From Cytophagales bacterium (GTDB lineage Bacteria > Bacteroidota > Bacteroidia > Cytophagales > Cyclobacteriaceae): a stretch of DNA of 64,000 bases. Positions 1 to 64,000 of the stretch are shown here, in pieces. The notes below the pieces were generated by a model. The model did no database searches, was not told the DNA's origin, and saw only the letters and a program-made list of their open reading frames with translations. The stretch spans positions 1 through 64,000 of the forward strand of contig JANYHW010000178.1 of assembly GCA_025358885.1 (NCBI GenBank). The letters run 5' to 3'. A program made the position numbers and the translations under genes. The first letter of the stretch is position 1. Each line of letters begins with the position of its first letter.

Positions 1-494
1 GATGCGTCGATCTGACGATCGCCTACGTTGAGAATGAATCCTCCAATCAACTCCTTGTCAACTTTTTCAGCTATTTCTACTTGTTTCTTATCACTTAGTT
101 TCTTCACCATGGCTTCGATGCTTTCGCGCAAAGACTTATCCATGGGGATCGTTGTTGTGATAGTGGCTTTGCCTATTTGCTTGAACTCATTGTATGCATT
201 GTGAAATTCGTCTGCTATGGCTGGCAATATTGGTTCACGATTTTTCCGTGTAATGATCTCAATGATAGCCATCGTGAGGGGATTCACTTTGCCAGAAAAA
301 ATCTTACTTAGCACAGATTTCTTTTTTTCGTGCCGAATGACAGGACTTTTGAGCATTACGGTAAACGCCCTGTTCTCCTTGCACACCCTGGAAAACAGCA
401 ACATGTCCTGATGTACTACATCCAACACACCCTTTTCCACAGCAAGGTCAAGGAGGGACTTTACGTATCGGGCAGCAACACGTTGATCGGCCAT
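1..494 (-). CDS. atpH: ATP synthase F1 delta subunit (partial, continues past window start)
   Basis: Minus-strand frame from ATG at 494 reads MADQRVAARYVKSLLDLAVEKGVLDVV..., open to the window edge; directly follows atpF; delta-subunit-like N-terminus. Confidence 0.85.
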   Translation of the reverse strand, partial: MADQRVAARYVKSLLDLAVEKGVLDVVHQDMLLFSRVCKENRAFTVMLKSPVIRHEKKKSVLSKIFSGKVNPLTMAIIEIITRKNREPILPAIADEFHNAYNEFKQIGKATITTTIPMDKSLRESIEAMVKKLSDKKQVEIAEKVDKELIGGFILNVGDRQIDA

Positions 495-498
495 TGTC

Positions 499-993
499 TT
501 AGTTCAGTTTAAGGTCCTTAATAAAACCCTCAACCAAAGATTGCTGAGCCTTGTCATCTGAAAGGTTTTTCTTCATCAGCTTTTCAGCAATTTCCAGAGA
601 GAATTGTGCCACTTGAGCGCGCACATCGCGCAAAGCGGCCTGCTTTTCAGTATTGATAATAGCTTTTGCATCCTCAATGATCTTGTCAGCATTCTTCTTA
701 GCATCCGTCTGGGCCTGGTCATGAAGGCGGCTCCCCGCTTCACGGGCTTCGCGAAGAATTTTATCGCGCTCTTCACGGGCCTCTTTGAAGACCTTCTCAT
801 TGTCAGATTTCAACGCCGCCATTTCGATCTTAGCTTTTTCGGCTGAGTCTAGAGCCGCCTGGATGGAGGTTTCCCTCTCTTTCAACGAAGCCAAAATAGG
901 CTTCCATGCTGTCTTGGCAAGGAGGAGGAACAACCCGATAAATACGACAAATTGCCAGAAAAGAAGGCCGGAGCCGGGGGTTAACATTTCCAT
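499..993 (-). CDS. atpF: ATP synthase F0 subunit b
   Basis: 164 aa, one N-terminal TM segment then a long charged helix (LLFWQFVVFIGLFLLLAKTAWKPILASLKERE...). Confidence 0.95.
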   Translation of the reverse strand: MEMLTPGSGLLFWQFVVFIGLFLLLAKTAWKPILASLKERETSIQAALDSAEKAKIEMAALKSDNEKVFKEAREERDKILREAREAGSRLHDQAQTDAKKNADKIIEDAKAIINTEKQAALRDVRAQVAQFSLEIAEKLMKKNLSDDKAQQSLVEGFIKDLKLN

Positions 994-1056
994 ATTGCTA
1001 TCCGATTTTGATCAAACCATTATAAAAATTCACTCCGTTCATCTGCACAGTAATAA

Positions 1057-1089
1057 AAACCTGCCCGGCCCATCGCCCAAGGCAGGTTT
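1057..1089 (-). terminator. Hairpin between atpE and atpF, terminator-like
   Basis: Minus strand: AAACCTGCC-(15 nt)-GGCAGGTTT followed by TTATTA; perfect 9-bp stem right after the atpE stop. Confidence 0.6.
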
Positions 1090-1100
1090 CAATTTGCGTT

Positions 1101-1364
<264 letters not shown>

Positions 1365-1379
1365 TTAAGTGAAACAAAA

Positions 1380-1396
1380 TCCAGGGTTCTCCTGGA
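1380..1396 (-). other. Hairpin between atpB and atpE
   Basis: TCCAGG-gttct-CCTGGA perfect 6-bp stem; on the transcribed minus strand it is followed by TTTTGTTTC. Confidence 0.4.
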
Positions 1397-1435
1397 GTAT
1401 CTTTTATGTAGTTTCCTACATCAAATGCTTACACA

Positions 1436-2521
1436 TCAATGGTCATGACCATGCTCTTCCACTGCCATCCCGATGTACAGCGATGTGAACAGGGTGAACA
1501 CATAGGCTTGTATCCCCGCCACCAACAATTCAATCAGGCTGATAAAAATCACCACAATGGAAGATCCTATCCCCACAAACCAGCTATGATAAATAAAAGT
1601 CATTCCCAATAAACTCAGCAATACGATGTGGCCTGCCGTGATGGCGGCAAACAAACGAATGGTGAGAGCAAATGGCTTCGTAATAATTCCAATAAGTTCA
1701 ACTGGAAGGATGATAAACCTTATGGGAAGGGGTACGCCAGGTGTCCAAAGGATATGCATCCAGTAGTTTTTGTTACCGCTGAAGTTGGTGATGAGAAACG
1801 TGAACACCGCAAGGGTGACCGTCACGGCGATATTACCCGTAAGGTTTGCTGCACCCGGCAACAGTCCCAACAAATTCCCAAAGAGTACGAAAAAGAACAA
1901 GGTTAATAGGTAAGGCAAGTACTTTTCATATTTCGCGCCTATGTTGGGCTTTACAATTTCATCTTTTACAAAAAGTACAATAGGTTCTATAAATGACTGA
2001 ATCCCTTTCGGCGCCTTCCCGGCATTCCGCTTGTAGGCACGTGCCACGGAGGTCATCACCATGAGGATCAATGAAGCATTGATGAAAAGCATCATGACAT
2101 TCTTGGTGATCGAAAGATCCAGCACGGGTTTTCCGTCCAGCAGAAGCTTGTTTTTCATCAAAGAATAACCATTGTAAGCAACTGTTTCATGGTGCTCATT
2201 GTACAGGTTGCTTGAAGAAAACATTTCCAGTCCACGATTGGGTGAGTAGGCTATGATTGGCAGGTGGAGTGTACCGTAGTGTCCATCAAAAAAATGCCAT
2301 ATGTGGCTGTCCATCACGTGTTCGAAAATCACTTCATTCACGTTCGGTTCCTTGGCGGAGTGGGTCTCTGCTTCCTCTTCTTTTGGCACCTCGGTTGCCT
2401 GGGCAAAACCGGATTGAATTGCTCCTGTTAGGACGAAAATAAGAAGTGCAAAAAAAGCACTCTTCGTTAATGCAAATGGCTTTTTGGGGTAAGGATACAC
2501 GGTCTTGATAGTCGAGCGCAA
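1436..2521 (-). CDS. atpB: ATP synthase F0 subunit a
   Basis: 361 aa; C-terminal subunit a core (PVELIGIITKPFALTIRLFAAITAGHIVLLSLLG); long N-terminal extension with signal-like segment. Confidence 0.95.
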   Translation of the reverse strand: MRSTIKTVYPYPKKPFALTKSAFFALLIFVLTGAIQSGFAQATEVPKEEEAETHSAKEPNVNEVIFEHVMDSHIWHFFDGHYGTLHLPIIAYSPNRGLEMFSSSNLYNEHHETVAYNGYSLMKNKLLLDGKPVLDLSITKNVMMLFINASLILMVMTSVARAYKRNAGKAPKGIQSFIEPIVLFVKDEIVKPNIGAKYEKYLPYLLTLFFFVLFGNLLGLLPGAANLTGNIAVTVTLAVFTFLITNFSGNKNYWMHILWTPGVPLPIRFIILPVELIGIITKPFALTIRLFAAITAGHIVLLSLLGMTFIYHSWFVGIGSSIVVIFISLIELLVAGIQAYVFTLFTSLYIGMAVEEHGHDH

Positions 2522-2552
2522 AACTATTGATTAATCGACCAAAAAAAAATGT

Positions 2553-2951
2553 TTAAAGTCTTTTTTGGCCCTTCTGGGACCGTTTTTGGGCATTTATTTG
2601 TCTAAATAATACGGTGACTTCAAGGGCGGTAAAAAGGAAATAACTCATTAGAAAAAACGTCGTGTTTTTTCTGGCCTCAGGCCTATCCAGCCAGACGATC
2701 ATATAAATGAAGGCTCCAAAAAAAAGCATTCTCAAAACGGTTGCCAGCAGGTAAATCCGCACAAAGCCATCTGGCGCTTTGTTCATGGTGCGATTTGCGA
2801 ACCAATGAAGTGCGAGGTTAGATAAAACAAAAAAAATAACTATAGTCCCATAAAACGAAGGGCGTGGAAACCATCCGGCGTTACTTCCGATCATCACCAT
2901 CGCTGCGATAATCAGCCCACAGATGACAGTTTGCAATAGAATTCGAAGCAA
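2553..2951 (-). CDS. Small integral membrane protein upstream of atpB
   Basis: 132 aa, about four hydrophobic segments, in the atp operon context. Confidence 0.6.
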   Translation of the reverse strand: MLRILLQTVICGLIIAAMVMIGSNAGWFPRPSFYGTIVIFFVLSNLALHWFANRTMNKAPDGFVRIYLLATVLRMLFFGAFIYMIVWLDRPEARKNTTFFLMSYFLFTALEVTVLFRQINAQKRSQKGQKRL

Positions 2952-3176
2952 TTATTCCTTATTGAGATTCTTGGAGGTCTGATAAAGGATGCCTATGAAA
3001 GTCACAAGTACAAAGGTAAGCAGGAAAGCAGGAAATTTTAGTTGCAAGTATCTGTCCAATCGATAACCGGCATACCCTGCTATGCCAATCCCGCCAAGAA
3101 GTTGTGCGGCGAAGCTGCTATATCGAATGTACGTATCAGATGGCTTCCGCCCGGTAGGCGTGCGCTCCTGTTCCAT
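2952..3176 (-). CDS. AtpZ/AtpI-family membrane protein
   Basis: 74 aa, GxxGYAGYRLDRYL motif followed by a TM segment; upstream of atpB. Confidence 0.7.
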   Translation of the reverse strand: MEQERTPTGRKPSDTYIRYSSFAAQLLGGIGIAGYAGYRLDRYLQLKFPAFLLTFVLVTFIGILYQTSKNLNKE

Positions 3177-3561
3177 TGTCTGCCGACATTATGTCTTTGA
3201 TCGCTGCGCCCATCTTGCAACTTCCATTGAATACTGCTCCTGGCTCAACAACGAGTTTACCCGTCGAAATATCGCCTTGTACCACTGCAGTGGCTTTGAG
3301 CACAAGCATCTCGGATATTTCAATCTTGCCCTTTACTCCGCCTTCGACGTCCGCATTTTGCGCTGTGATGTTTCCATCTACATGACTGGAGTGACCCAGG
3401 GCAATCTTGGATTTAGATTTGATGTTGCCGTTGATGCGGCCCTCAATGCGGATGTTTCCAAAGGTTTCGATGTTTCCTTCCAACACGGTTCCCTTTCCTA
3501 TGACATTGCTTGAGTTGCTGATTTCTTCAGCCGCCTTCTTTTCCTCTTTCGTCGTAAACAT
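3136..3561 (-). CDS. Bactofilin (polymer-forming cytoskeletal protein)
   Basis: Starts at MFTTKEEKK (ATG at 3561); NVIGKGTVLEGNIETFGNIRIEGRINGNIKSKSKIALG...GDISTGKLVVEPGAVFNGSCKM is typical bactofilin. Confidence 0.9.
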   Translation of the reverse strand: MFTTKEEKKAAEEISNSSNVIGKGTVLEGNIETFGNIRIEGRINGNIKSKSKIALGHSSHVDGNITAQNADVEGGVKGKIEISEMLVLKATAVVQGDISTGKLVVEPGAVFNGSCKMGAAIKDIMSADNGTGAHAYRAEAI

Positions 3562-3572
3562 GTTTTTGAATT

Positions 3573-4445
3573 TTAAAAAGTTACAAACTCTTCCGGGTTC
3601 AGCGAGTTTCCATTGTACCACAACTCAAAGTGAAGGTGTGGTCCATCCGTCATCTCGCCACTATTGCCAACAATTGAGATGATTTCACCTGCATTAACAA
3701 AACTACCAACTTTTTTCAACAATTCGGCATTGTGCTTGAAGACCGATATCAGGTTACCCCTGTGCTGTATAGCTATGACATAGCCTGCATCCTGTGTCCA
3801 TGAGGCCATGATCACAGTACCATCGGCAATTGACTTTACAGGTTCATTGGTCTTGGCTACGATGTCAACACCATAGTGGCCCTTCTTCACATCATACCGG
3901 TCGGAGATAACACCCGTGAGTGGACTGAAGAAGAAAGTTTCTCTCAGTTCACGGTACTTGCTACTCGTTAGGGTAATCAGGGATAACTCAGATTGTTCAA
4001 ACTCCTTTCTGAATTGAGAGTCTACCGGAGCAAGCTTCATACTGCTGACCGGCTTGATGGGTTTGTCTTGTCCTTTCAATGCCGCGGCCGGATCGATAAA
4101 ATTGCTGGCCGTGTCCCCGTTGAATACCCGCTTAAAATTTTGGATGAATTGGTCTTTGTTCTCTTCTTCCATGGCAAGCGAGTCAAACCTCTGCGCGAGA
4201 AGGTCAAGCTTTTTATTGGTTTCGCGCTGTTCATACCCGGGGTCAAACCATTTCGCGAGGAGGGTTTGGGCAAGAAACAGGCTACCAACAAAGACCAGAA
4301 TAAAGACAATAATGGAGAAAACAAGCAACTTGGCATAGGTGAAACCAAAGCTCGATTTCTCCTCCAAGTTATCCTCATTCCGGATTACCATTTGGTATCG
4401 GGCCGTGAGCCTCTCAGATAATGTCTTTTTAGGTGTCAAATTCAC
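3573..4445 (-). CDS. M23-family peptidoglycan endopeptidase with N-terminal TM
   Basis: 290 aa; GHYGVDIVAKTNEPVKSIADGTVI...GPHLHFELWYNGNSLNPEEFV matches LytM/M23 HxxxD and HxH. Confidence 0.92.
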   Translation of the reverse strand: MNLTPKKTLSERLTARYQMVIRNEDNLEEKSSFGFTYAKLLVFSIIVFILVFVGSLFLAQTLLAKWFDPGYEQRETNKKLDLLAQRFDSLAMEEENKDQFIQNFKRVFNGDTASNFIDPAAALKGQDKPIKPVSSMKLAPVDSQFRKEFEQSELSLITLTSSKYRELRETFFFSPLTGVISDRYDVKKGHYGVDIVAKTNEPVKSIADGTVIMASWTQDAGYVIAIQHRGNLISVFKHNAELLKKVGSFVNAGEIISIVGNSGEMTDGPHLHFELWYNGNSLNPEEFVTF

Positions 4446-4526
4446 TAAAATGTCTGCAAAATTAGATATTCTGAACGATTATAATATTGAAAATCTGTTT
4501 TTTACGTTTGTAATTCAAACCCGTTC

Positions 4527-7124
4527 ATGAAGGTCCAGCTGAGGGCAATTTTTGCATTATTAACGTGCCTGGCGGCCTCCCTTAGCTGGCAATGCTCATC
4601 CAATCAAAATACCATTGCGGGCGACGTTTTTCACAATACAACGGCCCATTACAATGGATATTTCTATGCCCGTGAGAAAACACGTGAAGTAGAGAAGACC
4701 ATCCTCAAGAGTCTTGATGATGATCCAAACCAAATTCTTCGGCTCTATCCGAAACTGGATACCAACCTGGCGAAAAGCTATCGAAAGGATACGGAGGAGA
4801 TCATCAAGATGGCTTCCATTTCCATTCAGCGTCACCCCAACAGCAAGTGGCTGGATGACAATTATGTTCTTGTTGGATTGGCCCGGCTCTATGATTGTGA
4901 TTTTCAAAATGCGATTCAAACATTCAAGTTTGTCAATACCAAAAGTCATGACAGTGATTTAAGACATCGCGCGCTCGTAAATCTAATCCGGACATTCACA
5001 GAACAAGGTGAATACGAGAAAGCTGAAGAAGCATTTCAATTCCTGGAAAAAGAAAAACTTAATAAGGTCAATGGGAAAAATCTTTACCTGGAGAAGGCCT
5101 ATTACTACCAGGTGCGCGTCGACTATGATAACATGGTGAGAAATCTAACTCGCGCTGACTCGCTCCTCACTCACACAGACCGCAAAGGGAGAATTTACTT
5201 TATCATTGGACAAGTGTATCAGAAACTGGGATTCGGCTCCGAGGCCTACAATTATTACCGCAAATGTCTCGGCACCAATCCTGAATACGAAATAGATTTT
5301 TACGCGCGGTTAAATATGGCGCAGGTCGCACGCCTTGATAACTCCCGCAATGTGCGCAACATCCGTAAACAGTTTCAGAATTTGTTGTCCGATGCCAAGA
5401 ATCAGGAATTCAAAGACAAGATCTATTTCGAATTGGGTGAATTTGAACGAAAACAAGGAAATGTTTCGGAAGCCATTGAAGAATACAAAAAGTCAGCCCA
5501 TGCCGGTAAGAACAAGAGGATTCAGGGCAGTGCATTTCTGCGGGTGGGGCAGCTCTATTTTGATTCGCTTAAGAGATTCTCTCTGGCAAAGTCTTATTAC
5601 GACAGTGCCGTAAGTTCCCTGCCTAAAGAAGTCGAGAATTACAATGACATCCTCAAGCGACATGAGGTGCTGGGAGCATTCGTTCAGTACACTGAGACAA
5701 TTCAGCTGCAGGACAGCCTTCTCCTTCTAGCATCCCTGGACTCTGCCGCCCTTCGTGCGCGCATTGATTCGTCTTTTGCCTTGAAGGAAAAACCCGGCGA
5801 TCACAAGAAAAAGAAAAAAAAGAAGTCAACGGAAAGCGCAACTAACAATAACCAAAACAGTACCTTCTTCAAATCAGAATCCACGAGTACCACCGATTGG
5901 TATTTCGGGAATGCGCCAGCGGTAGCATCCGGCCAAAGCGAGTTTCAAAGAATCTGGGGCGACATCCCCCTGGAGGATAACTGGCGAAGGTCTACCCGGG
6001 CCGCCAATGCGTTGACAAGCCTTCCTTCAATTGCGACAAACGAAAATCCTGCTGCTGATGAAAAGTCTGCTTCGGCAGGGAAGAAGACGGAGAAGGCCAA
6101 TCCAGCGGAAGAAGCATACACCAAACTTTTGCCACAACTCCCGAGGACCGAACAGCAAAAACAGAAAGCTTTGGGAAAAATCGAAGAGGCCTACTTTAAG
6201 TTGGGCGACCTCTACTATTTTCAATTGACTGAAAAGGAAAACGCAGAATTGTCGTACGAGAAACTCCTGGAACGTTTCCCGGACTCATCCTTCAAACCTG
6301 AAGTCCTCTACAAACTTTACCTCATTCACAAGGAGAGAGGTGACAGTAAAGCAGAGGTTCTTGCCCAACAACTGAAAGATGAGTTTCCTTCTTCGACTTA
6401 TGCGAAGATTCTATTGAACCCTGACTATCTTAAGGAGACAAGCGTGGCACAGGAAAAGCAAAAGATGATTTACAAAGAAGCCTACGCTGACTTCCAGCAT
6501 AACAACCTCCGGGGAGCCCAGGACAAGATTCATCTCGCTCTGGGCCTCGGCGAAACGTCGTTCACCCCACAACTTGATCTGTTGTTGATTCTCATAACCG
6601 GAAAGACAGAGGATGTCACCCGGTATCAATTTGAACTGGGCGAGTATATTAAAAAGTACTCTGATGCTACTACCCACGCCTATGCTGAAACCTTGTTGGC
6701 CAGTTCAAAGACGTTTGTGGAAAAATCAGAACGATCAAAGGGTATCCGATTTAGTGCTTCCTTTGAAGAACCCCATTATTTCGTCATCGTGCATCGCTAT
6801 GAGGATAAGGCCAGTACCATTGTTGCAACGGCACTTGAGAAATTTAATGCCGATTTCTTTCGAAGCAAGAAGTTGGAAACCAGCAATCTTATTTACAATG
6901 ATCAATATGCCTTAACTTTTGTGGGCAACCTCAACAACAAGGCAGAAGCCCTGGATTATTTCAACCGATTCAGAAGTCAACTGGCGAATGGAAAGGTCTT
7001 TTCCACCTTAAATTTCCATAACTTTGTTATAACGAAAGATAATTTCAATATCTTCTACCGCAACAAAGCACTCGATGAGTACCTCAGTTTCTTTGATCGA
7101 CACTATCAAAAAGAAAATCAATGA
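4527..7124 (+). CDS. sprE: Gliding/T9SS tetratricopeptide lipoprotein (SprE/PorW-like)
   Basis: 865 aa, lipobox-like N-terminus (ASLSWQCSS), N(TxxxHYNGYFYAREK) SprE-like start, TPR content. Confidence 0.8.
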   Translation: MKVQLRAIFALLTCLAASLSWQCSSNQNTIAGDVFHNTTAHYNGYFYAREKTREVEKTILKSLDDDPNQILRLYPKLDTNLAKSYRKDTEEIIKMASISIQRHPNSKWLDDNYVLVGLARLYDCDFQNAIQTFKFVNTKSHDSDLRHRALVNLIRTFTEQGEYEKAEEAFQFLEKEKLNKVNGKNLYLEKAYYYQVRVDYDNMVRNLTRADSLLTHTDRKGRIYFIIGQVYQKLGFGSEAYNYYRKCLGTNPEYEIDFYARLNMAQVARLDNSRNVRNIRKQFQNLLSDAKNQEFKDKIYFELGEFERKQGNVSEAIEEYKKSAHAGKNKRIQGSAFLRVGQLYFDSLKRFSLAKSYYDSAVSSLPKEVENYNDILKRHEVLGAFVQYTETIQLQDSLLLLASLDSAALRARIDSSFALKEKPGDHKKKKKKKSTESATNNNQNSTFFKSESTSTTDWYFGNAPAVASGQSEFQRIWGDIPLEDNWRRSTRAANALTSLPSIATNENPAADEKSASAGKKTEKANPAEEAYTKLLPQLPRTEQQKQKALGKIEEAYFKLGDLYYFQLTEKENAELSYEKLLERFPDSSFKPEVLYKLYLIHKERGDSKAEVLAQQLKDEFPSSTYAKILLNPDYLKETSVAQEKQKMIYKEAYADFQHNNLRGAQDKIHLALGLGETSFTPQLDLLLILITGKTEDVTRYQFELGEYIKKYSDATTHAYAETLLASSKTFVEKSERSKGIRFSASFEEPHYFVIVHRYEDKASTIVATALEKFNADFFRSKKLETSNLIYNDQYALTFVGNLNNKAEALDYFNRFRSQLANGKVFSTLNFHNFVITKDNFNIFYRNKALDEYLSFFDRHYQKENQ

Positions 7125-9402
7125 CCTGTTGGCCATCAAACGGCCTTGGTTTCGCACCGTCATCAAATATTGCTGGATTGCGTTCTTTTGCTTCATCCTC
7201 GGCCTGCCGCTGTATGTCTATGTGGTGAAGATTGACCTGCTGGGACTTTTTGGCGGAATGCCAAGCCTGGCCGATGTGGAAAATCCATCCAATGACCTTT
7301 CTTCTGAACTGATCTCTGCTGACAGTGTTTCTTTAGGCCGGTACTTCAGGTTCAACAGAAGCCAGGTCAACTTTGATGAACTATCTGATGATCTGGTCAA
7401 CACCCTCGTACTTTCTGAGGACAAGCGATTCTATCAGCATTCCGGCCTGGATTTCATTGCTTATCTCCGTGTTGCGTGGGGACTTCTTAAGCTTGACCCC
7501 GCAGGCGGCGGCAGTACCATCACACAGCAGTTGGCCAAGAATTTATACACGCGAAACCCTGATCAGTCGCTCGACGGCACTGTGGCGAAGTTGGGCAAAT
7601 ATCCAAGACGAATTGTCCAAAAAACCAAAGAATGGATTATTTCCCTCGACCTGGAAAATAATTTCACCAAGCAGGAAATTATTGCCATGTATCTCAATAC
7701 TGCTGAGTTCAGCAACAATACATACGGTATTAAGGTGGCCAGTGAAACGTATTTTAACAAACCTCCCGACAGCCTTAACCTGCAGGAGTCAGCCCTATTG
7801 GTTGGCATGCTGCAGAATCCCACTTTATATAATCCGGTGAGAAGACCAGAGAACGCGATCGTAAAACGGAATGAGGTCCTTTATAAGATCTACGGAAGCA
7901 AATACAAGATCAACACGCGGGAAAAGTATGATTCCATTGCTGCATTGGAACTCGGGCTTCACTTTAATATTCAGGATCAGAACGAAGGTCTGGCAACCTA
8001 TTTCCGCACGGTGATCACCTCCTATTTGATGGACTTTTGCTCACAACGTGGGCTGGATTTGTGGAACTCAGGACTAAAGATTTATACTACAATCGACAGC
8101 CGGTTGCAGAAATACGCTGAAGAGGCCGTGGCTGAGCACATGAAAAAGCTACAGAAAGACTTTGAAACTCAATGGGCAGGCAAAAATCCATGGGTAGACG
8201 AAGACTGGAAGGAAATACCCGGCTTTCTAAAACTGCGAATCAAGAAGGCTCCAGCCTATAAAAATTTGGTAACAAAATATGGTGAAGGCTCAGACTCCAT
8301 CCGCATTATGCTAAATATGAAGAGGTCTATGACTGTATTCAACTGGGATGGAGAACGGGACACACTGTTTAGTTCCATGGACTCCCTTGCCTATTACAAG
8401 CGTTATCTTCAAACGGGCCTCATGTCAATGGATCCGAACACAGGTCACATCAAGGCTTGGGTGGGTGGAGTCAATTACAAGTATTTTCAATTTGATCATG
8501 TTAAACAGGGCCGCCGTCAACCCGGCTCCACGTTCAAACCGTTTGTCTATGGGCTGGCGATGGAATCCGGTTATACACCGTGCTATGTGCTTGAGGATAT
8601 TTCACCCAGTTTCAAAGTCTCCGGCGCCGTGTGGTACCCGCCAAACTTTGATGGCACCCGGGGTCACGGGGAAAAGATGACTATCCGACAAGCAATGGCC
8701 AGGTCGGTAAATTCCATTACAGCACAAATGATGAAAGCCCTCGGAGAGGAAAACGTAGTGGAATTTGCTCACCGGGTTGGAATTGAAAGTGAATTGGACG
8801 CGGTGCCTTCTTTGTGCCTCGGGGTAAGTGACGTTTCCCTATATGAAATGGTTGGTGCGTATGGAACATTTGTGAATAACGGAATTCATACCAAGCCATT
8901 CTACATTACACGGATTGAAGACAAAAATGGCAACGTCATTGAAAATTTTGTCCCCAAGACCAGACAGTCAATCAGTGATCAAACGGCGTACAAAATGATT
9001 TACATGCTTCGTGGCGGGGTGGAGGATGCGGAAGGCACATCACGGGGGATGCCCATGGACATCAGAAAGGACAATGAAGTTGGCGCTAAGACCGGCACGA
9101 CCAACCAGGCTTCCGACGGATGGTTTATGGGTATTACCCATGATCTCGTAACTGGCGTTTGGGTAGGAGGCGATGAAAGGTTCGTTCACTTCCCTACCTG
9201 GGTATTTGGACAGGGTGGACGTACCGCACGACCAATATGGGACAAGTATATGCTCAAGGCATATGCAGATCCAAGGACTAATGTGATCAAAGGAAAGTTC
9301 AAAATTCCAAAATCCGGCCTTGACATAACACTTGATTGCTCACGGTTTGAACAGCCTGACTCAATCAAAATAGACGAAAAACCCTGGGACATCAATAATT
9401 GA
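7075..9402 (+). CDS. Penicillin-binding protein 1A (transglycosylase/transpeptidase)
   Basis: 775 aa; EDKRFYQHSGLD, GGSTITQQLAKN (GT51), RQPGSTFKPFVY and SVNS and KTGTTNQASDGWF (transpeptidase). Confidence 0.95.
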   Translation: MSTSVSLIDTIKKKINDLLAIKRPWFRTVIKYCWIAFFCFILGLPLYVYVVKIDLLGLFGGMPSLADVENPSNDLSSELISADSVSLGRYFRFNRSQVNFDELSDDLVNTLVLSEDKRFYQHSGLDFIAYLRVAWGLLKLDPAGGGSTITQQLAKNLYTRNPDQSLDGTVAKLGKYPRRIVQKTKEWIISLDLENNFTKQEIIAMYLNTAEFSNNTYGIKVASETYFNKPPDSLNLQESALLVGMLQNPTLYNPVRRPENAIVKRNEVLYKIYGSKYKINTREKYDSIAALELGLHFNIQDQNEGLATYFRTVITSYLMDFCSQRGLDLWNSGLKIYTTIDSRLQKYAEEAVAEHMKKLQKDFETQWAGKNPWVDEDWKEIPGFLKLRIKKAPAYKNLVTKYGEGSDSIRIMLNMKRSMTVFNWDGERDTLFSSMDSLAYYKRYLQTGLMSMDPNTGHIKAWVGGVNYKYFQFDHVKQGRRQPGSTFKPFVYGLAMESGYTPCYVLEDISPSFKVSGAVWYPPNFDGTRGHGEKMTIRQAMARSVNSITAQMMKALGEENVVEFAHRVGIESELDAVPSLCLGVSDVSLYEMVGAYGTFVNNGIHTKPFYITRIEDKNGNVIENFVPKTRQSISDQTAYKMIYMLRGGVEDAEGTSRGMPMDIRKDNEVGAKTGTTNQASDGWFMGITHDLVTGVWVGGDERFVHFPTWVFGQGGRTARPIWDKYMLKAYADPRTNVIKGKFKIPKSGLDITLDCSRFEQPDSIKIDEKPWDINN

Positions 9403-9403
9403 C

Positions 9404-11200
9404 ATGTCCAATGCGCTCAAAGAAAAAGTAGCGTCGCTACCAGACTCTCCCGGAATCTATCGATTCTATGACCGGGATGAGGTACTGATCTATGTGGGAA
9501 AAGCGAAGAGTCTTAAGAAGCGCGTTGGCAGCTATTTCAACAAACAGTCGCAATACAATCGAAAGACTGAAAAGCTTGTCTCAGAAATCCGAAAAATTGA
9601 ATTTACGCTAGCCAATACCGAGTTTGATGCGTTGCTGCTGGAGAACAATTTCATAAAACAGAATCAGCCGAAGTATAACATCCTTCTTAAAGACGACAAG
9701 ACCTTTCCGTATTTGTGCATACTCAAAGAACCCTTTCCACGAATTATCTACACACGAAAATACAATCCACGGCAAGGAGAATACTTTGGGCCTTACACGA
9801 GCGTGGTCTCCATGAAAAGTGTACTGGAATTGGTCCGCAAGCTCTATTCCATACGCACCTGTAACCTGTTGCTCTCTCCTGAAAATATCGCCAAGGCAAA
9901 ATTTAAGGTATGCCTGGAGTATCACCTGGGTAACTGCAAGGGTCCATGCGAGGGGCTTCAGGACGAGCACAGCTACCTTGAAGAAATCGCTCTGGCGAGA
10001 AACATCCTCAAAGGAAACTTGAGTGTCGTTGAGAATTATTTTCAGCTACACATGCAGGAAGCTGCTGCGGCCATGGAATTTGAACGGGCGGGTGTTTTCA
10101 AACACAAACTGGAACTACTGGAAAAATTCCAAACCAAATCCCTCGTCGTTAATCGCAAGCTTACCAATATTGATGTCATTACCATTACCAGCACGACACA
10201 GGAGGCCTTCATAAATTACCTGCAAATCATAGAGGGTGCTATTGTGTTTTCAAAGAATGTTGAGGTCAGGAAGAAACTCGATGAGTCTGATGATGATATT
10301 CTCTCGATGGTGGCCCAACAATTGAGGCAGGAAACCAACAGTACGCACCCTGTACTCTTTAGCAACATCGCCTTGTCGGTCTCAAACGAATCGATTGAGA
10401 ATATTGTGCCTCAGATCGGCGACAAGAAAAAGCTCGTGGACCTTTCATTGAAAAATGCGCTTTACCTGAAAGTCAAGAAGGAGATTGCAAAGGAAGAAGT
10501 TAAGACCAAAAACCTCGGCGTATTAATGGATCTCCAAAAAGGTCTTCAGCTAAAGGTTTTGCCTCGCGTTATAGAGTGTTTTGATAATTCAAACCTGCAA
10601 GGGACAGATCCTGTGGCTTCCATGGTGAGGTTTTTGGATGGCAAACCTGACAAGGGGGGCTATCGACATTTCAATATCAAGACCGTGGTTGGTTCCGATG
10701 ACTTCGCCTCCATGAAGGAAATTGTCGGGCGACGCTATCTTCGGCTGAAGAGTGAAAACAGTGAATTACCTCAACTAATCATTGTCGATGGCGGCAAGGG
10801 ACAGCTGAGCAGCGCCGTTGAAGCCCTGAGGGAACTGGATTTATATGGCAAGATACCGATTATCGGAATCGCCAAGAGACTTGAGGAGATCTATTATCCG
10901 GAGGATCCTTTGCCCCTGCACATTCATAAGAAATCGCAAAGCCTGTTGCTCATTCAACAAATCCGGGATGAGGCACATAGGTTTGCAATAACCTTTCATC
11001 GCCAAAAGCGCAGCAGCCATAATCTGGTTACCGCGCTTGAGCAGATTCCCGGCATCGGAGAAAAAACTGTAGACATATTGCTCTCCACCTTCAAGTCATT
11101 CAAAAAGATACAAGACGCCTCTCAAGCCGAATTGGCTGAAGTCATCGGAGACTCAAAAGCCGCGCTGGTTAAATCATGGCAACAAAAAAAGGAGAGCTGA
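9404..11200 (+). CDS. uvrC: UvrABC excinuclease subunit C
   Basis: 598 aa; GIY-YIG N-terminus (LPDSPGIYRFYDRDEVLIYVGKAKSLKKRV), UVR motif, ECFDNSNLQGTDPVASMV, C-terminal HhH. Confidence 0.97.
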   Translation: MSNALKEKVASLPDSPGIYRFYDRDEVLIYVGKAKSLKKRVGSYFNKQSQYNRKTEKLVSEIRKIEFTLANTEFDALLLENNFIKQNQPKYNILLKDDKTFPYLCILKEPFPRIIYTRKYNPRQGEYFGPYTSVVSMKSVLELVRKLYSIRTCNLLLSPENIAKAKFKVCLEYHLGNCKGPCEGLQDEHSYLEEIALARNILKGNLSVVENYFQLHMQEAAAAMEFERAGVFKHKLELLEKFQTKSLVVNRKLTNIDVITITSTTQEAFINYLQIIEGAIVFSKNVEVRKKLDESDDDILSMVAQQLRQETNSTHPVLFSNIALSVSNESIENIVPQIGDKKKLVDLSLKNALYLKVKKEIAKEEVKTKNLGVLMDLQKGLQLKVLPRVIECFDNSNLQGTDPVASMVRFLDGKPDKGGYRHFNIKTVVGSDDFASMKEIVGRRYLRLKSENSELPQLIIVDGGKGQLSSAVEALRELDLYGKIPIIGIAKRLEEIYYPEDPLPLHIHKKSQSLLLIQQIRDEAHRFAITFHRQKRSSHNLVTALEQIPGIGEKTVDILLSTFKSFKKIQDASQAELAEVIGDSKAALVKSWQQKKES

Positions 11201-11215
11201 ATCAGCTCTCCTTTT
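11187..11215. terminator. Bidirectional intrinsic terminator between convergent uvrC and gldN
   Basis: AAAAGGAGAGCTGA-A-TCAGCTCTCCTTTT, perfect 14-nt arms, A-tract and T-tract on both sides; overlaps the uvrC stop. Confidence 0.85.
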
Positions 11216-11234
11216 CATGAGGTTTACAAGAACC

Positions 11235-12119
11235 TTAATATTCCCATAGATTGTGCTCGCGCTCCATCATCTTCATTTCTTCCCAATCCGTAGCATATAC
11301 ACCTTCCGTATGGGACTTGTAAAGGTTAAATATTGTGTCGTCATCAGGGTTTTCCACCTTTTCAATAATAACATGGAACAACCTCAGAAGAAACGCATCA
11401 GCATAGTTCCTGTTTTCTGCTGTATTATAGCGGTTGAACCAGATGGCTTCCTTCACATGATTTCTGAATACTTTCTCGACGTCCTTATATTTTATCCATC
11501 CGCGTGGCTTTAATAGTCCTTGGGCTTCGTCAAAAGCATAGAGGCCTATACCCAGCATATCATAGTATTGTCTTGACCTCCTTTTATCGAAGATCACGTC
11601 CTCAACGATCTTTAAAATATAAATATCGCTGCCCCTCAAAGTTTCGGCCTTTCCAACGGGCCCTTGCCACTGGTCCTTTGATGTCGATGGATTCTTGCCC
11701 TTGCTGTCATCCGTCGCTTCATAGTTCACACCATTGAAGCTAACTCTGTCACCTTTGTAGAAATCCTTCGCCGGTTCCCAGGCTGGTGGAGTTTCGGCTT
11801 GCTTTGTTGTGATAGCATTATTAAAATCCTCCTTGGACATTTTTCTGTCCAGAGAATCTGTCCAATACACATCCGCAATCTCGCCTGACTTAATGGCCTT
11901 CAGAATAAGGTCGGGCATTTCATTTCCCCTGGCAAAGAAACCCTTATTTTGCTTCTCCCTCAGGTCCATTACCCTCCACACCTTGATCTTGTACAATTGT
12001 TCATACTTCGGTATGGTGAGCAATGAATTAGGATTTATCTGTGCCTCCTCTTCCTGCGCCACGCATACTGTACTTACCGAGACTAAAGCCAACCCAACAA
12101 TTATTTCCTTTATCGTCAT
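11235..12119 (-). CDS. gldN: Gliding motility / T9SS protein GldN (PorN) with a CBM5/12-like insert
   Basis: 294 aa, signal peptide, VWRVMDLREKQN...GEIADVYWTDSLDRKMS...DIYILKIVEDVIFDKRRSRQYYDMLGIGLYA; last of gldKLMN order. Confidence 0.9.
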   Translation of the reverse strand: MTIKEIIVGLALVSVSTVCVAQEEEAQINPNSLLTIPKYEQLYKIKVWRVMDLREKQNKGFFARGNEMPDLILKAIKSGEIADVYWTDSLDRKMSKEDFNNAITTKQAETPPAWEPAKDFYKGDRVSFNGVNYEATDDSKGKNPSTSKDQWQGPVGKAETLRGSDIYILKIVEDVIFDKRRSRQYYDMLGIGLYAFDEAQGLLKPRGWIKYKDVEKVFRNHVKEAIWFNRYNTAENRNYADAFLLRLFHVIIEKVENPDDDTIFNLYKSHTEGVYATDWEEMKMMEREHNLWEY

Positions 12120-12129
12120 ATCCGGTTAT

Positions 12130-13692
12130 TTATTGAATAGGAATGTTCATGGTCCCTCCAACGATGTCTACCTTCTCGTCCTGACCTGTATAAGTTTTGC
12201 GCGTTACTGACTTGATACTTACCACAATTCTGTCGCCAGGTCTCATTTGTGATCTCCAGGGTGCCAGATCCAATATTTCAGAAGTTGCATTAATGGTTGC
12301 CACGGGGGCAGTTCCTCTTGCAAGAATAACTTCCATTGTGCGTATCCGGTAGTTTGCATCTTTTGGAACTTCTGCTTTGAAGTTATCATCCGCATCAGCC
12401 GAGATTCTGAGTCCGGTTAAGCCAGCTTTGACTCCATTCTTAAGATCTATTTCCTTACCGTTATTGTCTCTGGGAACATAACGGGGTTTTGGAATCAACT
12501 TCACATCAAATCCTTGTGTACCAATGACAGAACCCGCGTTGCTTACCGTGATGACCACTTTTCGGTCTACAGGAACAATGACGGTTTTACCGGGTGCATC
12601 TCCCTTCTCTACCGTTGCACCCTTTCCTGTAAAGCTTGGATTGAAACTTGCGCCGAGAACCGGGCAAGCGAATGTTACAAAGTTACCGCAGTTTTGGTAT
12701 AAGCTTGGTGCATTCCCGTTGAAGACCTGAATGGTAGGTGCTATCGCCTGATACTTAATGATGCGATTCAAAGTGTCCTTCTTGGTTCGGATCGTTGCCT
12801 TGTAACTTTGTTCACCAACACCCGTGGCAGTAAACTCAATTTTTGCAACCTTGATGCTGGTTTCGGCATCCGTGGTGACGGCCAGAGGTGCTCCATTCCT
12901 GAACATTTCAGGGGTTTCACCGGAGGATGCTGCTGCCATGAACAACCGTCCTTCATATTTCGCGCCAGAGGCCACGATGGAAGGCCCAATCACCATAGGA
13001 ACGACCACATCAAATTTGCGCTCATCCTGGCCTGCCCTTACGGCAAGTGAGTCGAGTGCCAAAGCTTCATACTCCAATACTTCTGACTGCATCTGGGTAA
13101 TCCCTGTGATGGCAGCCATTGTTGGAGTTCCTTCAAATGAAAACTCAATGAAGGACTTGTCACCATGCTCAACTTCGCCTTTTTCGTTTTTCAACTCCTT
13201 AAAATCCGTTGCGCGCTTGTCTAGCTTGGGGAATTGCATTTTAGAAAGCTCTTGCAGTTTATCATGGAACTTGACGAGCGTCTGTTCATAATTAGGCGCG
13301 AGCTTTGACTTATCATTGAGCATTTTTTCCTCAGAAATATTGGTATTGCCGACTAACTCATCTCCAACCATAGGCTTGCCATTATGCTCCCTGCCAAGAA
13401 TATCCTTGATCGAATCCAATGTGGCAATGGTTTTACTTGAAAGGGCACGCACTTCTTTTGCCTTTTCAATAGCGTCCAGCGCATTGGGGGTTTTACTGGT
13501 CGATCCTTGAATATTCAAAAGTTTCTTTTCGTTCGCGCCACTGTTTTCATTAACAAGATCTATAAGGGTGCTGTTGAGTATGGCAAATTTCTCAAGAACG
13601 GCACTGCTTACATTGAGCGCGAGGAGCGCTGTAAGCACGAGGTACATCATCCCTATCATCTTTTGCCTCGGAGTTTCCTTACCGCCTGACAT
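12130..13692 (-). CDS. gldM: Gliding motility / T9SS protein GldM (PorM)
   Basis: 520 aa; MSGGKETPRQKMIGMMYLVLTALLALNVSSAVLEKF is the diagnostic GldM N-terminus. Confidence 0.97.
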   Translation of the reverse strand: MSGGKETPRQKMIGMMYLVLTALLALNVSSAVLEKFAILNSTLIDLVNENSGANEKKLLNIQGSTSKTPNALDAIEKAKEVRALSSKTIATLDSIKDILGREHNGKPMVGDELVGNTNISEEKMLNDKSKLAPNYEQTLVKFHDKLQELSKMQFPKLDKRATDFKELKNEKGEVEHGDKSFIEFSFEGTPTMAAITGITQMQSEVLEYEALALDSLAVRAGQDERKFDVVVPMVIGPSIVASGAKYEGRLFMAAASSGETPEMFRNGAPLAVTTDAETSIKVAKIEFTATGVGEQSYKATIRTKKDTLNRIIKYQAIAPTIQVFNGNAPSLYQNCGNFVTFACPVLGASFNPSFTGKGATVEKGDAPGKTVIVPVDRKVVITVSNAGSVIGTQGFDVKLIPKPRYVPRDNNGKEIDLKNGVKAGLTGLRISADADDNFKAEVPKDANYRIRTMEVILARGTAPVATINATSEILDLAPWRSQMRPGDRIVVSIKSVTRKTYTGQDEKVDIVGGTMNIPIQ

Positions 13693-13747
13693 AGTTTGTT
13701 TTGGTTTAGCGTTTAATTCAGATACAACCTTAAACTTCCTCTAAAAA

Positions 13748-14578
13748 CTATTTTACTGAAGACCCCTTCATTGCGGTAAGCATACTTCCGTACACCGTAT
13801 TCAATGAAGTGAGGTTGTCAGTCAACTTTCCGAGTTCTGCGGTAAACTTTGAGGTATTGGCACCCACAGAAGAAAGTCCTTGCATGGCTCCACCCAAACT
13901 CTCATAGAATTTGTTCATGTTCTTCACATGGGAATCCGCATCCTTCAATTCCATCTCATAGATGCTATTCAATGCAGCGAGGTTCTTGGTAACCTTCTGA
14001 ACCTGGGCATGATATTCACCCGTGTCTTTGGAGGCATCTGCCATGGCCGAAACGGCCTTCATAGCTGAGCCATATGATTTATTCATTTCAGAAAGTGATG
14101 CAGAAGCTGCCTGCACGTTCTTGGCATATTCATTGGTTGCCACTGCCGCGTTAGACAAATTATTCATTTGCGTAGCGGAGGTTGCCAGGTTAGTCAATCC
14201 CTTGCCCAGATTATCGAGCAGGTTCTGATCCACTTTGGCAGTCTTGAGCATATCATCAATTTTGAGCAGGGGCGATTCACCACCAGCAGGGCGATTGCTG
14301 ATACGGGTAGCCGTTTGATTGGCTGGACCTTCATATTCTTCTGATAACTCAGGATAAACCTTTGACCAATCGGGGTCCTCATGCTTAGGCTCAAAAGCAC
14401 TCAAAAAGAAGATACCAGCCTCCACGGAAAGACCTATCATAAGCATGAGGTTGGCACCGGGTAAGTGAAGAATTTTAAAGAGTGCGCCTATGATTACGAC
14501 TGCTGCACCAATTCCATATATCTTGGGCATGATGGTTTCATAGAGCAATTGCATGAATCCGCCTTTTTTCTTTGCCAT
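13748..14578 (-). CDS. gldL: Gliding motility / T9SS protein GldL (PorL)
   Basis: 276 aa; two N-terminal TM helices (YGIGAAVVIIGALFKILHLPGANLMLMIGLSVEAGIFFLSAFEP). Confidence 0.96.
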   Translation of the reverse strand: MAKKKGGFMQLLYETIMPKIYGIGAAVVIIGALFKILHLPGANLMLMIGLSVEAGIFFLSAFEPKHEDPDWSKVYPELSEEYEGPANQTATRISNRPAGGESPLLKIDDMLKTAKVDQNLLDNLGKGLTNLATSATQMNNLSNAAVATNEYAKNVQAASASLSEMNKSYGSAMKAVSAMADASKDTGEYHAQVQKVTKNLAALNSIYEMELKDADSHVKNMNKFYESLGGAMQGLSSVGANTSKFTAELGKLTDNLTSLNTVYGSMLTAMKGSSVK

Positions 14579-14656
14579 GGTTATTTAGAGTTTAAGGTTT
14601 AAGGTTTCTTGTTTGATCGCTGGTGACGAGTTAAAGATAGCACGAGTTTTTAATTA

Positions 14657-15754
14657 TTAAAATTCAGTCCCGGAAGAGCGACCCAAGTGGGTCAACGCAC
14701 AACGGAACCCAATATAGGCACGGGAGGAGTCTTTGAACTCGTATGTGCGGGTACCTGTCTCCAAATAGTACGCGACATCTTTCCAAGAGCCTCCGCGAAC
14801 CACTTTCTTGGGAGGAATCTTGGCATTAAACTTCTTGTTGTCGGGATCTGTCCTGGGGTCGATGTATTGTGGGTTCAAATCCCAAACCGTAGGTACAGAG
14901 GCGGGATTAAAGTCATCAAGACACCATTCAGACACGTTGCCAGAGGTATCAAACAGGCCATAATCATTAGGGAAGTAAGAGCGAATCGGAGAAGTGTAAG
15001 CAAATCCATCATCATAGAAGTTTCCTCTGCCCGGCTTAAAGTTTGCAAGCATACAACCCTTCGAGTTACGGATGTATGGGTTACCCCATGGATATTTTGC
15101 CATATCGCGTCCACCGCGCGCAGAATATTCCCATTCGGCTTCAGAAGGTAACCTGAATTCAGGCATGGGAAACTCCCCTACTGTTTTCCTGAAATCATTG
15201 AGGTAGGCGGTTCTCCACTTGCCAAAGAATACGGCAGCATCCCAATTGATACCGACTACCGGATATTCGTCATAGCCCGGGTGCCAGTAATAATAGTCCT
15301 GGATAGGATCGCCCATATGGTGAGCGAAGTCTTTTACCCACTTAGTGGTGTCCGGATAGTATTTCTGTCTGAATTCCTCTGCACTTACCGCCGGGAATCC
15401 TTCAATCGTGCCATTGTCGACGAGGAAAAAGTTAGTGAACTGACGGTATTCATTGTTCGAGATTTCAGAATCATCCATGAAGAATGGACCAATTGTAATC
15501 TGCTTGTTGAAGTTTATCTGTGTGGAGGCTGGATCCTCATCCGCCTGCCCCATATGAAACGTACCGGCCGGAATAGGCACCATCCCGTAGGGAATAGTCA
15601 TGACCCAGCCTTCGCGATTACCCACGCCGACCAGTTCACCCTGATCGCCACCTTTCTTGCCACCAATACCAAGCAATCCGCAGCCTGCTATTGACAAAGT
15701 GATTGTTGCCAGAGCCAAATAACCTAGACTTCTCGATGTCACCATTACTCTCAT
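14657..15754 (-). CDS. gldK: Gliding motility / T9SS lipoprotein GldK (PorK), FGE-sulfatase-like fold
   Basis: ATG at 15754 gives a lipoprotein signal (SIAGCG); MVPIPAGTFHMGQADED...LPSEAEWEYSARGG...VVRGGSWKD. ORF track start 15796 is probably too early. Confidence 0.95.
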   Translation of the reverse strand: MRVMVTSRSLGYLALATITLSIAGCGLLGIGGKKGGDQGELVGVGNREGWVMTIPYGMVPIPAGTFHMGQADEDPASTQINFNKQITIGPFFMDDSEISNNEYRQFTNFFLVDNGTIEGFPAVSAEEFRQKYYPDTTKWVKDFAHHMGDPIQDYYYWHPGYDEYPVVGINWDAAVFFGKWRTAYLNDFRKTVGEFPMPEFRLPSEAEWEYSARGGRDMAKYPWGNPYIRNSKGCMLANFKPGRGNFYDDGFAYTSPIRSYFPNDYGLFDTSGNVSEWCLDDFNPASVPTVWDLNPQYIDPRTDPDNKKFNAKIPPKKVVRGGSWKDVAYYLETGTRTYEFKDSSRAYIGFRCALTHLGRSSGTEF

Positions 15755-15890
15755 ATGCTTATTGTTAGGTCTTATTCCCCCTCGGTTTTTGTCCAACGAA
15801 TGGACTATAAATTTATTTCATTCCTTTGTTTTGCCAAAAATAGAGTCCCAAATTCAGTAAAATCTTCAAAAAACCCAAAAATGTTTTGAT

Positions 15891-16877
15891 TTAGTAACGG
15901 AATCGAGGGGTTCTGATGATCTTTTTGCTGCTCAGGTTGACGGGCAAACTGTAAGAAACCATCAATTCATGAGATGTGGGCTGTTTTGCCTGCTGGTCTT
16001 TTACAATGTAATCCAGTGAATACCCCACTTTTAAGGATTTATCTTTTAGGAGGCTGTATCCCAGGATCAAAATGGCGGCCTCCGATTGCCTGAATGAAAG
16101 CCCTCCCCACATGGTGTCCTTGAAATAGGCCAAGGCGCCCACGTCAAAAGATGTCTTTGTAAAATCAGTTTTTACAAGGGCAACGAATTGAAGGCGTACG
16201 TCAAAATTAAGGTCATAGAAATAACTCCCTGTAGCGTACATATGCCTCTGTAACTGATTGTTTTGTGTCAGGCCAAAATCAAAACTTGGTTCAGTGAGGT
16301 GATCAAGGCCAACTCCAATATAGTACTTATCCTTTCTATACACGGCGCCTACTCCGAGGTCAGGGCGCATTTGGGATTCCTTGCCAGCTTTTCCTGCAAG
16401 CAAAGGATCGTTCTGATCAGTCGCGCGGTACAAGTCAAAATCAACCTTTTGTGAGTACAGGCCGGCCCGGACACCCAGGCTAAGCTTTGCATCCTTTATG
16501 TTGATGTAGTACGCGTAGGAAAACTGCGCTTCGAAATTGTTCACTGGTCCAAGTTTGTCGTTCACCAGGTAACCTCCAATGCCACCCTTGAGCATTGGGA
16601 CAGGGGTATTTACACTCAGAATCTGTGTGGTGGGTGCTCCTCCATCTCCATAGGTAGGAGAGTATCCCAACCATTGACTTCGGTATATTCCTGTAATCTT
16701 GGTCACTCCTTCTGTTCCGGCAAAAGCAGGATTGTAATAAAACGAATTGAACATATACTGTGAAAATTGCGGGTCCTGTTGCGCCCATCCTTCAATGGAC
16801 AAGAGCATCAGGAGAATGATGAAAATTCTTTTCACAGGAGGGCTCACACGAATTCCAAATATACGCGATTCATTCAT
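15891..16877 (-). CDS. PorP/SprF family type IX secretion system membrane protein
   Basis: 328 aa; QQDPQFSQYMFNSFYYNPAFAGTEG typical of PorP/SprF; adjacent to gldK. Confidence 0.93.
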   Translation of the reverse strand: MNESRIFGIRVSPPVKRIFIILLMLLSIEGWAQQDPQFSQYMFNSFYYNPAFAGTEGVTKITGIYRSQWLGYSPTYGDGGAPTTQILSVNTPVPMLKGGIGGYLVNDKLGPVNNFEAQFSYAYYINIKDAKLSLGVRAGLYSQKVDFDLYRATDQNDPLLAGKAGKESQMRPDLGVGAVYRKDKYYIGVGLDHLTEPSFDFGLTQNNQLQRHMYATGSYFYDLNFDVRLQFVALVKTDFTKTSFDVGALAYFKDTMWGGLSFRQSEAAILILGYSLLKDKSLKVGYSLDYIVKDQQAKQPTSHELMVSYSLPVNLSSKKIIRTPRFRY

Positions 16878-16935
16878 CAGTAATCAGCGGGTGTCATCAC
16901 CCGGCACAGCGAATTAACGAAAGAAACGACTCGTT

Positions 16936-17715
16936 TTATTTGGAAAGATTGGCCTTTTTAATGTAGAGCTCAAGGGCTCCCGTCATTGACGGGGCATTTA
17001 GGAGAGGAGCCTCAATGTCCAGAACGAGACCGGCATCCCTTACAGCCTTTGCAGTGGCCGGACCGAATGCCGCGATCCGGGTATTGTTTTGTTTGAAATC
17101 AGGGAAGTTGGTATACAACGAGTGAATCCCTGAGGGGCTGAAGAATGCAAGGATATCGTAGAATACTTCTTTGAGGTCAGAGAGATCCGCAGCTACGGTA
17201 TGGTGAGTGATTGCCTCACTGAACTGATAATTGTTTTCTCTTAGAAAATCGGGGATGTCATTCTTCCGGATGTCTGAGCAGGGAAATAAGAACTTCTCGT
17301 TCTTATGCTTCTTGATGATTTCCAGCAAATCCCGGGTATCCTTCAGGCCGGTAAAAATTTTCCGTTTTCTTATGACGATATACTTCTGAAGGTAATTGGA
17401 TGTTTGTTCAGAGATACAAAAATACTTCATGCCCGGAGGCATCTCAATTTTCAACTCACGGGACAAGCTAAAAAAATGATCTACTGCATTGCGGCTGGTG
17501 AAGATAATCGCTGTGTAATTGAGTATTTCGATTTTCTGTTTGCGAAACTCTTTCACCGGTACGGCCTCCACCTGAATGAATGGTCTGAAGTCGACCCGTA
17601 TCGAGTATTTCTCTGCGATCTTGAAGTAGGGTGAAGTCGGATCGGTAGGCGATTCCTGGGTGACGAGAATGCTTTTTACTTTCCGCATCCTGTCAATAAC
17701 AACCGTTTCTGTCAT
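16936..17715 (-). CDS. hemD: Uroporphyrinogen-III synthase
   Basis: 259 aa; ILVTQESP...AIIFTSRNAVDHFF...DILAFFSPSGIHSL...IAAFGPATAKAVRDAGL. Confidence 0.88.
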   Translation of the reverse strand: MTETVVIDRMRKVKSILVTQESPTDPTSPYFKIAEKYSIRVDFRPFIQVEAVPVKEFRKQKIEILNYTAIIFTSRNAVDHFFSLSRELKIEMPPGMKYFCISEQTSNYLQKYIVIRKRKIFTGLKDTRDLLEIIKKHKNEKFLFPCSDIRKNDIPDFLRENNYQFSEAITHHTVAADLSDLKEVFYDILAFFSPSGIHSLYTNFPDFKQNNTRIAAFGPATAKAVRDAGLVLDIEAPLLNAPSMTGALELYIKKANLSK

Positions 17716-17739
17716 ATCGGCACAAGTCGGGTTCGCGAG

Positions 17740-18822
17740 TCAAAAGAATATCTTGATTATGATCACCAACGGAATGATTTCCGAAGCACAAAGGTAGGAA
17801 AATAAATGAAAAAAGGAGAAAGGCGCCCGCGCCAACAATTTAATCAACACCATCACCGAACCAGCACTCAGCAAGGCAAGGGCCAAAAGGATCAATTGCT
17901 TATAAAATAACGCCTGACTACCCTTGAAAACAAAATATATAAGGGTCAGGATGCTCATCATAACAGCCGTGAACAATACAAAGCGCAAAAAATTGAAAAA
18001 CTGAAAACTCACCGTTTCCCTGAAATTGAAAAGGGAAGAAAAGAGTAACACCACGATCAATTTCGAGGTTAGCAGGAGCAGGATATACATGGAGAGCTTT
18101 CCCCACACCACAAAAGATCCGGCAAAGGAGTTTATGCCAATGAACCTGGAGGCGGGCAAATAAGCGCCTGCGAAATAAAATACGGATGATAACAGGAATC
18201 CGGTCAACAATGCGCAGAAGAGATAAAACAACAGGTTTACACTTGACGTGATGCGTGAGGCCAACAAGGTTTCATTTCGCTCCTGAACTGAAAATATTTT
18301 TGCAAAGGAAAAATAGTCAAGCGTGAGTTGTGGATTTGTTCTGAACAGCACCAAGAGGAACAAGGTCAACAACGCAGTAGCCAGAATAGCATAGTTTCTG
18401 AAGAATCCCGGAGGTCGGGGCCGCAACTCTCCTCCACTGCCTTCGTGGTAAAGCATTGGATATACTATTATGGTAGATAAATCTCCCAGTTCTCCGTTGG
18501 TGTGAATTCCAACAAATAATTCCTTTGAATATAGTTGGGAGAGGCTGTCTACCTCAAATACCCGCTGATGCCCTGTATAGAGCAACCGCCCATTGATAAA
18601 CATATCCCACTCCTCAATACCCCGAACAAACAAATATTGTCCCTTGAAATCGAGCGCATTAATTCCAAAATAGATGGTGTGAAGATTTTTGTGTCCAAAG
18701 GCATCCGCCCGCTGGTAATCTGCGCCTGTAAATTCCATCCATTCAGTGCGAAAATCTTTTACCACAATCGGTGTGGCCGACCAGCCTGCGTGGCATACCA
18801 AAAACAAAAGCACCCGTGTCAT
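17740..18822 (-). CDS. DUF4271-like polytopic membrane protein
   Basis: 360 aa; C-terminal multi-TM half with family-like SVNLLFYLFCALLTGF; next to hemD. Confidence 0.65.
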   Translation of the reverse strand: MTRVLLFLVCHAGWSATPIVVKDFRTEWMEFTGADYQRADAFGHKNLHTIYFGINALDFKGQYLFVRGIEEWDMFINGRLLYTGHQRVFEVDSLSQLYSKELFVGIHTNGELGDLSTIIVYPMLYHEGSGGELRPRPPGFFRNYAILATALLTLFLLVLFRTNPQLTLDYFSFAKIFSVQERNETLLASRITSSVNLLFYLFCALLTGFLLSSVFYFAGAYLPASRFIGINSFAGSFVVWGKLSMYILLLLTSKLIVVLLFSSLFNFRETVSFQFFNFLRFVLFTAVMMSILTLIYFVFKGSQALFYKQLILLALALLSAGSVMVLIKLLARAPFSFFHLFSYLCASEIIPLVIIIKIFF

Positions 18823-18885
18823 CGATCAAAAATATTCTAAAGCATCACCATTACCGAAAAAACTATTCGCAATTTCACATCTCCC

Positions 18886-20013
18886 ATGGCAGGACTCTAT
18901 CTACACATTCCATTTTGCAAACAGGCATGTTACTACTGTGACTTCCACTTCTCCACCGACAATCGGTCGCACCGTGAAATGTGTGAAGCCCTCGTTCTTG
19001 AATTGCAACTTCAAAAAAATTACCTGGATAAGCCCCTCCAAACCATATACCTCGGTGGTGGAACTCCGTCCCTCCTCCATCCAAAAGAGCTGGATTTGCT
19101 CTTAAATGCTATTCGTACCCATTATAAGGTTACGCCGACTGCTGAGATTACCCTTGAAGCCAACCCAGACGATTTAACCAGAGAGAAATTGAGCGAGCTC
19201 CGCCTGGCAGGCGTTAACCGGCTAAGCATCGGTATTCAATCATTTACCAACGACATCCTTCGTTTTCTCCATCGTGCCCATGATGCAAATGCAGCCCGCC
19301 AATGTCTTGAAGACACCCGTGCGACCGGCTTTGACAATTTCAGTATCGACCTTATTTACGGGATCCCGGGTCTTACCAAAAAAATCTGGGAGGAGACGTT
19401 GGTGGAGGCACTCGGCTATGAACCCAAACATATTTCATCCTATGCACTCACCATCGAAGACAGAACGGTGTTCGGACATAGGCACAAAAGGGGTAAACTT
19501 CATCCCATGGAAGAAGGGCCAGCAGCCCTTCAATTTGAATTTTTAATGGACATACTCGTTGAGGCTGGTTACGAACATTATGAAATTTCCAACTTCTGCA
19601 AGCCGGGATACCATTCAAAACACAACAGCAGTTACTGGCGTCGATCCCCCTACCTCGGGATTGGTCCCAGTGCTCATTCTTACAATCAAAGCTCACGACA
19701 ATTCAATGTGCGCAACAATGCGCTTTACATCCGATCCATCAAGGAAGGCACCATCCCTTTTGAAATGGAAATCCTGACGCGTGAAAATAAGATCAACGAA
19801 TACATCTTAACCACCTTGCGCACATCATGGGGCTGTGACATGAATTTTCTTAAAAGCGAATTGAATGAAGATCTACTTCAAAGGCATGAACAATACATTT
19901 CGAGATTGATGGTGCAGTCGTTGGCGGTGATTCAAGACGGAACCTTGAAACTAACCCGCAACGGGAAGCTTTTTGCCGACAAGATTGCAGAAGACCTGAT
20001 GGTGCCTGCTTGA
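18886..20013 (+). CDS. hemW: Radical SAM coproporphyrinogen III oxidase-like heme chaperone HemW
   Basis: 375 aa; AGLYLHIPFCKQACYYCDFHF (CxxxCxxC), YLGGGTPSLL, HNSSYWR. Confidence 0.93.
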   Translation: MAGLYLHIPFCKQACYYCDFHFSTDNRSHREMCEALVLELQLQKNYLDKPLQTIYLGGGTPSLLHPKELDLLLNAIRTHYKVTPTAEITLEANPDDLTREKLSELRLAGVNRLSIGIQSFTNDILRFLHRAHDANAARQCLEDTRATGFDNFSIDLIYGIPGLTKKIWEETLVEALGYEPKHISSYALTIEDRTVFGHRHKRGKLHPMEEGPAALQFEFLMDILVEAGYEHYEISNFCKPGYHSKHNSSYWRRSPYLGIGPSAHSYNQSSRQFNVRNNALYIRSIKEGTIPFEMEILTRENKINEYILTTLRTSWGCDMNFLKSELNEDLLQRHEQYISRLMVQSLAVIQDGTLKLTRNGKLFADKIAEDLMVPA

Positions 20014-20062
20014 GCCTTTGGTAGTTGTCGTGAAGGATGTTAATTTCCAACCTTATTGCGCT

Positions 20063-20428
20063 ATGACTTCAGAAGAAAAACGTGTCTACCTGTTGCTGAA
20101 GGCTGTTATCTTCTATTACCATGGTCTCGATCCGGAGGAAAAGGAAGAGTTGGAAGTAGTGTCAAAAAAACTGGAAGCTCCCGAAGAACTCAAGTGGGCG
20201 GTAGACTTTATCGAAAAAGATCAGATTACTTCCTTTGAAAGAGCGAGGTCCTTTCTCAACGACATCATCGGTGACTATACAAAGGAAAAGCGGGTTGACC
20301 TGATCCAAATGGTATGGGAATCCAACAACCTGAAGGGCTATGTAACCGAGATGGAGGCCACAGCCATGCTCAAGTTGGCCAAGGACTGGAAAGTGGAGAA
20401 GGAATTTGTGGAGTTGATATTGAAGTGA
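20063..20428 (+). CDS. Small helical protein, possibly TerB-like
   Basis: ATG at 20063: MTSEEKRVYLLLKAVIFYYHGLDPEEKEELEVV..., follows hemW. Confidence 0.6.
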   Translation: MTSEEKRVYLLLKAVIFYYHGLDPEEKEELEVVSKKLEAPEELKWAVDFIEKDQITSFERARSFLNDIIGDYTKEKRVDLIQMVWESNNLKGYVTEMEATAMLKLAKDWKVEKEFVELILK

Positions 20429-20445
20429 CCGGTTGACCGGAAGTA

Positions 20446-21162
20446 TTACAAACTCATCATATCCTTAAACTTCGCTGCCTGCCGGCGACTGACTTCTACT
20501 TTGTCGCCACCGCGGAGTTTTACCATTAACCCACCGTTGAACCACGGTTCTATACTCTCAACCCAACTCAGGTTTACAATGTGCTTCCTGCTTGCGCGGA
20601 AGAAAGCGCGTTCATCCAGTTTTTCATCCAGTGCGTTCAGGGACTTGTGGATCATGGGGCGGTTTGCATCAAAATACACCTTGATATAATTCCCGTCTGA
20701 TTCAAACAACCGAATATTGGCCAAACTCACAAACCAGCAGCGCTCCCCGTCTTTGACAAATACCTGGTCTTCGAGTCCTAACTTTTGATCGCGTGCACGG
20801 CCGGAGCGAATGCGTTCCTTTTCCTGAATTTTATGTACCGCTTCAGACAATCGCTCTGCTGTGATGGGCTTCAGAAGGTAGTCCAGCGCGCTCACTTCAA
20901 AGGCTTTCAGGGCAAATTCATCATAGGCTGTGGTGAACACTACCAGGGGCACAGTGTCCAGAGATTCCAGCAGCTGAAATCCGGTACGACCAGGCATTTG
21001 GATGTCGAGAAACAACAAATCAGGGTTCAGGTCCGTGATCATTTGTTCCGCCTCGTCAGCATTCTGGGCTTCACCAACAATTTCAATAGAAGGGTGTTCT
21101 TCCAGTAACTTCATCAACTCTTTGCGCGCCAGGCGCTCGTCATCCACGATCAGTGCTTTCAT
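20446..21162 (-). CDS. LytTR-type response regulator
   Basis: 238 aa; MKALIVDDERLARKEL...LLFLDIQMPGRTGFQLL, C-terminal LytTR (HKSLNALDEKL...RASRKHIVNL). Confidence 0.95.
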   Translation of the reverse strand: MKALIVDDERLARKELMKLLEEHPSIEIVGEAQNADEAEQMITDLNPDLLFLDIQMPGRTGFQLLESLDTVPLVVFTTAYDEFALKAFEVSALDYLLKPITAERLSEAVHKIQEKERIRSGRARDQKLGLEDQVFVKDGERCWFVSLANIRLFESDGNYIKVYFDANRPMIHKSLNALDEKLDERAFFRASRKHIVNLSWVESIEPWFNGGLMVKLRGGDKVEVSRRQAAKFKDMMSL

Positions 21163-22214
21163 CTCAAATGCGGTATTTCTATTTCTGTTAAAACAAAAGT
21201 ATTGTTTTCGCTCATAATTATAAATGATGCTTTCTCTCCATAGATCAATTTGAGGCGCTGCTTAGTGTTTTGGAGCCCTAAACCTCCTGCATTTCTTCGG
21301 GCTCCATTGGTATATTGGCCACTGTTGCGAATTTGGATGGTAAGCCGGTCATCATGTACAGCCGTTTTCATTTGAATGATGCCCCCTGCCGTAAGCTTGG
21401 AAATGCCGTGCTTAATTCCGTTTTCCACAAGGGTTTGGATCATCAGGGATGGCACCAGGAAATCCCGGGAGGCCGGATCAATGTCAAATTCTGTCCTGAG
21501 TCGTTCCTCGAATCGAATGCTTTCCAGTCCCAGGTAATCTTTTACAATCTTAAGCTCTTCATCAAATTTGGTAAGGCCCCTTTTTCCAGTAGTCAGGGAG
21601 TTGCGGAGAATATTGGATAACTGGTTGATCGCTTCCTTTGATTTCAACGGATTTTCATCAACAAGAGCACGGATGCTATTGAGGGCATTGAAAATGAAAT
21701 GAGGGTTGAGTTGGGACTTAAGGTTATTCAACTCGATCTCTTTCACGGAAGCTTCCAGTTTCAGGGAGGTGTTGTAGCGTTCAAAGTAGTTATAGATGAA
21801 GTACAGTACGCACCACAAAAAGAAGATCAGCGCATAGATCGCCGTGAGCCCGACAATGTTGCGAATGTCAAAGGCGACTTTGCTATTGAATAGTCCCAGG
21901 GGAAGAGAAATGGGTATTCTTAAAAAATAAAAAATGAGACCAAGCACAAACACACTCACGATTACACGAGGAATCAGGACGGCCATTCCTGCATTTAGCC
22001 AATGCCATCGGGTGATGAGATTTCTGAATACGTGGGTAAGAAGCAGACAGAAGACGGCTTCATAGGTAAGGAATATTACCCTTTGTGTGCTGATACCCTG
22101 GCTGCCTGAAGCGAATACACTAAAAATGATCTGCGTAAAGGCATACAGTGTCCATCCGCCGATTTGCAGCGTCCAGTAAAGCCTTGCCTTATTATTTACC
22201 ATTTTATTGACCAT
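21159..22214 (-). CDS. LytS-type membrane sensor histidine kinase
   Basis: 351 aa; LKSQLNPHFIFNALNSIRAL (His_kinase domain), ENGIKHGI, overlaps the regulator gene by 4 nt. Confidence 0.95.
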   Translation of the reverse strand: MVNKMVNNKARLYWTLQIGGWTLYAFTQIIFSVFASGSQGISTQRVIFLTYEAVFCLLLTHVFRNLITRWHWLNAGMAVLIPRVIVSVFVLGLIFYFLRIPISLPLGLFNSKVAFDIRNIVGLTAIYALIFFLWCVLYFIYNYFERYNTSLKLEASVKEIELNNLKSQLNPHFIFNALNSIRALVDENPLKSKEAINQLSNILRNSLTTGKRGLTKFDEELKIVKDYLGLESIRFEERLRTEFDIDPASRDFLVPSLMIQTLVENGIKHGISKLTAGGIIQMKTAVHDDRLTIQIRNSGQYTNGARRNAGGLGLQNTKQRLKLIYGEKASFIIMSENNTFVLTEIEIPHLR

Positions 22215-22297
22215 CGGGATGGCAAAGTTAGGAAATCAGCAAAGGGAACAAGAATGCACTTTGATGGGCGGCCAAAGGAATGATTTTGGCACGGTTG

Positions 22298-25150
22298 CTA
22301 ATGCAACTCCATCTTTAAGAACTTACCGGTATAGCTGGCAGGATTTTTCGATACCTGTTCCGGGGTGCCGCGCGCAACGATACAGCCACCTTTTTCTCCA
22401 CCTTCAGGACCCAGGTCGATGATCCGGTCGGCAGATTTGATGATGTCCATGTTGTGCTCGATGACAAGGACTGTGTTTCCTTTATTAACCAGCTTTTGCA
22501 ATACGTCAAGCAGGTGAGCAATGTCCTGAAAGTGCAAGCCGGTTGTAGGTTCATCCAATATATATAAAGTCTTGCCGGTATCACGCTTGGAAAGTTCTGT
22601 GGCCAGTTTCACTCGTTGTGCTTCTCCTCCCGACAAGGTGGTGGCGTGCTGACCCAGCGAGATGTAGCCCAGGCCAACGTCATGAAGCGTCTCGATCTTT
22701 CTTAATATTCTTGGTTGATTTTCGAAGAACACAACTGCCTCCTCGACCGTCATGTCGAGCACATCGGAAATCGATTTTCCCTTGAAGCGCACTTCGAGTG
22801 TCTCCCGGTTGTACCGTTTTCCCTTACACGTTTCGCAATTGATATACACATCGGGAAGAAACTCCATTTCTATAAGGCGTAATCCGGCACCTTCACAGGT
22901 CTCGCAGCGACCGCCTTTTACATTAAATGAAAAACGTCCCGGCTTATACCCACGGATTTTTGATTCTGGTAGTTGCGTAAAGAGATCACGAATCTCCGAG
23001 AATACGCCCGTATAAGTTGCAGGATTGGACCTGGGCGTTCGCCCGATTGGAGACTGATCTACCTCAATAACCTTATCAATAAGTTTGAGGCCATCCACCT
23101 TTTTATATGACAAAGGTTCGGCGTGAGCATTGAAAAAATATTTGTTAAGGATGGGAAACAGCGTGTCATGAATAAGGGTGGACTTGCCACTTCCGGAAAC
23201 TCCGGTGATGCAGGTGAATGTGCCAAGGGCAATTTCCAATTCAACATTTTTCAGGTTGTTGCCGGTTGCTCCGGTGAGCACAAGCTTTTCGCCATTCCCA
23301 ACCCTTTTCTCTTTGGAATACGCGATGGAAAGATCCCCGGCCAGGTAACGCGATGTTGTGCTCTTGTTCTTGATAAAATCTTGCGGGGCGCCTGCGGATA
23401 CAATTTGACCGCCATGCCTCCCGGCTCCCGGACCCACGTCAATAATATAGTCTGCTTCAAGCATCATTTCCTTGTCATGCTCCACCACGACGACAGAATT
23501 TCCAAGGTCACGAAGGTCTTTAAGGGCCTTAATGAGCTTCACGTTGTCCCGCGCATGAAGACCAATACTGGGCTCATCGAGGATGTACAGGACACCAACC
23601 AGTTGGGTACCAATCTGGGTTGCTAAGCGAATGCGCTGCGCCTCACCACCACTGAGCGTCCTGAGCGGCCGGTCCAAGTTGAGGTATTCCAAGCCAACAT
23701 CCAGAAGAAATCCAATTCGCTTCCGAATTTCTTTTAATACCTCGGCGGCAATGAACCGCTGCTTTTCGTTGATCCTGCCTTCAAGACCATCAAACCATTT
23801 TTTAAGTTCGAAAATGTCCAGTCTTGCCAACTGTGCAATATTCCGGTTATCGATCTTGAAATGCAGTGACTCTTTCTTGAGCCGGGCACCTTCGCATTCC
23901 GGGCATGTTTTTGTGACCGTAAAATCTTCAGCCCATTTCTTGAGCGCCTCCGATCCATCGTCCCTCTGCTTTTCAAGAAAATTGACGATTCCCTCAAAGC
24001 GGGTGTTCCATTCTGTGCCGGGATATTTCACTGAGGCAACGGCAACGGGCACGTCATCACCATACAGGAGGGTTTTGATGACTTCCTTCGGAATTTCCTT
24101 GATGGCCGTTGTGAGGGAAAGCCTATGTCGCTTCAGGATGGCCTCCACCTTTTTGAATATCCAAATGTCACGGTATTCACCCAAGGGAAGAATCCCTCCG
24201 CGGGCGATGCTTAGCTTTTTGTCCGGAATAACCGAGTCTTCGGTGATTTCCTCCACAATTCCCAGGCCTCCGCAGGTCGGGCAAGCACCGTAGGGAGAGT
24301 TGAAGGAGAAAAGGTTAGGTGCAGGCTCATCATAGGATAATCCCGTCTTGGGGTCCATCAGAAATTTTGAAAAGTGATGCACCTGGCCATTCTCCTCAAG
24401 GAGCATCATGACCCCCTTGCCTTCTTTCAATGACCTGGCCACCGACTGGCTTATCCGGTAGCGGTCCTTCTCATCGGCCACGATGCGGTCAATGACAATT
24501 TCGATGTCATGTATTTTGTATCGGTCTACCTGCATCTTCGCGGTGATCTCCTGCACCTCGCCATCGATGCGCACTTTTGTAAATCCGCCTTTCCTGATCT
24601 GAACAAACAATTCGCGATAGTGTCCTTTTCGTCCCTTTACCACGGGAGCCAGCAAGGTGAGCTTCTTGTCTTTGAAGTGTTGAAAAATTCCATTTACAAT
24701 TTGCTCTTCCGACTGTCGCACCATCTTTTCTCCCGAGAGATAGGAATACGCCTCCGCGGTGCGGGCATAGAGCAGACGCATGAAGTCATAAATTTCCGTC
24801 ACGGTGCCTACCGTGGAGCGGGGATTGCGTGACGTGGTCTTCTGTTCGATGGAGATAACGGGGCTGAGACCATTTATTTTATCAACGTCTGGTCGTTCCA
24901 GGTTGCCAATGAAACTGCGGGCGTACGCTGAAAAGCTCTCCATATATCTTCTTTGTCCTTCTGCGTATAGCGTATCAAAGGCCAAAGATGATTTTCCGCT
25001 CCCGCTAATCCCCGTAATGACTACTAACCTGTTTCTGGGAAATGAGACATTGATGTTTTTGAGGTTGTGTTCCCGTGCCCCAATAACTTCAATAGCATCA
25101 TGGCCTGTCAGATCAGTCGATGTCCTTAAGGTGCTCGTTGCTTTGGCCAT
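22298..25150 (-). CDS. uvrA: UvrABC excinuclease subunit A
   Basis: MAKATSTLRT... (ATG 25150); Walker A GISGSGKSSLAFDTLYAEGQRRY and GVSGSGKSTLIHDTL, two ABC signatures, zinc-finger CxxC motifs. Confidence 0.97.
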   Translation of the reverse strand: MAKATSTLRTSTDLTGHDAIEVIGAREHNLKNINVSFPRNRLVVITGISGSGKSSLAFDTLYAEGQRRYMESFSAYARSFIGNLERPDVDKINGLSPVISIEQKTTSRNPRSTVGTVTEIYDFMRLLYARTAEAYSYLSGEKMVRQSEEQIVNGIFQHFKDKKLTLLAPVVKGRKGHYRELFVQIRKGGFTKVRIDGEVQEITAKMQVDRYKIHDIEIVIDRIVADEKDRYRISQSVARSLKEGKGVMMLLEENGQVHHFSKFLMDPKTGLSYDEPAPNLFSFNSPYGACPTCGGLGIVEEITEDSVIPDKKLSIARGGILPLGEYRDIWIFKKVEAILKRHRLSLTTAIKEIPKEVIKTLLYGDDVPVAVASVKYPGTEWNTRFEGIVNFLEKQRDDGSEALKKWAEDFTVTKTCPECEGARLKKESLHFKIDNRNIAQLARLDIFELKKWFDGLEGRINEKQRFIAAEVLKEIRKRIGFLLDVGLEYLNLDRPLRTLSGGEAQRIRLATQIGTQLVGVLYILDEPSIGLHARDNVKLIKALKDLRDLGNSVVVVEHDKEMMLEADYIIDVGPGAGRHGGQIVSAGAPQDFIKNKSTTSRYLAGDLSIAYSKEKRVGNGEKLVLTGATGNNLKNVELEIALGTFTCITGVSGSGKSTLIHDTLFPILNKYFFNAHAEPLSYKKVDGLKLIDKVIEVDQSPIGRTPRSNPATYTGVFSEIRDLFTQLPESKIRGYKPGRFSFNVKGGRCETCEGAGLRLIEMEFLPDVYINCETCKGKRYNRETLEVRFKGKSISDVLDMTVEEAVVFFENQPRILRKIETLHDVGLGYISLGQHATTLSGGEAQRVKLATELSKRDTGKTLYILDEPTTGLHFQDIAHLLDVLQKLVNKGNTVLVIEHNMDIIKSADRIIDLGPEGGEKGGCIVARGTPEQVSKNPASYTGKFLKMELH

Positions 25151-25514
25151 GAAAAGTATATTTCCGGAAAATCCGCCGGTCAAAAATAGTTTAACAATTC
25201 AGTAACTGCATTGGTTTGGCCACACATTACTTTCTGGTAGCGGCTGGTTTAGCGTTTACATTCAACCTTCCCGGTAAGGTTCAACCGGGTGATTGAACCC
25301 CATGTTCAGGCGACAATCCATATCTTTAAGCATCTCGAAAGACCTTGCCCATTGACCACTTGACTACCGGCAGGCTGGTATCACTACCGCCGATAGGCCT
25401 AATCTACTCTAAGGAAGAAGGCCAAACGGAGTTTTTAGAGATACCTTTAGATGCAAATCCTGCAAAGATGATTCAGATTGGAATGATTCATACAATTCCG
25501 GATAAACAAATTCG

Positions 25515-27455
25515 ATGGTGAGGTACCCGGCCGCAATGATATTTTGCTTTGTGGTCGGAGCAAGCTACAGCCAATCCACCCATTTGATTGACAGCCTGGA
25601 GGCGAACCTGGAGAAATACTCCTCCGATGAAAAGGCCGTTGCACTGTTTACACTCGTTTCTTACTACCAGCGTTCAGACCAGGAGAAAACAAGAAAATTC
25701 AGACTACTGTCTCAAAGATTTTTGCAAGACATCCATCCCAAGGCACAAACCTATGCGCGGATGGTTGAGGGGGTATATTATTCCGGTGTTGGAACACTCG
25801 ACAGTGCTGAATATTGGTTCACCCTTGCCAAGGGAACAGCGCTGAATTCCAATGATCCCATTACCATGGCCAGTATATGCAGCGGGCTTGGCAAGACGCT
25901 CATCTCAGCCGGAAAGGCCAAAGAAGCCGTTTCCAACCTTCTGGAAGGCCTTCGCCTGGTAGACCAGGACCATGACCAGGAGTTTGCCATGAAGATCCGC
26001 ATCAACCTCACCTGGGCATACCTGGAGCTCAAGCGGTACCGCGATGGAGTCAATTTGGGACGACAAAGTCTCATGAAGATGGATTCAAGCCATCAATGGA
26101 TGGCTTTATATCTGTACAACAATATGGCGATATGTTATGGGGCGCTTAACCAGATTGACTCCGCCCGACACTTCGTCAACCTCGGGATCGAGGCATCAGA
26201 AAGGAACCACGATTATCATGGCCTTGCCAATGGGCATTTTATTTTGGGTACAATTTATTCCAATGCAGGTGAGAATGAAATGGCCATCCGTGAATATGAA
26301 CTCGCCAAACCCTTCAGAGAAAAAGTGGGTAACCCCCTCTTCATTGTTTCAGACTTATACACCCTATCCTCCCTGTATCAAAAGACTGGTCATTATGATA
26401 AGGGGGTCAGAACAGGGCTGGAGGCACTGGCGGTAGTAAGGCAACATCATCTCCTCCTGAAATTTGAAAACACCTATCAAGTACTGGCCCTCAATTACGA
26501 AGGCCTGGGTGATTTCAAGCAAGCGAGCCATTATTATCAACTTTGGGCGAACGCAAAAGACAGCGTATATCAAAATGGTAACGCACAAGCCATTGCTGAC
26601 ATGGAGACAAAATATCAAACTGAAAAAAAAGAACAGCAGATAGTATTACAAAATGCAACTATCGCCTTGCAAGAAGCCAACATACAGAGAAACTACATTT
26701 TCATTGCGGGACTTGCCGTAGTTGTGTTGCTGGTGTTGGTCATTCTATTTCTAGTCCGCAGCCGGCAATTAAGGAAACAAGAGACCCTCAGGAAAGAATA
26801 TGAACTTTCCTTGCGCGAGGCATTCATCAGCGCCTCTATCCAATCACAGGAGGGTGAACGGAAACGGTTCGCACAGGATCTGCATGACGGGATGGGGCAG
26901 CTTATTTCCGCTTTACGTTTTATCGTACTCAGGAGAGATGACATTTCACCAGAAAGAAATGAAGAACGGCTGTCGAAGGCAGAGGAGATTATGGATTCAA
27001 TGCACCGTGAAATCCGGGGCGTCGCCTTCAACCTCATGCCACAGGTACTGATCAAGAGTGGGTTGGTGCCAGCCCTGCAGGAAATGGCTGCCAGGGTAAG
27101 CAGCACCGGTCAGGTGAAGATCGGGGTCAACAGTTACGACTTGTCAGGCCGACTTGAGGAAATACAGGAAATTTCCCTTTACCGCGTTACACAAGAGTGG
27201 ATAAATAATGTACTTAAGTATGCAAATGCCACTTCGATACAGTTACAGCTGGTTGCCCATGAACGTGAGATTACCATCACCTTGGAAGATGATGGCGAGG
27301 GATTTGACAAAAGGGTCTTGGGGGATTCGCCAGGAAATGGCTGGAAGAACATTCTGTCAAGGCTATACCTTATAAAGGCAGCAGCGGAAATTGATACACA
27401 GCCTGGTAGACGAGGTACCACCTTTATTGTCACCGTTCCGCTGGTCAGACAATAA
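25515..27455 (+). CDS. TPR sensor histidine kinase (HisKA_3/NarX type), orphan
   Basis: 646 aa; TPR N-terminal half, single TM, EGERKRFAQDLHDGMGQLISALRF H-box, LEDDGEGFD ATPase. Confidence 0.9.
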   Translation: MVRYPAAMIFCFVVGASYSQSTHLIDSLEANLEKYSSDEKAVALFTLVSYYQRSDQEKTRKFRLLSQRFLQDIHPKAQTYARMVEGVYYSGVGTLDSAEYWFTLAKGTALNSNDPITMASICSGLGKTLISAGKAKEAVSNLLEGLRLVDQDHDQEFAMKIRINLTWAYLELKRYRDGVNLGRQSLMKMDSSHQWMALYLYNNMAICYGALNQIDSARHFVNLGIEASERNHDYHGLANGHFILGTIYSNAGENEMAIREYELAKPFREKVGNPLFIVSDLYTLSSLYQKTGHYDKGVRTGLEALAVVRQHHLLLKFENTYQVLALNYEGLGDFKQASHYYQLWANAKDSVYQNGNAQAIADMETKYQTEKKEQQIVLQNATIALQEANIQRNYIFIAGLAVVVLLVLVILFLVRSRQLRKQETLRKEYELSLREAFISASIQSQEGERKRFAQDLHDGMGQLISALRFIVLRRDDISPERNEERLSKAEEIMDSMHREIRGVAFNLMPQVLIKSGLVPALQEMAARVSSTGQVKIGVNSYDLSGRLEEIQEISLYRVTQEWINNVLKYANATSIQLQLVAHEREITITLEDDGEGFDKRVLGDSPGNGWKNILSRLYLIKAAAEIDTQPGRRGTTFIVTVPLVRQ

Positions 27456-27458
27456 AGT

Positions 27459-28196
27459 TCAGGTCTTAATGAGAAATCGCTCAAGGTCCTTGAGCTTGAG
27501 AATTCCTTCATAGAATGCCTTTCCGAAGATCACGGCAAAGACGCCCATGTCATTCAGTCGCTGAATATCATCTACCCCCCGAACACCCCCGCTGGCAAGA
27601 ATCTTAAGGTCAGGGAATGTGTCCATTATTTCCTGGTAGAAAGGAAAGTCTGGTCCTTCCAAAACACCATCGCGGGAGATGTCTGTGCACTTGGCGTACT
27701 TCAAGCCTCGATCATAAAAAAATCGCAGGTGCTCAAAAAGAGTAAGGTCAGATTTTTTGAGCCAGCCCCGAAAAGCAACTTGTTTGGTTTTGATATCCGT
27801 TACGTCAGCACTCAGGGTAATTTTCTCACGCCCAAACGACACCACCCAAGAGGCAAATAACTCCGGGTTTGTAATGGCTATGCTGGAGGCCGTGATATAG
27901 TCTGCACCATATTCATAGGCACTACTGATATCACCATCTGTACTTATTCCTCCGGTAAAATCTATTTTGAGATCTGTATGGTTGGCCATGGCCTCCAGGA
28001 CATGAAAGTTCTTGGGGCTACCGCGTTCAGCACCATCCAGATCCACAAGGTGAACAACGTCAATTCCGTGGTCCTCGAAGCGCTTGGCCAAGTCCAACGG
28101 ATTTTCGTCGTAAGCCTTCTCACTGGCGGGATCGCCCTTGCGCATCTTGACTACTTTGCCCCGCCGGATAGCGATGGAGGGTATTATCTGAATCAT
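27459..28196 (-). CDS. HisA/HisF-superfamily protein, divergent HisA homologue
   Basis: 245 aa; (b/a)8 barrel with VHLVDLDGAERG, FTGGIST, TDISRDGVLEGPD, ASGGVRGVDD; N-terminus IIPSIAIRRGKVVKMRKGD. Confidence 0.85.
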   Translation of the reverse strand: MIQIIPSIAIRRGKVVKMRKGDPASEKAYDENPLDLAKRFEDHGIDVVHLVDLDGAERGSPKNFHVLEAMANHTDLKIDFTGGISTDGDISSAYEYGADYITASSIAITNPELFASWVVSFGREKITLSADVTDIKTKQVAFRGWLKKSDLTLFEHLRFFYDRGLKYAKCTDISRDGVLEGPDFPFYQEIMDTFPDLKILASGGVRGVDDIQRLNDMGVFAVIFGKAFYEGILKLKDLERFLIKT

Positions 28197-28313
28197 TGTC
28201 CTAAACTAATGCAAATTTTCAAGTCGTAGAAAGTTTCAAGTCAAATTTCAAAATCCCTAACATGATTGGCAATCGTTTTGCACGCTATGCAGAGCTTTTC
28301 GTTATTTTTAGAT

Positions 28314-29891
28314 ATGAAGATCCGACTCTTACTCTGCATCATTTTACTTCTGGTCGCCAAACAGCTGTTTAGTCAGGCCAAAATGAGAAAACTGCCCCCC
28401 AACATTAACCATACTCCCATTAACAACTATGCACCCTACGTGTCCCTGGATGGAAATTCCCTAGTGTACCTCTCGGATGTGGGCGAGGACTATACCCTCA
28501 CCATGAATTTCTCTGTGCGCGATGGCATCGAATGGCGTGATCCAGTAGTCATGCCAAAAAACGTCAATAATCACTTGAATTTCCTTCGGGGCTATGGCCT
28601 TAGCGCAGACGGAAACACCCTTTTTTTTACCAGCACGAAATACAATGGTATTGGTGGCTACGATATTCTTACCAGTCAGCGAAGCGGTAACCTTTGGAAT
28701 GAACCTGTGAACCCTGGACTTCCGCTTAATTCCAAATCGAATGATGGGGCGCCTTCTCCGTCGGCCGATGGTAACACCCTTTACTTTATGAAGTGCGAGG
28801 TGATGAGTACAACAAGTGCTGACAAATGCAAGATCATGATGGTGAAGAAAAAAGCCAATGGACAATGGGATGAACCCACCGAGTTGCCGCCAAACATTAA
28901 CAGTGGCAACTCCCAGACGCCGCGAATCATGGGCGATGGAGAAACGCTGATTTTCTCTTCCAACAAACTGCAACCCAATAAGGGGGGCATGGATTTGTAT
29001 ATGACCCGGTTCATGAATGGCCAATGGTCATCCCCGCAACCTATGGATTTTGTTAATACACCGGCCGACGACCAATTTGTAACCGCTTCCTCCCTGGGGA
29101 GGTATCTGGTTAAAGATTCACCTGGGCAACGTTCAAGCGAATTGCTGGAGGTCCTTTTCCCGCCTGAACTTCGACCTAAAAAAACCATCACTATTTTGGG
29201 CACCGTGTCCGGGCCTACCAACCCTTCATCTGCGTTCGTGTCCATATTTAATATGAAGGACCAAAGCCGTGTGTTCTCGACCAAGCCTGGTAAGGATGGA
29301 ACATTTGCTGCCTACGTAAACGAAGGAGGGGTGTACGACGTGTCTGTGGATCCGGAGGCGGATAACTTTACTTTCTATTCAAAGGTGATCGACCTGACCG
29401 GAGAAAGAACCTCCACGACTGAGAAAGTAGTAGTTTCTTTAAAGGCAGCAGGCAGCGGGGATGAGGTTGCGTTGGAGGGTATTTCTTTCCTTCCGGGTTC
29501 GTCAGATATCGACCCGGTCTCCGCACAAGAGCTTCGAAGGGCGTCGCGCCTGATGTCGGGCAATCCGAATAAGTACTTCTCCATTATGATCACTTTGCAG
29601 GGCTATGAGGTGGATTCCGTTCGATCCAAGCCTGACCTGACAGAGGTGCACACAGATACGATCAAGGTTCCGGTTATGGTCAAAATTGATTCGGTAACAA
29701 CCGAGACGAGAGATTCCCTGGTGATCAAGAACCATTACCACAACAACCGCACAGAAAAACAGGCAAAGTCACTGAAAGAATATTTTGTCAAGCAGGGAAT
29801 ACCTGCCGGTCACCTGGCCATATCAGGCAAGGCTGAAGTTGAAGCCGTGATTGAAAACAGAAGGACTCTCGTAAAGTTGGTTATTCACTGA
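28314..29891 (+). CDS. PD40 (WD40-like) protein with divergent OmpA-like C-terminal domain
   Basis: ATG 28314 gives a signal peptide; repeats such as DGNTLFFTSTKYNGIGGYDILTSQR; C-term SFLPGSSDIDPVSAQEL...LKEYFVKQGIPAGHLAISGKAE. Confidence 0.75.
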   Translation: MKIRLLLCIILLLVAKQLFSQAKMRKLPPNINHTPINNYAPYVSLDGNSLVYLSDVGEDYTLTMNFSVRDGIEWRDPVVMPKNVNNHLNFLRGYGLSADGNTLFFTSTKYNGIGGYDILTSQRSGNLWNEPVNPGLPLNSKSNDGAPSPSADGNTLYFMKCEVMSTTSADKCKIMMVKKKANGQWDEPTELPPNINSGNSQTPRIMGDGETLIFSSNKLQPNKGGMDLYMTRFMNGQWSSPQPMDFVNTPADDQFVTASSLGRYLVKDSPGQRSSELLEVLFPPELRPKKTITILGTVSGPTNPSSAFVSIFNMKDQSRVFSTKPGKDGTFAAYVNEGGVYDVSVDPEADNFTFYSKVIDLTGERTSTTEKVVVSLKAAGSGDEVALEGISFLPGSSDIDPVSAQELRRASRLMSGNPNKYFSIMITLQGYEVDSVRSKPDLTEVHTDTIKVPVMVKIDSVTTETRDSLVIKNHYHNNRTEKQAKSLKEYFVKQGIPAGHLAISGKAEVEAVIENRRTLVKLVIH

Positions 29892-30438
29892 TGGTGATAG
29901 GTAATGCCACAAGAGTTTTGTCCCAGGCCAACACCATTTCCAGCATATCGTCAGTTCGTCCAATTGAAATCGTGAATTGTTCAAACTCTTTCTCGGTTGT
30001 CATGACAGGAACAATCACGATGAGCACATCATTTTTCGGATCTCTGGCGGCCTCGCCGTTGTTCATCACGTCAATACCCCATTCAGGAATATTGGAATTG
30101 AAAACCACCTGCCAACTCTGATCTCCAGGCACAGTCCAGAGGGAATACTTTCCCTGATGGAGATTCTTGCCCCCAATGCTCAGGTCCTTACTTGTTTCGA
30201 ACACAGTTGGTTCATTCGCACCTGTTCTCCAAGTTTTGCCGAAAGGAACCAGTCCGCCAAAAATATCACGGCCTTTTTTGTAAGGACGATTGTAGAAAAC
30301 CTGGATTCTCAGGTCACCCTCGTTGAAAGTCGAAGTGGATTCCGGACTGTAAGATTTTGTTTTGTTGTACGCATAGAAAAGTGCCCCCGCAATTACGATG
30401 ACGATCAAAAGGCCGGAAAGGAGCAGGATTTTTTTCAT
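29881..30438 (-). CDS. DUF2911-like secreted/anchored protein
   Basis: 185 aa; N-terminal TM, YNRPYKKGRDIFGGLVPFGKTWRTGANEPTVFETSKDLSIGGKNLHQGKYSLWTVPG typical of DUF2911. Confidence 0.85.
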   Translation of the reverse strand: MKKILLLSGLLIVIVIAGALFYAYNKTKSYSPESTSTFNEGDLRIQVFYNRPYKKGRDIFGGLVPFGKTWRTGANEPTVFETSKDLSIGGKNLHQGKYSLWTVPGDQSWQVVFNSNIPEWGIDVMNNGEAARDPKNDVLIVIVPVMTTEKEFEQFTISIGRTDDMLEMVLAWDKTLVALPITISE

Positions 30439-30556
30439 TATTTAAGTGGCATTAAGTGCGTTTTAAACTCAAATCAAAAGAATAAGGTTTCTTGGTCACA
30501 CAAATATTGCAAGAAATGCCAAAAGGAGCTTAAATTGACCACCTAAAATCAACCTT

Positions 30557-30664
30557 ATGGCAGTTTTCGGTGTTGTGATCGCCCTTTTCGTTTTGGCCAT
30601 TGTTTCTGTCTGGCTCTTCCCCAACAAATCCGTTAGCAATAACGAACACGACATTAAGCACTGA
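30557..30664 (+). CDS. 35-aa small membrane protein
   Basis: ATG 30557 to TGA 30664: MAVFGVVIALFVLAIVSVWLFPNKSVSNNEHDIKH; not in the supplied ORF track; single TM. Confidence 0.4.
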   Translation: MAVFGVVIALFVLAIVSVWLFPNKSVSNNEHDIKH

Positions 30665-30680
30665 GTTCAGGTCCTCATAC

Positions 30681-31223
30681 ATGAATGTCTGTGTTTTTTG
30701 CGGTTCTGGCGCCGGTAATGACGCCATTTTTGCCGATGCGGCCCGCGAAACAGGACGGTTACTTGCTCATTCGGGGCATACCTTGGTATATGGTGGCGGC
30801 AATATTGGCCTGATGGGAATCGTTGCCGATGCAGCAATGGCCCATCACGGACAAGTCATTGGGGTTATCCCGGACTTTCTCCTCAAACGAGAAGTAGGAC
30901 ACCAGGGGCTCACCGAGTTGATTGTTGTCAGTTCCATGCACGATCGAAAAAAGAAAATGGCCGACCTGTCGGACATTTTTGTTGCCTTGCCCGGGGGATG
31001 GGGCACATTGGATGAACTGGCCGAGATCCTTACCTGGCGCCAGCTTGGGCTCATCCATCAGCCTATAGGACTTTTAAATCTTGATTCTTTTTTCTCCCCA
31101 TTGGTTGCCCAAATGAGAACCATGTCAGAAAGGGGATTTCTCCATAAAGACAATCTGAATTTCCTGGCGATTGAAGATTCTCCTTCAAAATTGCTCACTT
31201 CTTTGGGGGTAGTTACCGTTTAA
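30681..31223 (+). CDS. LOG family protein (cytokinin riboside 5'-monophosphate phosphoribohydrolase-like)
   Basis: ATG 30681: MNVCVFCGSGAG...LVYGGGNIGLMGIVADAAM...ALPGGWGTLDELAEILTWRQLG (PGGxGTxxE). Confidence 0.93.
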   Translation: MNVCVFCGSGAGNDAIFADAARETGRLLAHSGHTLVYGGGNIGLMGIVADAAMAHHGQVIGVIPDFLLKREVGHQGLTELIVVSSMHDRKKKMADLSDIFVALPGGWGTLDELAEILTWRQLGLIHQPIGLLNLDSFFSPLVAQMRTMSERGFLHKDNLNFLAIEDSPSKLLTSLGVVTV

Positions 31224-31277
31224 GTATTATCGTTTATAATTTTTTTCAATAGTTTTAATCCGGGGCAACCCGGCTTC

Positions 31278-32507
31278 ATGCGCATTTGCAGATATTTTCT
31301 ATTGGTGTTCTTGATTCCATTGACGGCAAAGGCTCAATTATTGGGTCTCAACCTGATGGATGGGCGACATCGGGTGAAATTTCCGATTGAGGTCTGCAAC
31401 AACCTGGTCGTGATACCCGTCGTTCTCAACGGACAACTACCGCTGAAATTTATTCTGGACACCGGCGTGCGCACCACCATTCTCACGGAGAAGACATTCA
31501 GCGACATTCTCAAACTAACCTATGGGCGGCATTACATGGTGGCGGGGCCCGGGGGAGAAAAGGTTGTGGAGGCTTTTGTGACCAACAACGTATCGCTCGA
31601 CCTGCCAGGTATTCATGGCGAAGGGCATGCCATGCTGGTCCTCGAAAAGGACTACCTGGAACTTAGAAACTATATGGGGATGGATGTGCAGGGGGTTCTG
31701 GGATATGAAGTCTTTAGCCGTTTCATCGTAGAGATTGATTATAGAAGCAAAGAGCTCACCCTGTCGCTCCCGGAATACTTTCAGCCCAAAAAGAACTTTC
31801 AGGAACTGTCCATTAAGATAGAAGACACGAAACCTTACCTCATTACTCCAGTAACGATGGGTAACGGTGTAGTTGTCAATGCAAAATTACTGGTTGACAG
31901 CGGCGCCAGCCATGGGCTCGTATTGGATCCTTCTTCTGACAATAAAATAGTCGTACCCGAAAAGCATGTTAACAGTTTGATTGGCCGTGGACTTGGTGGA
32001 TTGATCACGGGTGAAATTGCAAGGATTAAGGCATTGAACATCGGTAAGTATCGCATTGAGAACGTTATTGTCAATTTTCCTGATGCAAACAGTTATATCG
32101 ATACACTAAAGGCTTCCGATGTTTTCAGAAACGGTGCGATCGGGGGTGAAATATTAAGCCGCTTTACAACCATCTATGACTTCCCCAGAGAAAAATTATA
32201 TGTTAAAAAGAATTCTTCTTTTTACAACACCTTTAATTTTAACATGAGTGGTCTTACGCTGAAGGCAAAGGGATCACGACTTCGCAAGTTTGAAGTCGCA
32301 GATGTAAGAAAAGGTTCACCGGCAGAAAAGGCCGATATTCAAAATGGAGACGAGTTGCTGTTTATCAATGGCTTTCCCACCCATCAACTGGACCTGAATA
32401 GCCTTAATGGCTACTTCAACGAAAGGCCTGGCAAGAAAATCAAATTGGATTTATTACGAAATGGTGTAAAATTGACCAAAAGGTTTGAACTCGAAAGTCA
32501 AATTTGA
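31278..32507 (+). CDS. Two-domain retropepsin-like aspartyl protease with PDZ domain
   Basis: 409 aa; FILDTGVRTTILTE and LLVDSGASHGLVLD, C-terminal PDZ (VADVRKGSPAEKADIQNGDELLFINGFP). Confidence 0.85.
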   Translation: MRICRYFLLVFLIPLTAKAQLLGLNLMDGRHRVKFPIEVCNNLVVIPVVLNGQLPLKFILDTGVRTTILTEKTFSDILKLTYGRHYMVAGPGGEKVVEAFVTNNVSLDLPGIHGEGHAMLVLEKDYLELRNYMGMDVQGVLGYEVFSRFIVEIDYRSKELTLSLPEYFQPKKNFQELSIKIEDTKPYLITPVTMGNGVVVNAKLLVDSGASHGLVLDPSSDNKIVVPEKHVNSLIGRGLGGLITGEIARIKALNIGKYRIENVIVNFPDANSYIDTLKASDVFRNGAIGGEILSRFTTIYDFPREKLYVKKNSSFYNTFNFNMSGLTLKAKGSRLRKFEVADVRKGSPAEKADIQNGDELLFINGFPTHQLDLNSLNGYFNERPGKKIKLDLLRNGVKLTKRFELESQI

Positions 32508-32974
32508 ACCTTCGACGAGCTGAAGAACCTTTCAAGCTGACCCTTTCGTTTACCATATTCCTTCTTCCAGGAACGCTGCGTTTCAAGGAAATGGTTTGAG
32601 TTAACCAGCTCGCGGTATAGCATTTCACTGGTCAGGTGCTGCTTTAATATGAAGTTCATCACGCCAAACCCTATCGTCTCCTGGTAATTTGAATTCTTCA
32701 ATATGGTGATGGGGACATTCCGCGTCTTATGGTGATGAAGGGTTCCAATCATGGTTTGCAACGCTACCCTGCCAATATTATCGTCAATCAATATATGCTC
32801 CGGTCTGAAATGTGAAAGGCGTTCCAGGATGGATTTCAGATCAAAGGCCATCTCGGTAAGGATCAGTTTATGTTGAATCCCTTTGAGCCGATCAAAAATA
32901 TCACTCAATTCAATTGGGTTGTTGCCAACCACAAGAATTTTCCAGCTACCGTCTGAATCGCATATTGTTCTCAT
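32498..32974 (-). CDS. Stand-alone degenerate receiver-like protein
   Basis: 158 aa; KILVVGNNPIELSDIFDRL...HILIDDNIGR...PITILKNSN...NFILKQ has CheY-like spacing. Confidence 0.5.
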   Translation of the reverse strand: MRTICDSDGSWKILVVGNNPIELSDIFDRLKGIQHKLILTEMAFDLKSILERLSHFRPEHILIDDNIGRVALQTMIGTLHHHKTRNVPITILKNSNYQETIGFGVMNFILKQHLTSEMLYRELVNSNHFLETQRSWKKEYGKRKGQLERFFSSSKVQI

Positions 32975-33077
32975 AGTACTTTTTATAACCCTTAGTGCGA
33001 AAAGGCAACCCAGGTAACCTCAAAAAAACCATTTCTCTCCCGATTTCACACTACCTCTAAAATGGTAGTTTTAGGCT

Positions 33078-34199
33078 GTGGCTGAGAAAAAAATCTGTGT
33101 TGTTGGGGGCGGCCTTGCGGGCCTGGTTGCTTCAATTCATCTCCAACGCGCCGGAATTCATTGCCATGTGATTGAAAAAAGGACCTATCCCTTCCATCGC
33201 GTCTGTGGCGAATACATTTCCAATGAAGTTCTTCCTTACCTGAAATCGCTAGGGATTGATCTGGCAGAACTTCGCCCTTCCCGCATCAGTCAATTTCAAC
33301 TCACTTCAGTCAACGGCAATACCGCCACCCTTCCACTGGATTTGGGAGGGTTTGGAGTCAGTCGGTATCAGCTCGATTATTTCCTTTTTCAAAAAGCAAC
33401 CTGCCTTGGTGTTGAATTTAGCCTTAATACAGAGTGCGAAAAAATTACTTTCCATGACGACAATTTTACAGTCCAAACCAACAAGGGTGAGCGGTCTGTG
33501 GATTTGGTCATCGGTTCATTTGGCAAGAGATCAAAACTGGATGTTCATCTCAATCGTTCATTTATTCAGAAGAGATCACCTTACCTGGGAGTGAAATATC
33601 ATATCCGATTAAATAATTATCCGGCAAATCAAATTGCACTTCATAATTTTCAGAACGGCTACTGCGGCATTAGTTGTGTCGAAGACGAGATTGTCAATCT
33701 ATGCTATCTCACCCACCGCAAGAATGTCAAAACACATGGAAACATCCGCGCCATGGAAGAGGCAGTGTTGTTCCAAAACCCATATTTGAGAGAAATTTTT
33801 GGAACAGCGAAATTTCTGTTTGATAAACCCGAGACCATCAATGAAATTTCCTTTGAGACCAAGTCGCCGGTGGTGCAGCATATTCTCATGGCAGGAGATG
33901 CTGCAGGAATGATCACACCGCTCTGTGGAAATGGTATGGCCATGGCGATTCACTCGGCAAAGATTCTCAGCGAGCATATTCTTCAGTATTGCCGGGTCGG
34001 TGGATCTTCCCGCAACCAACTGGAGAAGGATTATTCAAATTCCTGGGGGAAACTTTTTGCCAAAAGGCTGTGGACAGGCCGACAGATTCAAAGGTTGTTC
34101 GGTGATGTGTGGACGTCCAACCTGGCCGTAAATCTTGCGCTTCATGCTCCACGGATCGCAAATTCACTGATAAAAAGAACGCATGGCGAGCCCTTTTGA
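33078..34199 (+). CDS. FAD-dependent oxidoreductase (geranylgeranyl reductase-like family)
   Basis: 373 aa, GTG start; ICVVGGGLAGLVASIHLQRAG, FHRVCGEYISNEVLPYL, LMAGDAAGMITPLCGNGMAMAIHSA. Confidence 0.88.
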   Translation: MAEKKICVVGGGLAGLVASIHLQRAGIHCHVIEKRTYPFHRVCGEYISNEVLPYLKSLGIDLAELRPSRISQFQLTSVNGNTATLPLDLGGFGVSRYQLDYFLFQKATCLGVEFSLNTECEKITFHDDNFTVQTNKGERSVDLVIGSFGKRSKLDVHLNRSFIQKRSPYLGVKYHIRLNNYPANQIALHNFQNGYCGISCVEDEIVNLCYLTHRKNVKTHGNIRAMEEAVLFQNPYLREIFGTAKFLFDKPETINEISFETKSPVVQHILMAGDAAGMITPLCGNGMAMAIHSAKILSEHILQYCRVGGSSRNQLEKDYSNSWGKLFAKRLWTGRQIQRLFGDVWTSNLAVNLALHAPRIANSLIKRTHGEPF

Positions 34200-34309
34200 A
34201 CTTTCTTAATCAAGAATTTAGCACTCCATCCAATTGAATCCGGAGTTCCTGTAAAAGCAGAAAATACCAGGATGATTTTTTATAACTTTCTCCATAAACC
34301 AACATTCTG

Positions 34310-35305
34310 ATGAACTCCACGAATCGAAGAGAATTTATCCGTACCCTTGGCTTGGTCACCGCAAGCTCTGCATTGGGTGCCACCCTGCTCGACGCATGCG
34401 CATCAAAGTCTTCGTCTGAAAAAGCGGCAGATTCCACCACCTTGGCCACGGCCCCCAATAAGGAATTGTTCTTTAAGATTTCCCTGGCCGAATGGTCATT
34501 ACACAGGGCCCTGCAGGCAAAGCAACTTGATAACCTTGACTTTCCGGCGAAAGCCAAAAACGATTTCGGAATCTCCGCAGTCGAATACGTAAATCAATTC
34601 TTCAAAGACAAGGCCAAGGATACGGGCTACCTCACTGAGCTCAAGAAGCGTTGCGACGACAATGGTGTTACCAGTGTGTTGATCATGATCGACAGCGAGG
34701 GGTTCATGGCTGACCTGGACAACAAGAAACGCCAGCAGGCTGTGGAAAATCATTACAAGTGGATTGACGCAGCTAAATTCCTGGGCTGTCATTCCATACG
34801 GGTCAATTGCTTTGGAGAAGGCTCAAGGGAAGAAGTGGCTAAAGCGGGAATTGAGGGACTGCACAAACTAAGTGAATACGGGCAAAGTGCAGGTATCAAT
34901 GTAATCGTTGAAAATCACGGAGGAATGTCTTCCGATGGTCAGTGGCTGAGCGGGGTGATTACTGCCGTGGGGCTGCCCAACTGCGGCACTTTACCAGACT
35001 TCGGCAACTTCTGTATTCGCAGGGAGAAAGGTGACATGTGGAATTCCAAATGCGTGGAATATTATGACCGGTACAAAGGTGTAACTGAATTGATACCCTA
35101 TGCCAAGGGAGTAAGTGCCAAGACGTACGATTTCGATGCCGAGGGCAATTGTGTTGAAACTGATTATGCCAAGATGCTGCCCATCGTCAAGAAGGCCGGG
35201 TACACAAACTACATAGGAATTGAGTACGAGGGTGACGGCCTTTCAGAGGAGGAGGGAATCCGGACAACGAAGCGACTCCTGGAAAAAGTGGGCATGGCGA
35301 TCTAG
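34310..35305 (+). CDS. Tat-exported sugar phosphate isomerase/epimerase-like TIM barrel protein
   Basis: 331 aa; Tat signal [26 protein letters not shown]; xylose-isomerase-like barrel ending [18 protein letters not shown]. Confidence 0.85.
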
Positions 35306-35308
35306 TTT

Positions 35309-36223
35309 TCAAAAAAGGTATTCTCCAATGTGACTGATGGAGAAGAAGAGCCAGAGGAAGAATGCATTCAGACAGGTGGCAGAAATGAAATTCAGCCACA
35401 TCGTGTGACTGAAGTCTGCATAATGGGGATTGTGGATGACTTTCATAAACCAGAAGCCAAAGAACAATACCACCGGGCTCAATGCAGCCATGAATGTCCA
35501 GCCATAGCGGATTTCGTAGTAGCTATTGAAATATGCCAGGAACCCTATTGTCGTAATTGAGAAGAAAAGCGCGGCAAAATAGAATGTACCGCTGATGCCC
35601 AGAATGCGGCTAAGCGTGTTATCGCCGTGGGCCTCATCTTCTTCGTGCTGGTAGACTTGCGTCATTGGATAATTCGCCCATAACATCAAACTGGTAAGCA
35701 GACCCGGAAGAAGAACCTTCGCCTGCAAGATGTTCTCCAAGTCGTAGTTATTGACCCCGATGTAGCACATAAGGAAAGTATATAGTCCTTGAAAAAGACC
35801 CGTAACAACCCAGCCTATTATTGGGTACTTCTTCAATCGAACAGCTGGATGACTATACGCCTTGGAAACAAGGCCGTAGCCGAGCAACATGCAGGAAAAC
35901 AATAAGGATACTTCGAGAAATCCCAGCACGATGGCTATTGTATCCAGGCCAATTGACATCCAGTACAATCCTTTTGTAACCGGAGGCGGGTTTTTCAGTC
36001 CTCCAATACTTTTCTCGTCTTTGTCAAAATAGCTATTGTAGCCGTTGCTTGCCGGGTAGAGGAAGAAGTGCAGCAGAATAAAGACCCAAAGCAAACTGGA
36101 TTCACCGAAGTTTGGGGACACCGCCACCGCAAACAGGTATACCGGCAATAGAAAGTATGAAAAAGAAAACCGGAGGTGAAGGAATGTAGATTTTGAAAAC
36201 ATCGACTGAAACTTAATCTCCAA
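35309..36223 (-). CDS. UbiA-family prenyltransferase-like membrane protein
   Basis: 304 aa, multi-TM; YPASNGYNSYFDKDEKSIGGLKNPPPV and YPMTQVYQHEEDEAHGDNTLSRILG resemble the two UbiA Asp-rich motifs. Start may be 36202. Confidence 0.8.
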   Translation of the reverse strand: MEIKFQSMFSKSTFLHLRFSFSYFLLPVYLFAVAVSPNFGESSLLWVFILLHFFLYPASNGYNSYFDKDEKSIGGLKNPPPVTKGLYWMSIGLDTIAIVLGFLEVSLLFSCMLLGYGLVSKAYSHPAVRLKKYPIIGWVVTGLFQGLYTFLMCYIGVNNYDLENILQAKVLLPGLLTSLMLWANYPMTQVYQHEEDEAHGDNTLSRILGISGTFYFAALFFSITTIGFLAYFNSYYEIRYGWTFMAALSPVVLFFGFWFMKVIHNPHYADFSHTMWLNFISATCLNAFFLWLFFSISHIGEYLF

Positions 36224-36252
36224 AATAATCCTTTTTGAACTATTATTGAGAA

Positions 36253-37359
36253 ATGAGTTTTATCACTTCCATGGGCACGGCCACACCGCCGCACCAGTTG
36301 AGCCAGGCCACCATCGCCGACTTTATGACCAAAGCGATGAAATTAGGCGATGATGATGCCCGTAAGCTACGCGTCCTTTTTCGCGCGAGTGGAATTGAAA
36401 CGCGCCATACCATCCTAGAGGATTATGGCAAAACCGAAGGCTTCCAATTCTATGAAAACAGTTCAGACTTGGAACCCTTTCCTTCCACGAAACGCCGGCT
36501 TGAATTATATCACCGTCACGCGCTTGCGATTAGCCTGGAAGCAGTGCTTAGATGTTTGTCCCCCCTGACAGACCTCCGGAAGGAATCCATCACGCACCTC
36601 ATTGTAGTGAGTTGCACGGGCATGTATGCACCAGGACTTGACATTGATCTCGTAAAGTCACTTGGCCTTAGTCTGCATGTTCAAAGGACGAGCATCAATT
36701 TTATGGGTTGTTACGCTGCATTCAATGCATTGAAAATCGCAGACTCAGTATGCGCGTCACAACCGGAATCGAAAGTGCTGGTGGTGTGCATTGAGTTGTG
36801 CACGATTCATTTTCAAAAGGAAAATACAGAGGACAATATGCTGGCGAATGCATTGTTTGCAGACGGTGCGGCGGCCGTACTGGTCGAGTCTTCGTTGCGA
36901 CCTGGATTAAATATTCAATTGGAGAGTTTTCACGGTGAGCTTGCCATTGAAGGGGAGCATGACATGACCTGGACTGTAGGCGATATGGGTTTTGAAATGA
37001 GGTTGTCTTCCTACGTACCGGATGTGGTGGGCTCGGGCATCAAAAGCCTGACGCGGTCCTTGCTTTCCAAGATTCAAACAGACTTCTCTAACATTTCATA
37101 TTTCGCCATCCATCCGGGAGGCAAAAAAATTCTTGAGGCAATTGAAAGTGAGCTGGGGCTGACAAAGGAACAAAACCGGTTTGCCTATGAAGTACTGAGG
37201 AAGTATGGCAACATGTCTTCTCCCACTGTTCTATTTGTTATTCATGCGCTCATGAAGTCACTGGGCATGGGCGATGATGGAAAAAGGATTCTCAGTTTTG
37301 CCTTCGGTCCGGGACTTACGTTGGAAAGTATGGTGTTGAAAGTTAAAAACAAACCGTGA
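36253..37359 (+). CDS. Type III polyketide synthase
   Basis: 368 aa; Cys153 in INFMGCYAAFNAL, His in FAIHPGGKKILEAIE, Asn in YGNMSSPTVLFV (Cys-His-Asn triad). Confidence 0.95.
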   Translation: MSFITSMGTATPPHQLSQATIADFMTKAMKLGDDDARKLRVLFRASGIETRHTILEDYGKTEGFQFYENSSDLEPFPSTKRRLELYHRHALAISLEAVLRCLSPLTDLRKESITHLIVVSCTGMYAPGLDIDLVKSLGLSLHVQRTSINFMGCYAAFNALKIADSVCASQPESKVLVVCIELCTIHFQKENTEDNMLANALFADGAAAVLVESSLRPGLNIQLESFHGELAIEGEHDMTWTVGDMGFEMRLSSYVPDVVGSGIKSLTRSLLSKIQTDFSNISYFAIHPGGKKILEAIESELGLTKEQNRFAYEVLRKYGNMSSPTVLFVIHALMKSLGMGDDGKRILSFAFGPGLTLESMVLKVKNKP

Positions 37360-37414
37360 CCACCTGGGAGTTGTAGTCGAATGTTCAAAGCATAATTCTA
37401 AAAATTGAGGGTTT

Positions 37415-38128
37415 ATGACTTCGCGGTTTGCGCAGCGTTCTGGTGAAATCGAGATCATGGATGATCTTCAGTGCAATGGCGAAGTGGTTCACCAGACCCT
37501 GCGCGAATTGGAATTCATCAACCGGTGGCTGGGTGGAAATGCGGTGACCCTGGAGGGAATCAGGGAATTAATTAAGGGTCAGGACAAGAAATCATTTGCC
37601 ATCGCCGATCTGGGTTGCGGTGGCGGAGACATGCTGAAACTGCTTGCGGAGTGGGGACGAAAAAGCAATTTGAGTCTTCAACTCACCGGGATTGACGCCA
37701 ATCCCCACATTATTGAATTCGCCAAAAGCAACTGCAGGGCCTATGGAGAGATTTCATTTGAGACATTGGACATATTCTCGCCTGAATTTGAACGACAATC
37801 CTATGACATTGTCATGGGCACATTATTTTATCACCACTTTCAAAACGATCGACTGATTGAATTTCTCTCGAAGCTCAGGCGACAAGTTCGAGTAGGTCTG
37901 GTGGTGAATGACATTCACCGCCATTGGCTGGCGTTTCATTCCATCCGCCTCCTTACAAAATTTTTTTCAAAATCCGCGATGGTAAAGGTTGATGCACCCC
38001 TGTCTGTATTGCGCGCATTTAAGCGGGGAGAATTGGAAACGATTCTCCACCAGGCAGCGATATCGCCATTCAGGTTGCACTGGAAATGGGCGTTCCGCTG
38101 GCAAGTCGTTTACAGGAAGGGCCCATAA
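37415..38128 (+). CDS. Class I SAM-dependent methyltransferase
   Basis: 237 aa; IADLGCGGGDMLKLLAEW, LTGIDANPHIIEFAK; directly downstream of the T3PKS. Confidence 0.9.
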   Translation: MTSRFAQRSGEIEIMDDLQCNGEVVHQTLRELEFINRWLGGNAVTLEGIRELIKGQDKKSFAIADLGCGGGDMLKLLAEWGRKSNLSLQLTGIDANPHIIEFAKSNCRAYGEISFETLDIFSPEFERQSYDIVMGTLFYHHFQNDRLIEFLSKLRRQVRVGLVVNDIHRHWLAFHSIRLLTKFFSKSAMVKVDAPLSVLRAFKRGELETILHQAAISPFRLHWKWAFRWQVVYRKGP

Positions 38129-38183
38129 GCCCGATCTTTGGCACAGTTTTTCGTAATTTTGATCTGAGTCAATTAACTCCATT

Positions 38184-38723
38184 ATGAAAACAAAGCTCTT
38201 TGCTATATCAATCGTGTTGGTCCTTGCCGGATGTGCTTCTGGTCCTTTTGGAAAGAAGGTCAACGAGCCCTTCCAGGGATCTGCCTATGAGTCAAACAAC
38301 CGCTTCTTCCGTGGTACGGGAAAAGGAGAAAGCTCTTCGGATAACATCGCGCGCGGTAAAGCCGACATTGAAGCAAAATCCGTTCTCGGGAGTCAGGTCA
38401 ATGTCACCATGAAGCAGGTGGCTGACAACTATCAGGGGCAAACCGAAAATGAACGTGGCGCCGATGTGGCCGAAAAATTTCAGAGCCTTTCACGTGAAGT
38501 GGTGAACACGGATCTGGCCGATCTTAGTAAAATCGGTGAAAAGAAATATTACGATCAAAAGCAAAACAAGTATACGGTATTCATCGCCTACGAAATCAAG
38601 AAGAACGCCATGTTTCGTTATATGAAAAAGCAGGCGAAGACAGACCAAACCATCAATGAACGGCAGCAAGATCTTATTCAGAAGATACTGGATGAGGAAT
38701 TGAAAAAGACGGGAGAGAACTAA
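38184..38723 (+). CDS. Lipoprotein of unknown function
   Basis: 179 aa; lipobox VLAGCASG. Confidence 0.75.
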   Translation: MKTKLFAISIVLVLAGCASGPFGKKVNEPFQGSAYESNNRFFRGTGKGESSSDNIARGKADIEAKSVLGSQVNVTMKQVADNYQGQTENERGADVAEKFQSLSREVVNTDLADLSKIGEKKYYDQKQNKYTVFIAYEIKKNAMFRYMKKQAKTDQTINERQQDLIQKILDEELKKTGEN

Positions 38724-38739
38724 TCAATTTAGTTTCAAA

Positions 38740-39804
38740 TTAATTTCCGGCCATCTTCTCTGCTGTCTCCGCTATCTTCAATTGATTGATGAATTCGTCC
38801 ACTTCCCCATTCATGATCGCGGGCAGGTTGTGTTGGGTAAACCCAATGCGGTGGTCGGTTACCCGACTTTGGGGATAGTTGTATGTCCTTATCTTTTCGG
38901 AACGGTCACCACTGCGAACCTGTGAACGGCGTGAGGCTCCAATTTCATTGTTTTGCTTCTCCACTTCCATTTCATAGAGCTTGGCACGCAACATCTGCAA
39001 AGCCCTTTCGCGGTTAGCGTGCTGTGATCGCTCCACCTGGCAAGTGATTACAATGCCGGTCGGCTTGTGCGTCAGCTGTACCTTCGTTTCTACCTTGTTC
39101 ACATTCTGTCCACCGGCGCCGCTGCTGCGGGCGGTTTGATATTCAAGGTCAGCCGGATTAATGGTTACATCCACTTCCTCCGCTTCCGGAAGAACAACAA
39201 CCGAGGCCGCAGAGGTGTGGACCCTTCCTTGCTGCTCCGTTTCAGGGACTCGCTGCACACGGTGTACCCCCGACTCGTATTTGAATATCCCGTACGCCCC
39301 TGAACCTTCCACCAGGCTGATCACTTCCTTGTATCCACCGGCCGTGCCCTCTGTCACATCCATGACCGTCATCTTTAGTCCCTTGCGGTCACAAAACCTT
39401 TGATACATTCGCCACAGGTCTCCAGCAAAAATAGCAGCCTCATCACCGCCCGTTCCGGCACGTATTTCAAGGATGCAGTTCCTGTCGTCATTGGGGTCTT
39501 TGGGCATAAGGAGTTCTTTAATCTCCTCTTCGGCGGCATCTTTTCGTGGATTCAATTCGTCCAGCTCCATTTTTGCCAGCTCCCGCATTTCGGGATCTTT
39601 CTCCGTCTCCAGGACCTCCTTCGCATGCTCCAGGCCTTCCAGCAAGGTGCGGTAGCCCTTGTATTTGACGACCACCTTTTCGAGGTCACGGTATTCTTTG
39701 CTCAATTGGGCAAATTTCTTCATGTCCGACACTACACCCGGCTGGCTCAGCAACTGTCCCACTTCCTCAAAGCGATGGTTGATTTCTTCAAGTTTCTCGA
39801 TCAT
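38740..39804 (-). CDS. prfA: Peptide chain release factor 1
   Basis: 354 aa; [21 protein letters not shown] (GGQ) and [14 protein letters not shown]. Confidence 0.98.
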
Positions 39805-39972
39805 ATTCTAAAAGCGGGGACAAAGTTATAAATTCGAGAGAAGTATTTAGGGGCTTAGTAGACTAAGGACCTTGGATTAAAGTCCATTTGGAAACAGCCC
39901 GATAAACCACGGCCAGGAGACAGTTTGAATGCCACTGATTCGGCAGTAGATTTGAAAGGAATTTCAATTCCT

Positions 39973-40458
39973 ATGAGAAGACTTCTTATTCTGGCAATCA
40001 TTGCATGCAGTTGCACAGGGAAACTCAGCGATGAACAACGCCAAAAGCTCCACGAAGGAATGGCAACCCAGGACATCAAAAGAGTTTCAGAAGCTGATCT
40101 GATGGAGGCGGCATGGACGTATGCACGAGCCGTGATAGCCGATGTCGAAAAGGCGGACCTCTATTTGCGTTCAAAATCCAAAATCGATTCCATTGCCGCG
40201 GCGCGTCATGTCCGGATCTATTCCCTGATCCCCGCTGACTCAGCCCTGAGAGAAATTGAGAGACAGTTGGTGGATGCATACATCACCGGGGCAGATGTGG
40301 GAAGCGTAGGCGACAACATTCAGAAAGTGGGCGAAGATTCACTTCTGTTCACCAAACCAGTATTCAGTAATCATCCCGATGGATCTCAGCAGTTCAGTCA
40401 TGCCATTGGAATCAAGATGGCGAGAAAGACAATTGTGCTTTCCATGCCCACACCCTGA
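39973..40458 (+). CDS. Putative lipoprotein of unknown function
   Basis: ATG 39973: MRRLLILAIIACSCTGKLSDEQRQKL..., lipobox-like. Confidence 0.6.
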   Translation: MRRLLILAIIACSCTGKLSDEQRQKLHEGMATQDIKRVSEADLMEAAWTYARAVIADVEKADLYLRSKSKIDSIAAARHVRIYSLIPADSALREIERQLVDAYITGADVGSVGDNIQKVGEDSLLFTKPVFSNHPDGSQQFSHAIGIKMARKTIVLSMPTP

Positions 40459-40479
40459 CCTTTATCCTGCCATTCATCC

Positions 40480-43400
40480 ATGACCACACCCACATCCTGG
40501 CAGCTCTGGATAGACACCGGGGGCACTTTTACCGATTGCATTGCCCGCAATCCTGCGGGTGAATTGAAGAGACTAAAGGTACTTAGTAGTAGTGTCCTTC
40601 GTGGAATGACGGTCAGCCGAATCGGTGACCGTATTATTCAGGCTGATATACTGTGGCCGGTGACGCAGGACATATTCAGAGGCTTTGAATTTCGCCTTGT
40701 TGGAAAATCTTTAGCCTGTAATATCGAAAGGGTTGACCTCGACAAAAATTACATTCATCTTCAACAGTCGATGCCCTACGACATAGAGGGTGTTGCATTT
40801 GAAATAACTTCCCATGAAGAGGTGCCCGTGCTTGCCGCCCGGTTGCTCACGGCCACTCCCCTGCACAAACTCTTCCCTCCGCTTGAAATGAAATTGGGTT
40901 CCACCCGGGGCACCAATGCCATCCTTGAACGCAAGGGTGCCAGAACTGCATTTCTGGTCACCAAAGGATTCAAGGACTTGCTGCTCATTGGCAACCAACA
41001 ACGACACAATCTATTTGCGCTTCAGGTTATAAAACCCATTCCCTTGTATGATTTGGTACTGGAAGTCGATGAGCGAATTGAAGCTGATGGAAAAATTCTG
41101 CATCCATTGACAGACTCCACCATCGGGCAATTGGTAAAAGAATTAAGAAAAAGAAAAATAGAATCCATTGCCATCGCGCTGTTGAATAGTTATAAAAATC
41201 CACTGCATGAAAAGGCGTTGGCAAGTGGTCTCGCTGCTCATGGCTTCCATCACATTTCGATTTCTTCTGAACTTTCTTCACAAATCAAGATCCTGCCGCG
41301 TGCAGAAACTGCTGTTGCCAATGCCTACCTGGATCCTATTATCCGCACCTATGTATCCGGCATCCAACATGGGCTTTCCGGTGCCGGTTTAAAGGTGATG
41401 ACCAGCGCAGGAAGCCTTGTGCGGTCGGATTCATTTTTTCCAAAAGACAGCCTGCTCAGTGGCCCTGCGGGCGGCGTGGTGGGTGCAGCACACCAGGCAA
41501 AGCAATCAGGAATTAACAAGATTATTGGTTTCGATATGGGAGGCACCAGCACCGATGTTTCGCTATTTGATGATCGCTTTGATTACCGGTTTGAATCACG
41601 TGTCGGCAATTTCAAAATTCTTTCACCTTCCCTTGCCATTGAAACCATCGCCGCCGGAGGTGGATCCATTTGTGATTTTGATGGTCATCGATTTATCGTC
41701 GGGCCGCACAGTGCCGGAGCATCCCCGGGTCCGGCTTGTTATGGTGCCGGTGGACCGCTTACCATTACGGATGTGAATGTATTACTCGGTCGCGTGGATC
41801 CTGAATATTTTGCCATTCCTATAGATGTGCAAAAATCCAGTGATGCACTTCAGCTTTTGTTAAAGAAAGTAAAAAAGTTGACAGGCCTAACCTCTGTGGC
41901 CTCAACGGTCCTGAACTCATTAATCCAAATTGCCAATGAGAAGATGGCAGAGGCCATCAAGAAGATCTCGGTTCAGCAAGGCCACGACCCGAGGGCATTC
42001 ACCTTGTTAAGTTTTGGTGGGGCCGGCGGTCAGCATGCTTGCGCACTGGCTGAAATACTTGATATGAAGCAGGTGCTGGTACCCTATGATGCAGGCCTCC
42101 TCAGTGCTCATGGGATAGGGCATGCTTCCATTGAACGTTTCGAAGAAAAATTGATCCTTCAATCATGGAAAATATTTTCATTGGATTTGACCAAGGAGTT
42201 ACAGGCACTTTTTAACCATGCGAAATCCAGGTTGCTGGCTGAAAATATTCCTGGCAGCGAAATTCAATGGAAAAAATCACTGCTGTTTCTCCGCTTTGCA
42301 GGACAGGACAGTTCGCTGGAAATCGAATATACCCGGGGCTTGTCCGTGCTGAATGAATTCAGAAAAAAGTATGTCTCCATTTTTGGCCACTGGATTGAGC
42401 GCGAAGTGGAAGTTGAGTCAGTAAAAATCATCGCTTCTATTGAGCCACAGGTGACAAGAAGGTCAAGTACCCCGATAAAAAAGTACAGGCCTATCCCTGA
42501 CAAATCAATGTGGATCACCTCTCATGGGAGCAGGAAGAAAGGGAATGTGTATCGGTGGGAAGAACTGAGGGCGGGAGCAGAAATTGCGGGTCCTTCATTG
42601 GTGATCAGCGGAAATTCCACAACGTATGTGGAGCAACACTGGAGATTAGCTCTTGACGCATCAAACAATGCACACCTTATCAGGGAACAAAAGCGGCGAG
42701 TCAATACCAAACATAGCAAAGCCGCATTGCTCGAGTTATTCACGAATCGCTTCACCGCTCTTGCCCAGGAAATGGGAGCGCTTTTGCAACGAACTTCCTT
42801 TTCTGTTAATGTAAAGGAGCGATTGGATTTTTCCTGTGCGGTGCTGGACCCTGATGGCTTTCTTGTGGTAAACGCGCCGCACATTCCGGTCCACCTGGGC
42901 AGCCTTGGTGTTTGCGTGCGCGAAGTACGCAAGGAAATTGAAATGAAAGCAGGGGATGTCATAGTAACCAACCATCCGGCGTTCGGGGGATCACATCTCC
43001 CGGATGTTACCTTGATCAAGCCGGTGTACTTTAAGAAGAAGTTGATAGGATACGTGGCCAACCGCGCGCATCATGCCGAAATCGGTGGAAAAAAACCTGG
43101 CTCCATGCCGGCCGATGCTGCCACATTGGAGGAAGAGGGTGTCATTATTGCACCTGTGTATCTTGTAAGGCGCGGTGTTGCCCAATGGGATAACCTACGG
43201 GACATTTTGCAGAATACTAAGTATCCTACAAGATCGCTGGAGGAGAATCTCGCCGACCTAAATGCCGCCCTTGCTGCTGTAAATCTTGGGGAATACGGAC
43301 TCCAGGAGCTCTGTCAATTGCATGGAGACAAGACCGTAGTTCTGCATATGCGGGCATTGAGGGAATATGCTGCTTCACTGTTGAAGACAAAAATCAAATC

Positions 43401-44235
43401 ACTCTCAAAGAATTCATTTGATGCAATTGAGAGACTGGATGATGGATCTGTTCTCCGTGTGAGCATTACCCGGAAGCGCGACCGATTGAAGTTTGATTTT
43501 ACCGGGTCAGCCCCAAAACATCCCGGAAATCTGAATGCCACGAAAGCCATTGTTCAAAGTGTTGTGCTGTATTCCCTGAGGCTACTTGTCGACCATCCAT
43601 TGCCCATGAATGAAGGGTTGATGGAGCCAGTAGAAATCATTTTACCCAATGGACTCCTCAACCCGGATTTTACAATGACTCCATTACCCGCGGTCGTCGG
43701 AGGCAATACGGAAGTAAGTCAAAGGTTGACAGACACCATCCTGAAAGCATTGGGCTTAGTTGCTTGCAGTCAGGGAACGATGAACAATTTCCTGTTTGGC
43801 AGCGAGAAGTTTGGATACTATGAAACCATTTGCGGGGGCACCGGCGCCGGGAAAGGATTTAATGGCACCGATGCTGTCCATCAACACATGACAAACACGC
43901 GAATAACCGACCCTGAGATCATGGAACTCCGCTACCCTGTTCGGCTCAACCGGTTTGAGATACGCAAAGGATCCGGAGGTAAAGGCAAATGGCATGGCGG
44001 AGAAGGGATCGAGCGTGAGATATTATTTAAAGAACAACTGGAGATCAACCTGCTTACGCAACACCGAAAGGAAAAACCTTATGGAATGAATGGTGGGGGT
44101 CCCGGGAAAGTTGGTGAGCAGATCATCATGCGCAAGAATGGCAAGAAGGAAACATTGAAAGGAATGGATAGCGGCACCGTAAATCCTGAAGACAGGTTGA
44201 TTATCAAAACACCCGGGGGTGGAGGGTGGGGTTAG
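40480..44235 (+). CDS. 5-oxoprolinase/hydantoinase, fused A and B domains
   Basis: 1251 aa; N-term WIDTGGTFTDCIARNPAG and GFDMGGTSTDVSLFD (HyuA), C-term FTNRFTALAQEMGALLQRTSFSVNVKERLDFSCAVLD and GGTGAGKGFNGTDAVHQHMTNTRITDPEIMELRYP (HyuB). Confidence 0.93.
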   Translation: MTTPTSWQLWIDTGGTFTDCIARNPAGELKRLKVLSSSVLRGMTVSRIGDRIIQADILWPVTQDIFRGFEFRLVGKSLACNIERVDLDKNYIHLQQSMPYDIEGVAFEITSHEEVPVLAARLLTATPLHKLFPPLEMKLGSTRGTNAILERKGARTAFLVTKGFKDLLLIGNQQRHNLFALQVIKPIPLYDLVLEVDERIEADGKILHPLTDSTIGQLVKELRKRKIESIAIALLNSYKNPLHEKALASGLAAHGFHHISISSELSSQIKILPRAETAVANAYLDPIIRTYVSGIQHGLSGAGLKVMTSAGSLVRSDSFFPKDSLLSGPAGGVVGAAHQAKQSGINKIIGFDMGGTSTDVSLFDDRFDYRFESRVGNFKILSPSLAIETIAAGGGSICDFDGHRFIVGPHSAGASPGPACYGAGGPLTITDVNVLLGRVDPEYFAIPIDVQKSSDALQLLLKKVKKLTGLTSVASTVLNSLIQIANEKMAEAIKKISVQQGHDPRAFTLLSFGGAGGQHACALAEILDMKQVLVPYDAGLLSAHGIGHASIERFEEKLILQSWKIFSLDLTKELQALFNHAKSRLLAENIPGSEIQWKKSLLFLRFAGQDSSLEIEYTRGLSVLNEFRKKYVSIFGHWIEREVEVESVKIIASIEPQVTRRSSTPIKKYRPIPDKSMWITSHGSRKKGNVYRWEELRAGAEIAGPSLVISGNSTTYVEQHWRLALDASNNAHLIREQKRRVNTKHSKAALLELFTNRFTALAQEMGALLQRTSFSVNVKERLDFSCAVLDPDGFLVVNAPHIPVHLGSLGVCVREVRKEIEMKAGDVIVTNHPAFGGSHLPDVTLIKPVYFKKKLIGYVANRAHHAEIGGKKPGSMPADAATLEEEGVIIAPVYLVRRGVAQWDNLRDILQNTKYPTRSLEENLADLNAALAAVNLGEYGLQELCQLHGDKTVVLHMRALREYAASLLKTKIKSLSKNSFDAIERLDDGSVLRVSITRKRDRLKFDFTGSAPKHPGNLNATKAIVQSVVLYSLRLLVDHPLPMNEGLMEPVEIILPNGLLNPDFTMTPLPAVVGGNTEVSQRLTDTILKALGLVACSQGTMNNFLFGSEKFGYYETICGGTGAGKGFNGTDAVHQHMTNTRITDPEIMELRYPVRLNRFEIRKGSGGKGKWHGGEGIEREILFKEQLEINLLTQHRKEKPYGMNGGGPGKVGEQIIMRKNGKKETLKGMDSGTVNPEDRLIIKTPGGGGWG

Positions 44236-44247
44236 CAACGGCAAACT

Positions 44248-46071
44248 TTACAGGTAAGGAATTTCAATCAGCACTTGCGTCCCCTTACCAGGCCTGCTGT
44301 TAATTTCGATCCGGCCACCAAGGCTTTCCGTTCGCACCGTGACCTGGTTAATGCCAAACCCCCGATGTTGGTCAATGTTAAATCCAATTCCATCATCCTC
44401 CACCGTGATATTCAAATGGTCATCATAGCCAAACAACTGGATATCGGCCCTGCCAGCCTTCGAATGGGCAGTGATGTTATGAAGCAACTCTTGTAAAATC
44501 CGATAAACTTGCTGAATCTGGTTAGGCTGAAGACGCTCCTGGTAGTCGAACTGCTGAAGTTTGATGTCAACGGAAGAATTTTTCCTCGCCACGACAATCA
44601 GCTTCTCCACCAAGGGCATGAGTCCGGAAACATGTGCCGCAGGCGGGGCGAGGTCGTGCGAGAGCATTCGAATGTCGTTGATGATTCCATCAAGTTGACC
44701 GGAAGCGCTTTCCGCACTCTGCTGGATTCCTCTCTTCAAGTGACTGAGACGGCTGCCGATGTCGTCATGCAGTTCTCCCGCGATGCGACTGCGCTCCTTT
44801 TCGATGCCGTCGATGTATTGCTGGTACATCTGCTTTTGTTGTGTGGAGACCTGCACCATAAGGGCCGATCGCTCCCGTTGGATTTGACGAAACAGAATCA
44901 CCAGGGCAACGGACAACAGCATGGCTTCAAAAAAATACGCTATGAGAACAGGGTTCAAATCAAAGTATTGTGTTGCCCCAAAAGCATAAGTCATGATGCT
45001 AAACCCGGAAGCTGCTACCAATGTGCCATAGGCAACCAAATAGAAAATCCCTATGATCCTGTTGGTGAATAGCGCTTTCACCCCGCTGTACGCAAGCAGG
45101 GAGAGTCCGGTCAGCATGACGATGTTGATGATGGGAATGATAACCGTGCTATACCTGAACATGAATTCGCCAAAGAGCCAGCCTGCCACGATCAGCGCCA
45201 GGATAAAATAAAAAAGAATGTTCAACATCTTGTGCACCCTTGGCAGATACTTTCGTGTCTCGAGCAGCCCTTGCGAAAACTTGATCAAAAAGATAAATCC
45301 ATAGGTGCCGAGTTGAATAATGGCGGGTGCGTCAAAGTCGGCGAGGCCCGGAAACAAATATTGAAAGCCGAATCCCTCCGACGTGAAACCATACGCAGCG
45401 GCCGAAAGAATGTACAAGAAGTACCAAATAAAAATAACCCTCCGCAGCAAAAGGGCGGCAACCAGTGCAAATACAGCACAGAAAGAAAGAAACCCGGTCC
45501 AAAAGCCCCACAACAAATTCTGGCTATAGCTATTTTCATGGAGTGTCTCCCGGGTGGTAATCCACATGGGAAGTGAAAGACTATTGTAGTGCTGCACCAT
45601 GACCAGCATCGTGAACGATTCACCACGCTCGCATGAAATCGGGAAGTCAAAAAACCGGTGGTGAGTGGGGCGCTGGTAAAAGTTGAAATGGATACCGGTC
45701 TCATACATGGAATTCACAGAATCTCCCTCCACCCGGTAAAAAACCAGCCGGTAGAGGTGAGGCTGGCGGATGTCCAGGAACAGCTCTTGTTTTTGATTTG
45801 AGACATTTTTTAAAGTCAGCGTGAGCCAATAATACCCATTGATGGGGCCAAAATTGATTTTGTCAAGTTGCCTGATGGCACCAGGTTGATGGGTAAAGAC
45901 CTTCCAGGCTGAATCTGCTGATAACGCTTCTCCGGTATTAAAGTATGCAAAGTGGGAATTGGCTGGGGTTTCTTTAAATCCATCTCCCACCTTCAGCGTA
46001 TCCGTCTGGGCAAACAGCGGACTGAAAGGAAGGAAACAAAACAGGAAAATATGGTACAGCTTACATTTCAC
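44248..46071 (-). CDS. 7TMR-DISM sensor histidine kinase (HisKA_3)
   Basis: 607 aa; periplasmic 7TMR-DISMED2-like domain, 7 TM, EKERSRIAGELHDDIGSRLSHLKRG, ELLHNITAHSKA, VEDDGIGFN. Confidence 0.92.
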   Translation of the reverse strand: MKCKLYHIFLFCFLPFSPLFAQTDTLKVGDGFKETPANSHFAYFNTGEALSADSAWKVFTHQPGAIRQLDKINFGPINGYYWLTLTLKNVSNQKQELFLDIRQPHLYRLVFYRVEGDSVNSMYETGIHFNFYQRPTHHRFFDFPISCERGESFTMLVMVQHYNSLSLPMWITTRETLHENSYSQNLLWGFWTGFLSFCAVFALVAALLLRRVIFIWYFLYILSAAAYGFTSEGFGFQYLFPGLADFDAPAIIQLGTYGFIFLIKFSQGLLETRKYLPRVHKMLNILFYFILALIVAGWLFGEFMFRYSTVIIPIINIVMLTGLSLLAYSGVKALFTNRIIGIFYLVAYGTLVAASGFSIMTYAFGATQYFDLNPVLIAYFFEAMLLSVALVILFRQIQRERSALMVQVSTQQKQMYQQYIDGIEKERSRIAGELHDDIGSRLSHLKRGIQQSAESASGQLDGIINDIRMLSHDLAPPAAHVSGLMPLVEKLIVVARKNSSVDIKLQQFDYQERLQPNQIQQVYRILQELLHNITAHSKAGRADIQLFGYDDHLNITVEDDGIGFNIDQHRGFGINQVTVRTESLGGRIEINSRPGKGTQVLIEIPYL

Positions 46072-46137
46072 AACATTTCTATGGCAATGGAAAGCAAGAA
46101 AATCGCTGGGTGTTAATCAATACCCTGTCAAAGGTAT

Positions 46138-46785
46138 TTAGGAGTTTGATCCCAACATGTGGTTCTCAAAGGCAAACCGGACCAGGTCGCTGCCCTGGCT
46201 CAACCCCAGTTTTTTCATAATGTTCTTCTTGTGGGTACGCACGGTATGGAGGCTCAAAAACAATTGGTCGGATATCTGTTCGGGAGTTTGGCCTTTGGCA
46301 AACAGGCAGATGATCTCAATCTCCCGTTTCGTAAGCTTCATTTTCTCAATAAACTCAAATCGCTGATGGGCGTGGTCGTTCCTGAGTTTCTGAAGAGAGG
46401 GTGGCAGGTAGAAATCGGTGGCCTGCAATTCATCGAGGGCACTGATCAATTCCTCCGTGTTGGCGTTTTTCAAAAGATAGCCATTGGCGCCAAGTTTTTT
46501 AGCTTTTTCAATGAGGTATTCATCTTCATACATGGTGACAATGACAATCATTAATTGTGGAAACCTGGGCTTCACTTTTTCCAGGATGGTGAAACCGTCG
46601 GTTCCTCCCAGGTTGAGGTCAAGCAATAAAATATCGATAGGCGTTGATTCCAATATCGGCAGCAGCTCTTTTTCATGCCGTACCTGTCCTGCCAATTGAA
46701 AGCGGGCGTGGAAAGACAAGAGCACGCGCAAGCCATCGGCAAACAGTGCGTGGTCTTCGCAGATTACAATTTTTTTGGGGGTCAT
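46138..46785 (-). CDS. NarL/LuxR-family response regulator
   Basis: 215 aa; IVICEDHALFADGLRVLL, DILLLDLNLGGTDG, C-term HTH LTKREIEIICLFAKGQTPEQISDQLFLSLHTVRTHKKNIMKKLG. Confidence 0.95.
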   Translation of the reverse strand: MTPKKIVICEDHALFADGLRVLLSFHARFQLAGQVRHEKELLPILESTPIDILLLDLNLGGTDGFTILEKVKPRFPQLMIVIVTMYEDEYLIEKAKKLGANGYLLKNANTEELISALDELQATDFYLPPSLQKLRNDHAHQRFEFIEKMKLTKREIEIICLFAKGQTPEQISDQLFLSLHTVRTHKKNIMKKLGLSQGSDLVRFAFENHMLGSNS

Positions 46786-46862
46786 CGACTAAAGCCTTTG
46801 GGTTCAATATACACCAATTGGGGTATCCAGAGCACTCAACCAAAGCGCCAATCGTTGAATAA

Positions 46863-46878
46863 TACTCCTTAAGTAGTA
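46863..46878. promoter_or_regulatory. Candidate NarL-like 7-2-7 inverted repeat
   Basis: TACTCCT-TA-AGTAGTA about 78 bp upstream of the NarL-type regulator start; the first heptamer fits TACYYMT, the second (TACTACT on the other strand) has one mismatch. Confidence 0.35.
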
Positions 46879-47818
46879 TAGAATCATACAATTCTTCCAA
46901 GTCTGGGGTTGGGATGTAGCTACAAGCTCCATCGGGCTTACTGTTTGTAGAGATGCACCAACAATATTGAGCAGGGCTTCAGGAGGAGCGGCCTGTTATT
47001 CTGTCCGACTGCGAAGGAGGAATCGAGCAGTCAAATAGTTGTTCTGCGGTTTACCTAAGCACTTCAGGTTCATAGAACATATTGGTTGGCGCGAAAAAAT
47101 AGCATTGTAAAATACCCTGAGCACGGTATTGGATCAGTTGAGATGATGAAGTCAAATTTGTTTATCTAAATAAACCTCATATGAAATTTCTAACACGCTC
47201 GAAAACGTTATTCCAGGGCCTGTCCATTCTGATTTTTTCATTGGCTGTAGTTGAGAGTAATGGTCAACTTAGTCAAACCATTACCTTCTCCCCTCTCTCC
47301 ACCCAAACTTTCAACGCAGTACCAATTCTTTTAACCGCCACTGCTTCTTCCGGTCTGCCGGTAACGTACATCAGCAGCAACACAGCCGTGGGCAGTATCC
47401 GTGGCAATGTGCTTACCATTGAAGGTGCCGGCACGTGTATAATCACCGCCAAACAAGCCGGTGACGCAACCTACAATGCCGCGCCGGATGTGCCGCAAAC
47501 ACTTACCGTCAATAAGGCGTCGCAGGGTCTCACATCAAATTTTACCGGCATCCCACGCCTGACAACCGATGGAGCCTTTTATCCTCATGCCATCTACAAC
47601 TCGGATCTTCCGCTCACTTACAGCTCATCCAACACATCGGTAGCTACAGTTTCGGGTAATCAGATCACACCCGTTGGTGCCGGTTCGACAACAATCACTT
47701 TTTCCCAGGCCGGAGACAATAACTTTCTATCTGCTACCTCAACAATACCACTTACAGTGAATAATCAGGCTTTATCTCCTCTCAAATTCACGATTCAAGG
47801 CGGCGCACCGGTAAATGA

Positions 47819-49443
47819 GCTGTATTCCCCCCTGGGAAATATCGAAGTAGATGTCAATGGGATGATCTATGTACCCAATCCAAGCCTTAACCAGGTAGTT
47901 GTTCTCAATCCAAACGGTACGGTCAACAAAACCTTCGGGTCGTTTGGCACCAATGATGGTGACCTGATGGGCCCTTCAGACATTGCAATTGATGCCTCCG
48001 GGAACATGTATGTTGTCAATGTGGGCAATAACAGAATTGACGTCTACTCTCCTTCCGGAACATTCTTGCGAAAGTTTGGTGGTCGTGGTGCTTCGTCCGG
48101 AAAATTACTCTCCCCCAACAGCATTGCCATTGATGGCAGCGGTAAGGTCTTTGTGACGGAACGCTCGACCGGCAGGGTCTCCGTTTTCAACACAACTGGA
48201 ACATTTTTGTATGCTTTTGGTACGGGCGGATCTGGCAATGGTCAACTGAGCCTTGCTCGGGGTATTGAACTCGACGCCAGCGGAAATGTTTATGTGGTAG
48301 ATCCCGGCAACAGCCGGGTCGTGGTGTTTGACAACAGTGGTAACTTCCTCCGCAACATCGGTACTTTTGGAAGCGGTAACGGTCAGTTCACTTTGCCGAA
48401 GTATGTTAAGCTGGATGCAAGTGGGAATATCTACGTGACGGACGATGGCAATGCACGGGTACAAGTGTTTGATAACGCTGGTAACTTCCTGTCAAGTGTG
48501 CCATAGCCCGGAGGTTCAACCGGTGCGTGCGGTATAGCAAGGGATGGCAGTGGAAATTTTTATGTCTCCAATTATGGCACCAACGAACTGCTGAAATTCT
48601 CCGGTGCAGGGGCGTTGCTTCAGACCATATTCCCCATGCCCCAAAGCAACAACCAATTTTTCCAGCCCCTCGGTGTGGCCTTTGATGCATCACACAACGT
48701 GTATGTGGCCGCCGACAAGCGCGTAAAAGTTTATTCCGCTGCAGGTACCTATCTGCGCACCATCGGCGCTCCCGGTACAGCCGATGGACAGTTCAATGGC
48801 CTGATGGGGAAAGTCTTCGTTGACGCCACAGGCAATACCTATGTTTCCGATCCGGGCAACAACCGGGTGCAGGTGTTTGACAATACCGGCGCGTTCGTGA
48901 GAAAAGTGGGTGTGGGACCGCTTTCCTTTCCTTCGGGAATTACGGTCGATGGCACCGGTAAAATCTATGTAGCGAGCCAGGGCAACAATACCGTCCAGGT
49001 TTTTCAAAATAATGGAACACCGGTGCTATCCTTTGGAAGTGCGGGCGCAGCAACTGGCCAGTTCTCCAACCCGAGTGGCGTGGCGGTGGATGCAGGCGGC
49101 AATATTTATGTGGCGGATGTCAGTAACAACCGAATACAGGTATTCGACAATGGAGGAACCTTTGTACGAACCTTCGGCTCCGTTGGAAACGGCAACGGTC
49201 AGTTTCGCTTCCCCTATGACATCAAACTGGATGCCGCCGGCAATATTTATGTTGCAGACCGCGACAACCACCGGGTCCAGGTATTTCAGAACAATGGAAC
49301 ATTCCTGTACCAACTTGGCAGCCTGGGCTATGGCCCGAACGCCGGCAACGGACATTTCTACCAAGCCGTGAGTCTTGACGTGGATGCCTCTGGCAGATCA
49401 CTTGTCGTGGCAGACCAGCTCAACAACCTCGTGCAGGGATTCG
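47819..49443 (+). repeat. About 12 tandem NHL-type repeats (likely two six-bladed propellers)
   Basis: Repeated pattern V/I-D-A-S/G-GN-I/V-YV-x-D-x-x-N-x-R-V-Q-VFDNxGTF. Confidence 0.8.
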
Positions 49444-49808
49444 GTGCTCCTGAAATCAATGTGAAACAAGTCAGTTCGATTGCCAGCGCCGGGACATTTG
49501 ATTTTGGAAATGTCAACATGCTCACCAATTCAGGCGCCATTTCTTTCACCATCGAAAACACAGGGGGTACCAGCCTGAATCTTACGGGTACTCCGAAAGT
49601 GAGTATTGGTGGTACAAACGCATCCGACTTTACGGTTAACAGTGCGTCGACCACAACACCCATCGCTCCTGCCGCAAACAGCACGTTCACTATAACATTT
49701 ACACCATCGGCATCGGGAATCCGAAGTGCCCAGATTACCATCGCCAGCGACGACTTTGATGAAGCATCCTATGTAATCAACCTCCAGGGCACGGGTGTCA
49801 AACTCGTG

Positions 49809-51040
49809 CAAACCATTACTTTCAATTCATTGGCACCAAAAGTATTTGGTGATCCAAATTTTGATCCTGGAGCGACGGCTAGTTCTACATTGGCATTGAC
49901 TTATGCAAGCAGCAACACGGCTGTGGCCACCGTCTCAGGAAACACCGTAACCATTGTGGGTGTTGGTTCCAGCATCATCACCGCCAGCCAACCCGGTAAC
50001 GGAAACTACAATGCGGCAACCGATGTTACTCAAACCCTTAGTGTCAACACAGCCAACCAGTCCATCACGTTCAATGCATTGATTGCAAAAGCGTTTGGTG
50101 ATCCAAATTTTGATTTGACCGCGACGGCATCTTCTAACCTCGCGGTCACTTACGGAAGTTCGAATACTTCCGTAGCCACCATATCAGGAAACACGGTAAC
50201 CATCGTGGGTGTGGGCACATCGACCATCACCGCGAGCCAGGCAGGTAATGCAAACTATAACGCCGCCGCCAATGCACCTCAAACATTGACCGTGAACAAA
50301 GGAAATCAGACCATCACCTTTAACAGTTTCGCACCGGCATCGATCGGGGATGCTCCGATCACATTGGCCCCAACGACTACGTCAGGGCTTACCGTTGTCT
50401 ATTCCAGCAGCAACACCTCTGTGGCCACCGTGTCTGGAAACATTGTCACGATTGTGGGACAGGGAAATACAACCATCACGGCAAGCCAACCGGGCAATAC
50501 AAACTACAATGCGGCAACTTCCGTTGGCCAGGTGCTTTCCGTGAAGCAGGCGCAAACCATCACGTTTGCGGCCTTGTCATCGAAAACTTTTGGAGATGCT
50601 GCCTTCAACCTGACGGCTACCGCAAGCTCCAGTCTGGTCGTTACCTATATCAGCAGCAATACATCGGTAGCGTCTGTTTCCGGTAACACCCTCACGATTG
50701 TCGGTGCAGGAAGCACCTCGATTACCGCCAATCAATCCGGAAATGGCACCTTCAATGCTGCTCCTCCGGTATCACAATCCCTCACCGTTGCTAAAGCGGC
50801 GCAAACAATAACATTTGCTGGTCTCAGCACAAAAACCATGGGCGATGCACCCTTCAACTTAGGTGCCACCTCCACTTCTGCTCTCGCGGTGCAATACTCC
50901 GTCACGCCATCAGGGAGAGTGACAATCTCAGGCAGCCAGATCACTATCGTGGCACCAGGAAGTGTGACGATTTCAGCGGACCAACCAGGTAACGCGAACT
51001 TCCTTGCCGCAACACCGGTCGCACAAACCTTTTGTATCAA
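49809..51040 (+). repeat. Five tandem Ig-like (Big/MBG-like) repeats of about 75-85 aa
   Basis: QTITFNxLxxKxFGDxxFxLxATASSxLxVTYxSSNTSVATVSGNTVTIVGxGxxTITASQxGNxNYNAA repeated. Confidence 0.8.
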
Positions 51041-51275
51041 CCCGGTGAAGCCCACCATCTCACTTTCCGCAGCCAATACAGAAACCCCCCTCCTGACTTC
51101 CAACAGTACTTCGGGGAATCAGTGGTTCCTGAATGGAACAGCCATCACAGGTGCTACGAATGCTACGCTCACCGTGTCGACAGCAGGCGCCTACACCCTG
51201 CAGACAAAAGCTGACAATTGTACCAGTGCGATGTCTGAACAACAGGCTATCATTGTTACCGGCGATCTGACAGGT

Positions 51276-51518
51276 GAGAATCCACTGGAATTCACCATCT
51301 ATCCGAACCCGGCAACTACATACGTAGATATCCGAGGGCTCAAGGGAGAGGTGGGGGTCTCCCAAATTGTAGACCTTTCAGGCCGCAGCATTCAGATTGT
51401 ACTTGAAAAGAAAGATGACATCTACCGCGCCAGTGTTGCTGGCTTGTCGGAAGGATTGTACCTGCTTCGCATTCAAGATGCCACTACCACGCATCAGGTT
51501 AAGTTCGTAAAGAAATAA
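51276..51518 (+). other. C-terminal type A T9SS sorting domain
   Basis: ENPLEFTIYPNPATTYVDIRG...SQIVDLSGRSIQIV...GLSEGLYLLRIQDATTTHQVKFVKK. Confidence 0.85.
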
Positions 51519-51545
51519 TCTCCACTCATTCAAAACTCATTGAAA

Positions 51546-52013
51546 ATGAAATCAACAATAAAAATCCAACCCATTGCCCGGATTCTCCACCCGGTAATCA
51601 TGATTATCGCAATTGTTCAACTTTCCTCTTGCGGTGGTAAAGGCGGTGACCCGACACCCACAACTCCTTCAGCCCAGGATGCTGCCAAGGCATTACTGGT
51701 GGCGAATCCCTGGAAGCTCCAGGGGGTAACGGTAGACGGAGTCGACAAGACCTCGGTGTACGCCGGCTTTGGTATCAATTTTACCAGTACGGCATACTCT
51801 ACTACCAATGGCGGCACTGTATGGCCAGCCAGCGGCACGTGGTCTTTCGCTAACACCGATGGAACGGCAATTAAGAGAGATGATGGTTTGCTGATCCAGA
51901 TTCTCCCTACGTCGACTTCTTTGGTAATGACATTCACCTGGACGAAAACAACGCTGGGAGGTGGAAGGGTAGGCTCGGTGAGTGGTGTGAATGTGTTTAC
52001 AATGACGAAATAG
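51546..52013 (+). CDS. Small lipoprotein of unknown function
   Basis: ATG 51546; lipobox VQLSSCGG then a beta-rich C-terminal part. Confidence 0.7.
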   Translation: MKSTIKIQPIARILHPVIMIIAIVQLSSCGGKGGDPTPTTPSAQDAAKALLVANPWKLQGVTVDGVDKTSVYAGFGINFTSTAYSTTNGGTVWPASGTWSFANTDGTAIKRDDGLLIQILPTSTSLVMTFTWTKTTLGGGRVGSVSGVNVFTMTK

Positions 52014-52037
52014 AATTAGATCTCACTGGGGCACGAG

Positions 52038-55000
52038 TTAAAACCCATCATCCTTCTCGTCCTTCTTCTTATCCTTCTTCTTCGAAGCGGCTGCCGCATT
52101 CAATTCATAAGATGACTCGAGGCCAAGATAGTTCTTTCGAAAGCGATTTATAAAGGCCAGGGTTTCTTCATCGCTTCCAGGAATAAATACCAGTTCTCCT
52201 ACTTTTGCTTTGGAGGCATTTGTTTTCTTGCCTATCACAGTGTTGAAGGGCTCATTGGATGATTGCACCATCAGGCGGTTGTCTTCATATCCAAAATAAT
52301 ACCAGGACTCCGGGGATGCCTTAAAGAATACATGGAACACCGGTGTTCCATCTTCATTTTTTCTGATTTCCATGAATCCTTCAAACGCGCCATTGATATC
52401 ATATTTAAGGATGTTGCTCATCCCGAGTGTCCCCTCACTATAAAACGCCTTAAATTTTTGAGACCATTTCAAATTGGTAGTGGCAAAAACCAACGGCTTG
52501 GAAAGCGCCTGCAGGGTGCCGAGCGAAACGTATCCTTGAAGCGACCGCTGTTCGAAATCTTTAACCACCTTCTCTCCTACAATATCGGCGATCTTGTAGA
52601 GCAATTCAGTCTGGTCGCCAAGTCCTTCAGGAACATTTTCGTTCTTTATCACGGCCATCAGGTCAGACGCCATCATTTGGTAGGCCTGGTCCGGAAGGTT
52701 CATGTCGGCCATGATAAAAGAATTCATTTTCGCATCGTTGGTCTCGAGATTTGCTGAGCCAAGGGCAGAAGAAGTAAGGTTGAATTCCTTGAACCCCTTA
52801 AAAAAGGTTACGGGACCCTCAAATCGCACCTCCTGTTTTTCTTCGTTGTAGGCGAATACTTTTCCAGACAATTTCTCACCTGCAGCCTTTTGCCGGTCTT
52901 CTATCCTGAATTCGCCACTTTCTTTGTCAAAATGAAGTGAACCGCTGGGCAGGAAGAAGTCGTCATCATCGGGAGATTTCTTGTCAAAAACAAAGGTGAC
53001 GTAAAGACTGTTATCTGTCGCAAAATGAAGTCCTGCTTCTGCCTTCCTTCCTTCTTCCGTTTCCGCCTGATCAAAATTCAGGTAGACTTCTTTTTCGTCA
53101 CCGCTTTGTTGATACTTCAGCCAGGTATTGTAGTTTTTGATTTTTTTCAAATCCAGTTTGGCGAAGCCATGCAATTGGAGTGCCGGCTTGGATGCATACA
53201 TGGTCATGTCACCCTTGTAGAATATGCGGGGGGCCAGAATAAGTTTGGCCTTGTCATCCACACTGCCATTGGCGACCGTGTGAAGGCGAGGTCCTCCTTT
53301 ATGGTGTTTGCCCTTTGACTCTTCAGGCAATTCTTCCAGCCTGAAATCTGTCATCTTGATCGCAAAAGTGTCGGCGCTGGCATTGATATACTGGTAGGTG
53401 GCATACCCCTTGAATTCCTTCCTCGATATAATATCCACCACCCCATGGGTTAAACGGTGATAACCTGTCAGCGTATCAAGAACGATGGTTGTGTTTTTTA
53501 GTTGATTGATTTTTGCGTTCTCCAGGATCAGGACTTCATTGTGCTCCGGAGTAATCTTCGCATCAGCCACAACGATGTAAGGAATCCCGCTTACTTTCAT
53601 CTGTTGTGTCTTGATGTCATACTCTGCTTTTTCGGCATTGAAGGACAGTGAATCAAGTTCTTTGCGCGTGGTGTAGAAATAAGAGTTTTCGATGGGCACG
53701 TTGGCATCTTTGGTCATCGTGATCTTTTGTGTGTTAAGATCCCACCGCGCCTTGGGTATGGAGGTCTTGAATTGTGCGTAAGGAAAATCAATAGCCGCAA
53801 CCCCTTCTATTTCAGGGCTGATCTCCGCAAAATTTTGTGCGAGGTTAAATGTCAACCGTATGTCTTCGCCTGCGAGGGCAGGTTTGTCGGGGTTGGTGGT
53901 TTTCACCTGGAAACTTGCATGTCGTGCGGAAAAGTCTTTCGCGGAAAAATTAAGCTCATCCGATTTCGCTTCTGATCCACGCGTTATCAATTTCCCTGTT
54001 CCAGCCACTCCTAATTTGGACACGGTTAGCGAGCCGTCCAGTTGAGCGGTGGTGCTGTAAAGATTGAACGGGTCTTTCAGGTTCCGCAGGTGAAATCTAT
54101 CCTGCTTGGGTTTCCAGTTCAATTCAAACTCAGACAGTGTAACCTGAGGGTACCATACTTTACCAAATTGCTTTTCCTCAAGTTCACCTACTTTCCCTTT
54201 CCCGACGACTGAGTCGGGATAGAAAATAAAATCGTTGGACTGCACCGTCGCAGCGAGGTAATTAACCTTGCCATTTATCCTCAGGCCTGCATTGTCCAGG
54301 TTAATGCCTCCAAACACTTTCCCGTCTCCCTTATAAAGCTGGTAACCCGCTTTTGGAATTAAATGAGTAAATCCCAAAGACTTATCGGCCATGGTGTGCA
54401 ACTTTTCTTTGAACCCCGGAAACATGCCGCTTGAAATAAACGAGCCCTCAAAATTGATTGAACCCGGATCAGCATCATTCAGGCTATCCAGTTTGAACGG
54501 CGGCACGACAAAGAAGACGGAGCGGTCGTAGGCACCGTCCAACACTTCGCTTCGGTCAAAATAAATGACCCCTCCTGCGGTCGCGTCCAGCCTTGGATAA
54601 TTTGTTGTCTTTGTTTTGCCGGACTTGTTGTCAGGCAAGTTGATATACAATGTCCCTGATGTCTTCTTCGAGCCCGAGGTGAGTCCGGCGGCGGCGGAAG
54701 CGACAGAGTCGGCCCCCACCATGGCGTTGTTCACCCGCCTCCTTACCGTCTGACCTTTCGCATTCGTCTCCGTGACATAGAAACGGATGGAGTCAATCTT
54801 GTTGAGATTGATAAAAAAGCTATCGTATTTGAAAGTGAAGTCTTTGCCGTTGATTTCGAAGTTGCCTGCCGTAATCTTTCCGTCAAACTTGATGTCGCGG
54901 TTTTGCAGTAAAATGATAATGCTGCTGTCGGGTTTAAGTATCACATTAAGGGAGTCACTCACGTTGACTTCTTCTACCCCCCATACGGTCATTCTTTGTC

Positions 55001-56756
55001 TCTTGAAATTCAGGGTGGCATTCGCGGTATTGTCGGTGATGGAGTGAATCTTCAGGTTGTCATAGTCTGCCTTTCCTTTCTTTGAATCATAGAAGTGCAT
55101 CGCTTTCTCCTTCACTTGTATCATACCGGAGAGTTGGTCGAAGTTGATCATTCCTTTTTGAGCAAGGAATTCCATGGCATCACTTACTTCCTGCTGTTTC
55201 TTGTCCACGTTATGGGCAAGATCATACACACTGAAATCTCGCAGGCCATTGTTTTCGGCATACATCACCACCAGGGCCAGGGGATGAAAACTGAAACCAC
55301 GTCCGGAAAGTCGCACATAGTCATCCGGGTTATAAAAATCGACAGACTCAATCACCATGGGAGACTGACTACCACCGCCGGCAGCGGTGATGTTTAGACT
55401 ATCCGACCTGAGGTCCCAACGGATATTATCGGCATTAAAATCAACACCAAAATAGGATGAGGTATACGGTGCCGCATGAAACTCTCCTTTTTCCGGTCGC
55501 AAGGAAAGTCGTTGCTTGCCGTAGTCGTATCGAAATTGAAGACCCGGATGAAAGATCGAATCATTTTCCTGGTACAGGTGAACGATGGTGTTCAGCGAGG
55601 ATATGACTGAATCCTGAAACTCAAAACTCTTTGATCGCGCCATGAATTTTTTATCATCGACGCCCAGGACTTCCAGTCGCGAATAGTTACCATTGAGTGA
55701 AGCACTTGAAATTCGCCGGCCCGTTAGAGAAAAGCCACCGGTGAATCTCATCTTATCATTGCTGAGACCCAGCATCGTTACATTGGTATCGAATGACATA
55801 AAGCGTGGATAGTTGGCATCAGCCTTGGTCTTGTGGCGCTGACTCAAGAACTCAAATACCCCATCTGCCCGGGTGGCAATCTTTCCCACATACCGAAGTT
55901 TGCCTTTCTCTGATTTCACGTGTGGCTTGTCGACATTGAAATTGTATTCTGTAAACTCAAAATTGACAGAGTCGGAATTCAGCCCGGCAGGATTCCATCC
56001 AAAAGTGCCCTTTTGTCCAACAAAAGTGCCATCGCGCAAGGAAACCGAACCCGTAGTGTTTTTCAGAAAGGCCGAATCATAGGGCGTCGCAAAATTGAAA
56101 GAAACGCGTTCAAACTTGAGTACCGGCCCTGACAATTCCGGTTGGGGAACCGGCTGCAAAAGAAGGGATGTCGCCGCAGGATCAACTGCCGTAGTGTCGT
56201 TTGGCGTTGGGGTATCGTTGCTGTTATCCTGCGTCACCGTTGTCGTATCAGGAAGGACAGCGGCTGCCTTGATATAGGAAAAGCTGTAGCCTTCATCTTC
56301 CGCAAAAAGGCGATAGGATTTTTCGTAATGCAGGGCATGGTACTCAAAAAAATCCCTGCAGTAATGAAGGAAGACCGCGATCTGATCACCGTTTTCATTG
56401 GCAAGTACCTGGTCTATCACCTTCAGAAAATCGGAAAATTTGTCTGCGTCAATTTTTTCGTTTTCGATGGCGAAACCTATGGTGCCGTAAAAGTCAGTGA
56501 GGACAGGAAAAATCTTGAGTTTCTTCTTTTTCATTATCAACGCCTGACGCAGGATAACCTGTTGCTGGTCAAGGGTGATCTTGTGCCATGCCGTAGCGAA
56601 AACCCCTCCCACCATGGAGGTCTCGGTGTTCTGATTGTTTTCAAGCATGACACGCACACTGTCCTGGAAGGCCAATCTGTACACCTCCTTCGTCTGCGCC
56701 TGCACCAGGGTCATCGGAAGAAATGCAAAAAAGCAATATGAAAAGACCTTTTTCAC
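52038..56756 (-). CDS. Very large secreted/periplasmic protein of unknown function
   Basis: About 1572 aa from GTG 56756 (VKKVFSYCFFAFLPMTLVQAQ signal peptide); beta-rich, C-terminal Lys/Asp tail KKKDKKKDEKDDGF. ORF track start 56849 precedes the signal peptide. Confidence 0.85.
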   Translation of the reverse strand: MKKVFSYCFFAFLPMTLVQAQTKEVYRLAFQDSVRVMLENNQNTETSMVGGVFATAWHKITLDQQQVILRQALIMKKKKLKIFPVLTDFYGTIGFAIENEKIDADKFSDFLKVIDQVLANENGDQIAVFLHYCRDFFEYHALHYEKSYRLFAEDEGYSFSYIKAAAVLPDTTTVTQDNSNDTPTPNDTTAVDPAATSLLLQPVPQPELSGPVLKFERVSFNFATPYDSAFLKNTTGSVSLRDGTFVGQKGTFGWNPAGLNSDSVNFEFTEYNFNVDKPHVKSEKGKLRYVGKIATRADGVFEFLSQRHKTKADANYPRFMSFDTNVTMLGLSNDKMRFTGGFSLTGRRISSASLNGNYSRLEVLGVDDKKFMARSKSFEFQDSVISSLNTIVHLYQENDSIFHPGLQFRYDYGKQRLSLRPEKGEFHAAPYTSSYFGVDFNADNIRWDLRSDSLNITAAGGGSQSPMVIESVDFYNPDDYVRLSGRGFSFHPLALVVMYAENNGLRDFSVYDLAHNVDKKQQEVSDAMEFLAQKGMINFDQLSGMIQVKEKAMHFYDSKKGKADYDNLKIHSITDNTANATLNFKRQRMTVWGVEEVNVSDSLNVILKPDSSIIILLQNRDIKFDGKITAGNFEINGKDFTFKYDSFFINLNKIDSIRFYVTETNAKGQTVRRRVNNAMVGADSVASAAAGLTSGSKKTSGTLYINLPDNKSGKTKTTNYPRLDATAGGVIYFDRSEVLDGAYDRSVFFVVPPFKLDSLNDADPGSINFEGSFISSGMFPGFKEKLHTMADKSLGFTHLIPKAGYQLYKGDGKVFGGINLDNAGLRINGKVNYLAATVQSNDFIFYPDSVVGKGKVGELEEKQFGKVWYPQVTLSEFELNWKPKQDRFHLRNLKDPFNLYSTTAQLDGSLTVSKLGVAGTGKLITRGSEAKSDELNFSAKDFSARHASFQVKTTNPDKPALAGEDIRLTFNLAQNFAEISPEIEGVAAIDFPYAQFKTSIPKARWDLNTQKITMTKDANVPIENSYFYTTRKELDSLSFNAEKAEYDIKTQQMKVSGIPYIVVADAKITPEHNEVLILENAKINQLKNTTIVLDTLTGYHRLTHGVVDIISRKEFKGYATYQYINASADTFAIKMTDFRLEELPEESKGKHHKGGPRLHTVANGSVDDKAKLILAPRIFYKGDMTMYASKPALQLHGFAKLDLKKIKNYNTWLKYQQSGDEKEVYLNFDQAETEEGRKAEAGLHFATDNSLYVTFVFDKKSPDDDDFFLPSGSLHFDKESGEFRIEDRQKAAGEKLSGKVFAYNEEKQEVRFEGPVTFFKGFKEFNLTSSALGSANLETNDAKMNSFIMADMNLPDQAYQMMASDLMAVIKNENVPEGLGDQTELLYKIADIVGEKVVKDFEQRSLQGYVSLGTLQALSKPLVFATTNLKWSQKFKAFYSEGTLGMSNILKYDINGAFEGFMEIRKNEDGTPVFHVFFKASPESWYYFGYEDNRLMVQSSNEPFNTVIGKKTNASKAKVGELVFIPGSDEETLAFINRFRKNYLGLESSYELNAAAASKKKDKKKDEKDDGF

Positions 56757-56858
56757 GCAGTCAAACCTTGAAATTCGTAAAATTATTTGGATTAATCCGC
56801 CTTTGGTCTCCTCCTGTAACGGAAAACAACCCTGAAACATTGGGATCAAACACCCTTT

Positions 56859-57692
56859 TCACCTCACTTTTTGAAAAGTAAGGCAAGCCCATTGTTCCTT
56901 CTCATCTTTACGAAGCAAGTCCAACGATTGACGCTTTGCTTCCCGCTTCAGGTCGGGAATGTCCTTTTCATAGAATCCGCTCAAAAGAAGAATACCCTTT
57001 GTCTTGAGGTGCTTTGAATAGAGTTTGATTTCATCCAATAACACGTTCTTATTAATGTTGGCAAGGATGATATCGAATGGATCCGGCCAGGAGAAATCAC
57101 GAATCGTACCCTGACGAATCTCAATGTTTGCGCACCGATTCTTCTCCGCATTTTCTTTTCCGTTTTCAATACTCCACTCATCAATGTCGAATGAGTCAAT
57201 CATTCTGGCTCCCAGTTTGGAGGCCATGATGGACAAGATCGCCGTTCCGCAACCCGCGTCCATCACGAGTTTGTCCTGGTGATCGAAGTGCAGCTGATTC
57301 TTAACCATCAGGTAAGTCGTCTGGTGATGGCCCGTGCCAAACGACATCTTGGGCGTAATGACGATCTCATACGGATAATGTTTTTCAATCTTGTGAAACT
57401 CGGCCCGGATCAGGCACTGGTCATCTACAATTACCGGCTCAACATTCTTTTCCCACTCTTTATTCCAGTTTTGCTTATGCACCTTGTCGAGGAAGAAAAT
57501 CAAAGGCTGCACGTGCTGATACTTTTGCTTTATTTCTTCAACTTCCGCAAGATTGGTTTTCTTCTCTTCTGCGTATGCCTCAAAGCCTTTTTCCGTTTCA
57601 AGAAACGTGTCGAAGCCGGCTTCGGCAATCTCCGCCATAAGAATCTCTGAAAAGTCGGAATGGCAGATGACCTGCAGACGGGTGTAGAACAC
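56859..57692 (-). CDS. prmA: Ribosomal protein L11 methyltransferase
   Basis: 277 aa; TPKMSFGTGHHQTTYLM, VMDAGCGTAILSIMASKLGA, ILANINKNVLL. Confidence 0.96.
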   Translation of the reverse strand: MFYTRLQVICHSDFSEILMAEIAEAGFDTFLETEKGFEAYAEEKKTNLAEVEEIKQKYQHVQPLIFFLDKVHKQNWNKEWEKNVEPVIVDDQCLIRAEFHKIEKHYPYEIVITPKMSFGTGHHQTTYLMVKNQLHFDHQDKLVMDAGCGTAILSIMASKLGARMIDSFDIDEWSIENGKENAEKNRCANIEIRQGTIRDFSWPDPFDIILANINKNVLLDEIKLYSKHLKTKGILLLSGFYEKDIPDLKREAKRQSLDLLRKDEKEQWACLTFQKVR

Positions 57693-57734
57693 AGTGGTGA
57701 ATTAATGATCTATTCGCGGAAGTTAGCGCACGAA

Positions 57735-58259
57735 TCAATTTTCCACCTCCACAATCATTTCGATTTCTACCGCGATGCCATTGGGGAGGGAAATCATACC
57801 AACGGCTGATCGCGCATGCTTACCTTTGTCACCAAAGATACTCACCATAAGGTCTGAAAATCCATTGATGACCTTCGGTTGATCGACAAACTCAGGCGTA
57901 CAATTCACCATGCCAAAAACTTTTACTATTCGCTTCACTTTGTTGAGATCCCCGATTTCTCCCTTCAGGGACGACAGTAGCGCAATACCCGTTTGTTTGG
58001 CTGCTTCATATCCTTGCTCAATGGTCATATCTTTTCCAAGTTTGCCTGTTGTGTTACTTCCATCCGACTTGGTGGGCCCATGGCCGGCGAGGTAAACAAG
58101 ATTTCCGGTCCGAACAGCCCGCACATAGTTGGCCAGGGGCTTAGGAGGAGCAAACAACTCAATGCCAAGTTCTTTCAACTTCTTGTCTACATCTGTTTTC
58201 TGAGCAATTGCAGGAGTAAGACAAGAAACAAGAATGAAAATCAGGAGAGGCTTTTTCAT
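57735..58259 (-). CDS. RidA/YjgF family protein with signal peptide
   Basis: 174 aa; NLVYLAGHGP...CTPEFVDQPKVINGFSDLMVSIFGDKGKHARSAVGMISLPNGIAVEIEMIVEV. Confidence 0.9.
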   Translation of the reverse strand: MKKPLLIFILVSCLTPAIAQKTDVDKKLKELGIELFAPPKPLANYVRAVRTGNLVYLAGHGPTKSDGSNTTGKLGKDMTIEQGYEAAKQTGIALLSSLKGEIGDLNKVKRIVKVFGMVNCTPEFVDQPKVINGFSDLMVSIFGDKGKHARSAVGMISLPNGIAVEIEMIVEVEN

Positions 58260-58324
58260 AATGAATGGGTTTTATTCAAAGATAAATAAACAACGCATCA
58301 GGCTGGTGGGAACTTATGGAAAGT

Positions 58325-58729
58325 TCAATGCTGACTAAACATTCGCTGATTGATGGTGGGGAGCAGCAACTTGAGACCACGTCTGTTCTTCCCTGCAATG
58401 TCGATGAAGGTGCGGGAGTAACGCATGTTGCCTAGCATGTCATAATAATAAATTGTGCCAAATTTGCCCTTATTAAAAGACTGGGTCGTAGTACTTCCTA
58501 GCCAATAGGCCTGACCGGCAGTTGTTCCTGGCCATTGGGTTAGCCAGGGACTGGAGTAGCGGGAATAGGTCTGGGCATCCGATCCCCACCGTCCACCTGA
58601 AGCGGACAAGTTGCCATCGTACAAGTAAGCGGCTGCCGATGTGGGGTAAATTGCGGCGGTCGGTCGAAACTGCGCGCGAGTCCCAAGAGGAATCAACAAC
58701 AAAAAACCCATGAGCCAAGACCATTTCAT
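58325..58729 (-). CDS. Secreted protein of unknown function
   Basis: 134 aa; signal peptide WLMGFLLLIPLGTRAQF; Trp/Tyr/Ser-rich. Confidence 0.55.
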   Translation of the reverse strand: MKWSWLMGFLLLIPLGTRAQFRPTAAIYPTSAAAYLYDGNLSASGGRWGSDAQTYSRYSSPWLTQWPGTTAGQAYWLGSTTTQSFNKGKFGTIYYYDMLGNMRYSRTFIDIAGKNRRGLKLLLPTINQRMFSQH

Positions 58730-58773
58730 CGGCTGCTTTTTTTGTTAAAGATACTTAATCCTAATTTATCGCA

Positions 58774-59352
58774 ATGAAAGAAAAGAAACGCTGTGCATGG
58801 TGCCTGAAATCCGAAACATATATGCGCTACCATGATGAGGAATGGGGTGTTCCTGTGCATGACGACCACATCCATTTTGAATTCCTGGTGCTAGAGGGTG
58901 CCCAGGCCGGTCTAAGCTGGTCGACCATCCTGAACAAGCGCAAGGGCTATGAAAAGAACTTTGCTGCTTTCGATCCCTCGAAAGTGGCGCGTTTCACATC
59001 TGTGAGGATCGAAAAAATTCTCAAAGATCCAGGAGTAGTCAGGAACAGGCTGAAAGTTCTGGCAACAGTCAACAATGCAAAAAGGTTCCTGGAGGTGCAA
59101 AAGGAATTCGGATCGTTCGATGCGTATATCTGGCAATTTGTAAATGGAAAGCCGATTGACAACAAAAGAAAAACGCTAAGTGGGGTACCCGCCGTTACGC
59201 CAGAATCAGATGCCCTGAGCAAGGATCTTATCAGGAGGGGATTCAAGTTTGTTGGAAGCACGGTGATCTATGCCCACATGCAGGCGTGCGGTTTGGTAAA
59301 TGATCACTTGATGAAATGTCATCGCTATGAAGCTACTCGGCGTCTACATTAA
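58774..59352 (+). CDS. tag: DNA-3-methyladenine glycosylase I
   Basis: 192 aa; KRCAWC...YMRYHDEEWGVPVHDDHIHFEFLVLEGAQAGLSWSTIL. Confidence 0.97.
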   Translation: MKEKKRCAWCLKSETYMRYHDEEWGVPVHDDHIHFEFLVLEGAQAGLSWSTILNKRKGYEKNFAAFDPSKVARFTSVRIEKILKDPGVVRNRLKVLATVNNAKRFLEVQKEFGSFDAYIWQFVNGKPIDNKRKTLSGVPAVTPESDALSKDLIRRGFKFVGSTVIYAHMQACGLVNDHLMKCHRYEATRRLH

Positions 59353-59955
59353 ATATTTCCAGAAAGCGTATAACCCCAGAACTAGCAATACCAGTCCCGG
59401 AATAATTTTAATCCATTTGCTACCCTGTACATAAGGAGCCAGGCGCCTAGCAAAAAAGATCAACAGCGAAAGCAACGCCATGGCTCCAACCGCAGTGCCC
59501 AGGACGTAACTGTGCAATAATCCCGTTGTACCCAGATCGATCCATCCCTGGGCTTTGAGGTATGCCGTGAAGCCCATCCAATACGGAATCGCCATTGGGT
59601 TAAGAATACTCAGCACAATACCACGTCGGAATCCGCTAGCATGAAACTTCTTGGCAAAACCTGTGGATGTTCTGGAAGGTAACAGGTTGATGACACCGAG
59701 TGTGGTCATAACCACGGCCGCAATCAATTGAAAATTCTCGATGACAAGGGGTGAAGAAGAGATCAGGTATTCAAATTGAACTCCAATCCAGGCGTAAGGA
59801 TACTCGATGATAGAAACCGCGAGAGCAAAGCGAAGGGCGATCTTGATTTTCTCTTCCAGACCCAGCTGCAGAATGGTGATGTTGAGTGTGCCTGGCGGAA
59901 TAGAGCCTATGAAGCTGAAAAAGAATCCAATCAAAAACACCTGGACGTATTCCAT
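59344..59955 (-). CDS. LysE-family transporter
   Basis: 203 aa; FIGSIPPGTLNITILQLGLEEK, about six TM segments. Confidence 0.85.
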   Translation of the reverse strand: MEYVQVFLIGFFFSFIGSIPPGTLNITILQLGLEEKIKIALRFALAVSIIEYPYAWIGVQFEYLISSSPLVIENFQLIAAVVMTTLGVINLLPSRTSTGFAKKFHASGFRRGIVLSILNPMAIPYWMGFTAYLKAQGWIDLGTTGLLHSYVLGTAVGAMALLSLLIFFARRLAPYVQGSKWIKIIPGLVLLVLGLYAFWKYLM

Positions 59956-59960
59956 GAGTC

Positions 59961-61016
59961 TTAGGGTGCAGTCAGAGTCTTGAAGTTATTGTAAGCTGTT
60001 TTGGCCTCCTTGAACGAAATATACGCAACACCCCGCTCATGATTCTCCCTGCTGACACGATAGATGTCATGCCAGTGCTGAAAGAGCACCTTGAGGGCTT
60101 TCAGGAATGGAAATCCCGGTTGGTAAATATGGGCAGGTTCGGCACCACACCCGTTGAGCTCCATTACCTGCACTTTGCCCTCCGTCAAGTCTTCTATTGA
60201 AGCCACGCGGAGATCAAATCTGCCGAAGAAAAATCCAGGAATTTGTTGACTGATGCGGTCAAAGGATGCTGAAAGTTTTTCATTTATCAGGTGGTTCTGA
60301 TTTAAAAACATTGTGCCCAGGCAATGATTGCCGATAGAAACAAGTTCAACTCTTTCCCCCGGAGGAATTATTGACTGAACTGTCGCTTCATAGATTACTT
60401 TCAATGTATTCCACTGCAGTCGCGCGCGGTCTTTTTCCAAAATCAATTCTTCAAGCGTCTTCATGCCGTCACCACAAACACTGAGCATTTCCTTCCCCAC
60501 AATTGAGGTTACAGCTCCCCTGCTTAGGCTGGGATATCGGACATAAAAGACGCCGAACTCAAGTGGTAGATCGACATATGCCTGAATTAGAAAATCGAGT
60601 TTAATCTGTTTCAGGTATGGACCAATGTCTCCCGGGCCCTTGATCTTTTTTACCATCCAACCGCGTTCACCCAGGTCAGGTTTAAAGATGACGGGATAGG
60701 TAAATCCACCTTCTGCTATTTTTTGCCGGACTTGATCACCCGTAACGGGTAATTTCACCAGCATGGTCTTTGGGGTAAGGTCCTTCGGCACCAGGTTAAG
60801 AACATCAAATTTGGATTCTCCAAACATTCCACCCATAAGTATCCCCGGGTTTGATGCTGAGAAAAAAACAAGTGATCGCGCCTTCAGCGAAAGCCAAAGC
60901 CAATACGGAAACAGGGGAGCCTGGAGAAGTCCAAAGGGCCAATACTCCCAACTCCGGATCTTGATAAAAAAATTACTATGCGAAATCCTGGAGATGAAAT
61001 TCATGACGCTCCTCAA
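59961..61016 (-). CDS. ATP-grasp-like protein
   Basis: 351 aa; TYPVIFKPDLGERGWMVKKI, FFFGRFDLRVAS, VMELNGCGAEPAHIY. Confidence 0.7.
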   Translation of the reverse strand: MRSVMNFISRISHSNFFIKIRSWEYWPFGLLQAPLFPYWLWLSLKARSLVFFSASNPGILMGGMFGESKFDVLNLVPKDLTPKTMLVKLPVTGDQVRQKIAEGGFTYPVIFKPDLGERGWMVKKIKGPGDIGPYLKQIKLDFLIQAYVDLPLEFGVFYVRYPSLSRGAVTSIVGKEMLSVCGDGMKTLEELILEKDRARLQWNTLKVIYEATVQSIIPPGERVELVSIGNHCLGTMFLNQNHLINEKLSASFDRISQQIPGFFFGRFDLRVASIEDLTEGKVQVMELNGCGAEPAHIYQPGFPFLKALKVLFQHWHDIYRVSRENHERGVAYISFKEAKTAYNNFKTLTAP

Positions 61017-61528
61017 CGAGAGGCGGTCATTGCTTCCTGGTGGCGGATGGTACTCACGGCAATGCCGAAATCGGAAGGAAAGGAAACATATGGAGCCACT
61101 TCGCGCAGGCCAATCTTCATGATCGCCATGTGGTGTACGGCATGCTCAATGTTATAAATCAATTCTCTGAAATAATTTGTCCCGACGGTTACGCTTCGGT
61201 CGCTGTTCCGGTCGTACCCCACTTCAAGGGATAGCTTCTGGTCCTCTTCCTGAGACTTGATGAACTCAGTAATCTTTCGAATGGTGTTCAATGCAATGAA
61301 CTTATCCGATTCAATTAGTTCATTGTGGTCGCGCTTGTCATAGTTGACCACACCCATCTTGAAGCCCTTTTCAAGGCAGATAAAGAATTCCAGTGTATGA
61401 CGTGTGTGCTGACCAATCGTTGAATTACTCAATGCAGCGGAGGGCCTGGCAAAGTCCTTTTTCTCCATCTGATGAATCACATCAGAGAGCTGATCTAGAA
61501 TAGTAGTGCAAGCATCCGCTAGCTGCAT
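61013..61528 (-). CDS. DinB-superfamily protein
   Basis: 171 aa; TIGQHTRHTLEFF, ELIYNIEHAVHHMAIMKIGL (His residues of the metal site). Confidence 0.85.
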   Translation of the reverse strand: MQLADACTTILDQLSDVIHQMEKKDFARPSAALSNSTIGQHTRHTLEFFICLEKGFKMGVVNYDKRDHNELIESDKFIALNTIRKITEFIKSQEEDQKLSLEVGYDRNSDRSVTVGTNYFRELIYNIEHAVHHMAIMKIGLREVAPYVSFPSDFGIAVSTIRHQEAMTASR

Positions 61529-61597
61529 AGGTTTTCAATTGGGTGCAAATTTAAAACAAAAATTCATTGAATAAACGTGGGCTTGAGTGCAGCGGTT

Positions 61598-62059
61598 TCA
61601 GGGGATGAATTTTTTCCAGTGCTGGTCGCCTTTCGTTTTCAGGATATTTTCATTCTTGTTCCAGTCGGTCAGCGTATTGTTTCCCCAAAAATTATAGAAC
61701 AGGTAAAGCCTGCCATCAAGTATTTTATGGGTTTCAGGATCAATCTTTACCTTTTCACCATTCTCTCCCATCGCGTATGCACACCAGCCTCCATAAGCCG
61801 GTTCAAATTTCTCCGGTGTTGCAATAAATCTCTTCTGGTTGGAGCTGGTCGAAAACCGGTATGACACTCCCTTAAATGAATAAGCAAATTCAGGTTTCCC
61901 CTCCGCAGGCTTATTGTCAAAATAACTTACGGGATCGTAGCCCCCGATGGCTACACCTTTTTTAATGTTATAGTTGCTCTTTCTTTGGTCCTCCGTTTGG
62001 GCAAACACCATGGTGCTCACGAACATCAGACAAGTTGCGGCAAGTGGGAGAATCCTCAT
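61598..62059 (-). CDS. YHS-domain secreted protein
   Basis: ATG 62059 gives signal peptide MRILPLAATCLMFVSTMVFAQ; VAIGGYDPVSYFDNKPAEGKPEFAYSFKGVSYRFSTSSNQKRFIATPEKF. Confidence 0.9.
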   Translation of the reverse strand: MRILPLAATCLMFVSTMVFAQTEDQRKSNYNIKKGVAIGGYDPVSYFDNKPAEGKPEFAYSFKGVSYRFSTSSNQKRFIATPEKFEPAYGGWCAYAMGENGEKVKIDPETHKILDGRLYLFYNFWGNNTLTDWNKNENILKTKGDQHWKKFIP

Positions 62060-62157
62060 TGCAAATGGATCGTAAGGTTTTACCGTGTGTATAACGCAAT
62101 GCCCTAAAAATCGGACAAACCAATGACAGCATTTGTCGTTTGCCTTACAATTCAAGT

Positions 62158-62649
62158 TTATTCGTTAGCGTCAGTCTTCAGAAAGCGCCAAACCAGTTCT
62201 GGCTCGTAACCCTTGCCGATGGCGTATCGGGCCGCCTTATCCCTTTTCTTGAACACATTGGAATCCGTAATATGAGCAAGCTTCTTTTTTAGAAGGTCCC
62301 GTAGGGTTTTGTGATAATCGCTGTCATCAATCTCACGAAGACCCTTTTCAATACACCTGGGGGTAACACGATGGGCTTCCAACTCATGGGCTATTTTATT
62401 ACGGCCCCATTTTTTTATCCTGAACTTACCTCCTGCAAAAGCTTTGGCAAAACGCTCTTCATTCAGGAACCCCTCTACAATCAATTTCGAAAGCATTTCT
62501 TCCACGTTGGCCTTATACAGACCATAAGAATATAGTTTGTCGCGGACTTCCTGATGAGATCGCTCTTGATAAGCGCAATAGCGGGTGATGGCCGGTAACG
62601 CTTCGGCAGGAGAATACTTTTTAGAGGCTTTGGAAACTGTCTGTTCCAT
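62158..62649 (-). CDS. recX: Regulatory protein RecX
   Basis: 163 aa; RYCAYQERSHQEVRDKL...LIVEGFLNEERFAKAFAGGKFRIKKWGRNKI. Confidence 0.93.
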   Translation of the reverse strand: MEQTVSKASKKYSPAEALPAITRYCAYQERSHQEVRDKLYSYGLYKANVEEMLSKLIVEGFLNEERFAKAFAGGKFRIKKWGRNKIAHELEAHRVTPRCIEKGLREIDDSDYHKTLRDLLKKKLAHITDSNVFKKRDKAARYAIGKGYEPELVWRFLKTDANE

Positions 62650-62686
62650 AATTGTTCAATCCGCCGCCTTTGTCAGGTGGTATGGA

Positions 62687-63160
62687 CTATTTGACGAGCC
62701 CTTTGGCTTTCAGGATGCTGCCCAAAAATTTTCTTTCGTTGTCTGTATTGAAAATTTTGAATGGAAGGTGAATCAACTGCGCTTTGTTAACAAAAAGCAA
62801 ATAATAATCCTTACCGACCTGTGCCTGTTTGATCTGGTCCCACTTCAAAGGCATACCTTCGCGGGTGTTAAGTTTCATCAATATTTGCTGACTGTTAATT
62901 TCGTACGAAAATCTTTCGAACAGCATTTTGCCTTGTTCCAGTTGCGTTACCCCATAAAACTGTATCAGCCAAAAGAGCACAAATAGACCATACGCCGTCA
63001 GGCCACCAAAAATCCACCAAAAACTGGGAATCCAGAGGTACAACAGACATATGGCCACCGCTATCGGGACTGCCCACCACATCTTCAGCAGGATGCTGCG
63101 GAGGGCCATTTTAATATAAAGGCTCTTCTCAAGTCGATAATTCCGTGTCTTGACAATCAT
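62687..63160 (-). CDS. YcxB-like membrane protein
   Basis: 157 aa; two TM segments then FSYEINSQQILMKL...LKWDQIKQAQVGKDYYLLFVNKAQLIHLPFKIF. Confidence 0.7.
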   Translation of the reverse strand: MIVKTRNYRLEKSLYIKMALRSILLKMWWAVPIAVAICLLYLWIPSFWWIFGGLTAYGLFVLFWLIQFYGVTQLEQGKMLFERFSYEINSQQILMKLNTREGMPLKWDQIKQAQVGKDYYLLFVNKAQLIHLPFKIFNTDNERKFLGSILKAKGLVK

Positions 63161-63209
63161 AATTTATTTCTAAATGGGGCGCAAAGTTAACAGGCACGCA
63201 CCAAACCGC

Positions 63210-64000
63210 CTACTCAACACCCATCACTTTCAAACTCATGTCAAGGCTTTTGACCGAGTGTGTCAGGGCGCCTACAGAAATGTAGTCAACACCGCAGCAT
63301 GCCACTGCACGCAGATTTTCTTCTGTAATGCCTCCACTGGCTTCTGTTCTAAATTTTCCATGGATGAGCTTAACAGCTTCGGCGGTGTCCTTGAGGCCCA
63401 TGTTATCAAGCATGATGACATCCACTCCTCCAACCTCCAGCACTTCCCGGACCTCATTCAGGTTGCGGGTCTCTATCTCTATGGCGAAGTCTTTATGCTC
63501 CACCAGCAGGAAGTTCCGCATGTTGGTGATTGCAGCCCGAATGCCGCCAGCCAAGTCAACATGATTGTCCTTTAACATCACCATGGTGTATAAGGCAAAG
63601 CGGTGGTTCAAACCGCCGCCGATGAACACCGCCCATTTTTCCAGCAAGCGAAAGTTAGGTGTCGTTTTGCGGGTGTCCATCAGCCGTGCTTTTGTCCCTT
63701 CCAATTGTTTACTTAGCCTTCGGGTAAACGTTGCAATCCCGCTCATTCGCTGGAGGCAATTCAGCACGAGACGCTCGGTACTGAGAATGGACTTTGCATG
63801 ACCTTCTACAATAAACGCAACATCTCCAGATTTTATTTCTTCACCGTCCTTTTTCAGGAAAGTTACCTTCAATGTAGGATCAAACTGATGAAATATTTTT
63901 TCAGCCACTTCAAGTCCTGCAACAATTCCCTTGTCTTTAACCAGCAACCTTGCCCTCGCGGTAGCCCCTTCGGGTATCGCACCTTGTGCGGACAGGTCAC
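63210..64000 (-). CDS. nadC: Nicotinate-nucleotide pyrophosphorylase (partial, 5' end beyond window)
   Basis: Frame stays open past the listed start: DLSAQGAIPEGATARARLLVKDKGIVAG...; MDTRKTTPNFRLLEKWAV, GGGLNHRFALYTMVMLKDNH. Confidence 0.96.
   Translation of the reverse strand, partial: DLSAQGAIPEGATARARLLVKDKGIVAGLEVAEKIFHQFDPTLKVTFLKKDGEEIKSGDVAFIVEGHAKSILSTERLVLNCLQRMSGIATFTRRLSKQLEGTKARLMDTRKTTPNFRLLEKWAVFIGGGLNHRFALYTMVMLKDNHVDLAGGIRAAITNMRNFLLVEHKDFAIEIETRNLNEVREVLEVGGVDVIMLDNMGLKDTAEAVKLIHGKFRTEASGGITEENLRAVACCGVDYISVGALTHSVKSLDMSLKVMGVE

Follow-up and report, generated by a model that had tools for sequence, protein, structure and literature searches.

In one branch of the Cytophagales, the T9SS ring subunit GldN/PorN carries a CBM5/12-fold module that was gained once, is held under strong purifying selection and lacks the residues with which CBM5 and CBM12 modules bind chitin. 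Altogether, this suggests that a borrowed chitin-binding fold has been reused as a machine part of the secretion/gliding ring. The window in which the module was found, i.e., the whole stretch of DNA that was analysed, comprises 64,000 nucleotides from a member of the Cyclobacteriaceae, and all positions given without a locus name refer to it.

The gldN/porN gene occupies positions 11235–12119 on the minus strand and encodes a protein of 294 amino acids with a signal peptide. The protein matches the Pfam family PF19841 with 172.1 bits (cut-off 23) and the NCBIfam GldN/PorN equivalog TIGR03523 with 106.5 bits (cut-off 85.9). Equivalogs of GldK, GldL and GldM are encoded directly upstream on the same strand. 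These are the ring lipoprotein GldK/PorK, which has an FGE-sulfatase fold and is the ring partner of GldN (14657–15796; TIGR03525, 431.6 bits), the motor protein GldL/PorL (13748–14578; TIGR03513, 253.1 bits) and the motor arm GldM/PorM (12130–13692; TIGR03517, 281.4 bits), of which the D4 domain (PF12080, GldM_4th; residues 401–520, 12133–12492) contacts GldN/PorN. The product of 11235–12119 is GldN/PorN, the last member of a gldK-L-M-N operon.

Other components of the system are encoded in the same genome. The gene that precedes gldK, likewise on the minus strand, encodes a PorP/SprF-family outer-membrane protein (15891–16877; TIGR03519, 276.5 bits). This protein contains zero cysteines, so that a disulfide of the published SprF-GldK type is impossible for it. 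In GldK, Cys248 (SKGCMLANF; codon at 15053–15055) forms a Gly-Cys that may match the published track motif Arg-Gly-Cys-Phe. An intact gene for the lipoprotein PorW/SprE, which is the other partner known for PorN, is present on the plus strand outside the operon (4527–7124; NF052312, 559.5 bits). On another contig of the same genome, a GldJ-like protein is encoded that scores under the GldJ cut-off; its presence makes a gliding track plausible.

Two parts of the protein are recognizable as GldN. The N-terminal segment covers about residues 37–103 (11811–12011; PF19841 starts at residue 37) and consists of a strand (41–52) and helices in the AlphaFold2 model. The C-terminal core covers about residues 161–294 (11238–11639) and is delineated by PF19841, the model and Foldseek as a long antiparallel hairpin (strands 168–178 and 183–197) followed by a C-terminal helix. 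The model was built on an alignment of 61 sequences from the window and related loci, and has a mean pLDDT of 88.4. Its top Foldseek matches are PorN structures, with E-values from 1e-11 to 3e-8 (1.1e-11 for the core against 9ots_D), which indicates a PorN-like core fold. Porphyromonas gingivalis PorN (PDB 9ots, 9mzu, 9myj, 7pvh) indeed shares with the window protein the family, the core fold, the GldK-docking turn and the place in the operon after gldM. The difference lies between the two parts, where PorN has about 25 residues, LDRFGIYYQPSTNKNAELFKVADSD, and the window GldN has the CBM5/12 module.

Residues 112–152 (PAWEPAKDFYKGDRVSFNGVNYEATDDSKGKNPSTSKDQWQ; 11664–11786, minus strand) are a real CBM_5_12 module, as was proposed in the initial annotation of this DNA. 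The span given there, 11658–11786, corresponds to residues 112–154, and the sequence quoted with it ('PPAWEP...') begins one codon before, at 11789. Against CBM_5_12 (PF02839, gathering cut-off 26.2 bits), residues 113–151 score 24.9 bits in the context of the full protein, slightly below the cut-off, and the isolated stretch reaches 29.1 bits. A genome-wide scan gives 28 bits for the module and no other CBM_5_12 match; because it stands alone, nothing supports an origin by recent copying out of a chitinase gene in this genome. Among the 61 aligned GldN sequences, 48 have a match at E ≤ 0.01. The model shows a compact antiparallel beta fold of the 'ski boot' type with pLDDT values of 86–88 across the module and with F120 and W151 at core positions. 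Foldseek matches this part to the chitin-binding domain of Streptomyces chitinase C (2d49) with a TM-score of 0.77 on the target, and to other chitin-binding domains (ChBDs) as well. A chance match or artefact is ruled out by the profile score of the module, by its conservation across about 100 relatives and by the confident model.

The fold is the one of the CBM5/12 ChBDs of S. griseus ChiC (2d49), Bacillus circulans ChiA1 (1ed7) and Cellvibrio CjLPMO10A (CBM5; 6z40), with which the GldN module shares the hydrophobic-core aromatics, a G-x-x-Y turn and the terminal tryptophan. Whereas these domains are appendages of secreted enzymes, the GldN module is internal to a subunit of a periplasmic machine and lacks their exposed chitin-binding Trp/Tyr residues. 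Similar small modules inside large machines are found in phage tails and contractile injection baseplates, i.e., in Agrobacterium phage Milano (8fqc), in the fibre of phage 7-7-1 (9rkv) and in All3316 of Anabaena (7b5h). However, these Foldseek matches to the GldN module are weak and the host proteins are unrelated to GldN. The paper on the Anabaena baseplate describes no role for the CBM-like part.

According to the initial annotation, the canonical GldN/PorN lacks an insert at this place, and this holds: neither PorN nor the GldN of 46 of the 49 GldN-bearing genomes in a sample of the phylum (198 genomes) shows a match, so that only three of the 49 have the module. Within the window's order, matches embedded in GldN are confined to the GTDB family of the window itself. 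Among 198 sampled genomes of this family, 192 have GldN and 46 have the module inside it, a tally of overlapping coordinates that excludes a few modules too diverged for the search profile. The absence of a match in most of the family sample and in nearly all GldN genomes of the phylum sample rules out that the module is a universal part of GldN. Named carriers include Chryseolinea, Fulvivirga, Ohtaekwangia, Chryseosolibacter, Dawidia and Chryseotalea.

A tree of GldN cores (152 sequences) was calculated without the columns of the insert. The 63 module rows (60 clear, three weak) form one clade with an SH-aLRT of 99, and the distribution takes one state change and no loss, by which recurrent gain and loss is ruled out. 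The module was gained once, in the ancestor of one Cytophagales branch, and retained in every sampled descendant. In at least two lineages, two modules occur in tandem. The nearest row outside the clade (L182) has an acidic Gly/Trp linker, and other relatives without the module have at the same site acidic Gly/Trp/Asp-rich linkers (e.g., LTEEEKALGFGDDDGWGD), a loop as short as FWIAANGDSIF or some other short sequence. Overall, the linkers at the insert site in other lineages range from 11 to 119 residues and are of very different kinds.

Some lineages deviate further. On a separate, long branch of the family (L186, L249, L267–L269, L282, L283), the GldN loop is reduced to about 11 residues, FWIAANGDSIF. 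Much of the window's own genus (L015, L014, L018–L030, L129 and others) has a diverged module with an extra tryptophan (NQWWEL) and a branch length of 1.28 in the GldN tree. Some members (L174, L270, L271) barely score as CBM5/12.

Module and core are under equally strong purifying selection. For 29 independent close pairs, the pooled dN/dS comes to 0.037 for the module and 0.044 for the core, figures that are rough because synonymous change is near saturation, and pN is 0.082 and 0.066, respectively. Module identity follows core identity over 4,656 pairs (r = 0.81). Selection of this strength rules out a degenerating relic. It also bears on the view that the module is a mere spacer, i.e., that any folded or disordered filler would work and that the module persists since in-frame removal is rare, while making no specific contact. 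The diversity of the linkers that occupy the site elsewhere is what such a view would lead one to expect, as are the varying length of the module and the strong divergence of the WW-type group. Nevertheless, no loss is seen in any of the 63 tree rows, the pN of the module is close to that of the core, and conservation extends to surface-type positions, namely D/E124, D/N138 and the aromatic residue 121. A mere filler is therefore considered unlikely.

The position of the module within the ring can be approached through PorN, whose numbering was transferred by profile alignment and checked with W47, W154, R223 and A241. The insert replaces about residues 113–142 of mature PorN, which are residues 136–165 of the full-length protein. 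It immediately precedes the strand that runs to FDKRRSR (residues 177–183; 11571–11591), the equivalent in this alignment of the PorN turn F156–D162, which docks into PorK (PMC12421860). Lying just before a strand that ends in the PorK-docking turn, the insert should be at the other end of the long sheet, the one that faces the periplasm. In PorN, loops 4 and 6 are where PorM binds, with one cross-link at A241 (PMC12421860); by profile alignment, this residue corresponds to about T262 of the window GldN. Loop 6 would be the insert site, because loop 7 is given as the PorK contact. On these alignments, the module is probably located at the GldN end that points away from GldK, near the docking site of PorM. 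The PorM-PorN contact itself was weakly predicted in one study and is represented by one cross-linked pair in another, in a single species (PMC12421860; PMC12635249).

Changes in GldM that would accompany the module were sought in the D4 domain. Excess divergence of D4 in the module clade was not found, the ratio of D4 to D2/D3 being 1.21, inside the range of 1.09–1.25 obtained in the other comparisons, and co-evolution of D4 as a whole domain was thus not seen. Of 79 genomes with the module, 73 have Trp or Tyr at GldM residue 479 (12256–12258), vs three of 20 relatives in the same family that lack the module, in which this residue is mostly Leu, Phe or Ile. This enrichment may reflect a contact or shared descent only, and it serves as a lead.

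The known ligand-binding residues of the fold are well described. CBM5 modules require for binding an exposed aromatic pair, Tyr-Trp or Trp-Trp, that hardly varies among them; a third aromatic residue helps, and the core is formed by a different Tyr and Trp, Tyr265/Trp299 (PMC8449059). For the CBM12 of ChiA1, the title of a reference quoted in the same paper indicates that Trp687 matters (PMC8449059). The chitin-binding Trp/Tyr residues of both types are missing in all 104 GldN modules. Column counts place residues 137–139 (Asp-Asp-Ser; 11703–11711, minus strand) in the binding loop, the first two replacing the Trp-Trp pair of CBM5. At 137/138, the equivalent of the AKWW pair, Trp occurs in none of the 104 modules, and residue 138 is Asp or Asn in 98 of them. 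Residue 142, which an alignment to 1ed7 equates with Trp687, before the loop proline, is Lys in the window protein and likewise Trp in none of the 104. A third aromatic residue of the Tyr296 type is absent from the GldN modules. In the binding loop as a whole, Trp is found at any position in 0/104 GldN modules, vs 21/38 CBM5/12 modules that related genomes encode in other proteins. The core aromatics W114, Y/F120, Y133 and W151 are kept across the 104 modules. At residue 121, 83 of them have Tyr or Phe, vs one aromatic residue (a Trp) in 34 controls. A fold that is kept, a known site that is lost and a new conserved aromatic residue together argue against binding of the chitin type.

These data concern an idea that accompanied the initial annotation, namely that the module binds GlcNAc polymers and could dock the T9SS ring to peptidoglycan. 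The fold, its embedding in GldN and its absence from the canonical protein stand; glycan binding and peptidoglycan docking found no support, the exposed pair, the Trp687 equivalent and the Tyr296-type aromatic all being absent. More broadly, the module could be functional in carbohydrate binding and, through contact with peptidoglycan or with glycans in the periplasm or on the outer membrane, keep the GldKN ring close to the wall or guide it there. Its fold is that of chitin-binding modules, its probable site faces the periplasm and is compatible with peptidoglycan contact, and the extra Tyr/Phe at residue 121 could make CH-pi contacts. Glycans would also be nearby, as PorK and PorN are glycosylated in P. 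gingivalis (PMC12635249). However, even with the binding residues present, the affinity of CBM5 for soluble chitohexaose is merely millimolar (PMC8449059), and neither the CBM5 positions nor the CBM12 position is ever Trp in a GldN module. Moreover, in current models the GldKN ring or track travels on the inner side of the outer membrane and is joined covalently to outer-membrane proteins that move as well (PMC12635249), so that wall attachment would act as a brake and a static peptidoglycan tether would work against motion. A glycan-binding role, which could still be exerted through a novel, non-canonical contact, is therefore judged quite unlikely.

On the preferred reading, the fold has been exapted: the module would serve protein contact or spacing at the motor interface and would be no anchor to peptidoglycan or chitin; we give this reading an even chance of being right. 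A CBM5/12-fold module of about 42 residues entered a hypervariable GldN loop, which separates the N-terminal segment from the long beta-hairpin. Strong purifying selection has preserved it since, and the residues by which CBM5 and CBM12 hold chitin are gone from it. From the end of GldN that faces off GldK, it would point toward the GldM motor arm, where it may act as a rigid element for contact or spacing between GldM and GldN and between neighbouring GldN subunits of the ring or gliding track, in place of the disordered-looking acidic linker found in sister lineages. The lack of excess divergence in GldM D4 counts against this reading. Tentatively, the module might be a clade-specific coupling element of the T9SS and gliding machinery, which sets the grip of GldM on the moving ring or track or slides along periplasmic glycan via a non-canonical site. 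That the module instead docks PorW/SprE, the lipoprotein linking the ring to the Sov/SprA translocon, is suggested by the direct binding of the PorW C-terminal domain to PorN (PMC8754138) and by the intact PorW/SprE gene in the window, but is very unlikely, as PorW serves the T9SS elsewhere without any such module.

An exapted contact domain of this kind would bear on the mechanism by which the PorLM/GldLM motor drives the GldKN ring or the gliding track. Single origin, strict retention, loss of the binding site and the probable location make the module a testable case on motor-ring coupling, and a natural clade with a folded domain at the putative motor contact in every GldN offers a handle for testing the coupling model. 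The GldN family is already known and its CBM_5_12 annotation is easily seen with HMMs. A literature search for GldN/PorN with a chitin- or carbohydrate-binding module returned no paper describing the insert; the CBM5/12-bearing architecture is a clade-defining variant of the family for which no description was found. More generally, when CBM_5_12 matches turn up in envelope machines, the binding residues should be checked before chitin or peptidoglycan binding is inferred.

The module is also found in proteins other than GldN itself. Double GldN-like paralogues occur in two genera (L157:3078–4958, minus strand; L158:3290–5161, plus strand; L161:2541–4193, plus strand; also L162 and L164). In L157, L158 and L161, they have two PF19841 stretches, with CBM_5_12 at the same internal place as in the window GldN. 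They are 551–627 amino acids long, vs 294 for the window GldN, and in the loci examined their genes lie apart from the gldKLMN operon; a model of one of them, made without an alignment, is unusable (pLDDT 31). In the same clade, another protein family, with weak matches to HEAT repeats (L156:3584–5341, minus strand; L159; L160:2375–3016, plus strand), has a module closely resembling the GldN type (FPLWDEAMAFYQDDMVVFKGRTYRALQDSKGKRPSTSPQLWQ), and this family may have given the module to GldN or received it from there.
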